Shown: in pieces, positions 1 to 47,618 of the stretch | Position numbering within the stretch: the stretch's first letter is position 1 | Layout: each line of letters starts with the position of its first letter | NCBI GenBank assembly: GCA_022763285.1 | Contig: JALEHB010000082.1 | Location: forward strand, 1 to 47,618 | Length of the DNA stretch: 47,618 nt | Reading direction: 5' to 3' | Source: Pseudomonadales bacterium | Lineage (GTDB): Bacteria > Pseudomonadota > Gammaproteobacteria > Pseudomonadales > Pseudohongiellaceae | Program-made: the position numbers and the translations under genes | Notes under the pieces: model-generated | What the model saw: only the letters and a program-made list of their open reading frames with translations | What the model was told of the DNA's origin: nothing | The model's database searches: none

Positions 1-2081
1 CCGCTGCGAACCTGGATTTCGCCGTCATCATCGGCGAAGTCGTGATTGGGGCTCAGCACGGAAAAATCATCCTCAAAGCTGGCGTCGATATAACTGTAAG
101 CCAGGCGCCAGTTCAGCTGCTGCCAGTTGCCGGCCAGGCTGCTTTCCAGGCCCTGGCGGCGGGTCTTGTCCACATTGGCAAACAGGCCGGTCTGACGACC
201 TGTGGTCTGAAACAGGATGTCGTCGCGATTGGTGGTATGAAACAGGCCGAGGGAATAGGCGATGTTGCCAAGCATGCCACGGCTACCCAGCTCCAGGCTG
301 CGGGTTTTAACATCTTCCAGCGGCGGGTCGGCCAGAAAGGCATTGGGCAGGCGACATTCAAACTCCACATCATCGGGATCATCACCGCGCTCGATCGCAT
401 ACTGGACGGCAAGATCAAAAATCCCTTCGTTGCAGGCCAGTTCGATGGGAGTCGGTGCTCTGGATGACTGGCTGATATTGCCATAGACATTATGGTCATC
501 ATTGATCTGCCAGGTAAGTCCCAGAGCTGGATTGATGCGGCTGAAATTATGATCACCATTCAGCTCGGGCCGCAGGCCGGTCAGATCCCTGAGATGCACA
601 TCGGTATCATTGGCACGGGCCGACAGGGTCAGGGCCAGGCTATCACTCAGGTCCAGGGTATTGCTGAAATAGACGCTCAGTGACTCGGTCTCGGTGTTGA
701 TAAAAGTAGCCGCTTCATCCACAAAGGTGCCGGTGCCGAGTCCGCTGGTGAGTCGTGTCACCGGATCGATCTCGCTAAGTTCAAGCACGGCATTGAAATC
801 CGATTCCCCCTGGAACCAGGCAGCACCCGCCACAAGCTGGCCGGGCAGGCCAAACCAGGTTCCCCGGAAGGTCCACTGAAAGTCGGCACCGCGACTTTCC
901 TGGCTGCGATCTGAAATATTATTGATGGCGTCATCGGCCAGAATCCCGCTGCCGGAAAGCTCATCGTCTTCGAAGCCCCCGATGTTAAACTCTTCGTCTT
1001 CACCCATCATCATGGCGGTTTCATTGAGATAATCCTCCAGGGCATCGGCATCGCTAAATTGCCCCCCACAGAGATCGTCATCATCCAGACCCAGCTCTTC
1101 CAGATCGTCTTCCTCAATGCCCTCGATCAGCCCCTCGCCAGTACTGAATTGGCAGACACTGAATTCCGAGCCATCGCCATTAAAGGCATGGGTATCATTG
1201 CGGCGGTGAAAGAGATTGCCACTGAAGGCAATGGCAGAGCTTATCTGGTGAGAAAAATCCAGGCTCACCATGCTCATGTCATTGGCGGTAATATCGGGAC
1301 CGGTAAAGATGGCTTCGCGGCGCAGTGCCAGCAATTCCACCGGTGAGGCACCGTTGCCGGTCAGTTCCGAATCGCCATACTGATAGTTGAGATTGACCCG
1401 GGAGCTGTCCGAGCGCCAGCCCAGGCTGCCATAAAAATTCAGGGCATCGGAGGCCGACTGGTCGCGCCAGCCATCTTCATCGAAGGTTTCTATGTTGGCA
1501 TACCAGGCCAGGCTGCCCTCATTGCCACCGAACTCGAGATTGGCCAGGCGCCGGCCAAAGGAACCACCTGTGAGTTCCAGCTGGCTGCCCTGGAAGCTGA
1601 AACCGTCCTTCATATCCACCACCAGGGCACCACCCAGGCTGTTCAGTCCATACAGGGGATTGGCACCGCCGCTGAGGGTGACCGATTCAATAGCCGATTG
1701 TGGCAGCAGATCCCAGTTCACGGCATCACCCAGGGGCTCATTGATGCGCACGCCGTTCTGGTAGACCGACAGGCCCTGGGCCAGGCCCAGCAATGGTGAA
1801 GCAGTAAAGCCACGGTATTGCAGGTCGGACTGCAGGGGATTGTTCTGGGCATCATTGAGAGAGATGGAGGCAAAGGCCTGTTCCAGATAGTCGGCCAGAC
1901 TTAACAGCTCCAGTTCCTGCAGGTCACTGGCATTGGCGGTCTGTACCGGATAGGGCACTTTGGCCAACTCCTGACTGGCGCCAGCCGGCACCACCCCAAC
2001 TACGATGATTTCTTCAGGGCTCTGGGCGATGCCGAGACTGCTCGCCAGCAGGCCAGCCAGAGGCAGGAATTTCCTGGCCAT
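1..2081 (-). CDS. TonB-dependent outer-membrane receptor, 3' end outside window
   Basis: The reverse frame from ATG at 2081-2079 stays open to the window edge, giving at least 693 residues with the C-terminal strands and stop missing. It begins with a signal peptide (MARKFLPLAGLLASSLGIAQ), then a short EEIIVVGVVPAG segment like a TonB box. A plug domain follows, with QYRGF, VYQNGVRINEP and an IESVTLSGGANPLYG-type stretch. The barrel contains SQSSRAPTPIELAC and a loop ending SPNHDFADDDGEIQV, both typical of receptors in this superfamily. AGGAGAG lies 5 bases before the start. An extracellular loop around residues 290-340 is very rich in Asp and Glu and has several Cys. The ligand cannot be told from sequence. 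It is divergent from the nosR-like gene, and the FNR-like box at 2172-2185 lies about 60 bases upstream of a possible TATACT (2131-2126) for this gene, so control might be shared. Confidence 0.93.
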   Translation of the reverse strand, partial: MARKFLPLAGLLASSLGIAQSPEEIIVVGVVPAGASQELAKVPYPVQTANASDLQELELLSLADYLEQAFASISLNDAQNNPLQSDLQYRGFTASPLLGLAQGLSVYQNGVRINEPLGDAVNWDLLPQSAIESVTLSGGANPLYGLNSLGGALVVDMKDGFSFQGSQLELTGGSFGRRLANLEFGGNEGSLAWYANIETFDEDGWRDQSASDALNFYGSLGWRSDSSRVNLNYQYGDSELTGNGASPVELLALRREAIFTGPDITANDMSMVSLDFSHQISSAIAFSGNLFHRRNDTHAFNGDGSEFSVCQFSTGEGLIEGIEEDDLEELGLDDDDLCGGQFSDADALEDYLNETAMMMGEDEEFNIGGFEDDELSGSGILADDAINNISDRSQESRGADFQWTFRGTWFGLPGQLVAGAAWFQGESDFNAVLELSEIDPVTRLTSGLGTGTFVDEAATFINTETESLSVYFSNTLDLSDSLALTLSARANDTDVHLRDLTGLRPELNGDHNFSRINPALGLTWQINDDHNVYGNISQSSRAPTPIELACNEGIFDLAVQYAIERGDDPDDVEFECRLPNAFLADPPLEDVKTRSLELGSRGMLGNIAYSLGLFHTTNRDDILFQTTGRQTGLFANVDKTRRQGLESSLAGNWQQLNWRLAYSYIDASFEDDFSVLSPNHDFADDDGEIQVRS

Positions 2082-2171
2082 ACATCTCTCCTTGGATTGT
2101 TGTAGTTATTTTAACCGGGATTTGCAGTATACCGTAGTTGCCAGTACTGCCTTTGGACAGCCTGTCTCCGT

Positions 2172-2185
2172 TTGAGCCAGATCAG
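2172..2185 (+). promoter_or_regulatory. FNR/Anr-like box upstream of the nosR-like gene
   Basis: TTGAG-CCAG-ATCAG matches the FNR/Anr/Dnr consensus TTGAT-N4-ATCAA at 8 of 10 positions. It ends 21 bases before a TATACT -10 element at 2207-2212, so its centre lies near -41, the class II activating position. Two mismatches make it weaker than the other boxes in this window. Confidence 0.6.
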
Positions 2186-2206
2186 CAAGGCCGGGCGGTT
2201 CTGGCT

Positions 2207-2212
2207 TATACT
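2207..2212 (+). promoter_or_regulatory. -10 element of the nosR-like gene
   Basis: TATACT matches the -10 consensus at 5 of 6 positions and would start transcription near 2219, about 20 bases before the GTG start. There is no good -35 hexamer; the FNR-like box takes its place, as expected for an activator-dependent promoter. Confidence 0.5.
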
Positions 2213-2238
2213 CTGCTACTTGTTGTTGGAGCGCTATA

Positions 2239-4278
2239 GTGCGGATATTGAGAGACAGTTTGATTCTGCCATGCTTCGTCATGCTTTTGCTGATGGGGCA
2301 GGTGAGTTGGGCACAACAGACAGCGACCTCAATTCGAACACCTTTTTCTGACGTTATCGATTCGGCCTGGCTAAGTGAATTGTTGCCGGGCGCCACGCGC
2401 TTCACTGAAAAATCGGGCGTCCCGCCGGTAATCGAAGGCTATAGAACAAATTCTGCTGGCAATGAAGAGCTGATTGGCTACCTGTTTTTGAGCAGTGATC
2501 TGCCACCGGAGGTCAAGGGCTACAGCGCACCTCTGGATATGCTGGTGGGCCTGAATACCGAACTGGAACTCACCGGTATCAAGGTGCTCAACTATACAGA
2601 ATCGTTTCGCTATTCCCGGGGTGATTTTGTGGCCGATGCAGATTTCCTCAATCAGTTTGTGGGCAAGTCCATCCTCGATGAGTTTCGACTGCGCCATGAT
2701 ATCGATGGTCTCAGTGGTGCCACGATAAGCAGTTTTGGCATCAGCCGGGGTGTGCGTGACGCGGCCCGTCGTGTGGCGGCGGCCTATCTTGGCTATCAGG
2801 AGGGTTCGGCAGAAGCCCGCATCCGGGCGCGCAATGCCCGGGCCCGGCTTGAGCAGATGGATTGGCCCGGCATGATTGAGAATGGCGTTGTTCAACAGGT
2901 CGAAGTCCCAATGCCAGTAGGCAGTCTGCAGTTATCATTGACGTATATGGGCAGACAGGTACTGGGTGAATATCTGATTGGCGCAGAGGACTATGCCCGG
3001 GCCGAACGCGACGCCAGTGCCCGTTTTGGTGGCCAGGAGATGCTGCTGCTGGCGGTCGGGGGCGAGGCCGCAACCCAGTTCCGTATGGAACGACTGGCTC
3101 TGCGCCAGGGTGCAGGTGACCCTCGCAGTATCGATCCCCGTCGCTTTGTCACCGCAGGCAGTGCCGATCAGGGCGCGCTTGCCGGCCATGCCGCCTACGC
3201 AGGTGCTATCGTTCTGGATGAGGATGTCGATCTGAATCAGCCAGTCGAGGTCATCTACCGGCCGCCGGGCCAGTTCGAGGGCGTTTCAATTGTCTACCAA
3301 CTCAAGGGTTTGAATCTTGATTTGTATAATGACAAACCCATCTATTCACCAGCCGAGATTGCGCGGCGGGAGATGTTGCAGTCGGATTTCTTAACCCGGC
3401 TAGGCTATGGTCCACCCTGGGCCAATGACATCGAAAACGACTTGCCCTGGCGGGCAACGCCCTGGGGCAAGTTGGCCGCTTTAAGTGTCATTCTGGTGTT
3501 GGTGATGACGGCGTTTCTGCGCAAGGGTGCAAGTCTGCGCTGGCTGGCATTAGTTACTACCTTGATCTATCTGGGTTTTATCGATGGAGGGTTTTTATCC
3601 ATCTCCCATCTTACCAGTGCTCTTGGACAAGGCGTCAGCCAGATCACCAATAACCTGCCGCTATTGTTGTTACTGCTGTTTACTCTTGTCACTACCTTGC
3701 TCTGGGGCAGGGTATTCTGCTCCAGTTTGTGTCCCTTTGGTGCCGTGCAGGATCTGCTTGGCCGTTTTGTGCCGCATCGCTGGCAACGTGCGCTGCCGCA
3801 GGCAATTCATGACCGTGCCCTCTATCTTAAATATCTGTTTCTGGCGCTGCTGCTTGTTATGGCAACTGTTGCCAGTGATATCAGCCTGTTCCAGTATTTT
3901 GAGCCATTCGGCACCCTGTTTTTCTTCAGTGCCTCGGTCACGCTCTGGGCAATACTTGTGCTGTTCCTGGCGGGCGCCGTCATCATTCCTCGATTCTATT
4001 GTCGTTATGTCTGTCCTTTGGGAGCGGCACTGGCTGTGCTTTCCCTGGCAAGCCCGCTGCGTATCAAGCGCGTGCCCCAGTGCCAGGTCTGTCATTTGTG
4101 TGAACAAGCTTGCCCCACTGCCGCCATAAGAGCTGCAGAAATAGATTTCAAGGAATGTGTGCGCTGCGATCTTTGCGAGATCAAATTGATCGAGAAAGCG
4201 GGTAGTTGCAAACACGATGTGGAGACTCTCAATCAACGCTTGCCGCTGGAAAACAGGATCCCACTGCAAGAAATCTGA
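2239..4278 (+). CDS. NosR/NirI-family membrane flavo-iron-sulfur protein
   Basis: This 679-residue protein has the NosR/NirI layout: signal peptide, periplasmic FMN-binding domain, membrane segments and a C-terminal iron-sulfur region. The FMN-binding motif SGAT is at residues 159-162, and T162 would be the covalent flavin-phosphate site. Hydrophobic helices begin near residue 412. Two CxxxCP motifs (C494/C498 and C588/C592) face the polyferredoxin-like end, with clusters C615/C618/C621/C625 and C640/C643/C646 plus C657. In denitrifiers NosR passes electrons to nitrous oxide reductase and is needed for its expression and activity. The start is GTG at 2239 with GGAG 8 bases upstream. No nosZ, nosD, nosF, nosY or nosL lies in this window, so the partner is unknown. 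The convergent neighbour is an OprC/NosA-type copper receptor, which fits copper-enzyme support. NosR-like proteins also serve other electron-transfer systems, so the symbol is withheld. Confidence 0.88.
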   Translation: MRILRDSLILPCFVMLLLMGQVSWAQQTATSIRTPFSDVIDSAWLSELLPGATRFTEKSGVPPVIEGYRTNSAGNEELIGYLFLSSDLPPEVKGYSAPLDMLVGLNTELELTGIKVLNYTESFRYSRGDFVADADFLNQFVGKSILDEFRLRHDIDGLSGATISSFGISRGVRDAARRVAAAYLGYQEGSAEARIRARNARARLEQMDWPGMIENGVVQQVEVPMPVGSLQLSLTYMGRQVLGEYLIGAEDYARAERDASARFGGQEMLLLAVGGEAATQFRMERLALRQGAGDPRSIDPRRFVTAGSADQGALAGHAAYAGAIVLDEDVDLNQPVEVIYRPPGQFEGVSIVYQLKGLNLDLYNDKPIYSPAEIARREMLQSDFLTRLGYGPPWANDIENDLPWRATPWGKLAALSVILVLVMTAFLRKGASLRWLALVTTLIYLGFIDGGFLSISHLTSALGQGVSQITNNLPLLLLLLFTLVTTLLWGRVFCSSLCPFGAVQDLLGRFVPHRWQRALPQAIHDRALYLKYLFLALLLVMATVASDISLFQYFEPFGTLFFFSASVTLWAILVLFLAGAVIIPRFYCRYVCPLGAALAVLSLASPLRIKRVPQCQVCHLCEQACPTAAIRAAEIDFKECVRCDLCEIKLIEKAGSCKHDVETLNQRLPLENRIPLQEI

Positions 4279-4409
4279 TCGAGCTTTCGGGAATCTACGG
4301 GCTGATTCGGGCTCGGTTGCTTAACAGCAGTCTTCAGCAACGGATTTTTGACTGCCCGCTCAGTCAGTCTCTGCTGCTTGCCGAAGCAAGGACTTGTGAA
4401 AAGGAAGAA

Positions 4410-4436
4410 GCCGGCACCTGAATTTCGGGTGCCGGC
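4410..4436 (-). terminator. Terminator of the copper receptor gene
   Basis: A 9-bp perfect stem (GCCGGCACC at 4410-4418, GGTGCCGGC at 4428-4436) has a 9-base loop. Read on the minus strand it is followed by the T-rich TCTTCCTTTTC. It lies 16 bases past the receptor's stop codon. Confidence 0.72.
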
Positions 4437-4451
4437 GCAAGAGCCCGGCTA

Positions 4452-6509
4452 TTAGAATGAGTAACGGGCCTTCAGCCAGAATTGCCGGCCGGGTTCATTG
4501 ACCCGCACGGCTGTGGGGTCAAACGGGTCCGTGGCTGCAGTGTTCACATGATAGGCATAGGCGCGATCAAACAGATTCTCTGCACCTGCCTCCAGGGTAA
4601 TCTGCTGCGATGGTCTCCAATGGCCATACAGATTCAGCACCCCGTATCCTGCGGTTTCATCGGCAACATCCACTGCCGGATTGAAGTGGGTCTGGCGATC
4701 AGTGGCAATCAGTTCTGCTCCGACGCCCCAGGAATTTCTCGTATAGTCCATGATGAAGCGCGCTTCCAGAGGTGAAATGCGTGCCAGATCGCCGTTGTCA
4801 CCGTCGCCGCGGGTATAGGCAAGCGCCGCCCTTGCATTAAGGTAGCTGCCAAAATCCCGCCCGGCTTCAAATTCCAGGCCGCGGATGCTGGCATCCTGGT
4901 TGCGGTAGAGGGCGGCATTGCCTTGCTGGTAACGCTCAATGTAATCATCCACTTCGTTCCAGTAGGCGCTGGCGCTCCAGTCCAGGACAGCGCCGCGCTG
5001 AATAAAGGTGACATCCAGCTGGTTGTGGGTTTCCGGGTTGATAGTGGGGTTTCCGACCCAGAAGCTTCCTCCGGCGCTGCGAGCCATGAAATTCTCAGAG
5101 GCATCGGGTGTCCGCACTGAGCGGCTGAGATTCACGCTGAGTAAACGACCTTCCAGCAATTCCCGGGTCCAGCCCAGTACAACTCCCAGATCGTTGCTGT
5201 TCAATTCGGTTTCAGTATTGCCATAAAAATTCTGATACAGCCTGGTGGGTGTGGCATTGCCCATCATGCCCGCGCTCTGGCTTGCACTCCTGGCTTCAGA
5301 GGTGAATCGATCATAGCGCAGACCCAACCTCAGGGTATCGGCACTACTCAGATAGTGATCGACCTCGGCGAACAAGCCGCTATGCCGTTGTTCAACATGC
5401 GGCCACATGCGAGACACCAGCATGTCGTAGCTGCCATCTTTGCCCTGATCCATATACAGCATTGCCTGTCTGTCATTGGCGCGAAAATCTGCCCCCAGCT
5501 TGATGGTTGTGGACGTCAGTTCTACAGTGCCCATCAGCTTGCCACCCCAGGTGTCCGACTCGGACTCTGCCGCCATGCCATTAGGCAATGAGTTTCTGGG
5601 GCGCACTCGGTAGTTATCCATCAGGTGAACGACATCAGTGCGATACATGTTCAGTTCAATCGAGTCGAGCGGACCTACAGGGGTCGTGTGTTCCCATTTC
5701 AGGCGATAGGACTCGGAGTCGGCGAAAGGCGCATCCATACTGTTGCCAGCATAGTAAATATCGTCTTCGTTACCCTGCTCCAGTGAAACCTCCAGATAGT
5801 CGCCCGGAGTAATATCACTGCCAATGATGATGCCGATATCTTCGGACTGGTAGGCGGAAGACACAATCTGGCCATTACCGTCTTCGTAATTGTCAGATTC
5901 GGAGTTCTCGCCAAAGACGCGCACGAAGCTGCGTTCATTGCCAAAGGCAACATCCACGGACAGGCTGTTGAGTTCAGAATTGCTGGTGCTGGAGCCGGTT
6001 ACTGCGCCGGTGAAATTGCCGTCCTGCAGATCGGGCCGCTGGTGCTCAAAGATCATCGTGCCGCCACTGCCCCCGGCGCCGTAAATCACCGAACGGTTGC
6101 CTTTGATGACCTCAACGCTGTCAAAACTGTCGAAGCCAACATAGGTGCTTGGCGGGTCCATACGCCCGGGGCAGGCCCCGAAACTGTAAGCACCATTGCT
6201 GATTACATTGAGCTGATTCTGACTCATGCCCCGAATGATGGGCTCAAAACCCAGCCCGCCGCGTCGCGTTGCTGTGACACCATTGACTGAACGGATCAAG
6301 GCTCCAGCATCATTGGTTGGTTTGGTGACCAGAGCTTCACTCAATAATTCCTGCTCAACTGGTTGCAAGCGGTTTTCATAAAATACATCGATCACGTCCA
6401 GCACGCCGATGCTAAGGGTATGATCAACGCGTGAAGAAGGGTCAGATTGTGCAAATACAGCACCGGGAACAGTCAGTGCAATAGCACAGTAAAGTAACTT
6501 GTGTTTCAT
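4452..6509 (-). CDS. oprC: OprC/NosA-type TonB-dependent copper receptor
   Basis: The 685-residue protein has a signal peptide cut after VFA (residue 20), a plug domain and a barrel ending in the canonical aromatic residue (ARYSF). Assignment to the copper-receptor family rests on two ligand motifs known from Pseudomonas OprC. CxxxM is present as C113-P-G-R-M117 within the family signature GACPGRMDPP, and HxM as H295-L-M297. OprC takes up ionic copper across the outer membrane; its relative NosA in Pseudomonas stutzeri was found through copper supply to nitrous oxide reductase. The start at 6509 is preceded by GGAG at moderate spacing. It is transcribed toward the nosR-like gene and ends at a terminator between them. 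Its upstream region has a perfect FNR/Anr box (6630-6643) and a RegA-type palindrome (6580-6594), suggesting expression under oxygen limitation. Substrate assignment is by family; copper transport here is inferred. Confidence 0.9.
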   Translation of the reverse strand: MKHKLLYCAIALTVPGAVFAQSDPSSRVDHTLSIGVLDVIDVFYENRLQPVEQELLSEALVTKPTNDAGALIRSVNGVTATRRGGLGFEPIIRGMSQNQLNVISNGAYSFGACPGRMDPPSTYVGFDSFDSVEVIKGNRSVIYGAGGSGGTMIFEHQRPDLQDGNFTGAVTGSSTSNSELNSLSVDVAFGNERSFVRVFGENSESDNYEDGNGQIVSSAYQSEDIGIIIGSDITPGDYLEVSLEQGNEDDIYYAGNSMDAPFADSESYRLKWEHTTPVGPLDSIELNMYRTDVVHLMDNYRVRPRNSLPNGMAAESESDTWGGKLMGTVELTSTTIKLGADFRANDRQAMLYMDQGKDGSYDMLVSRMWPHVEQRHSGLFAEVDHYLSSADTLRLGLRYDRFTSEARSASQSAGMMGNATPTRLYQNFYGNTETELNSNDLGVVLGWTRELLEGRLLSVNLSRSVRTPDASENFMARSAGGSFWVGNPTINPETHNQLDVTFIQRGAVLDWSASAYWNEVDDYIERYQQGNAALYRNQDASIRGLEFEAGRDFGSYLNARAALAYTRGDGDNGDLARISPLEARFIMDYTRNSWGVGAELIATDRQTHFNPAVDVADETAGYGVLNLYGHWRPSQQITLEAGAENLFDRAYAYHVNTAATDPFDPTAVRVNEPGRQFWLKARYSF

Positions 6510-6579
6510 CGATTCAGTCTCCGCTTTGGATTAACAGTTGATGTCTCCAAGTATGCGCCCTGATAGTGCCTGCAGGGGC

Positions 6580-6594
6580 GCGACATGATGTCGC
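6580..6594. promoter_or_regulatory. RegA/PrrA/RoxR-type palindrome upstream of oprC
   Basis: GCGACAT-G-ATGTCGC is a perfect palindrome that fits GCGNC-N5-GNCGC, the recognition pattern described for RegA/PrrA/RegR/RoxR redox response regulators. It also matches the reported RegR pattern at all but one defined position. It lies between the FNR box and the oprC start. A second palindrome of the same class occurs at 24257-24271. Confidence 0.55.
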
Positions 6595-6629
6595 AGTGGC
6601 GGGGTTTTGGACGATTTAGTAGAGAAGAG

Positions 6630-6643
6630 TTGATTCAGATCAA
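6630..6643 (-). promoter_or_regulatory. Perfect FNR/Anr box upstream of oprC
   Basis: TTGAT-TCAG-ATCAA is an exact match to the FNR/Anr/Dnr consensus. Its centre is about 127 bases before the oprC start codon. No good -10 lies at the class II distance; a possible TACTAA at 6621-6616 would put the box over the -35 region. The site is therefore clear, but whether it activates or represses is not. Confidence 0.7.
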
Positions 6644-6867
6644 TTGCGCCAAAGTGGCCTTGAGATCAAGGCGACACTGTCTGTTTTTCTGGCAGTCGGG
6701 AATGCTGGCAACAAATATTTCCAGTGAGTAAGCGGAGATCTGGGCATGATTGTGAAGCTTTGTTGTTGAGAAGGGACGTAGCAGCAAAAATCGCGGGGCG
6801 CCAGGACAACACTCAGAAAAGGCCAGATAGAGCAAGGCAGGATGAAGCCAGGCAAGTCATGCCTGAT

Positions 6868-7449
6868 TCAGTCTATCAAGCGATAGCTCTGCCGGAAGGC
6901 TGGTTGCCAACTGCGCCCGCCATCATCGGACTTGTCCACAATAAAACTGCGCTGCGGGCTGGCGATTTCCATGGTTAATCTGAAATTGCGTGAGACCGTA
7001 TCACTGATGGGAAAGGTGGTGCCGGAGCGCAGATTGGTGAAGACGATGGTGTTGCCTTCACGGACGCCGTCGTAGATATCCATGATGCCCCAGACATCGT
7101 CTATAGCCACCTTGCGGTAAACGTCCCGATACTGGTCCCAGGTGATATAGGTTTCCATATGGAAGCCGGGGGTAGACAGGTCGGTTGGTAGTTCCGCCAG
7201 CATCAGGCCCTTGTGGCGGAAGCTCAGCTCGACGATTTGCGGTGGCGCGGCTTCCCAGGTCACGCCGTCTTCAGCCAGCACTTCCATGGAGAGTTCCCAG
7301 CGGCCTGCCAGTTGCTCCAGTGCCTGCATTTTTTGCAGAGGTTCTCTGGACTCCGCTGCAACCTCAGTCTCGGTACCGGACTGGCCAAAGACCGACAGCG
7401 AGGCTGCCAGCAAGGAGGAGATCGATAAAATCTTGATGAAATGCTTCAT
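6868..7449 (-). CDS. Secreted DUF1579-like protein
   Basis: From ATG at 7449 this is a 193-residue protein; a GTG at 7455 would add two residues. An N-terminal signal peptide (MKHFIKILSISSLLAASLSVFGQ) is followed by about 30 low-complexity residues. Next comes a region beginning LEQLAGRWELSMEVL, the G-x-W opening typical of DUF1579 and other lipocalin-like ligand-binding barrels. Alternating strands continue to the C-terminus. Function is unknown in this family. It stands alone, and the preceding 300 bases carry the promoter of a divergent SDR gene. A weak stem-loop follows the stop. Family placement is by fold impression only. Confidence 0.75.
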   Translation of the reverse strand: MKHFIKILSISSLLAASLSVFGQSGTETEVAAESREPLQKMQALEQLAGRWELSMEVLAEDGVTWEAAPPQIVELSFRHKGLMLAELPTDLSTPGFHMETYITWDQYRDVYRKVAIDDVWGIMDIYDGVREGNTIVFTNLRSGTTFPISDTVSRNFRLTMEIASPQRSFIVDKSDDGGRSWQPAFRQSYRLID

Positions 7450-7758
7450 AGTCACTGCCTGACGCTGTATTCCGGGGACCCAATGAATTCATCAGCTTAC
7501 CTCCGGTAACGGCGAATTAGAACCGGTACTGGCGGCTGTCAGTGTCGGGAGCAGCGAAATCCGGCAGAAATGGCTGCGCCAGAAAACTGCAGTGGCCCAA
7601 ATCCCGTATAATAACAAGACGCGCCCGGCCCCGAAATTGCCGCTTGAACTGGCTTTGACGGCGTCGCGGCAGACCTGTAGATTAGCCCCTCTTTCATACC
7701 CCGGCACGGCTGTCGACGCGACAGCCGCCGGCACACAGCAGTAGTCAACGGAGATCCC
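7450..7758. other. Intergenic region with SDR promoter and leader hairpin
   Basis: No gene is seen. A consensus TATAAT at 7607-7612 may be the -10 of the SDR gene, leaving a leader of about 140 bases. In that leader, CGGCTGTCG-ACG-CGACAGCCG (7707-7727) forms a 9-bp perfect stem with a 3-base loop and no T tract, so it is more likely a structured leader or an operator than a terminator. Confidence 0.45.
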
Positions 7759-8451
7759 ATGGCAACTTATCTGGTAACCGGAACCAATCGCGGCATTGGC
7801 CTGGAATTCGTCAAGCAATTACTGGCCCGGGGCGAGACGGTGCTGGCCACCTGTCGGGACATCGACAAGGCCGAAGCCCTGACCGCCCTGCAACAGGACA
7901 ACGACAAGCTGGAATTGTTCGAACTGGATGTCAGCGACCCGGAATCCCGCAACAATTTCCCCAAGCGCCTGGCCGGCAAGGCCATCGATGTATTTATTAA
8001 TAATGCCGGGGTTTATGGCCCCCGGGGCGCCAGTTTCGGCAATGTGGAGCCCCAGGAATGGGCGGAGGTGTTGCTGATTAACAGTATTGCGCCGGTGCTG
8101 CTGACCCAGTTGCTGATCGACAACTTCCGTCAGGGCCGTGGCAAGAAACTGGTCTATATCAGCTCCAAGATGGGCTCTATCGATGATAATCAGGGTGGTG
8201 GTCAATATATTTATCGCAGCTCGAAAGCGGCGCTGAACGCAGTGGTGAAAAGTCTGGCGGTGGACCTGGCCGATGCCGGTTTCAGCGCGGCGGTCCTGCA
8301 TCCGGGCTGGGTGCAGACCGATATGGGTGGCCCCAATGCCCTGATTGATGCCAAAACCAGTGTCGAGGGTATGCTGGCCGTAATCGATGAACTGAATATG
8401 GAAAAATCCGGTCAGTTTCTCAACTATGATGGATCCACAATTGCCTGGTAA
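7759..8451 (+). CDS. Short-chain dehydrogenase/reductase, C-factor-like
   Basis: The 230-residue protein is a classical SDR. The NAD(P)-binding motif TGTNRGIG is at residues 7-14, NNAG at 81-84, the catalytic serine region ISS at 134-136, and Y152-x3-K156 as YRSSK. The HPGWVQTDMGG segment is typical of the group related to CsgA/C-factor and to eukaryotic sniffer-type carbonyl reductases. GGAGATCCC precedes the ATG. The next gene overlaps its end by 26 bases, implying cotranscription. The substrate cannot be predicted. Confidence 0.93.
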   Translation: MATYLVTGTNRGIGLEFVKQLLARGETVLATCRDIDKAEALTALQQDNDKLELFELDVSDPESRNNFPKRLAGKAIDVFINNAGVYGPRGASFGNVEPQEWAEVLLINSIAPVLLTQLLIDNFRQGRGKKLVYISSKMGSIDDNQGGGQYIYRSSKAALNAVVKSLAVDLADAGFSAAVLHPGWVQTDMGGPNALIDAKTSVEGMLAVIDELNMEKSGQFLNYDGSTIAW

Positions 8452-9100
8452 GACTCTGCAACAAACGATTGGCGCGGCTCAATGCCTTATTGGGTTGATG
8501 GCGGTACTGCTGGCCCTGCTGCCGGGCCGGCTATTGGCCCACGGCAGTGTCTCTGCGGAAGACGATCGCTGCCTGATCAATATCGAATTCATGCAGGCCC
8601 ATTTCACGGTGTTTCAACCGGAAGCACGTGGCAATGATGAATTCTGTGAAAATATTCCCGACGTTACCCGCTCGGTCTTTGTCATGGAGTATCTGCATAG
8701 CCTGCTGAATGAAATGGAAATCGATTTCCGCATCATTCGGGACGTCAACAATCTGGGCCGGTATGCTGGCTGGGAAGACGTGGAGGCTATGGAGGATATT
8801 GAGGAAGTGACGGTCTTTTATCAGCGTCCGCGTATCGAAGAGGGCGGCTTCTATCGGGCCAGTTACAATTTTCAGGAACGCGGCACCTATATCGGTATAG
8901 TCACTGCCAACCATCCAACCGAGGACCGACAATATAACGCCGTGTTCTATTTCCGGGTCGGAGGACGACCGTTAGGAACCTGGCCGCTTTTTATCGCCCT
9001 GGCCCTGATGCTGCAAGGGGCTTACTGGGCCTCCAATGGGGGCTATCGGCGCTGGCAGGAAAAGCGCCGACAACGGCAGGAAAACTCACTCAAGGTCTGA
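8426..9100 (+). CDS. Unknown periplasmic protein with C-terminal membrane anchor
   Basis: I do not recognise a named family. The frame gives 224 residues from ATG 8426, overlapping the SDR. An internal ATG at 8498 would give a cleaner signal peptide (MAVLLALLPGRLLAHG) and may be the true start. The middle is acidic, with two cysteines (DDRCLINIEF, NDEFCENIP) that could form a disulfide, followed by VFVMEYLHSLLNEMEIDFRII and a strand-rich stretch. One hydrophobic helix (PLFIALALMLQGAYWAS) and a basic tail ending KRRQRQ suggest a single-pass protein with its bulk in the periplasm. Overlap with the SDR suggests they are made together. Confidence 0.8.
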   Translation: MMDPQLPGKTLQQTIGAAQCLIGLMAVLLALLPGRLLAHGSVSAEDDRCLINIEFMQAHFTVFQPEARGNDEFCENIPDVTRSVFVMEYLHSLLNEMEIDFRIIRDVNNLGRYAGWEDVEAMEDIEEVTVFYQRPRIEEGGFYRASYNFQERGTYIGIVTANHPTEDRQYNAVFYFRVGGRPLGTWPLFIALALMLQGAYWASNGGYRRWQEKRRQRQENSLKV

Positions 9101-9132
9101 TGGTTGAAAAGTGTGGCAACTGCCGCTGCGTT

Positions 9133-9146
9133 TTACAGTACTGTAA
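9133..9146. promoter_or_regulatory. Perfect 14-bp palindrome upstream of the HNH gene
   Basis: TTACAG-TA-CTGTAA is fully self-complementary and lies 113 bases before the HNH start codon. It has no T tract and looks like an operator for a dimeric regulator. It is not a LexA box, which has the half sites in the opposite order (CTGT-N8-ACAG). Confidence 0.4.
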
Positions 9147-9258
9147 TAGTCGGTATTTTTCTGACTTTTCGTCGCAAAACTGTTTCAGTCAAAAACGATT
9201 GCGCCGATACTAAGGTTGTGTAATCTTTACCTGGTCCTTTGATTTCTCAGGTTATAGC

Positions 9259-9810
9259 GTGAACGCAAAGATTCTTCGACTCAACAAAGCAGGTGTCCCG
9301 GTCAGCTGGCTGACCCGGGAAGAGACTGCTACGCTGTTGGTCAAGAATCTGGTCATCTGGACCATGGGCGACACTGTCATGGAAATCCGCGGCGGTTTCA
9401 ATCACGCCGGCCGGCAATCTGTCCTCAAGCTACCCAGTATCGTCGCCTGCGACGGTAAATTACACAGCGAGTGCTTCGATCCGCCGCTGGAAAACAAATT
9501 CCTGTTCCGCCGTGACAAAAACATCTGCCTGTATTGTGGTGGCGAATTTCCGGTGACTGAATTGTCGCGGGACCATGTCAAACCTATTTCCCGGGGTGGG
9601 GCAGACGAGTGGACCAATGTGGTGACTTCCTGCCGACGCTGCAATAACCGCAAGGCCGACCGCAATCCGGAAGAGGCCAATATGCAATTACTGGCCATTC
9701 CCTTTGTACCCAACCAGTATGAGTTCCTCTATCTGTCCAATCACAATGTATTGGCCGACCAGATGGAATTTCTCAGCGCCCGCTTCTCACGCCATATCAA
9801 GCTCTCCTGA
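9259..9810 (+). CDS. HNH endonuclease-domain protein
   Basis: The 183-residue protein ends in a zinc-bound HNH domain. CxxC pairs at C90/C93 and C125/C128 would hold a structural zinc. The catalytic segment is SRDHVKPISRGG with D105-H106, then N120 and N129 in RRCNNRKADR. The first 85 residues form a strand-rich region without a recognised domain. Start is GTG at 9259. Proteins of this size and layout are common single-copy genes in gammaproteobacteria with no known role. There is no methylase, terminase or retron gene nearby, so nothing links it to restriction or phage. Confidence 0.88.
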   Translation: MNAKILRLNKAGVPVSWLTREETATLLVKNLVIWTMGDTVMEIRGGFNHAGRQSVLKLPSIVACDGKLHSECFDPPLENKFLFRRDKNICLYCGGEFPVTELSRDHVKPISRGGADEWTNVVTSCRRCNNRKADRNPEEANMQLLAIPFVPNQYEFLYLSNHNVLADQMEFLSARFSRHIKLS

Positions 9811-9914
9811 GGCTGGAGTCCGCAGCCGATAGCGGGCGGGAATTTGCTTTCCGACCCCGATGGGATTAAGTTCTGCACTCTGTTCATCGATAGAGCTACC
9901 CCTCGGAAATAACC

Positions 9915-11138
9915 ATGTCGTCATTCAAGATAGCTGCCCAAAAAACCTCTCTGCGAACCTGCCTGCTGTTCAGTGGCCTGTTTACTGCCTGTCAGGTGGC
10001 CGATGCCCAGCGCGGCTTTGTGGATTTTGAAAAAACCACGCTGGATGAAGGCATGCAGGGAGGTTATGGCGTCGAGATTGCCGATGTGGATGGTGACGGC
10101 CTGCAGGACATTATTGCCGTGGCCACCAATCCGGCCCAGTTCGCCTGGTACAAGAATCCGGGCTGGGAGAAATATGTCATCAGTTCAGTCGCCCAGGGCA
10201 ATATCGATGCGGCTCCGAAAGACATTGACGGCGATGGTGATCTGGATCTGGTGCTGGCGAGTGAGTTTTCCCTGGGCAATTCAACCGCAGGCGGTCTGAT
10301 TCACTGGCTGGAAAACCCCGGTGATCCTCAGCAGAACCAGGAATGGGCCATGCACTATATTGACGAGATCCCCACTTCCCATCGCATCAAATGGGGGGAC
10401 GTGAACGACGATGGTGAACAGGAACTGATAAACCTGCCCATTATTGGCCACGGTGCCTCGGCACCGGACTACGCAGTGGATCTGCCCATGAAAGCCTATC
10501 TCATACCGCCCGATCTGGATGTGGATCGCTGGCCCGGCATTGTACTGGATGAGTCCCTGCAATTGGCCCATGGTCTGCAGCTGGCGGATTGGGAAGGAGA
10601 CGGGCAGGATGACATCCTCACCGCCAGTTTTGACGGCGTGCACCTTTTTCAACTGGCCAGGGATGGGGCACCGGTCAGCAAGACCCGTATTGCTAGCGGC
10701 AAGCAGGATGCTCCGCGTCCACAGATTGGCTCCAGCGAAGTCGACCTGGGGCAGCTCGCCGATGCCAGCCGTTTCGTGGCCACCATCGAGCCCTGGCATG
10801 GCAATGAAGTGGTGGTGTATACCGAGGGTGAGGGCAGTCTCTGGGATCGAACCGTGATTGAAACCGAATTCAGCAATGGCCATGGTCTGTTGGCGGCCGA
10901 TCTCGATAATGACGGCAATGACGAAATCATCGCCGGGGGTCGCTCCGAACCTTACACCATGGCGATTTATCGTTATCTCGGCACTGAAGATGGCTGGCAG
11001 CGAATAGACCTGGATGACGGCAATATTGCCGTGTCAGGCATCGCCATTGACGATCTGAACGGTGATGGCTTCATGGATATTGTCGCTATCGGTGCCGGTA
11101 CCCGAAACGTGGTCTACTACCAGAACAGCGGCCGCTAG
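9915..11138 (+). CDS. Secreted VCBS/FG-GAP beta-propeller protein
   Basis: The 407-residue protein has an N-terminal export signal ending VADAQ. At least six FG-GAP/VCBS-type repeats follow, seen as calcium-binding-like cores DVDGDGLQDI, DIDGDGDLDL, DVNDDGEQEL, DWEGDGQDDI, DLDNDGNDEI and DLNGDGFMDI. These build a beta-propeller often used for extracellular binding. No catalytic domain is present. A DMT transporter follows after 70 bases, separated by a hairpin. Confidence 0.88.
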   Translation: MSSFKIAAQKTSLRTCLLFSGLFTACQVADAQRGFVDFEKTTLDEGMQGGYGVEIADVDGDGLQDIIAVATNPAQFAWYKNPGWEKYVISSVAQGNIDAAPKDIDGDGDLDLVLASEFSLGNSTAGGLIHWLENPGDPQQNQEWAMHYIDEIPTSHRIKWGDVNDDGEQELINLPIIGHGASAPDYAVDLPMKAYLIPPDLDVDRWPGIVLDESLQLAHGLQLADWEGDGQDDILTASFDGVHLFQLARDGAPVSKTRIASGKQDAPRPQIGSSEVDLGQLADASRFVATIEPWHGNEVVVYTEGEGSLWDRTVIETEFSNGHGLLAADLDNDGNDEIIAGGRSEPYTMAIYRYLGTEDGWQRIDLDDGNIAVSGIAIDDLNGDGFMDIVAIGAGTRNVVYYQNSGR

Positions 11139-11160
11139 TCCGCTCGCCTGTCATTCGTCG

Positions 11161-11184
11161 CCCGGGCTGTCGCGTACAGCCGGG
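11161..11184 (+). terminator. Possible weak terminator after the VCBS gene
   Basis: CCCGGGCTGT and ACAGCCGGG form a stem with one bulged base and a loop of five, followed by TTGTCCTGTT. The T tract is poor, so termination may be partial and allow read-through into the transporter gene. Confidence 0.4.
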
Positions 11185-11208
11185 TTGTCCTGTTCACAGA
11201 ACAAGCTT

Positions 11209-12189
11209 ATGAACGAATCGGTCAACAAGCCCTTGCTTGGGTTTTTCCTGTCCCTGGTTGCAGCCATGATGTGGGGGGTGTTGCCCATCGCCCTGAAAGA
11301 GCTGCTGGACTCCATGGATGCCACCACCATTGTCTGGTACCGCTTTTTCGTGGCCTTTGTAGTGCTGTTGGTCTGGCTCGGCTATCGGCGTCAGCTTCCG
11401 CCCTTGCCAAAGAACAGCAACAGGGTGAATCTGATGCTGCTGATCGCGGCACTGGGTTTGTGCGCCAATTATTTTTTCTTTTCCTTCAGCCTCAATTTTG
11501 TCAATGCAGAAACCAGTGAGGCAGTCATTCAGCTGACAACCCTGTTTCTGATTCTGGGCGGTGTGCTGGTCTATGGCGAGCCCTTTGTGGCCGTGCAGAA
11601 ACTGGGCACCGGCCTGATCGTTTGCGGTTTGCTGTTGTTTTTCAATGAGCGTCTGCAGGACTTTGGCGATCTTGATAACAGTGAAACGGTGGGTGTGTTT
11701 ATTGTGGTGCTGGCGGCCATTACCTGGACCGTGTATGCGCTCCTGCAGAAACGCCTGCTGAAAAATTATTCATCGGTGCAGATTCTGTTCTGTATCTATG
11801 TCGTATCCATTTTCGTACTCCTGCCCTTTGTGCAGCCGGGCTCGGTAGTCGGGCTGAGCGGATTTGAATTTGCGCTATTGGCCTTTCTTTGCCTCAATAC
11901 CCTGGTGGCCTATGGTTGTTTTGCCGAGGCATTGAATTGCTGGGATGCGTCCAAGGTCAGTGCCACCCTGGCACTGGCGCCCCTGTTTACCATTGGCACA
12001 CTCAAGCTGATTGTGACTCTCAATCCCGACTACCCCAACTCCGATCGTCTGGGCTGGTTGTCTCTGGCCGGAGCTGGCCTGCTGGTATTGGGTTCGGTGC
12101 TGACAGCGCTGGTGCCGATGTTTTATCGGCGCCGGCAGTTGGCGCTCAGTGAGGCGGGCCTGGAGCCGGAACGCCAGAACGCAGGCTGA
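11209..12189 (+). CDS. EamA-family drug/metabolite transporter
   Basis: I chose ATG at 11209, giving 326 residues. The longer open frame from 11062 overlaps the previous gene and has no membrane signal. Ten hydrophobic segments fall into two EamA repeats, the first opening PLLGFFLSLVAAMMWG and the second VGVFIVVLAAITWTVYALLQK. Both repeats match the 10-helix DMT superfamily of the inner membrane. A basic tail (FYRRRQ) follows the last helix. Substrates in this superfamily range from amino acids to drugs, and none can be assigned. Confidence 0.9.
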   Translation: MNESVNKPLLGFFLSLVAAMMWGVLPIALKELLDSMDATTIVWYRFFVAFVVLLVWLGYRRQLPPLPKNSNRVNLMLLIAALGLCANYFFFSFSLNFVNAETSEAVIQLTTLFLILGGVLVYGEPFVAVQKLGTGLIVCGLLLFFNERLQDFGDLDNSETVGVFIVVLAAITWTVYALLQKRLLKNYSSVQILFCIYVVSIFVLLPFVQPGSVVGLSGFEFALLAFLCLNTLVAYGCFAEALNCWDASKVSATLALAPLFTIGTLKLIVTLNPDYPNSDRLGWLSLAGAGLLVLGSVLTALVPMFYRRRQLALSEAGLEPERQNAG

Positions 12190-12370
12190 CAAGCCGCGCG
12201 TTGACAGCATCGCTCAAATACTCAACACTCGGTAAGTCCCCAATCAGGCGTGGTCGTTATTAGCCATTAGTGGTCATTGAGGGCCATTAAGAGTGCCGCA
12301 AACAGCCTGCCAAAAACATCAATAAAAAGGACTCGATCAGTATCGAGGCCGCCTTGTTATCGGGTGAGTC

Positions 12371-14383
12371 ATGATCAAAATCAAAGCATTTCTGTCTGCG
12401 CTGTTCTGTGCATTTTCCTTTTCACTGCTGCTGCTCAACTTCGCCAATGCCCAGGTTACGGCCATTGAAGTGCAAGGCCGGCAAACCCTGACCTCGCCGG
12501 AAGTGGATTTCAGCTATGAGGCAATCCACGGCCTGATCCATTTGGTGCTGGACCCTGATGACCCGGCCAATGCCAGTGTCACAGATCTACAGCATGCACC
12601 AGTCAATGATGAAGGTCTGGTGGAATACAGCGCCGATTTCAAGATACTGGTACCCGATGCCAGTATTGCCAGCGATGTTCTGCTTTATAACGTTAATAAT
12701 CGGGGTGGCAGTAGTCTGCCGCCGGAAGAATCCCTCACCCACCCCCTGAGTGGATTGGGCTATACCTATCTGGTGACTGGCTGGATCAACGAGATTGCGG
12801 CACGTGATGGTCGCTTGCGTCTGCATGCGCCCATCGTGGGCAGTAGCGACGAGCCCATCACCGGCCCGGTTCGCTATGAAATCAGTGTCGAGAGCGCCGC
12901 CAATGAGGTCAATATAGCCGGCGGCGGACATCTGGCCTATGCGCCGGTCAACGCCGATTTCAGGGATGCGACCTTGACCCGGCGGCTGTACCAGGCGGAC
13001 CCGCGTATGCCGGTTGAGCGCAGTGAATTTTCCCTGCGACTTGAGCAACTGCCCGACAGCAATCAACCTCAAATCAGTCTGCAACTGCAAGGCGGTCTGC
13101 AACCGGGCTATCTCTATGAACTGATCTTTGAGGCCAAAGATCCGGTGTTGGCCGGGGCAGGGATGACCGGGATTCGGGACATGCTGTCATTGATTCGCTA
13201 CGGGGGTGAGGCGGAATCAGATCTGGCCCCGATGAATCTGCCGGACATTGACCACACTGCCGCCTGGGGCATCTCCCAGAGTGGCCGCTTGCTGCGTCAG
13301 TTTGTTCATGACGGTTTCAATGCCGATCTGGCGGGGCGTATCGTCTTCGACGGCATCGTGCCAATCATTTCCGGTGGTGGCTATGGCATGTTCAATAACC
13401 GCTTTGCCATGCCCACACGCACCAATGGTCAGCACTCCAATCACCTCTATCCCAACGATTTGTTTCCCTTCACCTACGGCGACAGTCAGGACCCCTATAC
13501 CGGCAGTAATGATGGCGTCCTGGCCCAGGCTCGGGCCGATGGGGTGCTGCCCAAAGTGATGCATATCCAGACCAGCAACGAATACTGGCTGCGGGCCGGC
13601 TCCCTGCCCCATACAAATCCGGAGGGAACCGCCGATGCCGAGCTGCCGGAGCAGGTACGTTTCTACACCATTGGGGGCTCACAACACGTCAATCGTGATG
13701 GCTTGCCGCGCGATTCCGGTCGCGGTCAGCTGGCCGATAATCACAATCACTGGTCACCCATTTCTGAATCCCTGATAGTGGCCATGGTTGACTGGATTGC
13801 AGACGGCCAGCAGCCGCCTCCTTCACGCTATCCACGATTGGCCGACGGCTCTCTGGTGCCCAGCCATCTGGACGGCGAGATTAATCCACAGGCCTGGAGA
13901 TCTCTGCCCGGGATCAATCATCCCGCTGTCATGTATCAACCGCTGCACGTCAACTACGGGCCGCGCTGGGAGAGTGACAGAATCATTGATCAACACCCGA
14001 CTGAGTCGGATCATTATTACCGGGCGCTGGTGCCGGCGGTAGATGCCAATAACAATGATTTACCGGAAGCCACCATTCTGCCGCCCCTGACATCTGTGCC
14101 ACTTGGCACTTTTGTGCCCTGGAATCTGCGTTCGCAGGAAATTGGTGCGCCGCAGTCACTGGTGCGACTGCTGGGGGGCTATATCCCTTTCGCTGAAGAT
14201 GCCGGGTCTGCCCGGCAGGCCGGTGATCCCAGAGCCAACCTTGAATCTCTCTATGACTCGCGGGAGGATTATCTGCAGCAATTCGAGCAGGCTATCGATG
14301 CCCTGATTGCACAAGGTTATCTGTTGTCGGGATTCAAGGCACGGTACCTGGCTATAGCCGAGGCCAGTGCCGGGGATTGGTAA
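12371..14383 (+). CDS. Large exported alpha/beta hydrolase-domain protein
   Basis: The 670-residue protein has a signal peptide ending FANAQ (residues 1-28). It matches my picture of the alpha/beta-hydrolase 'domain-containing' family of about 500-700 residues (Abhydrolase_10 type). A beta-rich N-terminal half contains NVNNRGG (108-113). The nucleophile elbow G300-I-S302-Q-S304-G fits GxSxG/S, and a later FYTIGGSQHVN segment probably supplies the histidine. The C-terminal third is conserved-looking but undefined. Natural substrates are unknown. It converges on the 14403-14915 gene with only 19 bases between stops. An inverted repeat CTCGAT-CAGT-ATCGAG lies at 12332-12347, just before the start. 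Confidence 0.85.
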   Translation: MIKIKAFLSALFCAFSFSLLLLNFANAQVTAIEVQGRQTLTSPEVDFSYEAIHGLIHLVLDPDDPANASVTDLQHAPVNDEGLVEYSADFKILVPDASIASDVLLYNVNNRGGSSLPPEESLTHPLSGLGYTYLVTGWINEIAARDGRLRLHAPIVGSSDEPITGPVRYEISVESAANEVNIAGGGHLAYAPVNADFRDATLTRRLYQADPRMPVERSEFSLRLEQLPDSNQPQISLQLQGGLQPGYLYELIFEAKDPVLAGAGMTGIRDMLSLIRYGGEAESDLAPMNLPDIDHTAAWGISQSGRLLRQFVHDGFNADLAGRIVFDGIVPIISGGGYGMFNNRFAMPTRTNGQHSNHLYPNDLFPFTYGDSQDPYTGSNDGVLAQARADGVLPKVMHIQTSNEYWLRAGSLPHTNPEGTADAELPEQVRFYTIGGSQHVNRDGLPRDSGRGQLADNHNHWSPISESLIVAMVDWIADGQQPPPSRYPRLADGSLVPSHLDGEINPQAWRSLPGINHPAVMYQPLHVNYGPRWESDRIIDQHPTESDHYYRALVPAVDANNNDLPEATILPPLTSVPLGTFVPWNLRSQEIGAPQSLVRLLGGYIPFAEDAGSARQAGDPRANLESLYDSREDYLQQFEQAIDALIAQGYLLSGFKARYLAIAEASAGDW

Positions 14384-14402
14384 TCGATCGAGGGTAGAAT
14401 TT

Positions 14403-14915
14403 CTATTCCCGCGGCAGGACCTCAAACATCCAGGTATCGCCATTGGTGACGGTGCTGGCATCGGTCACTTCACCGCTGCCGTATTTGCGATTGAATTCGG
14501 TCAGCACCGGTACGATTTCCGGGCCACTGGTGATGCGCTCCAGACGCTGTTCATAGAGATTGCCATCGATTCGCAGAATAATGCGATCGTCCTCTTCCAG
14601 ATAATAGGGCCAGTGCTTCCAGAGGCCGCCGATTCCGGTATTCATGTAGCCGCTGACGATGAACAGACGGCCTTCATGGACCCCCAGCCAGACGGTGCGG
14701 GAGCGGGCCGGTGACAGGGTCTGGAATTCGATGGTGTCGCGATCCCTGAGGAAATCCCAGGACTGTGGGGCGGAACCGGGCTGGCCGCTGCGAAAGGGGC
14801 CGCCGGCAACAATTTCCAGAGGGCCATCGTGAAAACGGGCGTAGACCAGAAACAGGATAACGCCGACCAGCAAGACAGCCAGTAATGTGCCCACTGCAGT
14901 AAGAATTTTCTTCAT
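14403..14915 (-). CDS. Membrane-anchored small barrel-like protein, copy 1
   Basis: I placed the start at ATG 14915, preceded by GGGAGG at good spacing, giving 170 residues; the upstream frame is probably not translated. One N-terminal helix (ILTAVGTLLAVLLVGVILFLVY) anchors a strand-rich domain. The segments GRLFIVSGY, KHWPYYLEEDD and IILRIDGNLYEQRLERIT resemble FMN/deazaflavin split-barrel proteins. The same pattern recurs in the proteins at 18118-18537 and 23536-24093, so these look like three paralogues. There is no proven cofactor or reaction. Confidence 0.75.
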   Translation of the reverse strand: MKKILTAVGTLLAVLLVGVILFLVYARFHDGPLEIVAGGPFRSGQPGSAPQSWDFLRDRDTIEFQTLSPARSRTVWLGVHEGRLFIVSGYMNTGIGGLWKHWPYYLEEDDRIILRIDGNLYEQRLERITSGPEIVPVLTEFNRKYGSGEVTDASTVTNGDTWMFEVLPRE

Positions 14916-15083
14916 TGCCTGCCTCCCCCTGTCGTAATGTAAAACAGACACCGGCAGCTTTCCAGTAAAGCCAGGGCCGGTGAGCTGATCCCGAACCGGA
15001 TGACAGCAAGGAGGGTGAGCCACATCCAGCTTGATTGCTCTTGTGGCTACCGGCCGTCCTGTTTTTGTCTAAACTGGTTCGTC

Positions 15084-15135
15084 AAAAAGCCCCGTTACCG
15101 GTATCTCGTTACTGACACCGGTGCCGGGGCTTTTT
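15084..15135. terminator. Strong bidirectional terminator
   Basis: AAAAAGCCCCG (15084-15094) pairs perfectly with CGGGGCTTTTT (15125-15135), with an inner ACCGGT/ACCGGT pair. A-tracts and T-tracts on both sides allow it to work in both directions. It overlaps the stop codon of the LuxR-type gene and ends that operon. Confidence 0.85.
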
Positions 15136-15661
15136 ATTGATTGAGCCCGGCATTGTCCGCTGCCGGAGTTGAGATATTGCTCATCAGGTCTTCAATAAAA
15201 AAGGCGGCCAACTCGTGCCTCTCCGCCTGTGCGGATTTCGCATAAATGCTTGCTGATTGGGTACGGACTGTTTTTTCCTTGACCTGCCTCACCTCGGCAA
15301 TCTCTTTCATGGACAAGCCCTTGATGAGCAGGAGCGCCACTTCAGCTTCTGATGTTGACAGGCCCCATTTATTGAACTGGGAATGCATCACCTGAATCAT
15401 TTCCCCGGCCAAACGTGCCGATTTGGACCTTTCCGAGTCGATAACCCGGTTAAGGCGGTTGATATGCAGCAGTTCGGCGCCCAGAACGGCGGAAATCGCC
15501 AGGAACACAATAAATTCAAGGGTGATATGAAGCTTGCTGTCGATGCCCGTCAGTAAATCGACCAGGATATCGTAGGCAAAAAACAATGCAGCTCCCGCCA
15601 GGGTCAACGCTGGCAGGAGCCGCTTGATGTGGCCCATGAAGTTTGATGTGTTTTCAGTCAT
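15134..15661 (-). CDS. Membrane-tethered LuxR-type transcriptional regulator
   Basis: From ATG 15661 (the first start after the stop of the upstream gene) the protein has 175 residues; an ATG eight codons later is an alternative. Two hydrophobic helices lie near the N-terminus (LLPALTLAGAALFFAYDILVDLL and LEFIVFLAISAVLGAEL). A short linker leads to a LuxR/GerE helix-turn-helix: LSTSEAEVALLLIKGLSMKEIAEVRQVKEKTVRTQ. There is no receiver or autoinducer domain, so it would act as a membrane-bound one-component regulator. It lies 19 bases after the cytochrome b561 gene, so the two are probably cotranscribed and functionally linked, perhaps through membrane redox state. That link is inference. Confidence 0.85.
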   Translation of the reverse strand: MTENTSNFMGHIKRLLPALTLAGAALFFAYDILVDLLTGIDSKLHITLEFIVFLAISAVLGAELLHINRLNRVIDSERSKSARLAGEMIQVMHSQFNKWGLSTSEAEVALLLIKGLSMKEIAEVRQVKEKTVRTQSASIYAKSAQAERHELAAFFIEDLMSNISTPAADNAGLNQ

Positions 15662-15680
15662 GGGCGGCAAGTATAACAAG

Positions 15681-16238
15681 CTATTTCTGTTGGAACCTGA
15701 ACATATATTGCCATACCGGCTTGCCAGCAAGAGAATGCAGTGCCACGGCGCCGACATGGAGCAGCAGATAGACTGGAATCAATCCGGCGCCAATCTCATG
15801 TGCTTCCTCAATCACTTCAAACAGATCATGTCGGGTCGCTTCATTGATAAAGTACATTCCAGTGCCGGTGATCGACATCCAGGAGAAAATCATCAGGCCC
15901 AGGGCCTGGACCAGACCTGCCAGACCCCCATGTCTGGTTCCTTCCGGAATCCGCCAGTGCAGCAGGTCGGAAATATCCGCAGCTAACTGCTGGAATTGTA
16001 CTTTACCGAACAAGTGCCAGTGCCTGAAGCCAAGATGCTCACTATTGCTCATACCCGCTATCAGACGGGTAAGCATGACAGCTGCCAGCGATAAACCCAG
16101 ATAACTATGTAACAGGTATCCAGTACTCGCCGCGCCGCCTTCGGCCAGTTCGCCGGTGAGAAATGCGGCAATACCAAATGCAGCCAGCCCCAGGTGAATG
16201 AGTTTTGCGCTCTTTGAATAGTTGTTAGGTGCGTTCAT
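15681..16238 (-). CDS. Cytochrome b561-family membrane protein
   Basis: The start at ATG 16238 has AGGAG 7 bases upstream, giving 185 residues; a longer frame from 16265 lacks such a site. Four membrane helices are visible. Histidines in or near the helices (KLIHLGL, LLHSYLG, EEAHEIGAG, LLLHVGAVALH) are positioned like the heme ligands of bacterial b561 proteins, which pass electrons between quinol and periplasmic partners. It is first in an operon with the tethered LuxR regulator. The upstream gap has a near-palindrome around TCTGATTAATGAGA. Its partner is unknown. Confidence 0.82.
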   Translation of the reverse strand: MNAPNNYSKSAKLIHLGLAAFGIAAFLTGELAEGGAASTGYLLHSYLGLSLAAVMLTRLIAGMSNSEHLGFRHWHLFGKVQFQQLAADISDLLHWRIPEGTRHGGLAGLVQALGLMIFSWMSITGTGMYFINEATRHDLFEVIEEAHEIGAGLIPVYLLLHVGAVALHSLAGKPVWQYMFRFQQK

Positions 16239-16497
16239 ATCGTACTCCTGTCCTGTGACAATCATATTGAGGATCAGCCTAGGAGGATTTTGCCTCTGAT
16301 TAATGAGACAAATGACCAGAATTCAGGGTCTTGCGGCATATGTCCCATGAGCTGTGTCGTTCCTGCCAGTGTGATGACCGCGGCAATCAGAATTTTCTGG
16401 TGAAATTATTGATACAAAATAATTTCCGGCAGGCACTGCAGTAGTAAGCTGAAAAGAGAGATGTTGAAAAATCATGGTTTCAAGGAGTGTCGGAGAG

Positions 16498-17445
16498 ATG
16501 CGCTGGTCGGGAATTGAAATTGAGAAGTACAACAGAGTTTGCAGTGAACTGACGGCTTTGCTTGCGCTGTTGATCGCAGCTGTCCTGTCATATGTGCCCT
16601 CGGTGTCTGCACAGGCCTCACTGGCTGCCGGGGAAATAGATCAGCTTGTCTATATGCGGGAGGAAGAGAAGCTGGCCCGTGATGTCTACCAGGTACTGGC
16701 CGAAGCGACGCAGCTTCCTGTGTTTACCACTATTGCGGAATCAGAGCAGCGTCATATGGATGCGGTACTGCGAATGCTGAACCAGTTTGGAATTACTGAC
16801 CCTGTAGGACAGAACCCTCCCGGTGTATTCAGTGACGCCGGGCTTCAGTCACTTTATGATCAGTTGAGCGCACAAGGGAGTGCGGGCTCACTGGAAGCCC
16901 TCGATGTTGCCATTATCATTGAGTCAACCGACATTGCTGATCTGCAGACAGCAATAGATACGACAACCTCAACTGCCCTTGTCAGAGTGTACAGCAACCT
17001 GCTGAGAGGCTCGCAGAATCATCTGTCAGCGTTCACCAACAATCTGATCGCCCTCGGCGGTACTTCACCGGGAGGGCAGGGAAGTACGCCAGTTGATCCC
17101 GGGACCGCTGTCTACGAACCCATAAGTCAGACCTTGTATATACCAGCGATCGACATTGAAGATGATTCGGGTCAGATCATCGTGTATGACATTTTGTTTC
17201 GCCTTGTTGAAACACTCCCCGTCACATTCGAGTTGGTGGCAATCAATGAGACGAGTAAATCCAGCAATATTGCACATGCAAGTTATGATCGGGAGAGCAG
17301 CACTTTTATTCTTCCGCGCTTACTGGTTGGGGCGCTGGCGATAGATTCGGTGTCGGAAATTGAATATACCGCGAGCTTTGGTCTTGTGCAGAATACAGAC
17401 GGGCAGATTCTTTTCGGTCTGAACGAAATTACCCGGATCAACTGA
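16498..17445 (+). CDS. Exported DUF2202 ferritin-like protein
   Basis: I prefer ATG 16498, with AAGGAG 10 bases upstream, over ATG 16474; this gives 315 residues. A signal peptide ends SVSAQA. The DUF2202 domain follows, with the hallmark YMREEEKLARDVYQVL, then an IAESEQRHMDAV helix and a GSQNHLSAF helix. These Glu and His residues suggest a ferritin-like four-helix bundle that could hold metal. The C-terminal third (after about residue 195) is a separate strand-rich domain with VYEPISQTLYIP that I do not recognise. Function is unknown. A small stem-loop (ACTGAC/GTCAGT, 17445-17461) follows the stop. Confidence 0.85.
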   Translation: MRWSGIEIEKYNRVCSELTALLALLIAAVLSYVPSVSAQASLAAGEIDQLVYMREEEKLARDVYQVLAEATQLPVFTTIAESEQRHMDAVLRMLNQFGITDPVGQNPPGVFSDAGLQSLYDQLSAQGSAGSLEALDVAIIIESTDIADLQTAIDTTTSTALVRVYSNLLRGSQNHLSAFTNNLIALGGTSPGGQGSTPVDPGTAVYEPISQTLYIPAIDIEDDSGQIIVYDILFRLVETLPVTFELVAINETSKSSNIAHASYDRESSTFILPRLLVGALAIDSVSEIEYTASFGLVQNTDGQILFGLNEITRIN

Positions 17446-17547
17446 CTGACTTTCTGTCAGTTCTAACCCTGCAAATGGCCGAATTGTTTGTCAATTGGTG
17501 ACAAATCCCTGACCACCAGATGGTGTCGTAATACCTTGCGCTGAGTA

Positions 17548-18006
17548 TTAGCTGTCACGATAGCGGTATTCATCGAGGTATTGCCTGATTTCCTGCAATT
17601 CCAGCAATTGCCTTTCGATAATTTGCATGTCCATTGCTGCTTGGTGTTCGGTGAACAGCGGCATGGCTTCCGAGATGGCCTTCTCACGCAAGCGTCTTCC
17701 CGCTTCGGTCATGGTCACCCGCTTCTTGCGGCCACTGAGCGGGTCCGGTTCTACCTTGATCAGGCCCTTGCTTTGCAACTTGCCCAGAGTATTGGTCATG
17801 GCACCTCCGGTGACTTGAAAGGCCCTGGCCAGGCGGCTGGGGGTGGCTTCGTCATCGACCCGGGTAAACCAGTTCAGCACGCTGAACTGGGCCAGGCTCA
17901 GACCCTGAGGTAGCTGACGTTCAAACATAGTGGCGCTGAGCTGGGCAATGATGCCAATTTCCGTGAAGTAGCTGAAAAGGAGATCGCTTTGATCGGCTTT
18001 GGCCAT
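17548..18006 (-). CDS. MarR-family transcriptional regulator
   Basis: The 152-residue protein has the MarR winged-helix fold. LSLAQFSVLNWF starts the DNA-binding region. ATPSRLARAFQVTGGAMTNTLGKLQSKGLI is the recognition helix region, and PDPLSGRKKRVTMTEAG is the wing. It is divergent from the gene at 18118, and between them lie two tandem TTTAAC-containing elements that are the likely operator. A simple model is self-repression together with repression of the membrane protein, released by a small ligand. The ligand is unknown. Confidence 0.93.
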   Translation of the reverse strand: MAKADQSDLLFSYFTEIGIIAQLSATMFERQLPQGLSLAQFSVLNWFTRVDDEATPSRLARAFQVTGGAMTNTLGKLQSKGLIKVEPDPLSGRKKRVTMTEAGRRLREKAISEAMPLFTEHQAAMDMQIIERQLLELQEIRQYLDEYRYRDS

Positions 18007-18056
18007 GGCTGGGTCCCGACTGCTGATTGAAGAGTGGACAGCTTAGCAAAATAATG

Positions 18057-18083
18057 TTTAACTTTAAATAGTTTAACGTTAAA
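18057..18083. promoter_or_regulatory. Tandem operator for the MarR regulator
   Basis: TTTAACTTTAAA (18057-18068) and the perfect palindrome TTTAACGTTAAA (18072-18083) are near-identical 12-mers starting 15 bases apart. They sit in the 111-bp divergent promoter region, next to GTATATT. Position and symmetry fit a MarR-family operator. Confidence 0.65.
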
Positions 18084-18117
18084 GTATATTCAGGAATGAA
18101 TTGCAAGGAGAGTGGAC

Positions 18118-18537
18118 GTGAGCAAGTTACTGAAGGTATTCGGGATTGTGTTGGGCACCGTGGTGGTTTTGTTGACGCTGTTATTCATTGCCCAGCGCCT
18201 GGCGTCAGAGCGGGTCGAGGTGGTGGAACTGCATGCTCCCGATGCAGCCGGGGAGATGATCACCACCCGGCTATGGATCGTGGATGAAGGCGGACAGGCT
18301 TATCTGCGGGTTGGTGCCAGTGGTTCTGGCTGGTTTGACCGCCTGCAATCGGCGCAGGCCATTGAGTTGACCAGAAACGGGGAGCGTCGCCCTTATCGGG
18401 CCGAGCCCAGGCCGGAGAAATCGGCTGCAATCAATGCGCTGATGCAGGCCAAATACACCTGGGGAGACAGTTTTATGGCAGTGCTTGCAGGCAGCCGGGA
18501 AGGGTCCATTCCCATTGCGCTGCAGCCCCTGCCCTGA
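18118..18537 (+). CDS. Membrane-anchored split-barrel protein (DUF385/DUF2255-like), copy 2
   Basis: GTG at 18118 has AAGGAG 7 bases upstream and gives 139 residues; the GTG two codons earlier is too close to that site. A single N-terminal helix (VFGIVLGTVVVLLTLLFIA) precedes a domain resembling deazaflavin-dependent nitroreductase or PNPOx-like split barrels. Its features are TTRLWIVDEGGQAYLRV, GWFDRLQSAQAIELTRNGERRPYRAEP and a C-terminal SIPIALQPLP. It is divergent from the MarR gene and probably controlled by it. Similar proteins lie at 14403 and 23536. Cofactor binding is inferred from fold resemblance only. Confidence 0.8.
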   Translation: MSKLLKVFGIVLGTVVVLLTLLFIAQRLASERVEVVELHAPDAAGEMITTRLWIVDEGGQAYLRVGASGSGWFDRLQSAQAIELTRNGERRPYRAEPRPEKSAAINALMQAKYTWGDSFMAVLAGSREGSIPIALQPLP

Positions 18538-18540
18538 GGT

Positions 18541-18804
18541 CTAGATGCCGATGCGGGACAGATTATTGATGAGTTCGCGGACAATGCGTTCGGCCACCGG
18601 ATAGCGGGCGGCAAAGCTGGCCTCGAGGGCGATGGCGTCGTCCATGATGGTGTTTTCCGAGCTGTCTGTTTCCGGGTTGACCAGATCATGGATGTCGGTT
18701 TCCAGCCGGCGGGCGATTTCCACGGTGTCATCGCCCACCGCCTCATCGGCCTCCAGTTCCTTCAGCAACTCCTGCATCAATTCCTTGATTCGGTCTTCAC
18801 TCAC
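18541..18804 (-). CDS. DUF4404 family small acidic protein
   Basis: The 87-residue protein starts with GTG at 18804, with GGAGAG upstream. The pattern MSEDRIKELMQELLKELE followed by a helix and an acidic middle is that of DUF4404, a short helical family with no known function. A C-terminal amphipathic helix (PVAERIVRELINNLSRIGI) completes it. It lacks a signal peptide and is likely cytoplasmic. It converges on the 18118 gene with three bases between stops. Confidence 0.85.
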   Translation of the reverse strand: MSEDRIKELMQELLKELEADEAVGDDTVEIARRLETDIHDLVNPETDSSENTIMDDAIALEASFAARYPVAERIVRELINNLSRIGI

Positions 18805-18896
18805 GCTTGCTCTCCTGTTTTAGCTACTGTCCTGCCAGCCCGTTTGAACGCATCGGGCGTCTACACTGATATTGTGAACCACCGCCGGCCCTTTGG

Positions 18897-20060
18897 CTAT
18901 GCCTGGTTGCCTTGCTGGCGGCGACCTACGACGCCGACCAGTGCCCGGATACGGTGGTTTTCGCTGTCGCCTACGTAAAGCACTCCATTTGCCACACAGA
19001 CACCATGGGGACGATTCAGGCGACAGTTGGCGGGATCACCGTCGGGTCCGTCACCGCGCTCACCATTGCCCAGCACTGTGTCAATCTGGCCACTGCCAAG
19101 AGCAAGTCGGCGGATTACGTGGTTCTCGGTATCGACAATATACAGGCTATTGTCTTCGGACGAGTAGCAGATGCCCTTGGGGCCGTTGAAACTGGCCTGG
19201 AGTCCCGGGCCTCCATCACCGCTGTAGCCCCGTTCACCATTCCCCGCCAGTTTGCGCAGACGACCCGCGCCCAGGTCCAGTTGATAGACGGCATTGCCTT
19301 CCCGCAGTACCAGATAGGCATTGCCATTACGGTCAGTATCCAGTGAGCGCGGGCCCATCAGGGGGGTGCCTTGCAGTGATCCGGAGTCGGGGGTTGCCTG
19401 GGCTTCGCCGGTGCCGGACAGGGTGGACATAATGCCGGTGTCGGCCTCTACCCGCCGCAGCCTTTGATTGCCAATATCACAAATCAGCAGGTTGCCGCGG
19501 GAATCAAAGGCGATACTGTGAGGTTGGCGCAATTGCGCCAGGACCGCCGGGCGGCCATCGCCGGCGAAGCCGGGTTCGCCATTACCGGCCAGGGTGGTTA
19601 CCAGACCAGTCTGCCCGGCAATTCGTCGCACTGTATGGTTATCCCGCTCCACAATATAGAGATTGCTGCTACTGTCCCAGCGGATCTCATGGGGCGCTGC
19701 AAACGGCGTTTCCAGAGGCAGGCGGGATTCAGGGCGATAGCCCGGCTCACCGGTACCGGCAATGGTAGTGAGCAGATTACGGGCCACGTTAATTCGGCGG
19801 ATATAGCCACTATCCACTTCGCAAAAGTACAGGGCATTGTCCGGTCCGATCACCACTCCATAGGGATTATTGATGGGGGATTGTGAGGCCGGGGCGCCGC
19901 CCCGGGGTTCCGGCTCATAGCCCGGGCTACCGGTGCCCGCCACGGTAAAAACCCGTGCCGGGCTGTCCTGCTGGGCCAGTGTGGGCAACACACCGGCGCC
20001 AGCCACACTGGCCAATGCCTGCAGGAATCGTCTTCTTCTTATTGTCGGAATGTTCTTCAT
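18897..20060 (-). CDS. Tat-exported NHL-repeat beta-propeller protein
   Basis: The 387-residue protein begins with a twin-arginine signal (RRRRFLQALASVAGAG). About six NHL-type repeats follow, each with a variant of L(A/S)GTGEPGY or AGNGERGYSGDGG and a strand such as LYIVDTENHVIRRL. This is a six-bladed propeller. Tat export suggests folding in the cytoplasm before secretion. No catalytic motif is seen, and the ligand is unknown. It lies 15 bases downstream of the FMN reductase gene on the same strand, so it is probably cotranscribed with it. Confidence 0.88.
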   Translation of the reverse strand: MKNIPTIRRRRFLQALASVAGAGVLPTLAQQDSPARVFTVAGTGSPGYEPEPRGGAPASQSPINNPYGVVIGPDNALYFCEVDSGYIRRINVARNLLTTIAGTGEPGYRPESRLPLETPFAAPHEIRWDSSSNLYIVERDNHTVRRIAGQTGLVTTLAGNGEPGFAGDGRPAVLAQLRQPHSIAFDSRGNLLICDIGNQRLRRVEADTGIMSTLSGTGEAQATPDSGSLQGTPLMGPRSLDTDRNGNAYLVLREGNAVYQLDLGAGRLRKLAGNGERGYSGDGGPGLQASFNGPKGICYSSEDNSLYIVDTENHVIRRLALGSGQIDTVLGNGERGDGPDGDPANCRLNRPHGVCVANGVLYVGDSENHRIRALVGVVGRRQQGNQA

Positions 20061-20075
20061 TATTCGGGTCCGGTT

Positions 20076-20606
20076 TCAGGGGTCAAGCAGGCTGCGCACT
20101 GCGGCTTTGAGTTTATTATCCAGTTCCTCATTGCTCAGGCGGCCTTTGAGTGAATCAAAATTGTCATGGAAGGCGGGTATGGACAGGCTGGCTTTTACTT
20201 TACCTCCAAAGCGGGGCACCGACATCTCGGCGCTGGCCAGTACATTGGCGCCGCCGCGTCCTCCCGGTGAAGTGGACAGCAGTACCAGGGGTTTGTTCTG
20301 ATACACCCTGGTCTCAATTCTTGAACACCAGTCATAAAGATTCTTCCAGGCCGCCGTATAGCTGTGGTTATGTTCGGCGAAGGAAATCAGCAGGGCATCG
20401 GCGTTTTTAATCTTGTCCAGAAACTCTTTCGCCTGGGGAGGGTGTCCGTTCCGCTCTTCGCGATCGACACTGAACAGGGGCATTTCATAATCATTGATAT
20501 CCAGAATCTCGGTGCTGAATTCCGGTAGCAGACTGCTGGCATAGCTCACCAGTTGTTTATTGATGGAGCGGGAACTGTTGCTGGCTGCGAAGGCGAGTAG
20601 TTTCAT
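20076..20606 (-). CDS. NAD(P)H-dependent FMN reductase-family flavoprotein
   Basis: The 176-residue protein has the flavodoxin-like fold of the FMN_red family. AASNSSRSINKQLV holds the FMN phosphate near the N-terminus. ALLISFAEHNHSYTAAWKNLYDW is the second flavin loop, with N-x-S-Y-T in place of the usual P-x-Y-N. LVLLSTSPGGRGG is the third flavin-contacting loop. Homologues reduce quinones, chromate or azo compounds. It is divergent from the dienelactone hydrolase and upstream of the NHL protein. Confidence 0.9.
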   Translation of the reverse strand: MKLLAFAASNSSRSINKQLVSYASSLLPEFSTEILDINDYEMPLFSVDREERNGHPPQAKEFLDKIKNADALLISFAEHNHSYTAAWKNLYDWCSRIETRVYQNKPLVLLSTSPGGRGGANVLASAEMSVPRFGGKVKASLSIPAFHDNFDSLKGRLSNEELDNKLKAAVRSLLDP

Positions 20607-20781
20607 GGCATCGGTACTCCGGTAAGCGGTCGCTCCTGACTTGAAATACAGCTAAAAAGGCGTTCAGCAGTATTGTCTTTTGCCGCCCTTGACCCTAGTC
20701 TGTAAAACCAACATCTGCAGAGCATTGAGGGCCGCTTCCTGCTGTCAGCAAGCGGCCAGCGAAACCAACAAGGAGAATAGC

Positions 20782-21660
20782 ATGTGTGACGACAAGACCC
20801 AGAAAGATGTCGAAGAATATCTGAGCCGGCATCCGGAAATGACCCGCCGGGACTTTACCAAGCTGGCCACCGCCGCTGGTATCGCCGCCATGTTTCCTGC
20901 TATGGCCAATGCCCAGGCGATTACCGAACGCAATGTCGAGATTCGCACGCCCGACGGCGTGGCCGATTGTCATTTTGCCTATCCAAGCCTGGGTGCCCAT
21001 GCGGCGGTGCTGGTGTGGCCGGATATTCTGGCCCTGCGGCCTGCCTTTCGGGAAATGGGCAAACGCCTGGCCCGCGCCGGTTATGCGGTGCTGACGGTCA
21101 ACCCCTTCTACCGTGATGCCCGCGCACCGGTAGTGGGTCGGGGTGCCAGTTTCGGCAATCCGGAGATTCGCAATCTGGTCCTGCCCATGGCCCGCAATCT
21201 CAATGAAGACACGCATTTCAGTGATGCTCGCGCCTTCGTGGCCTGGCTTGATGAACAGCCCCAGGTGGATACCAGCAAGGGTATTGGCACTACCGGTTAC
21301 TGCATGGGCGGGCCGATGGTGATGCGCACCGTCGCTGCCGTGCCGGACCGACTGGCCGCGGGCGCCACTTATCATGGCGGTGGTCTGGCAAGCAGTCAGC
21401 CCAATAGTCCTCATCTGCTGATTCCTGACACCAATGCCGCCATGCTGCATTGCATCGCCGAAAATGACGATGAAGCCGATCCCGATGCCAAGCACACCCT
21501 GCGCCAGGCCTACGCCGATGCCGGGATTGCCGCCGAGATCGAGGTCTATGAAGATACCCTGCATGGCTGGTGTCCGGTAGACTCCCAGGTCTATCACCGC
21601 GCCCAGGCCGAGCGGGCCTGGCAACGCACCCTGGTGCTGTTCGAGACGCATCTGGGTTAA
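20782..21660 (+). CDS. Tat-exported dienelactone hydrolase-family protein
   Basis: ATG at 20782 has AAGGAGAAT upstream and gives 292 residues; the longer frame from 20680 has no ribosome site. The N-terminus has a twin-arginine motif (TRRDFTKLATAAG) ending ANAQA. The hydrolase domain has the DLH cysteine elbow G172-Y-C174-M-G-G, an acidic residue in ENDDEAD (about 229-233) and H261 in LHGW, together a Cys-Asp-His triad. DLH enzymes open lactone rings in aromatic degradation, but exported relatives have unknown substrates. It is followed after 4 bases by a 56-residue membrane protein. Confidence 0.9.
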   Translation: MCDDKTQKDVEEYLSRHPEMTRRDFTKLATAAGIAAMFPAMANAQAITERNVEIRTPDGVADCHFAYPSLGAHAAVLVWPDILALRPAFREMGKRLARAGYAVLTVNPFYRDARAPVVGRGASFGNPEIRNLVLPMARNLNEDTHFSDARAFVAWLDEQPQVDTSKGIGTTGYCMGGPMVMRTVAAVPDRLAAGATYHGGGLASSQPNSPHLLIPDTNAAMLHCIAENDDEADPDAKHTLRQAYADAGIAAEIEVYEDTLHGWCPVDSQVYHRAQAERAWQRTLVLFETHLG

Positions 21661-21664
21661 TGCC

Positions 21665-21835
21665 ATGATCAAACTGATTGCCGGGCTGCTACTGATTGTT
21701 CTGGGTATCGTCATGATCGCCCTGGGGATGCGGGCCGGCATTCTACCCCCTTCCATTACTGGCCTGGGCTTCTTTGCCATCGCCGCCGTGTTTATCAGTG
21801 AGGCGATTGCTGCCCGGGCCGGCAAGGACGACTAG
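21665..21835 (+). CDS. Small two-helix membrane protein
   Basis: A 56-residue frame starts 4 bases after the hydrolase stop and is likely translated with it. It consists of two hydrophobic helices (LIAGLLLIVLGIVMIALG and SITGLGFFAIAAVFISEAIAA) joined by a short RAGILPPS loop, with a charged tail RAGKDD. I do not recognise a family. Its stop codon shares the CTAG tetramer with the stop of the convergent gene. Confidence 0.7.
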   Translation: MIKLIAGLLLIVLGIVMIALGMRAGILPPSITGLGFFAIAAVFISEAIAARAGKDD

Positions 21836-22539
21836 GCGGGGAAATTTCTTTCCAGCAACTGGCGCAGCTGTTGCGCCAGATCACTGGCATTGTCGATATC
21901 ACCGTGGCAGGGAATGAGTACCTGTGGCTTGTCTCTGTCAAGCTGCTGCAGGGCCCATTGCAGAAATCCGGCTTTGTCCTTGACACCACGCCGGAATCGT
22001 TTGTGCAGATGCAGGCCCACACCCAGGCCATAGAATTTGAGCAGGCTCCGCAGCAGGGGATTGCCGCCCAGGCTGGGCAGATTCATCAGTGAGTCGCAGA
22101 CGGCCCAGTAGATTCGCTCCGGCGTTTCTATCCTCAGCCAGCATTCACCAAAGCTGTTATCGGGCACATCGACGATGCGTATGTGATCAGGCAGCAGGGA
22201 ATTGATCTCGCGGCTGTCGTGAAAAACCGGCAGGCCGGTTTTCTGGCTCAGATGATTGCGTGCGCCGGAGGTACAGACCACCCGGGAATGGGAAAAGCCT
22301 TCACTCCATTCCCGAAGCCCCAGACTATGACCCATGGAAGGGGCCAGGAGTATTACTCTGGCTTCGTCGGCTATCAGTTTGCGAGCCGAATCCAGTTGCC
22401 CACGGCCCGGGCTGTAAACCAGATAATCATCTTCCGCCAGCTTTAGCATCAAGGCGTAAGGTTCACCAAAATCGGCCCGGTATTGGGCGCGCAGGATATC
22501 ACTGCTGCCGTCAACCGGCTGCCACTGCTGCTCTTGCAA
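21832..22539 (-). CDS. Metallo-hydrolase-like protein (DUF4336-like), unproven
   Basis: The 235-residue frame starts at TTG 22539. Its ribosome site AAGGGAG overlaps the stop codon of the preceding gene (TAAGGGAG), which supports this start and translational coupling. The order of strands and segments such as ARVILLAPSMGHSLGLREW and VLIPCHGDIDN resembles degenerate metallo-beta-lactamase-fold proteins, but the full HxHxDH motif is absent. It is last in the minus-strand operon that starts at 24093. Catalytic activity is doubtful. Confidence 0.7.
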   Translation of the reverse strand: MQEQQWQPVDGSSDILRAQYRADFGEPYALMLKLAEDDYLVYSPGRGQLDSARKLIADEARVILLAPSMGHSLGLREWSEGFSHSRVVCTSGARNHLSQKTGLPVFHDSREINSLLPDHIRIVDVPDNSFGECWLRIETPERIYWAVCDSLMNLPSLGGNPLLRSLLKFYGLGVGLHLHKRFRRGVKDKAGFLQWALQQLDRDKPQVLIPCHGDIDNASDLAQQLRQLLERNFPA

Positions 22540-22553
22540 ACCGCTTTTCTCCC

Positions 22554-23516
22554 TTACTGCCCGGCCCGGTCTACATTGACCTTGTTGGTCCAGAAGATAT
22601 CAATATTGCCGAGGCTGTTATCCTGGCGTGATGAAAACCAGCTAAAGGACGCTTCGCCCGGCGGCAGGGCGGGACACATATCAGCCGAGGCGGTATTCAC
22701 CTGTGGCCCCAGGTTGAAGGCCTCACCCCAGCTGTTTTCCCCCAACTGCTCTGCACCCCAGATGTCCATGCCACCAAAGCCACCGGGGCGATTGGAAGTG
22801 AAAAACACGGTGCCATTGCTGTCCTGGGTGAAATGAAATTCCTCAGCGGCGGTATTGATTGTGGGGCCCTGATTCACCGGTGCCAGCCAGTTACCCTCGC
22901 CATCGGGTTTGGAACACCAGATATCGGAGCCGCCATAGCCCCCCTCACGGCGTGAGGCAAAGCAAAGGGTTTCGCCATCCTGCAGAATGGCCGGGCAATG
23001 TTCATCGCCCACATTGGTGCTGATGGGGGCGCCGATCAGTTCCGGTTCTGACCAGACTCCATTGACCTTGTGGGTGACGAACAGGTCGTTATTATTGCGC
23101 GGCGAGGTGGTAGCCAGACGGTCGGACTTGAAATAGATGGTGTTGCCATCGGCAGTAATCCAGGGCTCCCGGTCATCACCGCGGCGTAGTGGATCCACAT
23201 CAGTGGCGGGAGCGGCATTAACCGGAATGCCCATGTTCACCGGTTGATTCCAGGAACCGGTTTCGGCATTGAAGGTGGCTATATACAAATCCTTGGGATC
23301 GCCCGGCGCCACTGCCATGTCTTCCCGGGCACTGCAGTACACCATGGTGCCATCGGCGGCGAAGGACAACTCGCCCTCGGCCCACATGGTATTGATCGGG
23401 GCGCCAAAATTATGAACCGCCAGATCTACCCAGTCCGGCTGTGAGTCCTGGGCCAGCGACAGGCTGGCAGCGCCCAGCAGAGAAAGGCCCAACAGTAATT
23501 GTTTCTTGTTCATCAT
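22554..23516 (-). CDS. Secreted PD40-type beta-propeller protein
   Basis: ATG 23516 with AGGAG 6 bases upstream gives 320 residues. A signal peptide (KKQLLLGLSLLGAASLSLAQ) is followed by WD40-like PD40 repeats as found in TolB. The blade pattern recurs as YFKSDRLATTS, LCFASRREGGYGGSDIW and VFFTSNRPGGFGGMDIW. It is the middle gene of an operon with the anchored barrel protein (19 bases upstream) and the metallo-hydrolase-like protein (14 bases downstream). It probably binds a ligand in the periplasm or outside the cell. Confidence 0.88.
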   Translation of the reverse strand: MMNKKQLLLGLSLLGAASLSLAQDSQPDWVDLAVHNFGAPINTMWAEGELSFAADGTMVYCSAREDMAVAPGDPKDLYIATFNAETGSWNQPVNMGIPVNAAPATDVDPLRRGDDREPWITADGNTIYFKSDRLATTSPRNNNDLFVTHKVNGVWSEPELIGAPISTNVGDEHCPAILQDGETLCFASRREGGYGGSDIWCSKPDGEGNWLAPVNQGPTINTAAEEFHFTQDSNGTVFFTSNRPGGFGGMDIWGAEQLGENSWGEAFNLGPQVNTASADMCPALPPGEASFSWFSSRQDNSLGNIDIFWTNKVNVDRAGQ

Positions 23517-23535
23517 TGCTCTCCTGTCTGTTTTC

Positions 23536-24093
23536 CTAAGCGCGAGATTCGACGTGAAAGGTCCACCAGTGGTCCGGGCGCTCGGCATCCGGATCCGGAA
23601 TGGGATTATAGGGGCCGCCGCCATGAACCTGTAACTTGCTGACCCGGGCATCCCAGGCCCGGTCCATCTCCGCCGGTTCCGTGACGCGATTGAGTCGCAC
23701 CGGATAGACGGCGCCATTCAGGCGCATAACGGCGCGCTCATCGCTCCCCACCTTGCCGGCCCAGTATTTGCGCGTACACACTGAGCAACTCAGATACAAC
23801 TCGCCGGCGGGTGTGGACATGCAGTTGAGGTTTACCGAATGGGGGCGCAGGCCATCATAAATCTGTAACTGGCAGAGCGGCACATCATTGGCGAAGCTCC
23901 AGTCCTGCACCGGTTCATCGACTCTGTCACCAAACAGGAAACCGCCGGGGGTACGCTCGCAGGGGCAGATACTCGAATAAACCAGGAAGCCAAGACTGGC
24001 CAGCAGGACCAGGGCAAGCAGGCTGCCGCCAATCAGCAATTTCCAATTGGGCCCTGGGGTGGTGGGATCGGGTTCAGTCATGGACTCAGTCAT
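23536..24093 (-). CDS. Membrane-anchored small barrel-like protein, copy 3
   Basis: The 185-residue protein begins with a short cytoplasmic segment and one helix (LLIGGSLLALVLLASLGFLVY). A periplasmic domain with seven or more cysteines follows (SSICPCERT, VPLCQLQ, LNCMST, LSCSVCTRKYW). GELYLSCSVC, KYWAGKVGSDERAVMRLNG and VYPVRLNRVTEPAE align by eye with the copies at 14403 and 18118. The CPC and CSVC pairs, unique to this copy, could bind metal or form disulfides. It is first in a three-gene operon. Function is unknown. Confidence 0.78.
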   Translation of the reverse strand: MTESMTEPDPTTPGPNWKLLIGGSLLALVLLASLGFLVYSSICPCERTPGGFLFGDRVDEPVQDWSFANDVPLCQLQIYDGLRPHSVNLNCMSTPAGELYLSCSVCTRKYWAGKVGSDERAVMRLNGAVYPVRLNRVTEPAEMDRAWDARVSKLQVHGGGPYNPIPDPDAERPDHWWTFHVESRA

Positions 24094-24255
24094 GATAGGC
24101 CTCTGGATTATTATTGATTGTTTTTGAAGGGACCGGACTGTGCTTGCCTCACCGGCCTCGGCCGGTTGGCTTTAATCTAACACTTTCATTGCGACCGGCC
24201 AATCAGCGTCATTGCTGGCTATTAACTGCCGCTGCGCGACAGGGCGAGCCCAGGC

Positions 24256-24272
24256 TGCGACAAAGTGTCGCA
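24256..24272. promoter_or_regulatory. RegA/PrrA/RoxR-type palindrome upstream of the 32-residue gene
   Basis: TGCGACA-AAG-TGTCGCA is a perfect 7-bp inverted repeat whose core fits GCGNC-N5-GNCGC exactly. It is followed by CAGTGGC, a string also found next to the palindrome at 6580. Its centre is about 48 bases before the start point implied by the -10 at 24300, which suits an activator. Confidence 0.6.
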
Positions 24273-24299
24273 GTGGCCCCGTAATGGTGCAAATTAGGC

Positions 24300-24305
24300 T
24301 ATAGT
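24300..24305 (+). promoter_or_regulatory. -10 element of the 32-residue gene
   Basis: TATAGT matches the -10 consensus at 5 of 6 positions; no -35 hexamer is visible at 17 bases. This suggests dependence on a regulator bound at the palindrome 28 bases upstream. Confidence 0.45.
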
Positions 24306-24347
24306 GGAACTGGAATAGAAATCACGATCAATCCTGAGGAGGATGGT

Positions 24348-24446
24348 ATGGTACGCGTCAAAGCGATGGTCTACCTGATGTTTACTCCTGTTGTCACTGC
24401 AGTAGCCTTCTGGGGGCTGTATCACATGGCGAGCCAGGGGCTCTGA
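24348..24446 (+). CDS. 32-residue single-helix membrane peptide
   Basis: A strong GAGGAGG lies 5 bases before ATG 24348, and the frame ends at TGA 24446. The peptide has a basic N-terminus (MVRVKAM), one hydrophobic helix (VYLMFTPVVTAVAFWGLYHM) and a short tail. The size and shape recall small accessory subunits of terminal oxidases such as CydX, CcoM or YnhF, but it lacks the CydX YFAW motif and I cannot assign it. The evidence for a gene is the ribosome site, the -10, the redox-type palindrome upstream and a small stem-loop over the stop. Confidence 0.65.
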   Translation: MVRVKAMVYLMFTPVVTAVAFWGLYHMASQGL

Positions 24447-24454
24447 GAGCCTTT
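24439..24454 (+). terminator. Possible terminator over the stop of the 32-residue gene
   Basis: GGCTC-TGA-GAGCC forms a 5-bp stem with the stop codon as loop, followed by TTT. It is short and the T tract is weak. Confidence 0.35.
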
Positions 24455-24483
24455 ACGGTTGCCCACTGACGGCGGCCCCCGGG

Positions 24484-25638
24484 CTAAGACCCGGTTTCAA
24501 GCGAGAACAGTTCACGCAGAATGCGGCGCCACTGGCCGTATTGTTCTTCCATGGTGCCATTCAGTCCATGCACCTGGCGGTTCAGTTCAAGAATCGCCGG
24601 CGCCGCCTCGCGGTTAAAACCTGCTGCCAGTTCCTGATACTCCTGTTCATAAATCTTGGCCCAGCGATAGCGATCATAGCGTTGGGTCAGGGTCAGATAG
24701 CCATTGCTTGAACTGTATTTGCTCTGATCGGCACCGCGTTCCAGGGCGCGCTGCTCGGCCAGGTCCTGATCGAAGGAATAGCGCCGCCAGATCAGATAGG
24801 GCGAACGCATTTCCTCGTGCAGGGCCTCGTAATATTCATCCACCGTATCGATAAAAAGATGATGACGCTGGCGCATATCCATCACCCGGGCCAGCATGGG
24901 GTCATTGTCGGCGGGCAGGCTGGCTACGGTGACCCTGCCATCGCTGTCGGTAGCCAGCATATGGCCAAAAGACTGGGGTGAAAGATCATTGGCATAGCTG
25001 AGCAGGGAAACTTCGCGGATTTCCCGGAGCTGTCGGGCGGAAAGCAGACTGGCCTGCTGCAACAGTTCATTGGCAATCTGCCGGTACAGATCGGCGAAGG
25101 GGTCGGTGCTGGCGGCCATTTCTGCCGGCGTATAGCGCCGCAGATCCCGGGATTCCGGATAATCTGCTTCATCGGCAACATCCCGATAGGTCTCGTCGAG
25201 CCAGAGCCGGCCACTGCTGTCACTGGCCTTGATAGCCAGTTCCAGTTCATTACCGTCCGAGATCAGCACGGTGCCATGAATCAGCAAATCAACTGACGGG
25301 TCGGCGGCCGGCAGTACCCGGACAGCACCCCAGTGATTGGAATCGACCAGCGCCTGACGCAGCTTGTAAGGCAGCAGGTGTCTCTCATTATCGCGTACTT
25401 CACTGAAGACCGATTCGCCAAAGTTTTCAGTCTCATTCGGCCGGGAAGCGCTGGCGAACACGATCACGCCAATATCCAGTAGCGGCGAATCCGAAGCCGG
25501 GCCCGAGCCCTGTTGCAATTCCACCGTGCCCAGACCGGGCTCCAGTTGCCGGGGTTCGAATTCAGGGACAGGGCTGCTGCCGCAATGGCTGAGCAGCAGG
25601 GCAAGCACGGCAAGGGCTGGTGGGCGAAACTGATTCAT
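24484..25638 (-). CDS. Unknown exported protein or lipoprotein
   Basis: ATG 25638 overlaps the stop of the upstream gene as ATGA, so I chose it over the frame's first start; this gives 384 residues. The N-terminus is a signal ending LLLSHCGSSP, which could be a weak lipobox with Cys as the lipidated residue. A domain of roughly 180 residues follows, with IGVIVFASASRPNE and LLIHGTVLISDGNELELAIKASDSSGRLW, similar in style to periplasmic domains that sense or assemble at the envelope. The second half is helical and charged (YEALHEEMRSPYLIWRRYSFDQDLAEQRALERG). I do not recognise the family. Confidence 0.8.
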   Translation of the reverse strand: MNQFRPPALAVLALLLSHCGSSPVPEFEPRQLEPGLGTVELQQGSGPASDSPLLDIGVIVFASASRPNETENFGESVFSEVRDNERHLLPYKLRQALVDSNHWGAVRVLPAADPSVDLLIHGTVLISDGNELELAIKASDSSGRLWLDETYRDVADEADYPESRDLRRYTPAEMAASTDPFADLYRQIANELLQQASLLSARQLREIREVSLLSYANDLSPQSFGHMLATDSDGRVTVASLPADNDPMLARVMDMRQRHHLFIDTVDEYYEALHEEMRSPYLIWRRYSFDQDLAEQRALERGADQSKYSSSNGYLTLTQRYDRYRWAKIYEQEYQELAAGFNREAAPAILELNRQVHGLNGTMEEQYGQWRRILRELFSLETGS

Positions 25639-26369
25639 GGCAGTGGCGTTACCTGACTGCAAACCCGCCCGCGGCTTAATGTCAGCACGCAGTCGAAGGA
25701 CTCTGCCGGGGCATCATAGCGATAGAAAGCCTGACGCAGATTAAAAGGGGCGGAGCCGGCACTGCTGACACTGGTCAGCATCTGCAGGTTCTCACGATCG
25801 GCTGAAACACTGAAGCGGTGACGAATTTCCAGTTCACCAGGCAGATTGATTACAAAGACCAGTTGTTGCTGATCCCAGCCGCAATATTCACTGCCATGGG
25901 GGCTGCTGAAGGATTCCATCGGACCATCCTCCAGCGCGCAGATCAGGGGAGCCTCGCCCCGCCGTTCGATACGGATATGGTCACGGGTCTGGACGATATT
26001 CAATGTGGTCTGACGGGAGATATATTCTGCCAGCCGCGCCATATCCACGATATTGGCACTGCCTCGACCGCCGCCACCCAGGTTGAGATTGCCCACCGAC
26101 ACCGCCGGACCACCACCTCCCCCCAGGCCCGCCTGTTGCAGCGCCGCCTGTTCCTGCCGAATCCGCATCATGCGACCCAGTTCGTCTTCCCATTTGTCGC
26201 TACGGCCAAAGTCTTTTTCCCAGGACCCCGAAAAATCCAGCCGCAGGGGGCGATTCAGGTCGAGCACCGGTAAATCATCCTGGGCCAGCAGTTCCGTGCC
26301 ATTAAAAAACAACAGCAGCAATAACAGCAGGGGCAAGCGGGTGTGTGTGTGAGTAACGGGCAACAGCAT
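25635..26369 (-). CDS. Unknown exported protein coupled to the next gene
   Basis: The frame is open from 26474; ATG 26369 gives 244 residues with a signal peptide (LPLLLLLLLFFNGTELLAQ). No ribosome site clearly favours this start, so it is a guess. After the signal come LDFSGSWEKDFGRSDKWEDELGRMMR, a glycine-rich spacer (GLGGGGGPAVSVGNLNLGGGGRG), and a strand-rich domain with three Cys (LICALED, EYCGWDQ, FDCVLTLSRGRVC). ATGA overlap with the following gene argues that the two products act together. The family is unknown. Confidence 0.75.
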   Translation of the reverse strand: MLLPVTHTHTRLPLLLLLLLFFNGTELLAQDDLPVLDLNRPLRLDFSGSWEKDFGRSDKWEDELGRMMRIRQEQAALQQAGLGGGGGPAVSVGNLNLGGGGRGSANIVDMARLAEYISRQTTLNIVQTRDHIRIERRGEAPLICALEDGPMESFSSPHGSEYCGWDQQQLVFVINLPGELEIRHRFSVSADRENLQMLTSVSSAGSAPFNLRQAFYRYDAPAESFDCVLTLSRGRVCSQVTPLP

Positions 26370-26598
26370 AGGCCAACAATAGGAAAAGACAGGGAAGCAG
26401 GTCAAACCCTGATTGCAGTTTATACGCATAGCGCTGGAAAATCCGTTACAACCGGTCGGCAGCAGCGTGGACATTGGCGGTCAAGGCTCTTATGCTCAGT
26501 GCTTTCCCGAGCACCCAGGCTGCAGAACCTGTCCCCAAGGATGAGTTCACGTCCCGGGCCATGGGCACAAATGACATAAAATAGGGTGGAGATACGCC

Positions 26599-27840
26599 GT
26601 GATTCGTAAAGCAACAGGCCTGGTCGCACTGCTGACTGCAATTGTCCTTCAGGTACAGGCTGCCGAAGACATTCCGAGGCAGTTGATTACTGATTACTGG
26701 CAGGCAGAGACTGAACAGGAACAGCAGCAACTGGCCGAACAATTAAAACAGCGGGCCGGTGATGCGGGCACGCTCTATCGCTGGTTCGCGTTGGGCCCTG
26801 AGTTTTCGTCGTCGGTTGCCACCGGCATTGTTGAAAAAGAACGGGTGTCAGCGGAAGGCATCAGCTACCCCTGGGTGATCCTGGTGCCCGAATCCTATGA
26901 TGCCAGCCGATCCTATCCGGTGGAGTTCATGTTACATGGCGGTGTCGGCCGGCCCAAACAGGAGGAGGGTGCTTCTCTGTGGCGCAGTGGCTATGAAAGC
27001 CTGCAGCAGGAAGATCGCCTGGTGGTGGTGCCGGCGGCCTGGAACGAGGCTTTCTGGTGGCATGAACGGCAGGCAGAGAATCTGACGGAAATCCTGCGGG
27101 AAGTGCGTCGTCTCTACAATGTGGATGACAACCGCGTGACCCTGACCGGTGTTTCTGACGGTGGCACTGGCGCCTGGTTCTTCGCCTTTAAACAGCCCAC
27201 CGAATGGGCCGCATTTTTTGCCTATATTGGTCACCCCGGCGTCCTGAGAAGCCCTCAGAGCGGTGGCGGCTACCGGCTCTATTTTGAAAACCTCATGGGA
27301 AAGGCCATCTATATCGTTAACGGCGAAGAAGATCCACTTTACCCGGCGGCGTCCCTGCAATCGTTTATCGAGATTCTTGAACAGGAAGAGGTCAATCATC
27401 GCTTTCGGGTAATCGAGGGCGGTGGGCATAACACCCAGTGGCTGCCTGAAGAGCAGGAGGCTATTGAGGCATTCAAGACTGCCAATCCGCGTCAGCCTTT
27501 CCCGGCAGAAATACAGTGGGTTTCCGACAGCGCCGAGCGCTTTAATCGCAATCACTGGATCCGCGTTGATGCACTGGAAGAAGAAGGTCGGCCTAGTCTG
27601 TTGCGGGTAAACCGGAATGACAATGTATTTAATGTAACAGCCTATGGCGTTGAGCAGTTCACCCTGTTGCTGAGCCCGCGCCAGCTAAACCTGTCTGACC
27701 CGGTGATGGTGTCAGTGAACGGTCGTATCGTTTTTACCGGCTCGGCCGGCCCGGATATGGATGTGGTTCTGCAATCGGCCAAAGAAAGAGACAGGGCCCT
27801 GCTGTACAGCAGCGAATTGCAGATTGATGTGCCCGACTAA
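26599..27840 (+). CDS. Exported esterase-like alpha/beta hydrolase
   Basis: The 413-residue protein starts at GTG 26599 with TGGAGA upstream and has a signal peptide ending VQAAE. The hydrolase domain shows the oxyanion HGG at 113-115 and the elbow G184-V-S186-D-G-G. D245 in NGEEDPLYP and H277 in GGGHNTQW are likely triad members. The layout resembles feruloyl-esterase/PHB-depolymerase-like enzymes. About 110 C-terminal residues form an extra strand-rich domain. The substrate is unknown. Confidence 0.88.
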   Translation: MIRKATGLVALLTAIVLQVQAAEDIPRQLITDYWQAETEQEQQQLAEQLKQRAGDAGTLYRWFALGPEFSSSVATGIVEKERVSAEGISYPWVILVPESYDASRSYPVEFMLHGGVGRPKQEEGASLWRSGYESLQQEDRLVVVPAAWNEAFWWHERQAENLTEILREVRRLYNVDDNRVTLTGVSDGGTGAWFFAFKQPTEWAAFFAYIGHPGVLRSPQSGGGYRLYFENLMGKAIYIVNGEEDPLYPAASLQSFIEILEQEEVNHRFRVIEGGGHNTQWLPEEQEAIEAFKTANPRQPFPAEIQWVSDSAERFNRNHWIRVDALEEEGRPSLLRVNRNDNVFNVTAYGVEQFTLLLSPRQLNLSDPVMVSVNGRIVFTGSAGPDMDVVLQSAKERDRALLYSSELQIDVPD

Positions 27841-27958
27841 TCAGTGCTGTACATGATCTGCCGGCGGGGTTAGCATTTTCCGCGTTAGTAGTTTCAGGCC
27901 GGTTTGTGACTGCTCAGTCTGAAAGCCGAGCTGTCCGGCAAGCCAAAGGAGAAGAAAA

Positions 27959-28366
27959 TTGAAAAGGAATCTGCGCCGCAATATAGATATTGCCCTGACT
28001 GGCCTGGGTATCGGGCTGATTTTTTCGGCTGTGATACTGGGTGGTTCACTGGATATTCGTGCCCAGTTGCCCCTGGCCTTGATCGGAGTCCTGATTATGG
28101 AAGCCGGTGTCTGGGGCCTGTCCTCCAAACTGTTTCCCAGTGAGCGGCGCTATCTGCGGCTGCGGGAGGAAGGCGATCGCATGATTGATCTGATTCGAGA
28201 ACTGAACAATGCGGCTATCGCCAAGGATACCGGTTCGGAAGACGCGCGCCGCTTCCAGGAGACCTTGCAGAAAATGCATGACTCGGTGGTGAAGATGTCT
28301 GAACTTGCTGCCGTCGAGGACAGCAGCAAGCCGGCTGCCGGGAATTCAGATCAGTCGGTGAGTTGA
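27959..28366 (+). CDS. Two-helix membrane protein with coiled-coil tail
   Basis: The 135-residue frame starts with TTG 27959, with AAAGGAG about 9 bases upstream. Two helices (IALTGLGIGLIFSAVILGGSL and LPLALIGVLIMEAGVWGLSSKLF) precede a charged helical tail with a likely coiled coil (LREEGDRMIDLIRELNNAA). Its 3' end overlaps the convergent gene by 16 bases. No family is recognised. Confidence 0.75.
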   Translation: MKRNLRRNIDIALTGLGIGLIFSAVILGGSLDIRAQLPLALIGVLIMEAGVWGLSSKLFPSERRYLRLREEGDRMIDLIRELNNAAIAKDTGSEDARRFQETLQKMHDSVVKMSELAAVEDSSKPAAGNSDQSVS

Positions 28367-28842
28367 GCCAGGCGGGCACGCAACTGCTGCAGAATGCCGG
28401 CGATTTCCCGAAACTGGGCATTGTTTCTGCTTAGCTCTTCCATTTTTTCCTGCAATTCTTCGTAGTTGGCCTGCTGATCGGCGCGCAGGCCAGTGTCAGT
28501 GAGCAGGGTCTGATCGGTAAAGCGACTGTCGGTGACATTCTCGGCCCTGGCCTCAGTCATGAAGCGCGGCTCACAGACCCGCCGTTTGATGTGCGAACCG
28601 GTGGGGGTGAAATCGCCGCATTCGATATCGAAGCGATCGTCATCATTATTGGCGTTGAAGATGGCATAGAGCTGGTCTTCGGCTTCCTCTATGAATTGAG
28701 TCACCTCGGCGCGATTCAGTTCGCCAATCACCACAACTTCTCCCTCTTCGGCATTATCCTGAGCGAAAGCCGGCAGGGCGCTGAGCAGTCCCAGCAGCAA
28801 GGCAAACGGGGTGCCTGGCAGAATACGAATAATCGTTTTCAT
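28351..28842 (-). CDS. Unknown periplasmic protein
   Basis: ATG 28842 begins a signal peptide (RILPGTPFALLLGLLSALPAFAQ), giving 163 residues; the longer frame from 28917 is unlikely. The mature part starts with an acidic stretch containing EGEVVVIGELNRAEVTQFI, then IFNANNDDDRFDIECGD and HIKRRVCEPRFM with two Cys that may pair. The last 50 residues form a coiled coil (YEELQEKMEELSRNNAQFREIAGILQQL). The function is unknown. The stop lies inside the 3' end of the opposing gene. Confidence 0.75.
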   Translation of the reverse strand: MKTIIRILPGTPFALLLGLLSALPAFAQDNAEEGEVVVIGELNRAEVTQFIEEAEDQLYAIFNANNDDDRFDIECGDFTPTGSHIKRRVCEPRFMTEARAENVTDSRFTDQTLLTDTGLRADQQANYEELQEKMEELSRNNAQFREIAGILQQLRARLAQLTD

Positions 28843-29048
28843 AGTGGTATTCCAATAGCATGCAATGCCCCGACTGTAGCGAAAAAACACATCAAAATCA
28901 GCATGAATGCAACGCATTCAACCCGAATCCCGCCACTTCCGGCCTGTTCTGACACTGATTGTGACTTGCATCGATTCGGGGTTATGCAATGATAGGCGCA
29001 ATTAAAACAACAAGATCCCCCAGGATCCGCTCTAGGAGACCAGTTCTC

Positions 29049-30176
29049 ATGCGCACTTCAGCCGTCTTCGCTGCAATTGCGGCGGCACTTTCTGTCAGCC
29101 TTCCTGTTTCACTCCATGCTCAGGGTAATGCCCGCGGCCCAATTGGCGAGAGCCCCTATGATGTGGTGCCTTTCTGGGCGGATGTTTTCCAGGAGGATGG
29201 TTTTGCATTTGGAGGCAATTCCGGGGTCTGGGCGGAAAGCCCGGATCGCATCATCATTGCCCAGCGGGGCGAAACAGTACTGCCCTTTCCGCTGCCGGAT
29301 GAGTATCAGGGCTTTGCCGGTTCAATCGGCATCAATGTATTGACCGATGCCAATCGCCGTACCTGGCAAAATTGCCTTTATACAGTCAATGGCGATGGTG
29401 AGCCGACCGAGATATGGACCCACCTGGATTACCTCTGTGAAGGATCAGAAGGTCCCGGGCCTCATCGGGTCCGAATCAATCCCTATGATCCGGAGCGCAA
29501 GATCTGGCTGGTAAACGAAACCTTTCACCAGATCTATGTCATCAGCAATGATGGCAGTGAAGTGCTGGCGACCTACGGTGAAAAAGGCGTGCCAGGCAAT
29601 GATGCCACCCATTATGGTCGTCCCCAGGATGTGGCCTTCTTGCCCGATGGCCGCATTCTGGTTGCCGATGGTCTCGACAATCATCGCGTCATCATCTACG
29701 ACGCGGACATGAATTACCTCGGTGAATTCGGTGGTCAGGGTGATGGCCCCGGCCAGTTCAATACGATTCATTCCCTGGGAGTGGGACCCGAGGGTCGGAT
29801 ACTGGTGACTGACCGCTCCGGCGGTGAAGTGAACCTGTTTCGCACCACCGATGACCCGGCCGTGATCGAGTTCGAGCGTTCCATAGGTTCGCCCCTGACT
29901 TTGCCTCTGGACATCATCGTCAATGACGATGGTTTCTGGATCACTGATTTGGGTCCGCTGCGTTTTGTGAAATTCGATTTTGAAGGCAACATCCAGTACA
30001 CCTGGCTGGTGCCACCGGATCTGCCCCATGGCTATCTGGAAGTGCATACCTTTTCGGTGGACTCCGATGGCAATCTGTTCGGCGGCGACAATCAGTACGG
30101 CCGTACCCAGAAATTTGTGCCCAGGGCCGATGCCAATCCGGATCACCTGATTGATCCACCCTGGGTTGCACCCTAG
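29049..30176 (+). CDS. Exported NHL-repeat protein, peptidylamidoglycolate-lyase-like
   Basis: ATG 29049 with AGGAGA 10 bases upstream gives 375 residues and a signal peptide ending SLHAQ; the longer frame from 28989 is unlikely. The body is a six-bladed NHL propeller, with YGRPQDVAFLPDGRILVADGLDNHRVIIYD and similar blades like those of peptidyl-alpha-hydroxyglycine alpha-amidating lyase-type proteins. It lies 6 bases before the exported aldolase, so the two form an operon and may act on one pathway in the periplasm. Confidence 0.87.
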   Translation: MRTSAVFAAIAAALSVSLPVSLHAQGNARGPIGESPYDVVPFWADVFQEDGFAFGGNSGVWAESPDRIIIAQRGETVLPFPLPDEYQGFAGSIGINVLTDANRRTWQNCLYTVNGDGEPTEIWTHLDYLCEGSEGPGPHRVRINPYDPERKIWLVNETFHQIYVISNDGSEVLATYGEKGVPGNDATHYGRPQDVAFLPDGRILVADGLDNHRVIIYDADMNYLGEFGGQGDGPGQFNTIHSLGVGPEGRILVTDRSGGEVNLFRTTDDPAVIEFERSIGSPLTLPLDIIVNDDGFWITDLGPLRFVKFDFEGNIQYTWLVPPDLPHGYLEVHTFSVDSDGNLFGGDNQYGRTQKFVPRADANPDHLIDPPWVAP

Positions 30177-30182
30177 TCTGCA

Positions 30183-31145
30183 ATGATGAGCCGCCTGTTC
30201 AAAGCTGCCCTGCTTGGCGCTCTGGCCATGGCCTGGGTAGCCACAAGCCAGGCCCAGCCCCAGCGCCTGAACAAGGCCATTGAGTTACTGGAAGCCGGAC
30301 AACCGGCCTTCGGTATCCTGGCTTTTGATTATTCACTCAATAATGCCCGTTCCCTGGCCCGCTCCGGCCTGGATTTTGTCATCATCGACATGGAGCATGC
30401 GCCTTATGATGTGGAGAGCCTGCGCAGTTTTCTGCTGGGCATGACCGACAAGAGGGCCTTGCTGGAGAAGGGCAGCCTGCAACCGGATGTGGTGCCCATT
30501 GTGCGCATTCCGGCCACCGGCCAGGAGGATTTGCTGGCCCAGGCCAAGCAGGTGCTGGACGTCGGTGCCTTTGGGGTCATGTATCCCTCTATCAGTACCG
30601 CTGAGCAGGCAGAGATGGCAGTGCGGGCCAGCCGCTATCCGCAGCTCAATGATGCGCCCGATTATGAGCCCCGTGGCCTGCGGGGCAGGAACCCGTCCAA
30701 TGCTGTCTGGTACTGGGGAGTTAATGACTATAACCGGCGAGCCGATGTCTGGCCGCTGGACCCGGATGGTGAGTTGCTGGCCATCATCCAGATAGAAACC
30801 CGTGAGGGCGTGGAAAATATCGACGAGATACTGTCAGTGCCAGGCATTGGCGTTATTTTCATCGGCCCGGCGGATCTCAGTGCCGACATGGGTTTTGCCA
30901 GCGCCTCGGCGCCGGAGGTCGAGGCAGCGATTCAACAGGTACTGGCTGCCTGTCTCGAGAAGGGTGTGGCCTGTGCCATTACCACCAATCAGAATTCAGT
31001 ATCCGAGCGACTGCAACAGGGTTTCCGTTTTGTCACCGTGGGTCTGGATGGTGGCCTGTCCGGCAGAGCGGCCGAAGCGCTGCGCCGTGGGCGGGATGCC
31101 GCCGGCCGGGGACCGGATCAAGGTGAAGCGCCAGACAGCTACTGA
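30183..31145 (+). CDS. HpcH/HpaI-family aldolase with signal peptide
   Basis: The 320-residue protein is a class II, metal-dependent 2-oxo-acid aldolase of the HpcH/HpaI family. Key residues match: D69-M-E71-H72 for the general base, R108 in PIVRIP, E205 in IQIETREG and D231 in IGPADLSADMG for the metal. Unusually for this cytoplasmic family, the first 24 residues are a typical Sec signal (FKAALLGALAMAWVATSQAQ). It follows the NHL gene by 6 bases. Family members cleave or form 4-hydroxy-2-oxo acids; the substrate here is unknown. Its stop overlaps the stop region of the opposing protease gene by 7 bases. Confidence 0.9.
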   Translation: MMSRLFKAALLGALAMAWVATSQAQPQRLNKAIELLEAGQPAFGILAFDYSLNNARSLARSGLDFVIIDMEHAPYDVESLRSFLLGMTDKRALLEKGSLQPDVVPIVRIPATGQEDLLAQAKQVLDVGAFGVMYPSISTAEQAEMAVRASRYPQLNDAPDYEPRGLRGRNPSNAVWYWGVNDYNRRADVWPLDPDGELLAIIQIETREGVENIDEILSVPGIGVIFIGPADLSADMGFASASAPEVEAAIQQVLAACLEKGVACAITTNQNSVSERLQQGFRFVTVGLDGGLSGRAAEALRRGRDAAGRGPDQGEAPDSY

Positions 31146-33322
31146 ATCGAGAAAGAGATGCCTTCGCTGCTGTAGACGAAGCTGTAAGGCTCGCTGACCG
31201 AGTAGGCAAAGAACACCTGCACCGAGATTCCTGAAACAGTAAAACTTGCCGGGACGAAATTGCTGAACGCCGTCAGCTCCTCCGTGCTGTTCAGGGCTCG
31301 CTCACCGCTATAGCTGCCCAGGGTTGAGAATTCACCGTTCCAGCTCTGGTAGGCGCCATCACTGTCAACATAGAAAAGCCCCGCTCCTGCCACAGCGATT
31401 ACCACATAGGTATTGCCGGTTTCACCCACATGCTCGCCGGGGATCGTGAGGGTGGCGTTTACATCGATGCTCTCACTGGGCGCAAAGCTGCTCTTGTCGA
31501 CGCCATTGCTGGAAGCGCCACCGAACATCAACAGCGCACTCGGCTGTTCAGGGTCCAGACTCGCAACATCCAGCACCCGCGAATCCCGAATGGCAGCTAC
31601 CTGGAAACGACTGTGGTTGATGGCATGCACGGCATCGGCGCCCTGTTCCAGATCATCGCGGCTGACACCACAGGCAAGGCCATTACACTCGGTACTGTCC
31701 GGTGTGGAGAACAGGGGCAGGTTTTCCGCGCCGGGAAAGCGACTGGCATAGGCCATGATGGTGGAAAACTGGCCGTCAATACCATAGCCGTGGGCCCAGT
31801 TGAGGGCGCCCTGGGCACCGCTGTCACGCCGGGAGTGCGCCAGACCGAGATTGTGTCCCAGTTCATGGGCCAGCGTTTCTTCATCGCAGCCACCATTCTG
31901 ATCGAAGCCCGGCGCATACAGGGTGACAAACAGGTCTGAGGAATAACCATAGGGATGGAACAGCTCACCATTGAAGCCGCGACCGGGCAAGGAACCCAGC
32001 CCGCAGGAATTCTCGGAGCCTATTTTGCCGTCTATCAGAACCACAATATCTGCACCCAGTTGGTCGCGCAGACTCAGGGTATCGGCGAACACACCCTGTG
32101 ATGACTGCAGGGCGGTGAATGCCCCGTCGAGGGAATCCTGCAGGTCGTAATTGACCTGGCCATAGTAGATTGGCCGGAAGCGAACCAGAGCGCCACTGTT
32201 CAGATAGTAACTGTTGGTGGTGGCTACCAGGTGATTGATTTCGGTTTCGGCAGATAACTGATCCAGCTCCGCCGCAAAGCGGTCGGTATAAAGAAACATC
32301 AGATCGATAACCGGCAGGTCTTCATCCGCGATGCGTGAATTAAAGTCCTGTGGGTCAGTCAGGCTCAGTGTCTCATTAAAATCCGAAATGCCATCACTGT
32401 CGCTGTCGCTGAGGGTATCTTTCAGGGCATAGATAAAGGCATCGTCCCTGACATGGTCATTGGCATCGAATACGTCACCGACAAATACGGCGCTGGAAGT
32501 AAAGGGGTAGGCGCTGTCATTGAGGCGCACGGTATAGCTGAATTCAAAGCTGGCGCCGGGTGCCAGCGCCGGGATCAGGCATTCGATCGTGGGCTGGCCG
32601 CTGCTGGAACTGCTGTTGCAGGGGCTGTCCAGTGACACCAGAGAGCTGTCTTCGAGAATAAAGTAAACCGTGACTTCTTCATTGCTGATGCTGCTGGACA
32701 GATTGTTGCGGACGCTGACATCCACGGTGAGCAAATCCCCCACTTTGGGGTATTCATCGGACAATGTTTGTTCAATGCTGACATCAGAATCAGACAGGGC
32801 CAGCACATCACGGAATTTGCCGGTCTGGGCCAGATCAACACCGGCCAGGTCATGGGGCCTGATTTGCAGATCCGCTCGATAGGAATACAGCCAGCCGGCG
32901 AATTCTGATTGTCCGGCTTGCCTGACGGCCTTCAGGTCATATTTGCTGCCGGCCAGTTGCAGTTTGCCTTGCAGTACGCTCGGGCTGGCGGTGAGCACCA
33001 GTTGCATGTCATTGCTGCCACGCAATAACCAGCTGCGGTCGCCATTGGCAAAGCGCTCGCGCGAATGCACGGTGAGTTCAGCTTCCTGCCCGGCGGCAAC
33101 GGCAAGGCTGTAACGCTGGCCAGGAAGCAGGCTATCCAGCACTCCGGCATTCACTTGCAGGGCGGTACTGCTGGACAGCAGCTCAGGGTCTACCAGTGAT
33201 GGCAGCGCCGGACCGGATACTGGTGTTTGGGACAGCGTCCAAAGCGAAGAGGTCTGGGCAAATAAACTGACAGGAACAAAACTCAGGCCCAGTAGGGCAA
33301 GAACAAAGAAGACCGGGCGCAC
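31139..33322 (-). CDS. Large secreted zinc metalloprotease (metzincin)
   Basis: The 727-residue protein has a signal peptide ending VSLFAQ. Residues about 170-290 form a DUF11/CARDB-like adhesive domain. An acidic calcium-type repeat (DSDSDGISDFNETLSLTDPQD) comes next, then a protease domain with the long metzincin motif H486-E-L-G-H490-N-L-G-L-A-H496, which supplies three zinc ligands and the catalytic Glu. An STIMAYASRFPG segment downstream is the expected Met-turn. The last 130 residues form a beta domain possibly for secretion or substrate binding. It probably degrades external protein. Confidence 0.9.
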   Translation of the reverse strand: MRPVFFVLALLGLSFVPVSLFAQTSSLWTLSQTPVSGPALPSLVDPELLSSSTALQVNAGVLDSLLPGQRYSLAVAAGQEAELTVHSRERFANGDRSWLLRGSNDMQLVLTASPSVLQGKLQLAGSKYDLKAVRQAGQSEFAGWLYSYRADLQIRPHDLAGVDLAQTGKFRDVLALSDSDVSIEQTLSDEYPKVGDLLTVDVSVRNNLSSSISNEEVTVYFILEDSSLVSLDSPCNSSSSSGQPTIECLIPALAPGASFEFSYTVRLNDSAYPFTSSAVFVGDVFDANDHVRDDAFIYALKDTLSDSDSDGISDFNETLSLTDPQDFNSRIADEDLPVIDLMFLYTDRFAAELDQLSAETEINHLVATTNSYYLNSGALVRFRPIYYGQVNYDLQDSLDGAFTALQSSQGVFADTLSLRDQLGADIVVLIDGKIGSENSCGLGSLPGRGFNGELFHPYGYSSDLFVTLYAPGFDQNGGCDEETLAHELGHNLGLAHSRRDSGAQGALNWAHGYGIDGQFSTIMAYASRFPGAENLPLFSTPDSTECNGLACGVSRDDLEQGADAVHAINHSRFQVAAIRDSRVLDVASLDPEQPSALLMFGGASSNGVDKSSFAPSESIDVNATLTIPGEHVGETGNTYVVIAVAGAGLFYVDSDGAYQSWNGEFSTLGSYSGERALNSTEELTAFSNFVPASFTVSGISVQVFFAYSVSEPYSFVYSSEGISFSIQ

Positions 33323-33361
33323 GATAATTCCCTTCTGCTGACAGGACTAATGGCAGTCTAC

Positions 33362-33793
33362 TTAATCCTTTCCTACAAAAACAGTCAGCACGTCACACTT
33401 GGCGCCGTGCAGCAGTTTGTTGGCAGTGGAACCCAATATCAGTTTCCAGCCCGCATGGCCATGGCTGCCGATGACGATGGCATCGGCGCCGAGTTTTTTC
33501 TGCAGGACACGAATTTCTGTTGCCGGTGAGCCCAGCACAATATGTTGCTGATCGTCCTTGAGCCCAAATTTGCCCGCCAACTCTGCCAGGCTCTCGCCTG
33601 CACTGGCCAGGATCTTTTCCTGCAGCTCGGTGGGGTCCATGGCATAGGATTCCATGCCCCAAACGGTGGGGATCGGCTCAACGCCATGCACCAGTTGCAG
33701 CTTCGCAGCGTCGCCAGCCAGTTCCAGGGCACGTTCAATGACCATCGGGCTACTGTCTGAAAAATCGATGGCTACCAGAATTTTGTTATACAT
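33362..33793 (-). CDS. UspA-family universal stress protein
   Basis: The 143-residue protein is a single Usp domain. MYNKILVAIDFSDSS opens the first strand, and the nucleotide-binding motif G-2x-G-9x-G-S is seen as GSHGHAGWKLILGSTANKLLHG. It should bind ATP and form dimers. AAGGAG precedes the ATG. An FNR/Anr-like box at 33847-33860 with a TAAGAT -10 at the class II distance suggests induction under low oxygen, as known for Anr-controlled Usp proteins in Pseudomonas. Confidence 0.93.
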   Translation of the reverse strand: MYNKILVAIDFSDSSPMVIERALELAGDAAKLQLVHGVEPIPTVWGMESYAMDPTELQEKILASAGESLAELAGKFGLKDDQQHIVLGSPATEIRVLQKKLGADAIVIGSHGHAGWKLILGSTANKLLHGAKCDVLTVFVGKD

Positions 33794-33818
33794 AAAGGTT
33801 CTCCTTGCTCATCCTTTC

Positions 33819-33824
33819 ATCTTA
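33819..33824 (-). promoter_or_regulatory. -10 element of uspA
   Basis: On the minus strand TAAGAT lies 22 bases downstream of the FNR box and would start transcription near 33812, about 19 bases before the ATG. Confidence 0.5.
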
Positions 33825-33846
33825 GCCATGGTAGCCCGGCAGGGTC

Positions 33847-33860
33847 TTGAGCTTGATCAA
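33847..33860 (-). promoter_or_regulatory. FNR/Anr-like box upstream of uspA
   Basis: TTGAG-CTTG-ATCAA matches the FNR/Anr consensus at 9 of 10 positions. The centre (33853.5) is 41.5 bases from the start point implied by the -10, the exact class II activation spacing. Confidence 0.7.
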
Positions 33861-33881
33861 GTCCGCCTGCCGGGCATAAAA

Positions 33882-33903
33882 AAGCCGGGCCATGGCCCGG
33901 CTT
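33882..33903 (-). terminator. Terminator of the serine hydrolase gene
   Basis: AAGCCGGGCC and its complement form a perfect 22-base palindrome. On the minus strand it is followed by TTTT and TATGCC, making a good intrinsic terminator 30 bases past the hydrolase stop. Confidence 0.8.
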
Positions 33904-33933
33904 GGTTGATGGTCGCTGTGGACCCGTTTTTGT

Positions 33934-35163
33934 CTATCGGTAAATGGCAGCCCGGGCGGCGCCATGTACCTGCAGGGAATAGAGAATATCATCATTCTGG
34001 ATCATGCCGATGAAAACGATGTCCTCAACCGGGTCGATCCAGAACCAGGACCCGGCGATCCCCCACCACCAGTGTGTGCCTGCGGAGGCTCCCTGATAGG
34101 CATCCGGGTTTTCGACGATGGCAAAATCCAGGCCGAACACGTTGCCCGGGTAGAGTTGACCGATATTGGGCACACCTTCAGGCAACTGATTGCTGCGCAT
34201 CAACTGCACCGCTTCTTCTGACAGAATCCGTACTCCGTCCAGTTCACCCCCATTCAGATGCATCTGGGCAAACTTCATATAGTCCGCTGCGGTGGAAGTC
34301 AGGCCGCCGCCACCGGAGAGAAATTTCGGGGCTTGCAAAAAGGCACCGGTATCGGTCCGTTGCAGGCTGCCATCTTCCGTCGGTCGGTATTGGCCGGCGA
34401 GGCGGTCGGCGTTTTCGGGCTGCACAAAGAAACCGGTGTCTTCCATGCCCAGGGGTTCGAACAAACGCTGCTTGAGGAATTCATCGAATGGCTGGCCTGA
34501 GAGGCGCTCCACCATATAGCCCTGCACATCCACCGAGATACTGTAGACCCACTGGCTGCCAGGTTGATAGGCCAGAGGAATGTCCGCCAGAGCGGGCATG
34601 GATTCGGCCAAAGTAACCTCCGGCAGATTCATGATGCCTGCCTCGGCATAGGCCATGGCGATGGGGCCATTGGACAGGGGCGGCGTATAGAGCAGACCGC
34701 CGGTATGGCTCATCAGCTCCCGCACGGTCATGGGATGCTCGGCGGGCTCGGTTTCCCAGCTGCCGTCTTCGTTCTGGGACACAAACACCTGCATGCCCGC
34801 CAGTTCCGGCAAATGTTGTTCGACCGGATCGTCCAGCTCAAACAGGCCTTCGTCATAAAGCATCATCAGGGCAGTGCCGGTGACCGGTTTGGTCATGGAA
34901 AAAATACGAAAGATGCTGTCAGTGCTCATGGGCACTTCATCTTCCACCGTCTGATAGCCCAGTGCTTCATGCATCAGCACTTCGCCATCCTGGGCCACCA
35001 TCAGCACCGCCCCGGAAAGTTTGTTCGCATCGATACGCGCTTGCAGGTCGGCTTTGGCAGCATCAAGGCTTGCCTGGTCGATATCGGCAAAGACAAGACT
35101 GCCGGGCAGAGCCAGGCTCAGCGCCAGGCAGAGGGCGAGCAGCCCTTTCAGTGATTTCAACAT
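33934..35163 (-). CDS. Exported beta-lactamase-family serine hydrolase
   Basis: The 409-residue protein has a signal peptide ending LVFADI and the class C beta-lactamase/EstB fold. The S-x-x-K motif is FSMTK, and Y-S-I in WVYSISVDVQGYM stands for the Y-x-N motif. A HTWWWGIAG-like segment, read here as GTHWWWGIAGSWFW, replaces KTG. HTGGL and GGGGLTSTAADYMKF are also typical of this group. Such proteins are mostly esterases or peptidases rather than antibiotic-resistance enzymes. It stands alone and ends at a strong terminator. Confidence 0.9.
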   Translation of the reverse strand: MLKSLKGLLALCLALSLALPGSLVFADIDQASLDAAKADLQARIDANKLSGAVLMVAQDGEVLMHEALGYQTVEDEVPMSTDSIFRIFSMTKPVTGTALMMLYDEGLFELDDPVEQHLPELAGMQVFVSQNEDGSWETEPAEHPMTVRELMSHTGGLLYTPPLSNGPIAMAYAEAGIMNLPEVTLAESMPALADIPLAYQPGSQWVYSISVDVQGYMVERLSGQPFDEFLKQRLFEPLGMEDTGFFVQPENADRLAGQYRPTEDGSLQRTDTGAFLQAPKFLSGGGGLTSTAADYMKFAQMHLNGGELDGVRILSEEAVQLMRSNQLPEGVPNIGQLYPGNVFGLDFAIVENPDAYQGASAGTHWWWGIAGSWFWIDPVEDIVFIGMIQNDDILYSLQVHGAARAAIYR

Positions 35164-35367
35164 GGTTCCCCCCTGGGTTGTTGTTATGATCGCGATGCCA
35201 ATCGCGGCTTGAGGGCCCTATTAGAGCACCAATTCAGACTGCGCGAAATGCGCCCTGACGGCTTGTAACCCGGAGGGCTGGCGCTTTATCCCGACGCGGG
35301 CGCAAGAACGATAAAAACGGCAACAGTGATTCAGTTATGCCGGTAACCGGTGTAGCATAGCGACCCC

Positions 35368-35742
35368 ATGAATACCTACATCATACTCAAACATCTGCAC
35401 GTCACATTCGCGGTTTTATCTCTGCTGGGTTTCTCGCTCCGGGGTTTCTGGATGCTGAAGGAATCGCCCATGCTGCAGAAAAAGCCGGTCCGCATTCTGC
35501 CCCATATCAATGACAGCCTGTTATTGCTGACCGCCATCATGCTGGCCATTCTGACCGGCTTCTATCCCTTTGTGGTGGGCTGGGTCACTCTGAAGGTACT
35601 GCTGCTGGTGGTTTATATCGTGCTGGGGATATTCGCCCTCAAGCGCGGCAAGACCAAACAGGCACGCACAGTCTTTTTCTTTGCCGCACTGGCCACCATT
35701 CTGGCGATCTTTGCCATCGCCGGAATCAAGCCGGGCTTCTAG
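35368..35742 (+). CDS. SirB2-family membrane protein
   Basis: The 124-residue protein has four hydrophobic segments and the SirB2 opening YIILKHLHVTFAVLSLLGFSLRGFW, with conserved histidines at the start of the first helix. LPHINDSLLLLTAIMLA and TLKVLLLVVYIVLG are also typical. SirB2 proteins are small inner-membrane proteins of unknown biochemical role. The gene is single, with its stop 22 bases from the stop of the opposing dehydrogenase. Confidence 0.9.
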   Translation: MNTYIILKHLHVTFAVLSLLGFSLRGFWMLKESPMLQKKPVRILPHINDSLLLLTAIMLAILTGFYPFVVGWVTLKVLLLVVYIVLGIFALKRGKTKQARTVFFFAALATILAIFAIAGIKPGF

Positions 35743-35764
35743 CTTCCAGGGTCTGAATCCCGGT

Positions 35765-37405
35765 TCAGGCGCTGAGCTTGCTGCTGTCGGCGGCATCCAG
35801 GAAGGGGCCGTCCACACAGAGTCGGCGGCCATCCGGGGCATCACAGGCACCGCAGATACCGACACCACATTTGGTCCAGTAATCGATGGCGTTGTAAATC
35901 TGCTCCGGCCCGCAGTACTTGCGCTGCACCGCCTCGGCGGCACGCACCATGGGACCGGGACCGCAATTGTAAAACACCAGATTTTCCAGCTCGGCTGCCG
36001 ATAACTGCTTGAGGCGCTGCTCCAGCAATTCCGTAACCAGGCCATGAAAGCCTTCGCTACCGTCGTCGGTGGCAATATGCAAGTCGCCGATCTGGGCGCA
36101 TTCATCCATAAAATACAGGCGCTCGGCACTGCGGGCACCCATGAAGATTTCGGCATTGCCGTGATCCCGGGCAATCTGGTAGACCGCCGCCAGACCGGTG
36201 CCGCCAGCCACGCACATCAGACGGGCATCGTCATCGGGCTGCACCGGATTGCCATGGGGGCCGCGCACATAGGCTTCCACTCCCGGTTGCAGTTCCATAC
36301 AGGCATGGGTGAACTGCCCAAGATCGATTACCACCAGTGAGAAAGGATCATCGGTCAGGGCAGAGAAAGGCTTCTCTCCCAGGCCCGGAATCCAGAGGAA
36401 GATGAACTGGCCTGCTTCCACCGCCACCTTCTCCTTGAAGCTGAGGATGCAGATATCATCGGTAACCCGTTCGGTCTTCAGCAGGGTTACCGGCTTGAAG
36501 GACATGTCGACGTCATAACGCACCAGAGCTTCGGCATTCTCCTGCCCGTCTTCAAGGTCCTGGCTGAGGACGCGGAAATAGTGGCCAATCTCGGCGGTGG
36601 TGAGGCCAATCAGGGCCGAGCCGATACCGATCACCGTGGCGCCGGCCTGCTGGAAATCCCGGACATTGGCGGCGCTGGAAATGCCGCCGCAGGCGATAAT
36701 GGGAATATCCACACTGGCTTTGATAGCTTCGACACATTCCAGCGCCCGGGGCAGGATGCCCTTGCCAGACAGGCCACCTTTCTCATTACTGAGAATGGGA
36801 TGACCGTGGGCGGTGAAACATTCCGGGCCCATGGTGTTGATGGCGCAGATGGCATCAGCGCCGCCCACTGCGGCGGCCCGGGCAATGTCCTCGATATTGG
36901 GTACATTGGGAGTCAGTTTGGGAATCACCGGAATATCCACGGCGGCCTTCACCGAGGCAACAATCTCCTTCACCAGATCCGGATCCTGACCCATGGCCAT
37001 GCCATAGCCCTTGGCATGGGGGCAGGACAGATTCAGCTCCAGGCCATCACCGTAGGGCGCCAGCTTTTTGGCCACCTCCACATATTCCTCGACACTGCCG
37101 CCGAAAATGGAAATCAGCAGAAAGCGGTCTTCTGGAATAGTCAGCTCTGCCAGCAGCTCGGCTGATTTGTCAGCGCCAGGATTGGTCAGACCAACGGCAT
37201 TGGTGAAATGACCAGGCTCATACTGGGTCAGAATGGGTTCGCGATAGCCCAGGCGCGGCTCGGGACCAATACTCTTGGTAGTAAGCACACCCACCTCGGG
37301 CATGGTATCGAAGAACCGTTGGATGATATTGGCGGAGCAGGTAATGATCCCGGAAGGGATAGTGAAGGGGCCGGACAGGGTTTTGCCCAAAAATTCGGTT
37401 TTCAA
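35765..37405 (-). CDS. PyrD-PyrK-type fusion flavoprotein
   Basis: The 546-residue protein joins two proteins normally encoded apart. Residues 1 to about 290 are a class 1 dihydroorotate dehydrogenase barrel: SGIITCS, NLSCPH with the catalytic cysteine C128, KLTPNVPNIEDIARAA, GGLSGKGI and ACGGISSAANV. Residues from about 300 are a PyrK-like reductase with an FAD/NAD(P) region (PVTLLKTERVTDDICILSF, GGTGLAAVYQIA). It ends in a 2Fe-2S site, C513, C518, C521 and C530 in KCGVGICGACD. Class 1B dehydrogenases use NAD through separate PyrD and PyrK subunits, while most gammaproteobacteria use the quinone-linked class 2 enzyme. NLSCPH and the following GYGMAMGQDP also recall dihydropyrimidine dehydrogenase. 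Its place 158 bases downstream of a malonate operon leaves open a role in pyrimidine breakdown. Confidence 0.88.
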   Translation of the reverse strand: MKTEFLGKTLSGPFTIPSGIITCSANIIQRFFDTMPEVGVLTTKSIGPEPRLGYREPILTQYEPGHFTNAVGLTNPGADKSAELLAELTIPEDRFLLISIFGGSVEEYVEVAKKLAPYGDGLELNLSCPHAKGYGMAMGQDPDLVKEIVASVKAAVDIPVIPKLTPNVPNIEDIARAAAVGGADAICAINTMGPECFTAHGHPILSNEKGGLSGKGILPRALECVEAIKASVDIPIIACGGISSAANVRDFQQAGATVIGIGSALIGLTTAEIGHYFRVLSQDLEDGQENAEALVRYDVDMSFKPVTLLKTERVTDDICILSFKEKVAVEAGQFIFLWIPGLGEKPFSALTDDPFSLVVIDLGQFTHACMELQPGVEAYVRGPHGNPVQPDDDARLMCVAGGTGLAAVYQIARDHGNAEIFMGARSAERLYFMDECAQIGDLHIATDDGSEGFHGLVTELLEQRLKQLSAAELENLVFYNCGPGPMVRAAEAVQRKYCGPEQIYNAIDYWTKCGVGICGACDAPDGRRLCVDGPFLDAADSSKLSA

Positions 37406-37563
37406 AGGACTGAAGACTCTTCTTGAAGGTGAATCGATGGCGCTATTTTAAAGCTTGTGGCGCCTAAACGCACGGCGGCTTGTGATTGCGCATCAATTCA
37501 GGGGGGAATCCGGCCGGCGCCGACCGACCTGGCTGGTGGGTCAGCGCGCCTTGCCGGATTCGA

Positions 37564-39048
37564 TCAGAGCAGTTCCTTCAGTGCCGGTTTGGTCACCTTG
37601 CCCATGGCATTGCGGGGCAGGGCATCGACGATCTTGATGGCCTTGGGAATCTTGTAGGCGGACATCTTGCCGTCGCACCAGCTCTTGAGTTCATCATAAT
37701 CCAGGCTGGCGCCGTCCCTGAGGCCGATGACGGCGACTACGGCTTCGCCCCAGGTCTCATCCTCCACGCCGATTACCGCCACTTCGACAATGGCCTCATG
37801 GGTCAGGAGCACACCTTCAATTTCCAGGGCCGACAGCTTGTAGCCGCCAGACTTGATGATGTCCACCGAGGAACGGCCCATGATGCGGTAATAGCCATCT
37901 TCCACCACGGCCACGTCACCGGTACAGAACCAGTCATCCTTAAAGCTTTCGCGGGTGGCTTTTTCATTGTCCCAGTATTCCAGGAAGACATTGTCACCCT
38001 TGATGCGAATCTCGCCGGCTGTGCCTTCTTCGCTAACCGGCTCGTTGTCTTCATTGAAGAGCTGGCACTGAACTCCCGGCAGCGGTTGACCCACATAGCC
38101 GGCCCGGCGCTCGCCGTCATAGGGGTTGGAAATGCCCATGCCGATCTCGGTCATGCCATAGCGTTCCAGCAACACCTGCCCAGTGAGTTCCTGCCATTGA
38201 TTGAACAGTTTCACCGGGCAGGCCGCGGAGCCGGAAATATTCAGTCGCATGGCCCGAAAGCCATCACAGATCCTGATGACCCGTTCGGCATCGATGCTTT
38301 CAAAATACTGGATCAGCTTCACATAGATGGTGGGCACCGCCATGAACACATTATAGGTACCGGCGATGACTTCATCGGTGATTTTGGGAATATCGAATTT
38401 GGCGAACAGATGCACCGTGGCTCCGGCCCATAGGCCACAGCTGAGAATATTGATGATGCCGTGAATATGGTGCAGGGGCAGGAACAGGGGGATGACATCG
38501 TTCTCACTCCAGGCCCAGGCATCCAGCAGGGTAGTGATCTGGGCACGAATGGTCTTGTGGGTGCTGACCACACCCTTGGGCTTGTTGGTGGTGCCGCTGG
38601 TGAACAGCATCATGGCGCGGCGATCTTCGCCAATCTCCGGCAGGGCAGTAGCCTCACTGGCGATCACTTCATCCACCGTCAGCAGCTGCACATTCAGATC
38701 ATTGCAAAGTGCCTGCAGCGATTCCAGATAGTCAGGGCTGGTGACCAGGCGGGTGACACTGGCGCAGTTCAGATAATGATCAAGCTCGGCCACCGCCGAG
38801 GCCACATTCAGAGGCACAGCGATACCACCGGCGCGCCATACACCATGCATGGTGGTGACATAGTCCAGGCTGGCGGGCAGGAAGAAGGCAATGCGCTCCT
38901 CCTCAAGGTCCTGTTTGTCGGCCAGCAGGCCCGAGGCAAAGCGATCAATACGCTGATTCACCTCTGCATAAGTGTAAGACCTGTCCCCTTCAACCAGGGC
39001 GGTCTTGCTGCTGTTATTACGAAGTTGGGGGAAAGAGTCCTTGCTCAT
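37564..39048 (-). CDS. Acyl-CoA synthetase, malonyl-CoA synthetase-like
   Basis: The 494-residue protein is a class I adenylate-forming enzyme. The phosphate loop TSGTTNKPKG is at 150-159. YGMTEIGM, WFCTGDVAV and GRSSVDIIKSGGYKLSALEIEG follow, and the catalytic lysine K484 is in PRNAMGKVTK. The DIIKSGGYK signature is the one seen in malonyl-CoA synthetases (MatB, ACSF3). The gene lies 33 bases downstream of madM, and that neighbourhood supports malonate as substrate. The reaction would be malonate + ATP + CoA giving malonyl-CoA + AMP + pyrophosphate. Confidence 0.88.
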   Translation of the reverse strand: MSKDSFPQLRNNSSKTALVEGDRSYTYAEVNQRIDRFASGLLADKQDLEEERIAFFLPASLDYVTTMHGVWRAGGIAVPLNVASAVAELDHYLNCASVTRLVTSPDYLESLQALCNDLNVQLLTVDEVIASEATALPEIGEDRRAMMLFTSGTTNKPKGVVSTHKTIRAQITTLLDAWAWSENDVIPLFLPLHHIHGIINILSCGLWAGATVHLFAKFDIPKITDEVIAGTYNVFMAVPTIYVKLIQYFESIDAERVIRICDGFRAMRLNISGSAACPVKLFNQWQELTGQVLLERYGMTEIGMGISNPYDGERRAGYVGQPLPGVQCQLFNEDNEPVSEEGTAGEIRIKGDNVFLEYWDNEKATRESFKDDWFCTGDVAVVEDGYYRIMGRSSVDIIKSGGYKLSALEIEGVLLTHEAIVEVAVIGVEDETWGEAVVAVIGLRDGASLDYDELKSWCDGKMSAYKIPKAIKIVDALPRNAMGKVTKPALKELL

Positions 39049-39081
39049 TGCTTGATCCTGTAATCTGCCAGAGGTGGCGGT

Positions 39082-39840
39082 TTAAAACATGCCATTGACG
39101 ATGAAAAAGAGAATCGATGGCCCCAGCAGACAACCCACGCCGGTATAAAAGGTGGCTGTCATGGCGCCATAGGGAACCAGTTTCGGGTCGGTCGCAGCCA
39201 GCCCGGCTGCCACACCGCTGGTGGTGCCCATGAGGCCGCCAAACACCATGGCCGACTGGGGGTTGTCCAGGCCGATAAAGCGGGCTACCAGGGGTGTACC
39301 AATCATCACCAGAATGGATTTCACCAGGCCAGCGGCAACGCTCAGGGTAATCACTTCATTGGAGGCTCCAATGGCCTCACCGGTCACCGGCCCCACTATA
39401 TAGGTGACGGCGCCGGCGCCGATGGTGGTGATCTCGGCCGGATCGGTATAGCCAAACATTACGGAAATGGCCGCGCCCACCACAAAGGAGACGATGACCC
39501 CGGCAAAAATGGAGATCACGCCGGCCAGCCCCGCTTTCTTCAATTCACTCAGCTGCACACCGAAGGCGGTAGCCACAATGGCAAAATCACGCAACATGCC
39601 ACCACCCATCAGGCCGATACCACCCAGCATGGCCACATCCGCCAGGCCGGTATTGCCGCCTGTGGCTATGCCGCCGAAGTAGGCAGCCACCAGTCCCAGG
39701 GCAATGGCGATGGCCGAACCATGGATGCGACCCTGGGTCAGCTTGTCAGCCAGCCAGTAGGAAAACCAGATGGTGACCCCCACCAGGGCAAAGGCGACGA
39801 TCAGATTGTTGCGGACAAAGACTGTTTCGAAAATTTCCAT
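39082..39840 (-). CDS. madM: Malonate transporter subunit MadM
   Basis: The 252-residue protein has about eight hydrophobic segments and the length and segment pattern of MadM, the larger subunit of the sodium-dependent MadLM malonate carrier. Stretches such as GGIGLMGGGMLRDFAIVATAFGVQ, TYIVGPVTGEAIGASNEVITLSVAAGLVK and GTTSGVAAGLAATDPKLVPYGAMTATFYTG are characteristic. Its ATG overlaps the madL stop by one base (TGATG), so the two are coupled. Together with the downstream synthetase it forms an uptake and activation route for malonate. Confidence 0.9.
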   Translation of the reverse strand: MEIFETVFVRNNLIVAFALVGVTIWFSYWLADKLTQGRIHGSAIAIALGLVAAYFGGIATGGNTGLADVAMLGGIGLMGGGMLRDFAIVATAFGVQLSELKKAGLAGVISIFAGVIVSFVVGAAISVMFGYTDPAEITTIGAGAVTYIVGPVTGEAIGASNEVITLSVAAGLVKSILVMIGTPLVARFIGLDNPQSAMVFGGLMGTTSGVAAGLAATDPKLVPYGAMTATFYTGVGCLLGPSILFFIVNGMF

Positions 39841-40232
39841 CAGGCCGGCCCTCCATCCTGAGGCTGGTCAACAGGCTTGGGCTTGCCGATCTTGCTAAGT
39901 ACTGGCACCAGGGCAAAGCTCACCACCACCGCAGCGACTCCCGCCAGCAGGGCCAGCAGGCCGCCATCCACGGCGGCGGCCACATTCTGGCGGGCTGCCA
40001 TAGCCACGACGATGGGAATATACATGGCACTCCAGAACTTGATGCCATCACCGGCGGCGCCTTCTGTGAGGGCCTTGAACTGTCGGGAATTACTGGCCAG
40101 TACCAGAAACAGCATGGCAATACCGACACCACCGACATTGGCCTCGACGCCAAGCATGACACCGAGGGCTTCACCGATCAGCATGCCGAGTATGAGGCAG
40201 GCGGAAAGCAGGGCAACTCCGTAAACAATCAT
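39840..40232 (-). CDS. madL: Malonate transporter subunit MadL
   Basis: I chose ATG 40232, with AAGGA about 9 bases upstream, giving 130 residues, the usual MadL length; the open frame extends to 40343 but that part holds a palindrome and is probably leader. Four hydrophobic segments are seen, beginning MIVYGVALLSACLILGMLIGEALG. NVGGVGIAMLFLVL and FWSAMYIPIVVAMAARQNVAAA follow. It is first in the mad operon. No malonate decarboxylase genes are in the window, so malonate is probably handled as malonyl-CoA. Confidence 0.9.
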   Translation of the reverse strand: MIVYGVALLSACLILGMLIGEALGVMLGVEANVGGVGIAMLFLVLASNSRQFKALTEGAAGDGIKFWSAMYIPIVVAMAARQNVAAAVDGGLLALLAGVAAVVVSFALVPVLSKIGKPKPVDQPQDGGPA

Positions 40233-40322
40233 TATTATTGTTCCTTGTTTTTGTTGTTCTTTTTTTGCAGTGCTTGTGATTTGCCGCTCGTTGCCAGCGG
40301 GCAGGCAGGCTTCGATGATATG

Positions 40323-40339
40323 ACGCACCCCGGGTGCGT
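40323..40339. promoter_or_regulatory. Palindrome upstream of madL
   Basis: ACGCACCC-C-GGGTGCGT is a perfect 8-bp inverted repeat around one base, 91 bases before the madL start. It has no T tract and could be the operator of a regulator of malonate use. It differs from the known MatR (GntR-type) sites I can recall. Confidence 0.4.
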
Positions 40340-40522
40340 TCAAGGTAAGTTGGCGGGGCCCGGCGATTGACCCGCCGGGGGAATTATTGCTTAATAAATG
40401 CTGGCCTCGTGGCGGTTAAAGACCGGTTGGAACCGCCGCATTTCACACTAGCCAATGTTCTGTCGCCACCCCAGCCGGATTGAGCTGCGGGGATTTTTGA
40501 CGGGGTTCTCAAGGAGATATTC

Positions 40523-40993
40523 ATGAAAACAGTTACTGCAATTCTGGCGGCTCTCGCCTTGTCACTGAGCACTCTTGTCGTCGCCGACCAGGCTTTCAGC
40601 CCCGATCAGAGTTTCGGCGAGGCAATGCCCACAGACAGCGCGGCAGTTTCCCTGCGTGAGGCTATCGCCGGTCTTGATGAGGAAGGCGAGGCCACCGTCA
40701 AGGTGATGGGTGAAGTCACCGAGGTGTGCCAGGCCAAGGGCTGCTGGATGATTTTGGTAGACGGCGACAGCTATGCCCGCATTACCTTCAAGGACTATGG
40801 CTTCTTCGTACCCATTGAAACCAGTATGCAGCGCTCGGTGGTCTATGGAGTCCTGAGCGAGCATGTGCTGAGTGGGGAGCAGGCCGAACACTATGCCCAG
40901 GATGCCGGTGCCCAGTCGACACTTGAGATGCACGGCGAGGTGCGCGAATACTCCCTGGTAGCCAGTGCGGTGCAATTGGAAAAACGTAACTGA
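40523..40993 (+). CDS. Exported DUF4920 protein
   Basis: The 156-residue protein has a signal peptide ending TLVVAD. The DUF4920 core is visible: VKVMGEVTEVCQAKGCWMILVDGDSYARITFKDYGFFVP, with a conserved Cys pair (VCQAKGCWM). The fold is OB-like and the Cys pair may bind metal or form a disulfide; the role is unknown. AAGGAG precedes the ATG. A strong terminator follows. Confidence 0.9.
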   Translation: MKTVTAILAALALSLSTLVVADQAFSPDQSFGEAMPTDSAAVSLREAIAGLDEEGEATVKVMGEVTEVCQAKGCWMILVDGDSYARITFKDYGFFVPIETSMQRSVVYGVLSEHVLSGEQAEHYAQDAGAQSTLEMHGEVREYSLVASAVQLEKRN

Positions 40994-41032
40994 TGTCATA
41001 GCTTGAGACAGAGTTACTTGCTATAAACAAAG

Positions 41033-41056
41033 GGAAGGCCAAGGCCTTCCTTTTTT
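41033..41056 (+). terminator. Terminator after the DUF4920 gene
   Basis: GGAAGG and CCTTCC pair around a CCAAGG loop, followed by six T residues. Confidence 0.85.
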
Positions 41057-41089
41057 ATGTTCGCAATCGCCTTTTCGGGGAAGAGTATT

Positions 41090-41899
41090 ATGAATTTCGA
41101 TACAACTGAATTGACCGCCCTGGCCATGACCTATGGCCTGAAGTTGCTGGCCGGTCTGGCCACACTGCTGGTGGGTCTGTGGATAGTCAGCATCATCAAT
41201 GGGTTTGTGCGCCGCATGTTCGAGCGCAGCAATGTTGACCCCTCCTTGCGCTCATTCCTTGGCAGCATGATCTCCATTCTGCTCAAGGTGATGGTCTACA
41301 TCACCGCCCTGGGCATGCTGGGCGTGGAGATGACTTCCTTCGTGGCGATTCTGGGTGCTGCTGGCCTGGCGGTTGGTCTGGCCCTGTCCGGCACCCTGCA
41401 AAACTTTGCCGGCGGCGTCATGATCCTGCTGTTCAAACCCTACAAGGTGGGTGATTTCATTGAGGCTCAGGGTTATTCCGGCACCGTCAAGGAAATCCAG
41501 ATTTTCATCACTGTGCTGACCACCCCGGATAACAAGACGGTGCTGATTCCCAATGGCCCCCTGGCCACAGGCTCCATGATCAATTTCTCCACCCAGCAAA
41601 ACCGTCGGGTAGATTGGACCTTCGGTATCTCCTACGGCGATGATGTGGACAAGGCCTATGAAGTGCTGAAAAAACTCATTGCCGATGACCAGCGCATCCT
41701 CACCGACCCCGAACCCTTCATGGCGTTGCATACCCTGGCTGACAGCTCCGTGAACATCGTGGTGCGTGTGTGGGTGAAAGCCGCCGATTACTGGGGTGTG
41801 CACTTCGATATGAATGAAGCGGTGTACAAGACCTTCCCGCAGCAGGGTCTGTCTTTCCCCTTCCCGCAAATGGATGTGCATCTTTCCCGGGAAGACTGA
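41090..41899 (+). CDS. mscS: MscS-family small-conductance mechanosensitive channel
   Basis: ATG 41090 gives 269 residues, the usual MscS length. The frame upstream to 41057 is inside the preceding terminator, so it is not used. Three N-terminal helices end in the glycine/alanine-rich pore helix (LGAAGLAVGLALSGTLQNFAGGVMILLF). The conserved PYKVGDFIEAQGYSGTVKEIQIF begins the cytoplasmic beta domain, with LIPNGPL as the next hallmark. The channel opens under membrane tension and protects against osmotic downshock. Confidence 0.93.
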   Translation: MNFDTTELTALAMTYGLKLLAGLATLLVGLWIVSIINGFVRRMFERSNVDPSLRSFLGSMISILLKVMVYITALGMLGVEMTSFVAILGAAGLAVGLALSGTLQNFAGGVMILLFKPYKVGDFIEAQGYSGTVKEIQIFITVLTTPDNKTVLIPNGPLATGSMINFSTQQNRRVDWTFGISYGDDVDKAYEVLKKLIADDQRILTDPEPFMALHTLADSSVNIVVRVWVKAADYWGVHFDMNEAVYKTFPQQGLSFPFPQMDVHLSRED

Positions 41900-42402
41900 C
41901 AAGCGCTTCAAGCTCAAACACAAGGCCTGGCCCGCAGCATTGGTGATCAACGCCGATGCCGTGGAGTCAGGCTTTTTGCGGTCTGCAGGCTGTAAATCCG
42001 ACTCCGGTGGCAGGCACAGGGGTTTCCAGAGTTGAACCGGGCATTCGGTAGTGAAAGCGGGGGTAGGGAAAAGAGCTCCCCGACCCTCTTTGTCCAGGGT
42101 GTAGGCCTTAAGAGGGCGGGGTACTCAAGGAGCACAGGGGCGCAGAACTATTGAGGTGTGGAGGGCTGCGCCGCAAGCGGTTTTACGCGTGAAAACCACT
42201 ATGCTGTGATTCGGAACGAACAATACCACTATATGTTGTGGATAACAAGCATCGCCTCACTATTCATGTCGAGCCGTCGGGGGCCTGCGGCAACGAGCAT
42301 AGCAAAGCAATTGCTTTATTAATATGCTTGCCAATGATGCAGGGCCAGCGTCAGCTGCCAGGGTCGCTGAGATCAGGGCAATAGGAGCAATGCGGCAGGC
42401 CA
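41900..42402. other. 500-bp gene-free region with strong inverted repeats
   Basis: No convincing frame is present. Three structures stand out. The first is a 12-bp stem with one bulged A (42078-42090 with 42110-42121). The second is GGTTTT/AAAACC around ACGCGTG (42179-42197). The third is the perfect palindrome AAAGCAATTGCTTT (42304-42317), flanked by GCAT and ATGC. ACCACTAT occurs twice between them (from 42195 and 42225). It precedes the FNR box of the candidate sRNA. Confidence 0.6.
42073..42126. repeat. Long imperfect stem-loop in the gene-free region
   Basis: CCCCG-A-CCCTCTT (42078-42090) pairs with AAGAGGG-C-GGGG (42110-42121), with only one bulged A. An outer GAG/CTC pair extends it. 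The 19-base loop and the lack of a T tract argue against a simple terminator; it may be a structured RNA part or a remnant element. Confidence 0.5.
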
Positions 42403-42416
42403 TTGATCCAGGTCAA
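42403..42416 (+). promoter_or_regulatory. FNR/Anr-like box upstream of the candidate sRNA
   Basis: TTGAT-CCAG-GTCAA matches the consensus at 9 of 10 positions and has the form common among Anr sites in pseudomonads. It ends 22 bases before a TTTCAT -10 at 42439-42444, so its centre lies at -41.5. Confidence 0.75.
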
Positions 42417-42434
42417 TTTCCTCCGGGCAGGGCT

Positions 42435-42452
42435 GTGGTTTCATGGAACCAC
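42435..42452. promoter_or_regulatory. Inverted repeat over the sRNA -10 and start point
   Basis: GTGGTT-TCATGG-AACCAC has a perfect 6-bp stem. It covers the proposed -10 (42439-42444) and start point (42451), so a bound repressor would block the promoter, giving a second control besides FNR. It may also be chance. Confidence 0.35.
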
Positions 42453-42551
42453 GTTGGAAAGACAGAGCAATCGAGACTGGCTCTGGTCTGACAAACGGTT
42501 CTCAAGCAGGGATGGGGTTGTCGCTTATACAGGGCAACCCCGTTTTTTTTT
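42451..42551 (+). ncRNA. Candidate FNR-controlled small RNA, about 100 nt
   Basis: A start point near 42451 is set by the -10 and the FNR box, and a strong intrinsic terminator ends the unit: GGGGTTG (42514-42520) pairs with CAACCCC (42535-42541), then G and nine T residues. Inside lies another stem, CAGAGC/GCTCTG (42463-42485), and an unpaired stretch at about 42486-42513 that could be the target-pairing region. A terminal hairpin with a long U tail suits an Hfq-binding sRNA like enterobacterial FnrS or Anr-dependent RNAs in pseudomonads. The alternative is an attenuator leader for the YHS gene, which starts 98 bases past the terminator. No frame in it has a ribosome site. Confidence 0.6.
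42514..42551 (+). terminator. Intrinsic terminator of the candidate sRNA
   Basis: A 7-bp GC-rich stem with a 14-base loop is followed by G and nine consecutive T residues. This is the strongest T tract seen in the window, and it lies upstream of, not after, a protein gene. Confidence 0.85.
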
Positions 42552-42649
42552 GCCTGCCACAATCCTCTGAAAGTTTTCTCCTGTGCTCTGGTCTACTGCT
42601 TTGTCATGCCTGTGTCGGCATGCCAGGCAACAGAACAGGAGTCATTCTG

Positions 42650-43105
42650 ATGATGAGAACAACTGGCAAACTGGCGATCCTGCTACTGGCGTTGGCAGGC
42701 AGTCTGAGCGCCAACGCCGATATCGATCCAGTCTATACCGGCTTCTTCAGCAACGAGGCCATCAAGGGCTACGATGCCGTGGCCTATTTCACCGAGGGCA
42801 AACCGGTCAAGGGTCTGGATCAATTCAGTATTGACTATATGGGTGCCGAGTGGAAGTTTGCTTCCCGGGAGCATCTGGAGATGTTCAGGGCAGACCCGGA
42901 GGCCTTTGCGCCGCAGTATGGTGGTTATTGTGCCTATGCGGTGGCCAATGGAGAGACCGCCAGTGCCGAGCCGGACCTGTGGACAATTCACGAAGGAAAG
43001 CTCTACCTGAATTACAATCGTCGCATCAATGAGCAATTTCAGCAGGACATAGACAACTATATCCGGCAGGCCGACCAGAACTGGCCGAAGATAGAAAAGC
43101 GATAA
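42650..43105 (+). CDS. Exported YHS-domain protein
   Basis: ATG 42650 has AGGAG 8 bases upstream and gives 151 residues; the long frame back to 42443 runs through the sRNA terminator and is not used. A signal peptide ending LSANAD precedes a YHS domain. The typical pattern is AIKGYDAVAYFTEGKPVKG, WKFASREHLEMFRADPEAFAPQYGGYCAYAV and then DLWTIHEGKLYLNYN. Such domains are thought to bind metal, possibly copper or iron. It lies downstream of the FNR-controlled unit, so read-through could link it to low oxygen. Confidence 0.92.
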   Translation: MMRTTGKLAILLLALAGSLSANADIDPVYTGFFSNEAIKGYDAVAYFTEGKPVKGLDQFSIDYMGAEWKFASREHLEMFRADPEAFAPQYGGYCAYAVANGETASAEPDLWTIHEGKLYLNYNRRINEQFQQDIDNYIRQADQNWPKIEKR

Positions 43106-43140
43106 AAGAGTGCCAAGTGGCGCTTATACAAGCACTGTTT

Positions 43141-43932
43141 CTATTGCCTGGTAAATACGCAATCGGGATTGCGCCCCTGTGCCCTGGCGGCCTGCATCAG
43201 ATTATTGGCGCTGGGCATCATGCGCTGCAATTCGGCGATGCGGGACTCCGGTGAGGGGTGGGTGGAGAGAAACTCCGGTGGCCGTGCACCGCCCACTTCG
43301 TTCATGTTTTCCCACAGCAGGATGGACTGCTCGGGGTCGAAACCGGCTTCGGCCATCATCATCACGCCAATGACATCGGCCTCGCTTTCCTGGGTGCGGT
43401 TAAAGGGCAGGAAAATGCCCAGTTGCGTGCCCTGGTCCAGAACTTCTACCGCCGTGTCAGAAGCGCCAAGAATACGGGCTGCGGCGATGCCTACATTGCG
43501 CAGGGTAGACTGGCTGGCCCTTTCATTACTGTGATTGGCCAGCACATGACCCACCTCATGGGCCATTACTGCTGCCAGTTGATGCTGATTAACCGCCACA
43601 TCCAGCAGGCCGTTATAAACGCCGATCTTTCCGCCGGGCAGGGCGAAGGCATTGGCCTGGTCCTGATCAAACACCGTGACTTCCCAATTGAGATTGGCGC
43701 GCTGCTGCTCACTGAGCGCGGCGACAACATGGTCGGCCACACACTGCACAAAACTGATTTCGTTTTGATTGCTGGAAATGGGAAGCTGGGCCTGCATCTC
43801 ACGGTAGGCTTGCTCTCCCTGGCGCGCCATGTCCTGATCGGAATACAGCACCACCTGGCGGCGGTCCAGCGGGGAGGTGGTACAGGTGACACAGACCAGG
43901 GCAAGTAGCAAAAGGCAAATTTTTTGGAACAT
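43141..43932 (-). CDS. M48-family metalloprotease lipoprotein
   Basis: ATG 43932 gives 263 residues; the frame from 43965 has no advantage. The N-terminus (KICLLLLALVCVTCTTSP) is a lipoprotein-type signal with VCVTC as the lipobox. The zinc motif is H-E-V-G-H (residues 125-129 of this start), and the third ligand lies in TQESEADVIG. DQANAFALPGGKIGVYNGLL is typical of M48 proteins related to BepA and LoiP, which act in outer-membrane protein quality control. It is a single gene. Confidence 0.92.
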   Translation of the reverse strand: MFQKICLLLLALVCVTCTTSPLDRRQVVLYSDQDMARQGEQAYREMQAQLPISSNQNEISFVQCVADHVVAALSEQQRANLNWEVTVFDQDQANAFALPGGKIGVYNGLLDVAVNQHQLAAVMAHEVGHVLANHSNERASQSTLRNVGIAAARILGASDTAVEVLDQGTQLGIFLPFNRTQESEADVIGVMMMAEAGFDPEQSILLWENMNEVGGARPPEFLSTHPSPESRIAELQRMMPSANNLMQAARAQGRNPDCVFTRQ

Positions 43933-44043
43933 GGCGGTGCTTGTTTTCCAGGCTTTTAATGACATCAGGCCGGTTCAATGGGCCAATCAGGGACCTGATT
44001 ATACCGACTAATGCGCCTCAGTTGAGCCCCGATCAGGGCTTTG

Positions 44044-44679
44044 TTAAAAATGGCAACGGCTGTCCTGGACCTGTATCCGTTGCTGATTGCCGGCCCCGTC
44101 GTAATCGATCTCAAAGCAGCGGCCCTGAAGGTCGCGCAGCAATCGGCTACCGGATGCCGGGCCTGGAGCGCGAACCATGGGCCGACTGGAAACCCGGCTG
44201 CTGCGTACCACCCGGCGTTCCGCGGCGGTGCTGTAAACATTGCTGCTACGGGGCTGAAGTGCGTTGTTCAGTAAAGAGCCCAGCACCAGTCCTCCCACCA
44301 GTCCGGCAGCGACATCGCTGTCGTGGGAATGCCAGTGAGTGTGGCGGTTATAGCTGCGCCAGTGGCGACGATCATAGTAGTGACCGCGGTAACGATCCCG
44401 ATAGCGGTTATGGGACCAGCTGCGCCCCCAGGAAACACTGAAGTTACTGCCGCCGTAGCGATAGGGATCCCGCCAGGAGCGTCCGGCCCAACGGTCATAG
44501 CGATCTGCGCCAAAGCGCCAGTCATCGTAGTGGCGATTAAAGCCGTACCAGGAATCGGCGACAGCCGGTTGCACCGGCAATAGCAACAGCAGGCCCAGCA
44601 CGGCCAGACCCGGCCAGGCACGACGAGGCAATGTTCTGGTTTTGTTTGCGGTCAGTGAAAACAACATGCTTAACACCAT
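44044..44679 (-). CDS. Exported Tyr/Arg/His-rich protein of unknown function
   Basis: The 211-residue protein has an N-terminal hydrophobic signal (WPGLAVLGLLLLLPVQPAVADS). About 85 residues follow that are unusually rich in Tyr, Arg, Trp and His (YDDWRFGADRYDRWAGRSWRDPYRYG, NRHTHWHSHDSD). A short glycine-zipper-like helix (DVAAGLVGGLVLGSLLNNAL) is next. The C-terminus is a small domain with one Cys pair (GRCFEIDYDGAGNQQRIQVQDSRC). Similar Arg/Tyr-rich envelope proteins are common, but their roles are unknown. Confidence 0.75.
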   Translation of the reverse strand: MVLSMLFSLTANKTRTLPRRAWPGLAVLGLLLLLPVQPAVADSWYGFNRHYDDWRFGADRYDRWAGRSWRDPYRYGGSNFSVSWGRSWSHNRYRDRYRGHYYDRRHWRSYNRHTHWHSHDSDVAAGLVGGLVLGSLLNNALQPRSSNVYSTAAERRVVRSSRVSSRPMVRAPGPASGSRLLRDLQGRCFEIDYDGAGNQQRIQVQDSRCHF

Positions 44680-44811
44680 TGAATTGGAAGAATGCCAGAT
44701 TAGATCCTAAACAAGTCCAATTAATAGAAGCTGAACACAGGGGGTTTCATCAGGCCTGCGGTCGGGTCGGGATCAGGTAGAGATCGGGCTGAGAAAGCCT
44801 GCTGAATCTTG

Positions 44812-44817
44812 TATAAT
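44812..44817 (+). promoter_or_regulatory. -10 element of the EAL gene
   Basis: A consensus TATAAT is preceded at exactly 17 bases by CTGAGA (44789-44794; 4 of 6 matches to the -35). This indicates that the open frame upstream of 44878 is promoter DNA, not coding. Confidence 0.6.
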
Positions 44818-44877
44818 GCCGGAAATTCTCATGCAATCTCCCAGGTGTCACAAGCCTGTGCATTACCAGTCAGTATT

Positions 44878-45540
44878 ATGGATTGGAACACCGACAGAGC
44901 AGAGACCTATGTAGCCCGACAGACCATCGTCGGGCCCCAGTGCCAGATCGTCGGCTATGAACTGCTGTTTCGTGATCGCTGGGAAAACGCCTGCCCGGAC
45001 GTGCCACTGCATGAGGCCAACACCGATCTTGTGTCTCGCACCCAGCTCTCGCTGGAGCTGGAAAAACTGGTGGGTGCCAATCTGGCTTTTATCAATTTCC
45101 CCCAGCACTCTCTGCTCAACAAATTCCCCACTTTTTTTGAGCCCGAGCGCATCATTGTGGAGATTATGGAGACCGTCGAGCCCAATGACGATCTCGTTAA
45201 AGTGTGCACGGAGTTAAAAGATCAGGGCTATCGCCTGGCGCTGGATGATTTCGACTTCAACAAGAAGTGGCAGCGCATGAGTCATCTGGTGGATATCATC
45301 AAGGTGGACATCAGTACTATCGACTCCAAGCTGCTGGCGCGCAAGGTGGAAACCCTGGTGCGTGGCAGCAAGTCCCTGATTGCCGAGCGTATTGAGACCA
45401 GTGAACAGTTCCATCACTGCAAGGACATCGGCTTCGATTATTTCCAGGGTTATCACTTTGCCCGCCCGGAAATTCTTGAACAGGAAAAGCTGGCCAGTAA
45501 CAATTTCGCCATGTTGCAACTATTGGCCGACCAACCCTGA
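44878..45540 (+). CDS. Stand-alone EAL-domain protein (YuxH/CdgJ-like)
   Basis: ATG 44878 follows a consensus promoter and gives 220 residues. The EAL domain is of the divergent kind found at the N-terminus of EAL-HDOD proteins: YVARQTIVGPQCQIVGYELLFR replaces the usual EALLR. Most metal- and substrate-contacting positions remain (E in YELLF, N in FINFP, E in VEIME, DD in LALDDFD, K in IIKVD, E in AERIET, QG in YFQGYHFARP). The HDOD half is absent and the stop is followed at once by the opposing LysR gene. It may cleave or only bind cyclic di-GMP. Confidence 0.88.
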   Translation: MDWNTDRAETYVARQTIVGPQCQIVGYELLFRDRWENACPDVPLHEANTDLVSRTQLSLELEKLVGANLAFINFPQHSLLNKFPTFFEPERIIVEIMETVEPNDDLVKVCTELKDQGYRLALDDFDFNKKWQRMSHLVDIIKVDISTIDSKLLARKVETLVRGSKSLIAERIETSEQFHHCKDIGFDYFQGYHFARPEILEQEKLASNNFAMLQLLADQP

Positions 45541-45541
45541 A

Positions 45542-46444
45542 TCAACTCTCCTGCAGGGACTCCTTCAGCAAAGCATATAACTCCCGCGTGGCAGGCCCCG
45601 CCGCCTGCCGGTCCGACAACAGCATATAAAGGGGCAGACTGCGGCGCAGATCTTCAGTCAGGGGAATGCGGGCCAGATGGCCGCTGGCGAGCTCCTCGCT
45701 GACCCAGTTATGGGGCAGAAAGGCAAAAGCCAGGCCGGAGCGAACTATCCTGATGCTGCTGGAGAAATGACTGACGGTCCAGCGCTGTTGTGCCTGTAAC
45801 CAGCCCGAATCCACTTCCCGGTGGGAACCAGTATCCCGCAGCACAACTTGCCGGTGGCTGCGAAGTTCCAGCTCCGATACCTGATCCCGGTCCTTCACCA
45901 GCGGGTGTGCGGGCGCGGCAACCGGAATCATCTCAATCCGGCGCAGCATCGGACTGCTGAAGCCGGGCGGCAAGGTGGCACTGATGACGATATCGGCCTG
46001 CCGCTCCAGCAGGGCTTCGGTGGTTCCGGACAGGGTCGTCTCCAGCACCCGAATGCGGGTACTGGCAAAGCTTCGGGAGAATTCCTCAAAGGCACAGATC
46101 AGATCTTCCACCCCCAACAGGCTGTCCAGGGCGAGAGTCACTTCCGCTTCCACGCCGGAGGCCATGGAGCTGGCCACAGTTTCCGCCTGACAGGCCTGGT
46201 TCAGCAGTTGCTCGGCGTGATAGTAGAGAGCCTGACCGGTTTCAGTGAGCTCGGCACGGCGCCCGCTGAGACTCAGTACCGGTGCCGGCAAATGCTTGTT
46301 GAGCTGGCCAATGGCGTAGCTCACCGAGGACTGGCTCTTGTTCAAGGCCTCGGCGGCTGCGGCATAGGAGCCCCGGTCCACCACTGTCTTGAAGGTGAGC
46401 CACTGTTCCAGTGAAATGCGCGGGATTTTGAGGCTGGTGGCCAT
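45542..46444 (-). CDS. LysR-family transcriptional regulator
   Basis: The 300-residue protein has the LysR winged helix at the N-terminus (LEQWLTFKTVVDRGSYAAAAEALNKSQSSVSYAIGQLNKHLP) and a periplasmic-binding-like sensor domain. It is divergent from azoR-pirin, and the shared promoter region has an 11-bp inverted repeat (46481-46518), the likely operator. The usual model is activation of the neighbouring genes in response to a quinone or other electrophile. The inducer is unknown. Confidence 0.93.
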   Translation of the reverse strand: MATSLKIPRISLEQWLTFKTVVDRGSYAAAAEALNKSQSSVSYAIGQLNKHLPAPVLSLSGRRAELTETGQALYYHAEQLLNQACQAETVASSMASGVEAEVTLALDSLLGVEDLICAFEEFSRSFASTRIRVLETTLSGTTEALLERQADIVISATLPPGFSSPMLRRIEMIPVAAPAHPLVKDRDQVSELELRSHRQVVLRDTGSHREVDSGWLQAQQRWTVSHFSSSIRIVRSGLAFAFLPHNWVSEELASGHLARIPLTEDLRRSLPLYMLLSDRQAAGPATRELYALLKESLQES

Positions 46445-46480
46445 GGTTTAACGAGCTTTCCAGATAAAAGATCAAATAAA

Positions 46481-46518
46481 TCGATTAAATAGTCGCAAAA
46501 ATTCGCATATTTAATCGA
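46481..46518. promoter_or_regulatory. Probable LysR operator
   Basis: TCGATTAAATA (46481-46491) and TATTTAATCGA (46508-46518) are perfect inverted repeats of 11 bp with a 16-base spacer. They sit between the divergent LysR and azoR genes. Confidence 0.7.
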
Positions 46519-46573
46519 ATAATATGCCCTAACATAGCCTCCATCAAGCAATCAGGCCCCACAGGAGGTAGCC

Positions 46574-47245
46574 ATGACCCAGACAGCCAGACAGGTTTTA
46601 CAGCTCAACAGCAGCATTCTTGGTGATAACAGCGTGTCCAATCAGCTCCTTGCCACCCTCACCGAGCGTTTACAGGCGGCGGGGGAAAAGCTGGAAATTC
46701 AGCAGCGGGATTTCAGTGTTGAGCCTGTGCCTCACTTCGACGAGCACTGGCTACAGGCGCTGATGACCCCTGAGGCCGATCGCAGCGACAGTCAGCAGCA
46801 GAAAGTGGATTTCTCGGACACACTGATCGCGGAACTGAAAGCAGCGGATATACTGATCATTGGCTTGCCCATGTACAATTTTTCCGTGCCCTCCATGCTG
46901 AAGGCCTGGAATGACCATGTGGCACGAGCCGGCGCCACCTTCAAATACACCGACACTGGCCCGGTGGGCCTATTGGAAAACAAGAAAGTGTTTCTGGTCG
47001 CCGCCATGGGCGGTGTCCATAAGGTGGGCGAGAGCGATTATCTGCGCCCCTATATGCAACAGTTCCTCGGCCTGCTGGGCTTGACCGATATTAGCTTCGT
47101 CACTGCATCCGGTCTGAATATGGGAGAAGAACCGCGGGCCGAGGGCATTTCCCGCGCGGAAGCTGAAATCGATGCCGCCGTGCAGGCCTATCGACAGAAG
47201 TACAGCAAGCAGAACCAGGATTACAAAGAGGAGGAAGCCGCATGA
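46574..47245 (+). CDS. azoR: FMN-dependent NADH-azoreductase
   Basis: The 223-residue protein has an ideal AGGAGGT ribosome site. It matches AzoR: a flavodoxin fold with LQLNSSILGDNSVSNQL for the flavin phosphate, IIGLPMYNFSVPSMLKAWNDHVARAGATFKYT around the isoalloxazine, and AAMGGVHK near the cofactor. The enzyme reduces quinones and azo compounds with two electrons and protects against quinone stress. Its stop overlaps the pirin start (ATGA), so the two are coupled. Confidence 0.93.
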   Translation: MTQTARQVLQLNSSILGDNSVSNQLLATLTERLQAAGEKLEIQQRDFSVEPVPHFDEHWLQALMTPEADRSDSQQQKVDFSDTLIAELKAADILIIGLPMYNFSVPSMLKAWNDHVARAGATFKYTDTGPVGLLENKKVFLVAAMGGVHKVGESDYLRPYMQQFLGLLGLTDISFVTASGLNMGEEPRAEGISRAEAEIDAAVQAYRQKYSKQNQDYKEEEAA

Positions 47246-47618
47246 AGACTCGACGTCATATTGAAGAAGTACTGCAGGCGCAGCAGGCCAGCGATGGCGC
47301 CGGCGTCAAATTGAAGCGGGTCTTCGGTGGCCAGGATCTGGTGCGCTTCGATCCTTTTCTGATGCTGGATGAATTTGGTTCTGAAGAGGCAGCCGATTAC
47401 ATCGGTGGTTTTCCGCCCCATCCTCATCGCGGCTTTGAGACTGTGACCTATATGCTGGAAGGCTATATGGAGCACCGCGACCACATGGATAATGTCGGTA
47501 AACTGGGCCCTGGCGATGTGCAATGGATGAAAGCCGGGTCAGGTGTGATTCATTCGGAAATGCCGCAGCAGGAAGAAGGCCGTATGCGCGGCTTCCAACT
47601 CTGGGTGAATCTGCCCGC
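47242..47618 (+). CDS. Pirin-family protein, 3' end outside window
   Basis: Starting at ATG 47242, 125 codons are seen before the window ends. The bicupin N-terminal domain of pirin is clear: RVFGGQDLVRFDPFLMLDEFG, then the metal-binding FPPHPHRGFETVTYMLEG with its His residues, and MKAGSGVIHSEMP. Some pirins have quercetin dioxygenase activity. Coupling to azoR under a LysR regulator is a common arrangement for quinone or flavonoid stress. Confidence 0.93.
   Translation, partial: MKTRRHIEEVLQAQQASDGAGVKLKRVFGGQDLVRFDPFLMLDEFGSEEAADYIGGFPPHPHRGFETVTYMLEGYMEHRDHMDNVGKLGPGDVQWMKAGSGVIHSEMPQQEEGRMRGFQLWVNLP

Follow-up and report, generated by a model that had tools for sequence, protein, structure and literature searches.

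What does the intergenic region between mscS, which ends at 41899, and a YHS-domain gene at 42650 to 43105 encode? The window (the whole 47,618-nt stretch of DNA that was analyzed) places an FNR-type box, a -10-like hexamer, and an intrinsic terminator in this region, at the places that the first-pass annotation had described. These elements could delimit a small RNA (sRNA) in its own right or serve the gene that follows. From sequence and comparison, we consider it highly probable that positions 42451 to 42551 specify a stand-alone, trans-acting, FNR-activated, Hfq-type candidate sRNA of ∼100 nt. The features of the locus are as follows.

42403 to 42416, + strand: FNR/Anr box TTGATCCAGGTCAA, 22 nt 5' of the -10 hexamer (class II geometry); box present in 18/18 relatives with the core
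42439 to 42444, + strand: -10-like hexamer TTTCAT; TNTNAT in 17/18 relatives, with a box-to-(-10) spacing of 22 nt in 17/18 and 21 nt in one
42451 to 42551, + strand: predicted sRNA, ∼101 nt, with the start placed from the promoter geometry
42460 to 42489, + strand: 5' hairpin, 42460 to 42468 pairing with 42480 to 42489; sequence not conserved
42499 to 42512, + strand: conserved seed-like stretch TTCTCAAGCAGGGA, 14 nt; CTCAAGCAGGG exact in 16/18 relatives
42514 to 42551, + strand: intrinsic terminator, 9-bp stem plus nine T residues; stem covaries among relatives
42650 to 43105, + strand: YHS-domain gene, the downstream neighbor, outside the sRNA

Promoter and terminator in the window

The FNR box and the 22-nt gap to the -10 hexamer, proposed as a class II arrangement, lie where the first-pass annotation had placed them. 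The spacing from box to hexamer is observed, and the start at 42451 follows from assuming class II geometry. On its own, the box is weak evidence and proves little, because the window contains a number of box-like sites: at one mismatch or fewer, 16 matches were found versus 5.45 expected (palindromes counted on both strands). A simple promoter/terminator scanner run on the window called neither a promoter nor a terminator at the locus because it demands a -35 hexamer and a loop no longer than 8. Elsewhere in the window, a perfect TTGATTCAGATCAA is present at 6630 to 6643, ∼120 nt before a minus-strand gene (4452 to 6509) that we take, from reading its sequence only, to encode a TonB-dependent receptor-like protein; this site is possibly another FNR site.

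The terminator stem is formed by 42514 to 42522 pairing with 42533 to 42541 (9 bp, including one G-U), and nine T residues occupy 42543 to 42551. The nine T residues agree with the initial description of the terminator, and the stem, initially given as 7 bp, has 9 bp. The RNA from 42451 to 42551 folds with -36.1 kcal/mol (z = -2.95 versus shuffles). An inner stem, also proposed at the outset, appears in this predicted fold but is not a conserved part of the RNA, as both the sequence and the length of the 5' region vary, and one relative (L007) has no such region. Of the stretch initially put forward for target prediction, 42486 to 42513, the conserved portion is the final part (42499 to 42512). 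The mean unpaired probability of the seed-like stretch is just 0.40 to 0.87.

Conservation within the genus

A BLASTN search with positions 42390 to 42600 against 57 other genomes (36 from the same genus and 21 from other families of the order) gave matches in six genomes, all of the same genus. The matches were confined to query positions 109 to 168 (window 42498 to 42557), and each of the six has an FNR-type box upstream with TNTNAT exactly 22 nt further. A covariance model (R1) was built on the 53-nt core only, comprising the near-invariant CTCAAGCAGGG and the terminator hairpin; the box is not part of the model. When 84 genomes of the genus were searched with R1, 20 matched at an E value of ≤1e-3 and 18, including that of the window, at ≤1.3e-7. 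The family is defined here as these 18 genomes. Four weaker matches without the seed were dropped, namely, those in G091 and G077 and a second one each in G075 and G089; the G077 match has an 8/10 box-like site nearby but carries GACTAG where the -10 would be.

All 18 family genomes have an FNR-type box upstream of the core, in 17 cases within 200 nt. Of the 10 fixed positions of the box, 14 genomes match at least 9 and the remaining 4 match 8, and the spacing to the -10 hexamer is constant save for a single nucleotide in L018 (21 nt). The weakest box, that of L022, reads TTGATTTAGCGCAA and has TTCACT as the -10 hexamer; the box of L020, TTGATATAGGTCAA with TCTTAT, lies 317 nt ahead of the core. 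Spacer sequence and the 5' part of the RNA vary freely between family members. Predicted RNA lengths are 87 to 111 nt in 13 of the 18 genomes, with extremes of 50 nt in L007, where little beyond the seed and the terminator is left, and 317 nt in L020. This pattern supports the initial reading of an independent FNR-controlled sRNA: the species share the promoter geometry, the 14-nt seed-like stretch, and the terminator and differ in the intervening sequence.

Within the core, the exceptions to an exact CTCAAGCAGGG are L022 and L005, the seed of the latter having drifted to TTTTCAAACAGTG. One pair of the terminator stem is broken in L003, and the U-rich 3' end has at least six T residues in 17/18 cores (four in L010). 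In the stem alignment, 95.1% of cells are paired, 3 of 11 pairs are changed on both sides (equaled by 3 of 500 shuffles), and the covariation score exceeds all 500 shuffles; the 18-sequence alignment was fitted to the model and leans towards structure. The same shuffle test on the first seven sequences alone was not significant.

As a control, a collection of 84,980 species was scanned for exact occurrences of CTCAAGCAGGG-N(0-3)-GGGGYTGYC, which retrieved 27 places (11 family members and 16 unrelated). The 11 are titled as Pseudomonadales, Gammaproteobacteria, or Proteobacteria assemblies, and several appear to duplicate family genomes, which means that the set is not independent. The box is within 200 nt in 10 of them, and the eleventh (L053) matches L020, in which the box is further upstream. 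None of the 16 unrelated matches has a box of at least 8/10 within 200 nt (best, 7/10) or a T run in the 77 bases covered. A box match of 8/10 is in itself no rarity, as it was also found near one of the four dropped genus matches (G077) and three of six weak matches from the wider family. The evidence beyond chance is the conservation of the box with the core at a fixed spacing. Survival of box and terminator in related genomes had been set beforehand as a test of the sRNA, and both are kept in 18 of the 84 genomes of the genus.

These comparisons also bear on another origin of the signal, namely, a short coding gene or a chance terminator behind an FNR-regulated promoter with another role. 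Box-like sites elsewhere in the window speak for such an origin, but the box and core occur together in 18/18 genomes at a fixed -10 spacing, which refutes it unless the alignments are wrong. The RNA moreover shrinks to ∼50 nt in L007, and other members have ACG or AAG in place of the ATG of the window core, or lack it. We attach hardly any probability to this explanation.

The sRNA appears to be confined to the genus. A second model (R2), made from the 18 sequences, was searched against 137 family genomes (84 from the genus and 53 others) and 390 genomes drawn from the order, and no further credible member was found in the 53 other family genomes or the 390 order genomes; searches over 40 genomes used stricter filters and scored few candidates in each genome, and remote members could have escaped them. 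Seven weak matches outside the genus were rejected, six from other genera of the family (E values of 1.9e-5 to 5.3e-4) and one from the order (3.1e-5); all are without the seed and resemble simple terminators. An 8/10 box-like site, with the box alone scored, is present within 300 nt of three of the six family matches. Viral contigs contained no exact match to a 24-base segment of the core.

Neighboring genes and the leader alternative

The first-pass annotation had named an attenuator leader for the YHS gene as the main alternative. More generally, the RNA could be the 5' leader of whichever gene follows, with the hairpin stopping transcription from the FNR promoter unless signaled otherwise. 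In the window, the YHS gene has the same orientation as the sRNA and begins ∼100 nt past the T run, followed by a convergent M48 peptidase gene. Across the family, a co-oriented gene comes next in 7/18 genomes, as a leader would have it: the YHS gene in one, MauE-like genes in five (G098, G012, G025, and G088, all under the Pfam cutoff, and G080, by a matching 159-amino-acid frame only), and in G004 a gene that we take, from reading, to be redoxin-like. The next gene is, however, convergent in 10/18 genomes, encoding an M48 peptidase in G099, G060, G075, G023, and G002, a 3-keto-disaccharide hydrolase in G089, G087, and G069, a GGDEF-CBS protein in G066, and a gluconate dehydrogenase subunit in G068; in G011 the contig ends.

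Because the next gene is convergent in 10/18 genomes, the RNA is not a leader of the YHS gene, which adjoins the core in the window alone. The same count largely refutes the general leader model, and the 5' part is too divergent between species for an evident shared antiterminator. We regard an attenuator as very improbable. By sequence, the conserved, covarying terminator and the convergent neighbors point to a predicted stand-alone transcript with its own terminator.

Fnr, Hfq, and the predicted mode of action

The genome of the window encodes an Fnr protein (NF008365, 262.6 bits; cutoff, 228) with the CxxCxxxxxC cysteines and the VETVSR recognition helix. At an E value of ≤1e-20, Fnr was found in 14/18 genomes with the sRNA versus 20/66 without it (Fisher p = 4e-4, kinship ignored); one of the latter 20 proteins scores below the cutoff. 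Among genomes that are at least 90% complete, the corresponding counts are 11/13 and 14/35 (p = 0.009, kinship ignored). The association is incomplete in both directions. The Fnr gene was not found in four genomes with the sRNA, G004 (69% complete), G023 (86%), G002 (90%), and G069 (90%), and 20 genomes have Fnr and lack the sRNA. Hfq is encoded in all 18 sRNA genomes, including that of the window. By sequence and comparison, the locus has the box, the fixed spacing, the conserved core, and the covarying terminator, and its genome has the Fnr and Hfq genes.

From these elements we infer transcription, an oxygen response, Hfq binding, and mRNA pairing, in the following order. At low oxygen, an Fnr dimer would bind 42403 to 42416 and, in class II geometry, would activate RNA polymerase at the -10 hexamer without a good -35 element, a step for which the sequence evidence is strong. 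The resulting RNA of ∼100 nt would end at the terminator (42514 to 42551), and Hfq would bind its U-rich 3' end. UUCUCAAGCAGGGA, directly 5' of the terminator, would then pair with mRNAs and, when oxygen is limiting, change how they are translated or how stable they are. This pairing step is proposed by analogy.

Candidate targets were sought as matches to TCCCTGCTTGAGA with at most one mismatch in nine genomes. The search gave 68 sites, 9 of which are the sRNA itself, leaving 59 others; the reversed pattern gave 31. The other sites were read for start codons by eye, with no formal clustering, and on this judgment the 59 near-perfect complements in nine genomes included no gene shared near its start. 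Perfect complementarity to the seed over 13 nt was found at two sites, L124 (G000:C127:12041) and L137 (G068:C35:30883), compared with a hand estimate of ∼1 by chance. One is intergenic, just past an apparent stop codon, and the other lies 118 nt before the start of an hslV-like gene (both the stop codon and the gene name being our reading of the sequence); neither is common to the genomes.

The conserved core might alternatively titrate a protein rather than pair with mRNAs, as CAGGGAYG is similar to a CsrA/RsmA site. The GGA after CAG is kept in 15/18 cores, in keeping with such a role, but it is absent in L007, L022, and L005, and the conserved core has a single site of this kind. Conservation also runs well past the GGA (CTCAAGCAG exact in 16/18 versus GGA in 15/18), although this difference is thin. 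We judge titration to be quite improbable and favor a base-pairing sRNA.

Relationship to known sRNAs

The sRNA did not attain the gathering score of any Rfam family. Chance matches far under the gathering scores (P31, H19_2, JPX_1, and a flavivirus stem-loop) were set aside. The Rfam model of FnrS (RF01796, named frnS there) did not list the sRNA even at an E value of 10, and E. coli FnrS, as a positive control, reached 134.8 bits with the same model; membership in the FnrS family is ruled out by this model.

Several characterized sRNAs are nonetheless similar in kind. PhrS of P. aeruginosa is an Anr-dependent Hfq sRNA and is likened here by description. FnrS of E. coli is FNR activated, as is predicted for the candidate, with which it shares a similar length (∼120 nt) and an intrinsic terminator; by analogy, the candidate may act on its targets in an FnrS-like manner. 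Nucleotides 17 to 37 of E. coli FnrS (TCAAGCGATGGGCGTTGCGCT; L054, 246 to 266) can be aligned, with gaps, with the sRNA core (TCAAGC-GATGGG-GTTG-CGCT), an alignment equaled by 4, 0, and 2 of 1,000 shuffles for three query forms in a post hoc test. The similar stretch is near the 5' end in FnrS, whereas it is at the terminator in the sRNA. Given the post hoc nature of the test and the different placement of the stretch, we treat the resemblance only as a lead. The stretch does not overlap the sites altered in the three FnrS mutants described previously (PMC8595263).

SicX (PA1414) of P. aeruginosa is activated by Anr at low oxygen and pairs with an mRNA leader; the paper describing it reports no homologue outside P. 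aeruginosa (PMC10247376). The candidate is likened to SicX by description, as an sRNA predicted to be under low-oxygen control of the Fnr/Anr type. A literature survey judged by titles and the opening of abstracts retrieved nothing describing the sRNA or the second RNA considered below. Taken together, the sRNA looks like a previously undescribed family within the known kind of FNR/Anr-activated sRNAs.

A second conserved RNA and a palindrome upstream

Two further features lie between mscS and the FNR box.

42077 to 42249, + strand (inferred): RNA-B, a second conserved structured RNA of ∼175 nt, with covariation
42301 to 42320, no strand assigned: degenerate palindrome AGTAAAGT-N4-ACTTTACT with 4 mismatches, between RNA-B and the FNR box

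RNA-B was found once per genome in 48 of the 84 genomes of the genus and in none of the 53 others in the family. It is present in 16 of the 18 sRNA genomes (absent from G060 and G075), and in G004 it is on a different contig from the sRNA. In an alignment of 30 of the 48 sequences, which was fitted to the model, 14 of 29 pairs have both bases changed, and none of the measures is reached by a shuffle. The plus strand is favored, with a fold of -23.6 versus -20.8 kcal/mol for the other strand and 81 G-U versus 26 A-C cells; the first and last helices alone lean to the opposite strand. RNA-B has no match in Rfam. It is not 6S RNA, which is located elsewhere, and it is not a leader of DUF3667, as the adjacent gene varies and DUF3667 is missing in the window. 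At the 30 loci, the gene to the left of RNA-B is DUF3667, MadL, DUF4920, MscS, or none that was recognized.

The palindrome lies to the right of RNA-B in genomes without the sRNA as well and is a possible operator of a SufR-like regulator. A copy sits beside a SufR-like regulator gene in 7 of 10 palindrome loci read. The one SufR-like protein scored reached 127 bits with TIGR02702, below the cutoff of 178.8, and in the genome of the window neither of the two palindrome sites (at most two mismatches) adjoins a SufR-like gene. Across 12 genomes, 25 sites were found versus 17 for the reversed pattern, a slight excess. Because copy number is barely over the control, only the position of the palindrome supports this assignment.

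The unpaired CTCAAGGAG of RNA-B (24/30 sequences) is one base off the CTCAAGCAG of the sRNA. In the window, the motif CTCAAGNAG is common to RNA-B (42124 to 42132) and the sRNA (42501 to 42509), one base apart, a likeness that may be due to chance.

A more speculative model, which we consider rather unlikely, is that the two new RNAs form a tandem in one oxygen/redox circuit. An older, genus-wide RNA-B with a SufR-like operator would be joined by a younger, FNR-activated sRNA, and their nearly identical exposed motifs (CUCAAGGAG in RNA-B and CUCAAGCAG in the sRNA) would address the same partner, with one RNA per regulator.

Significance

The known FNR-controlled sRNAs come from a small number of well-studied bacteria. 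The candidate would add a case in a clade whose 11 named records are all metagenome assemblies, and its anatomy is unusually clear, with one relative of ∼50 nt being little more than seed and terminator. It would also offer a test case for the gain and loss of oxygen-responsive sRNAs together with Fnr. RNA-B, for its part, could be a larger discovery than the sRNA.
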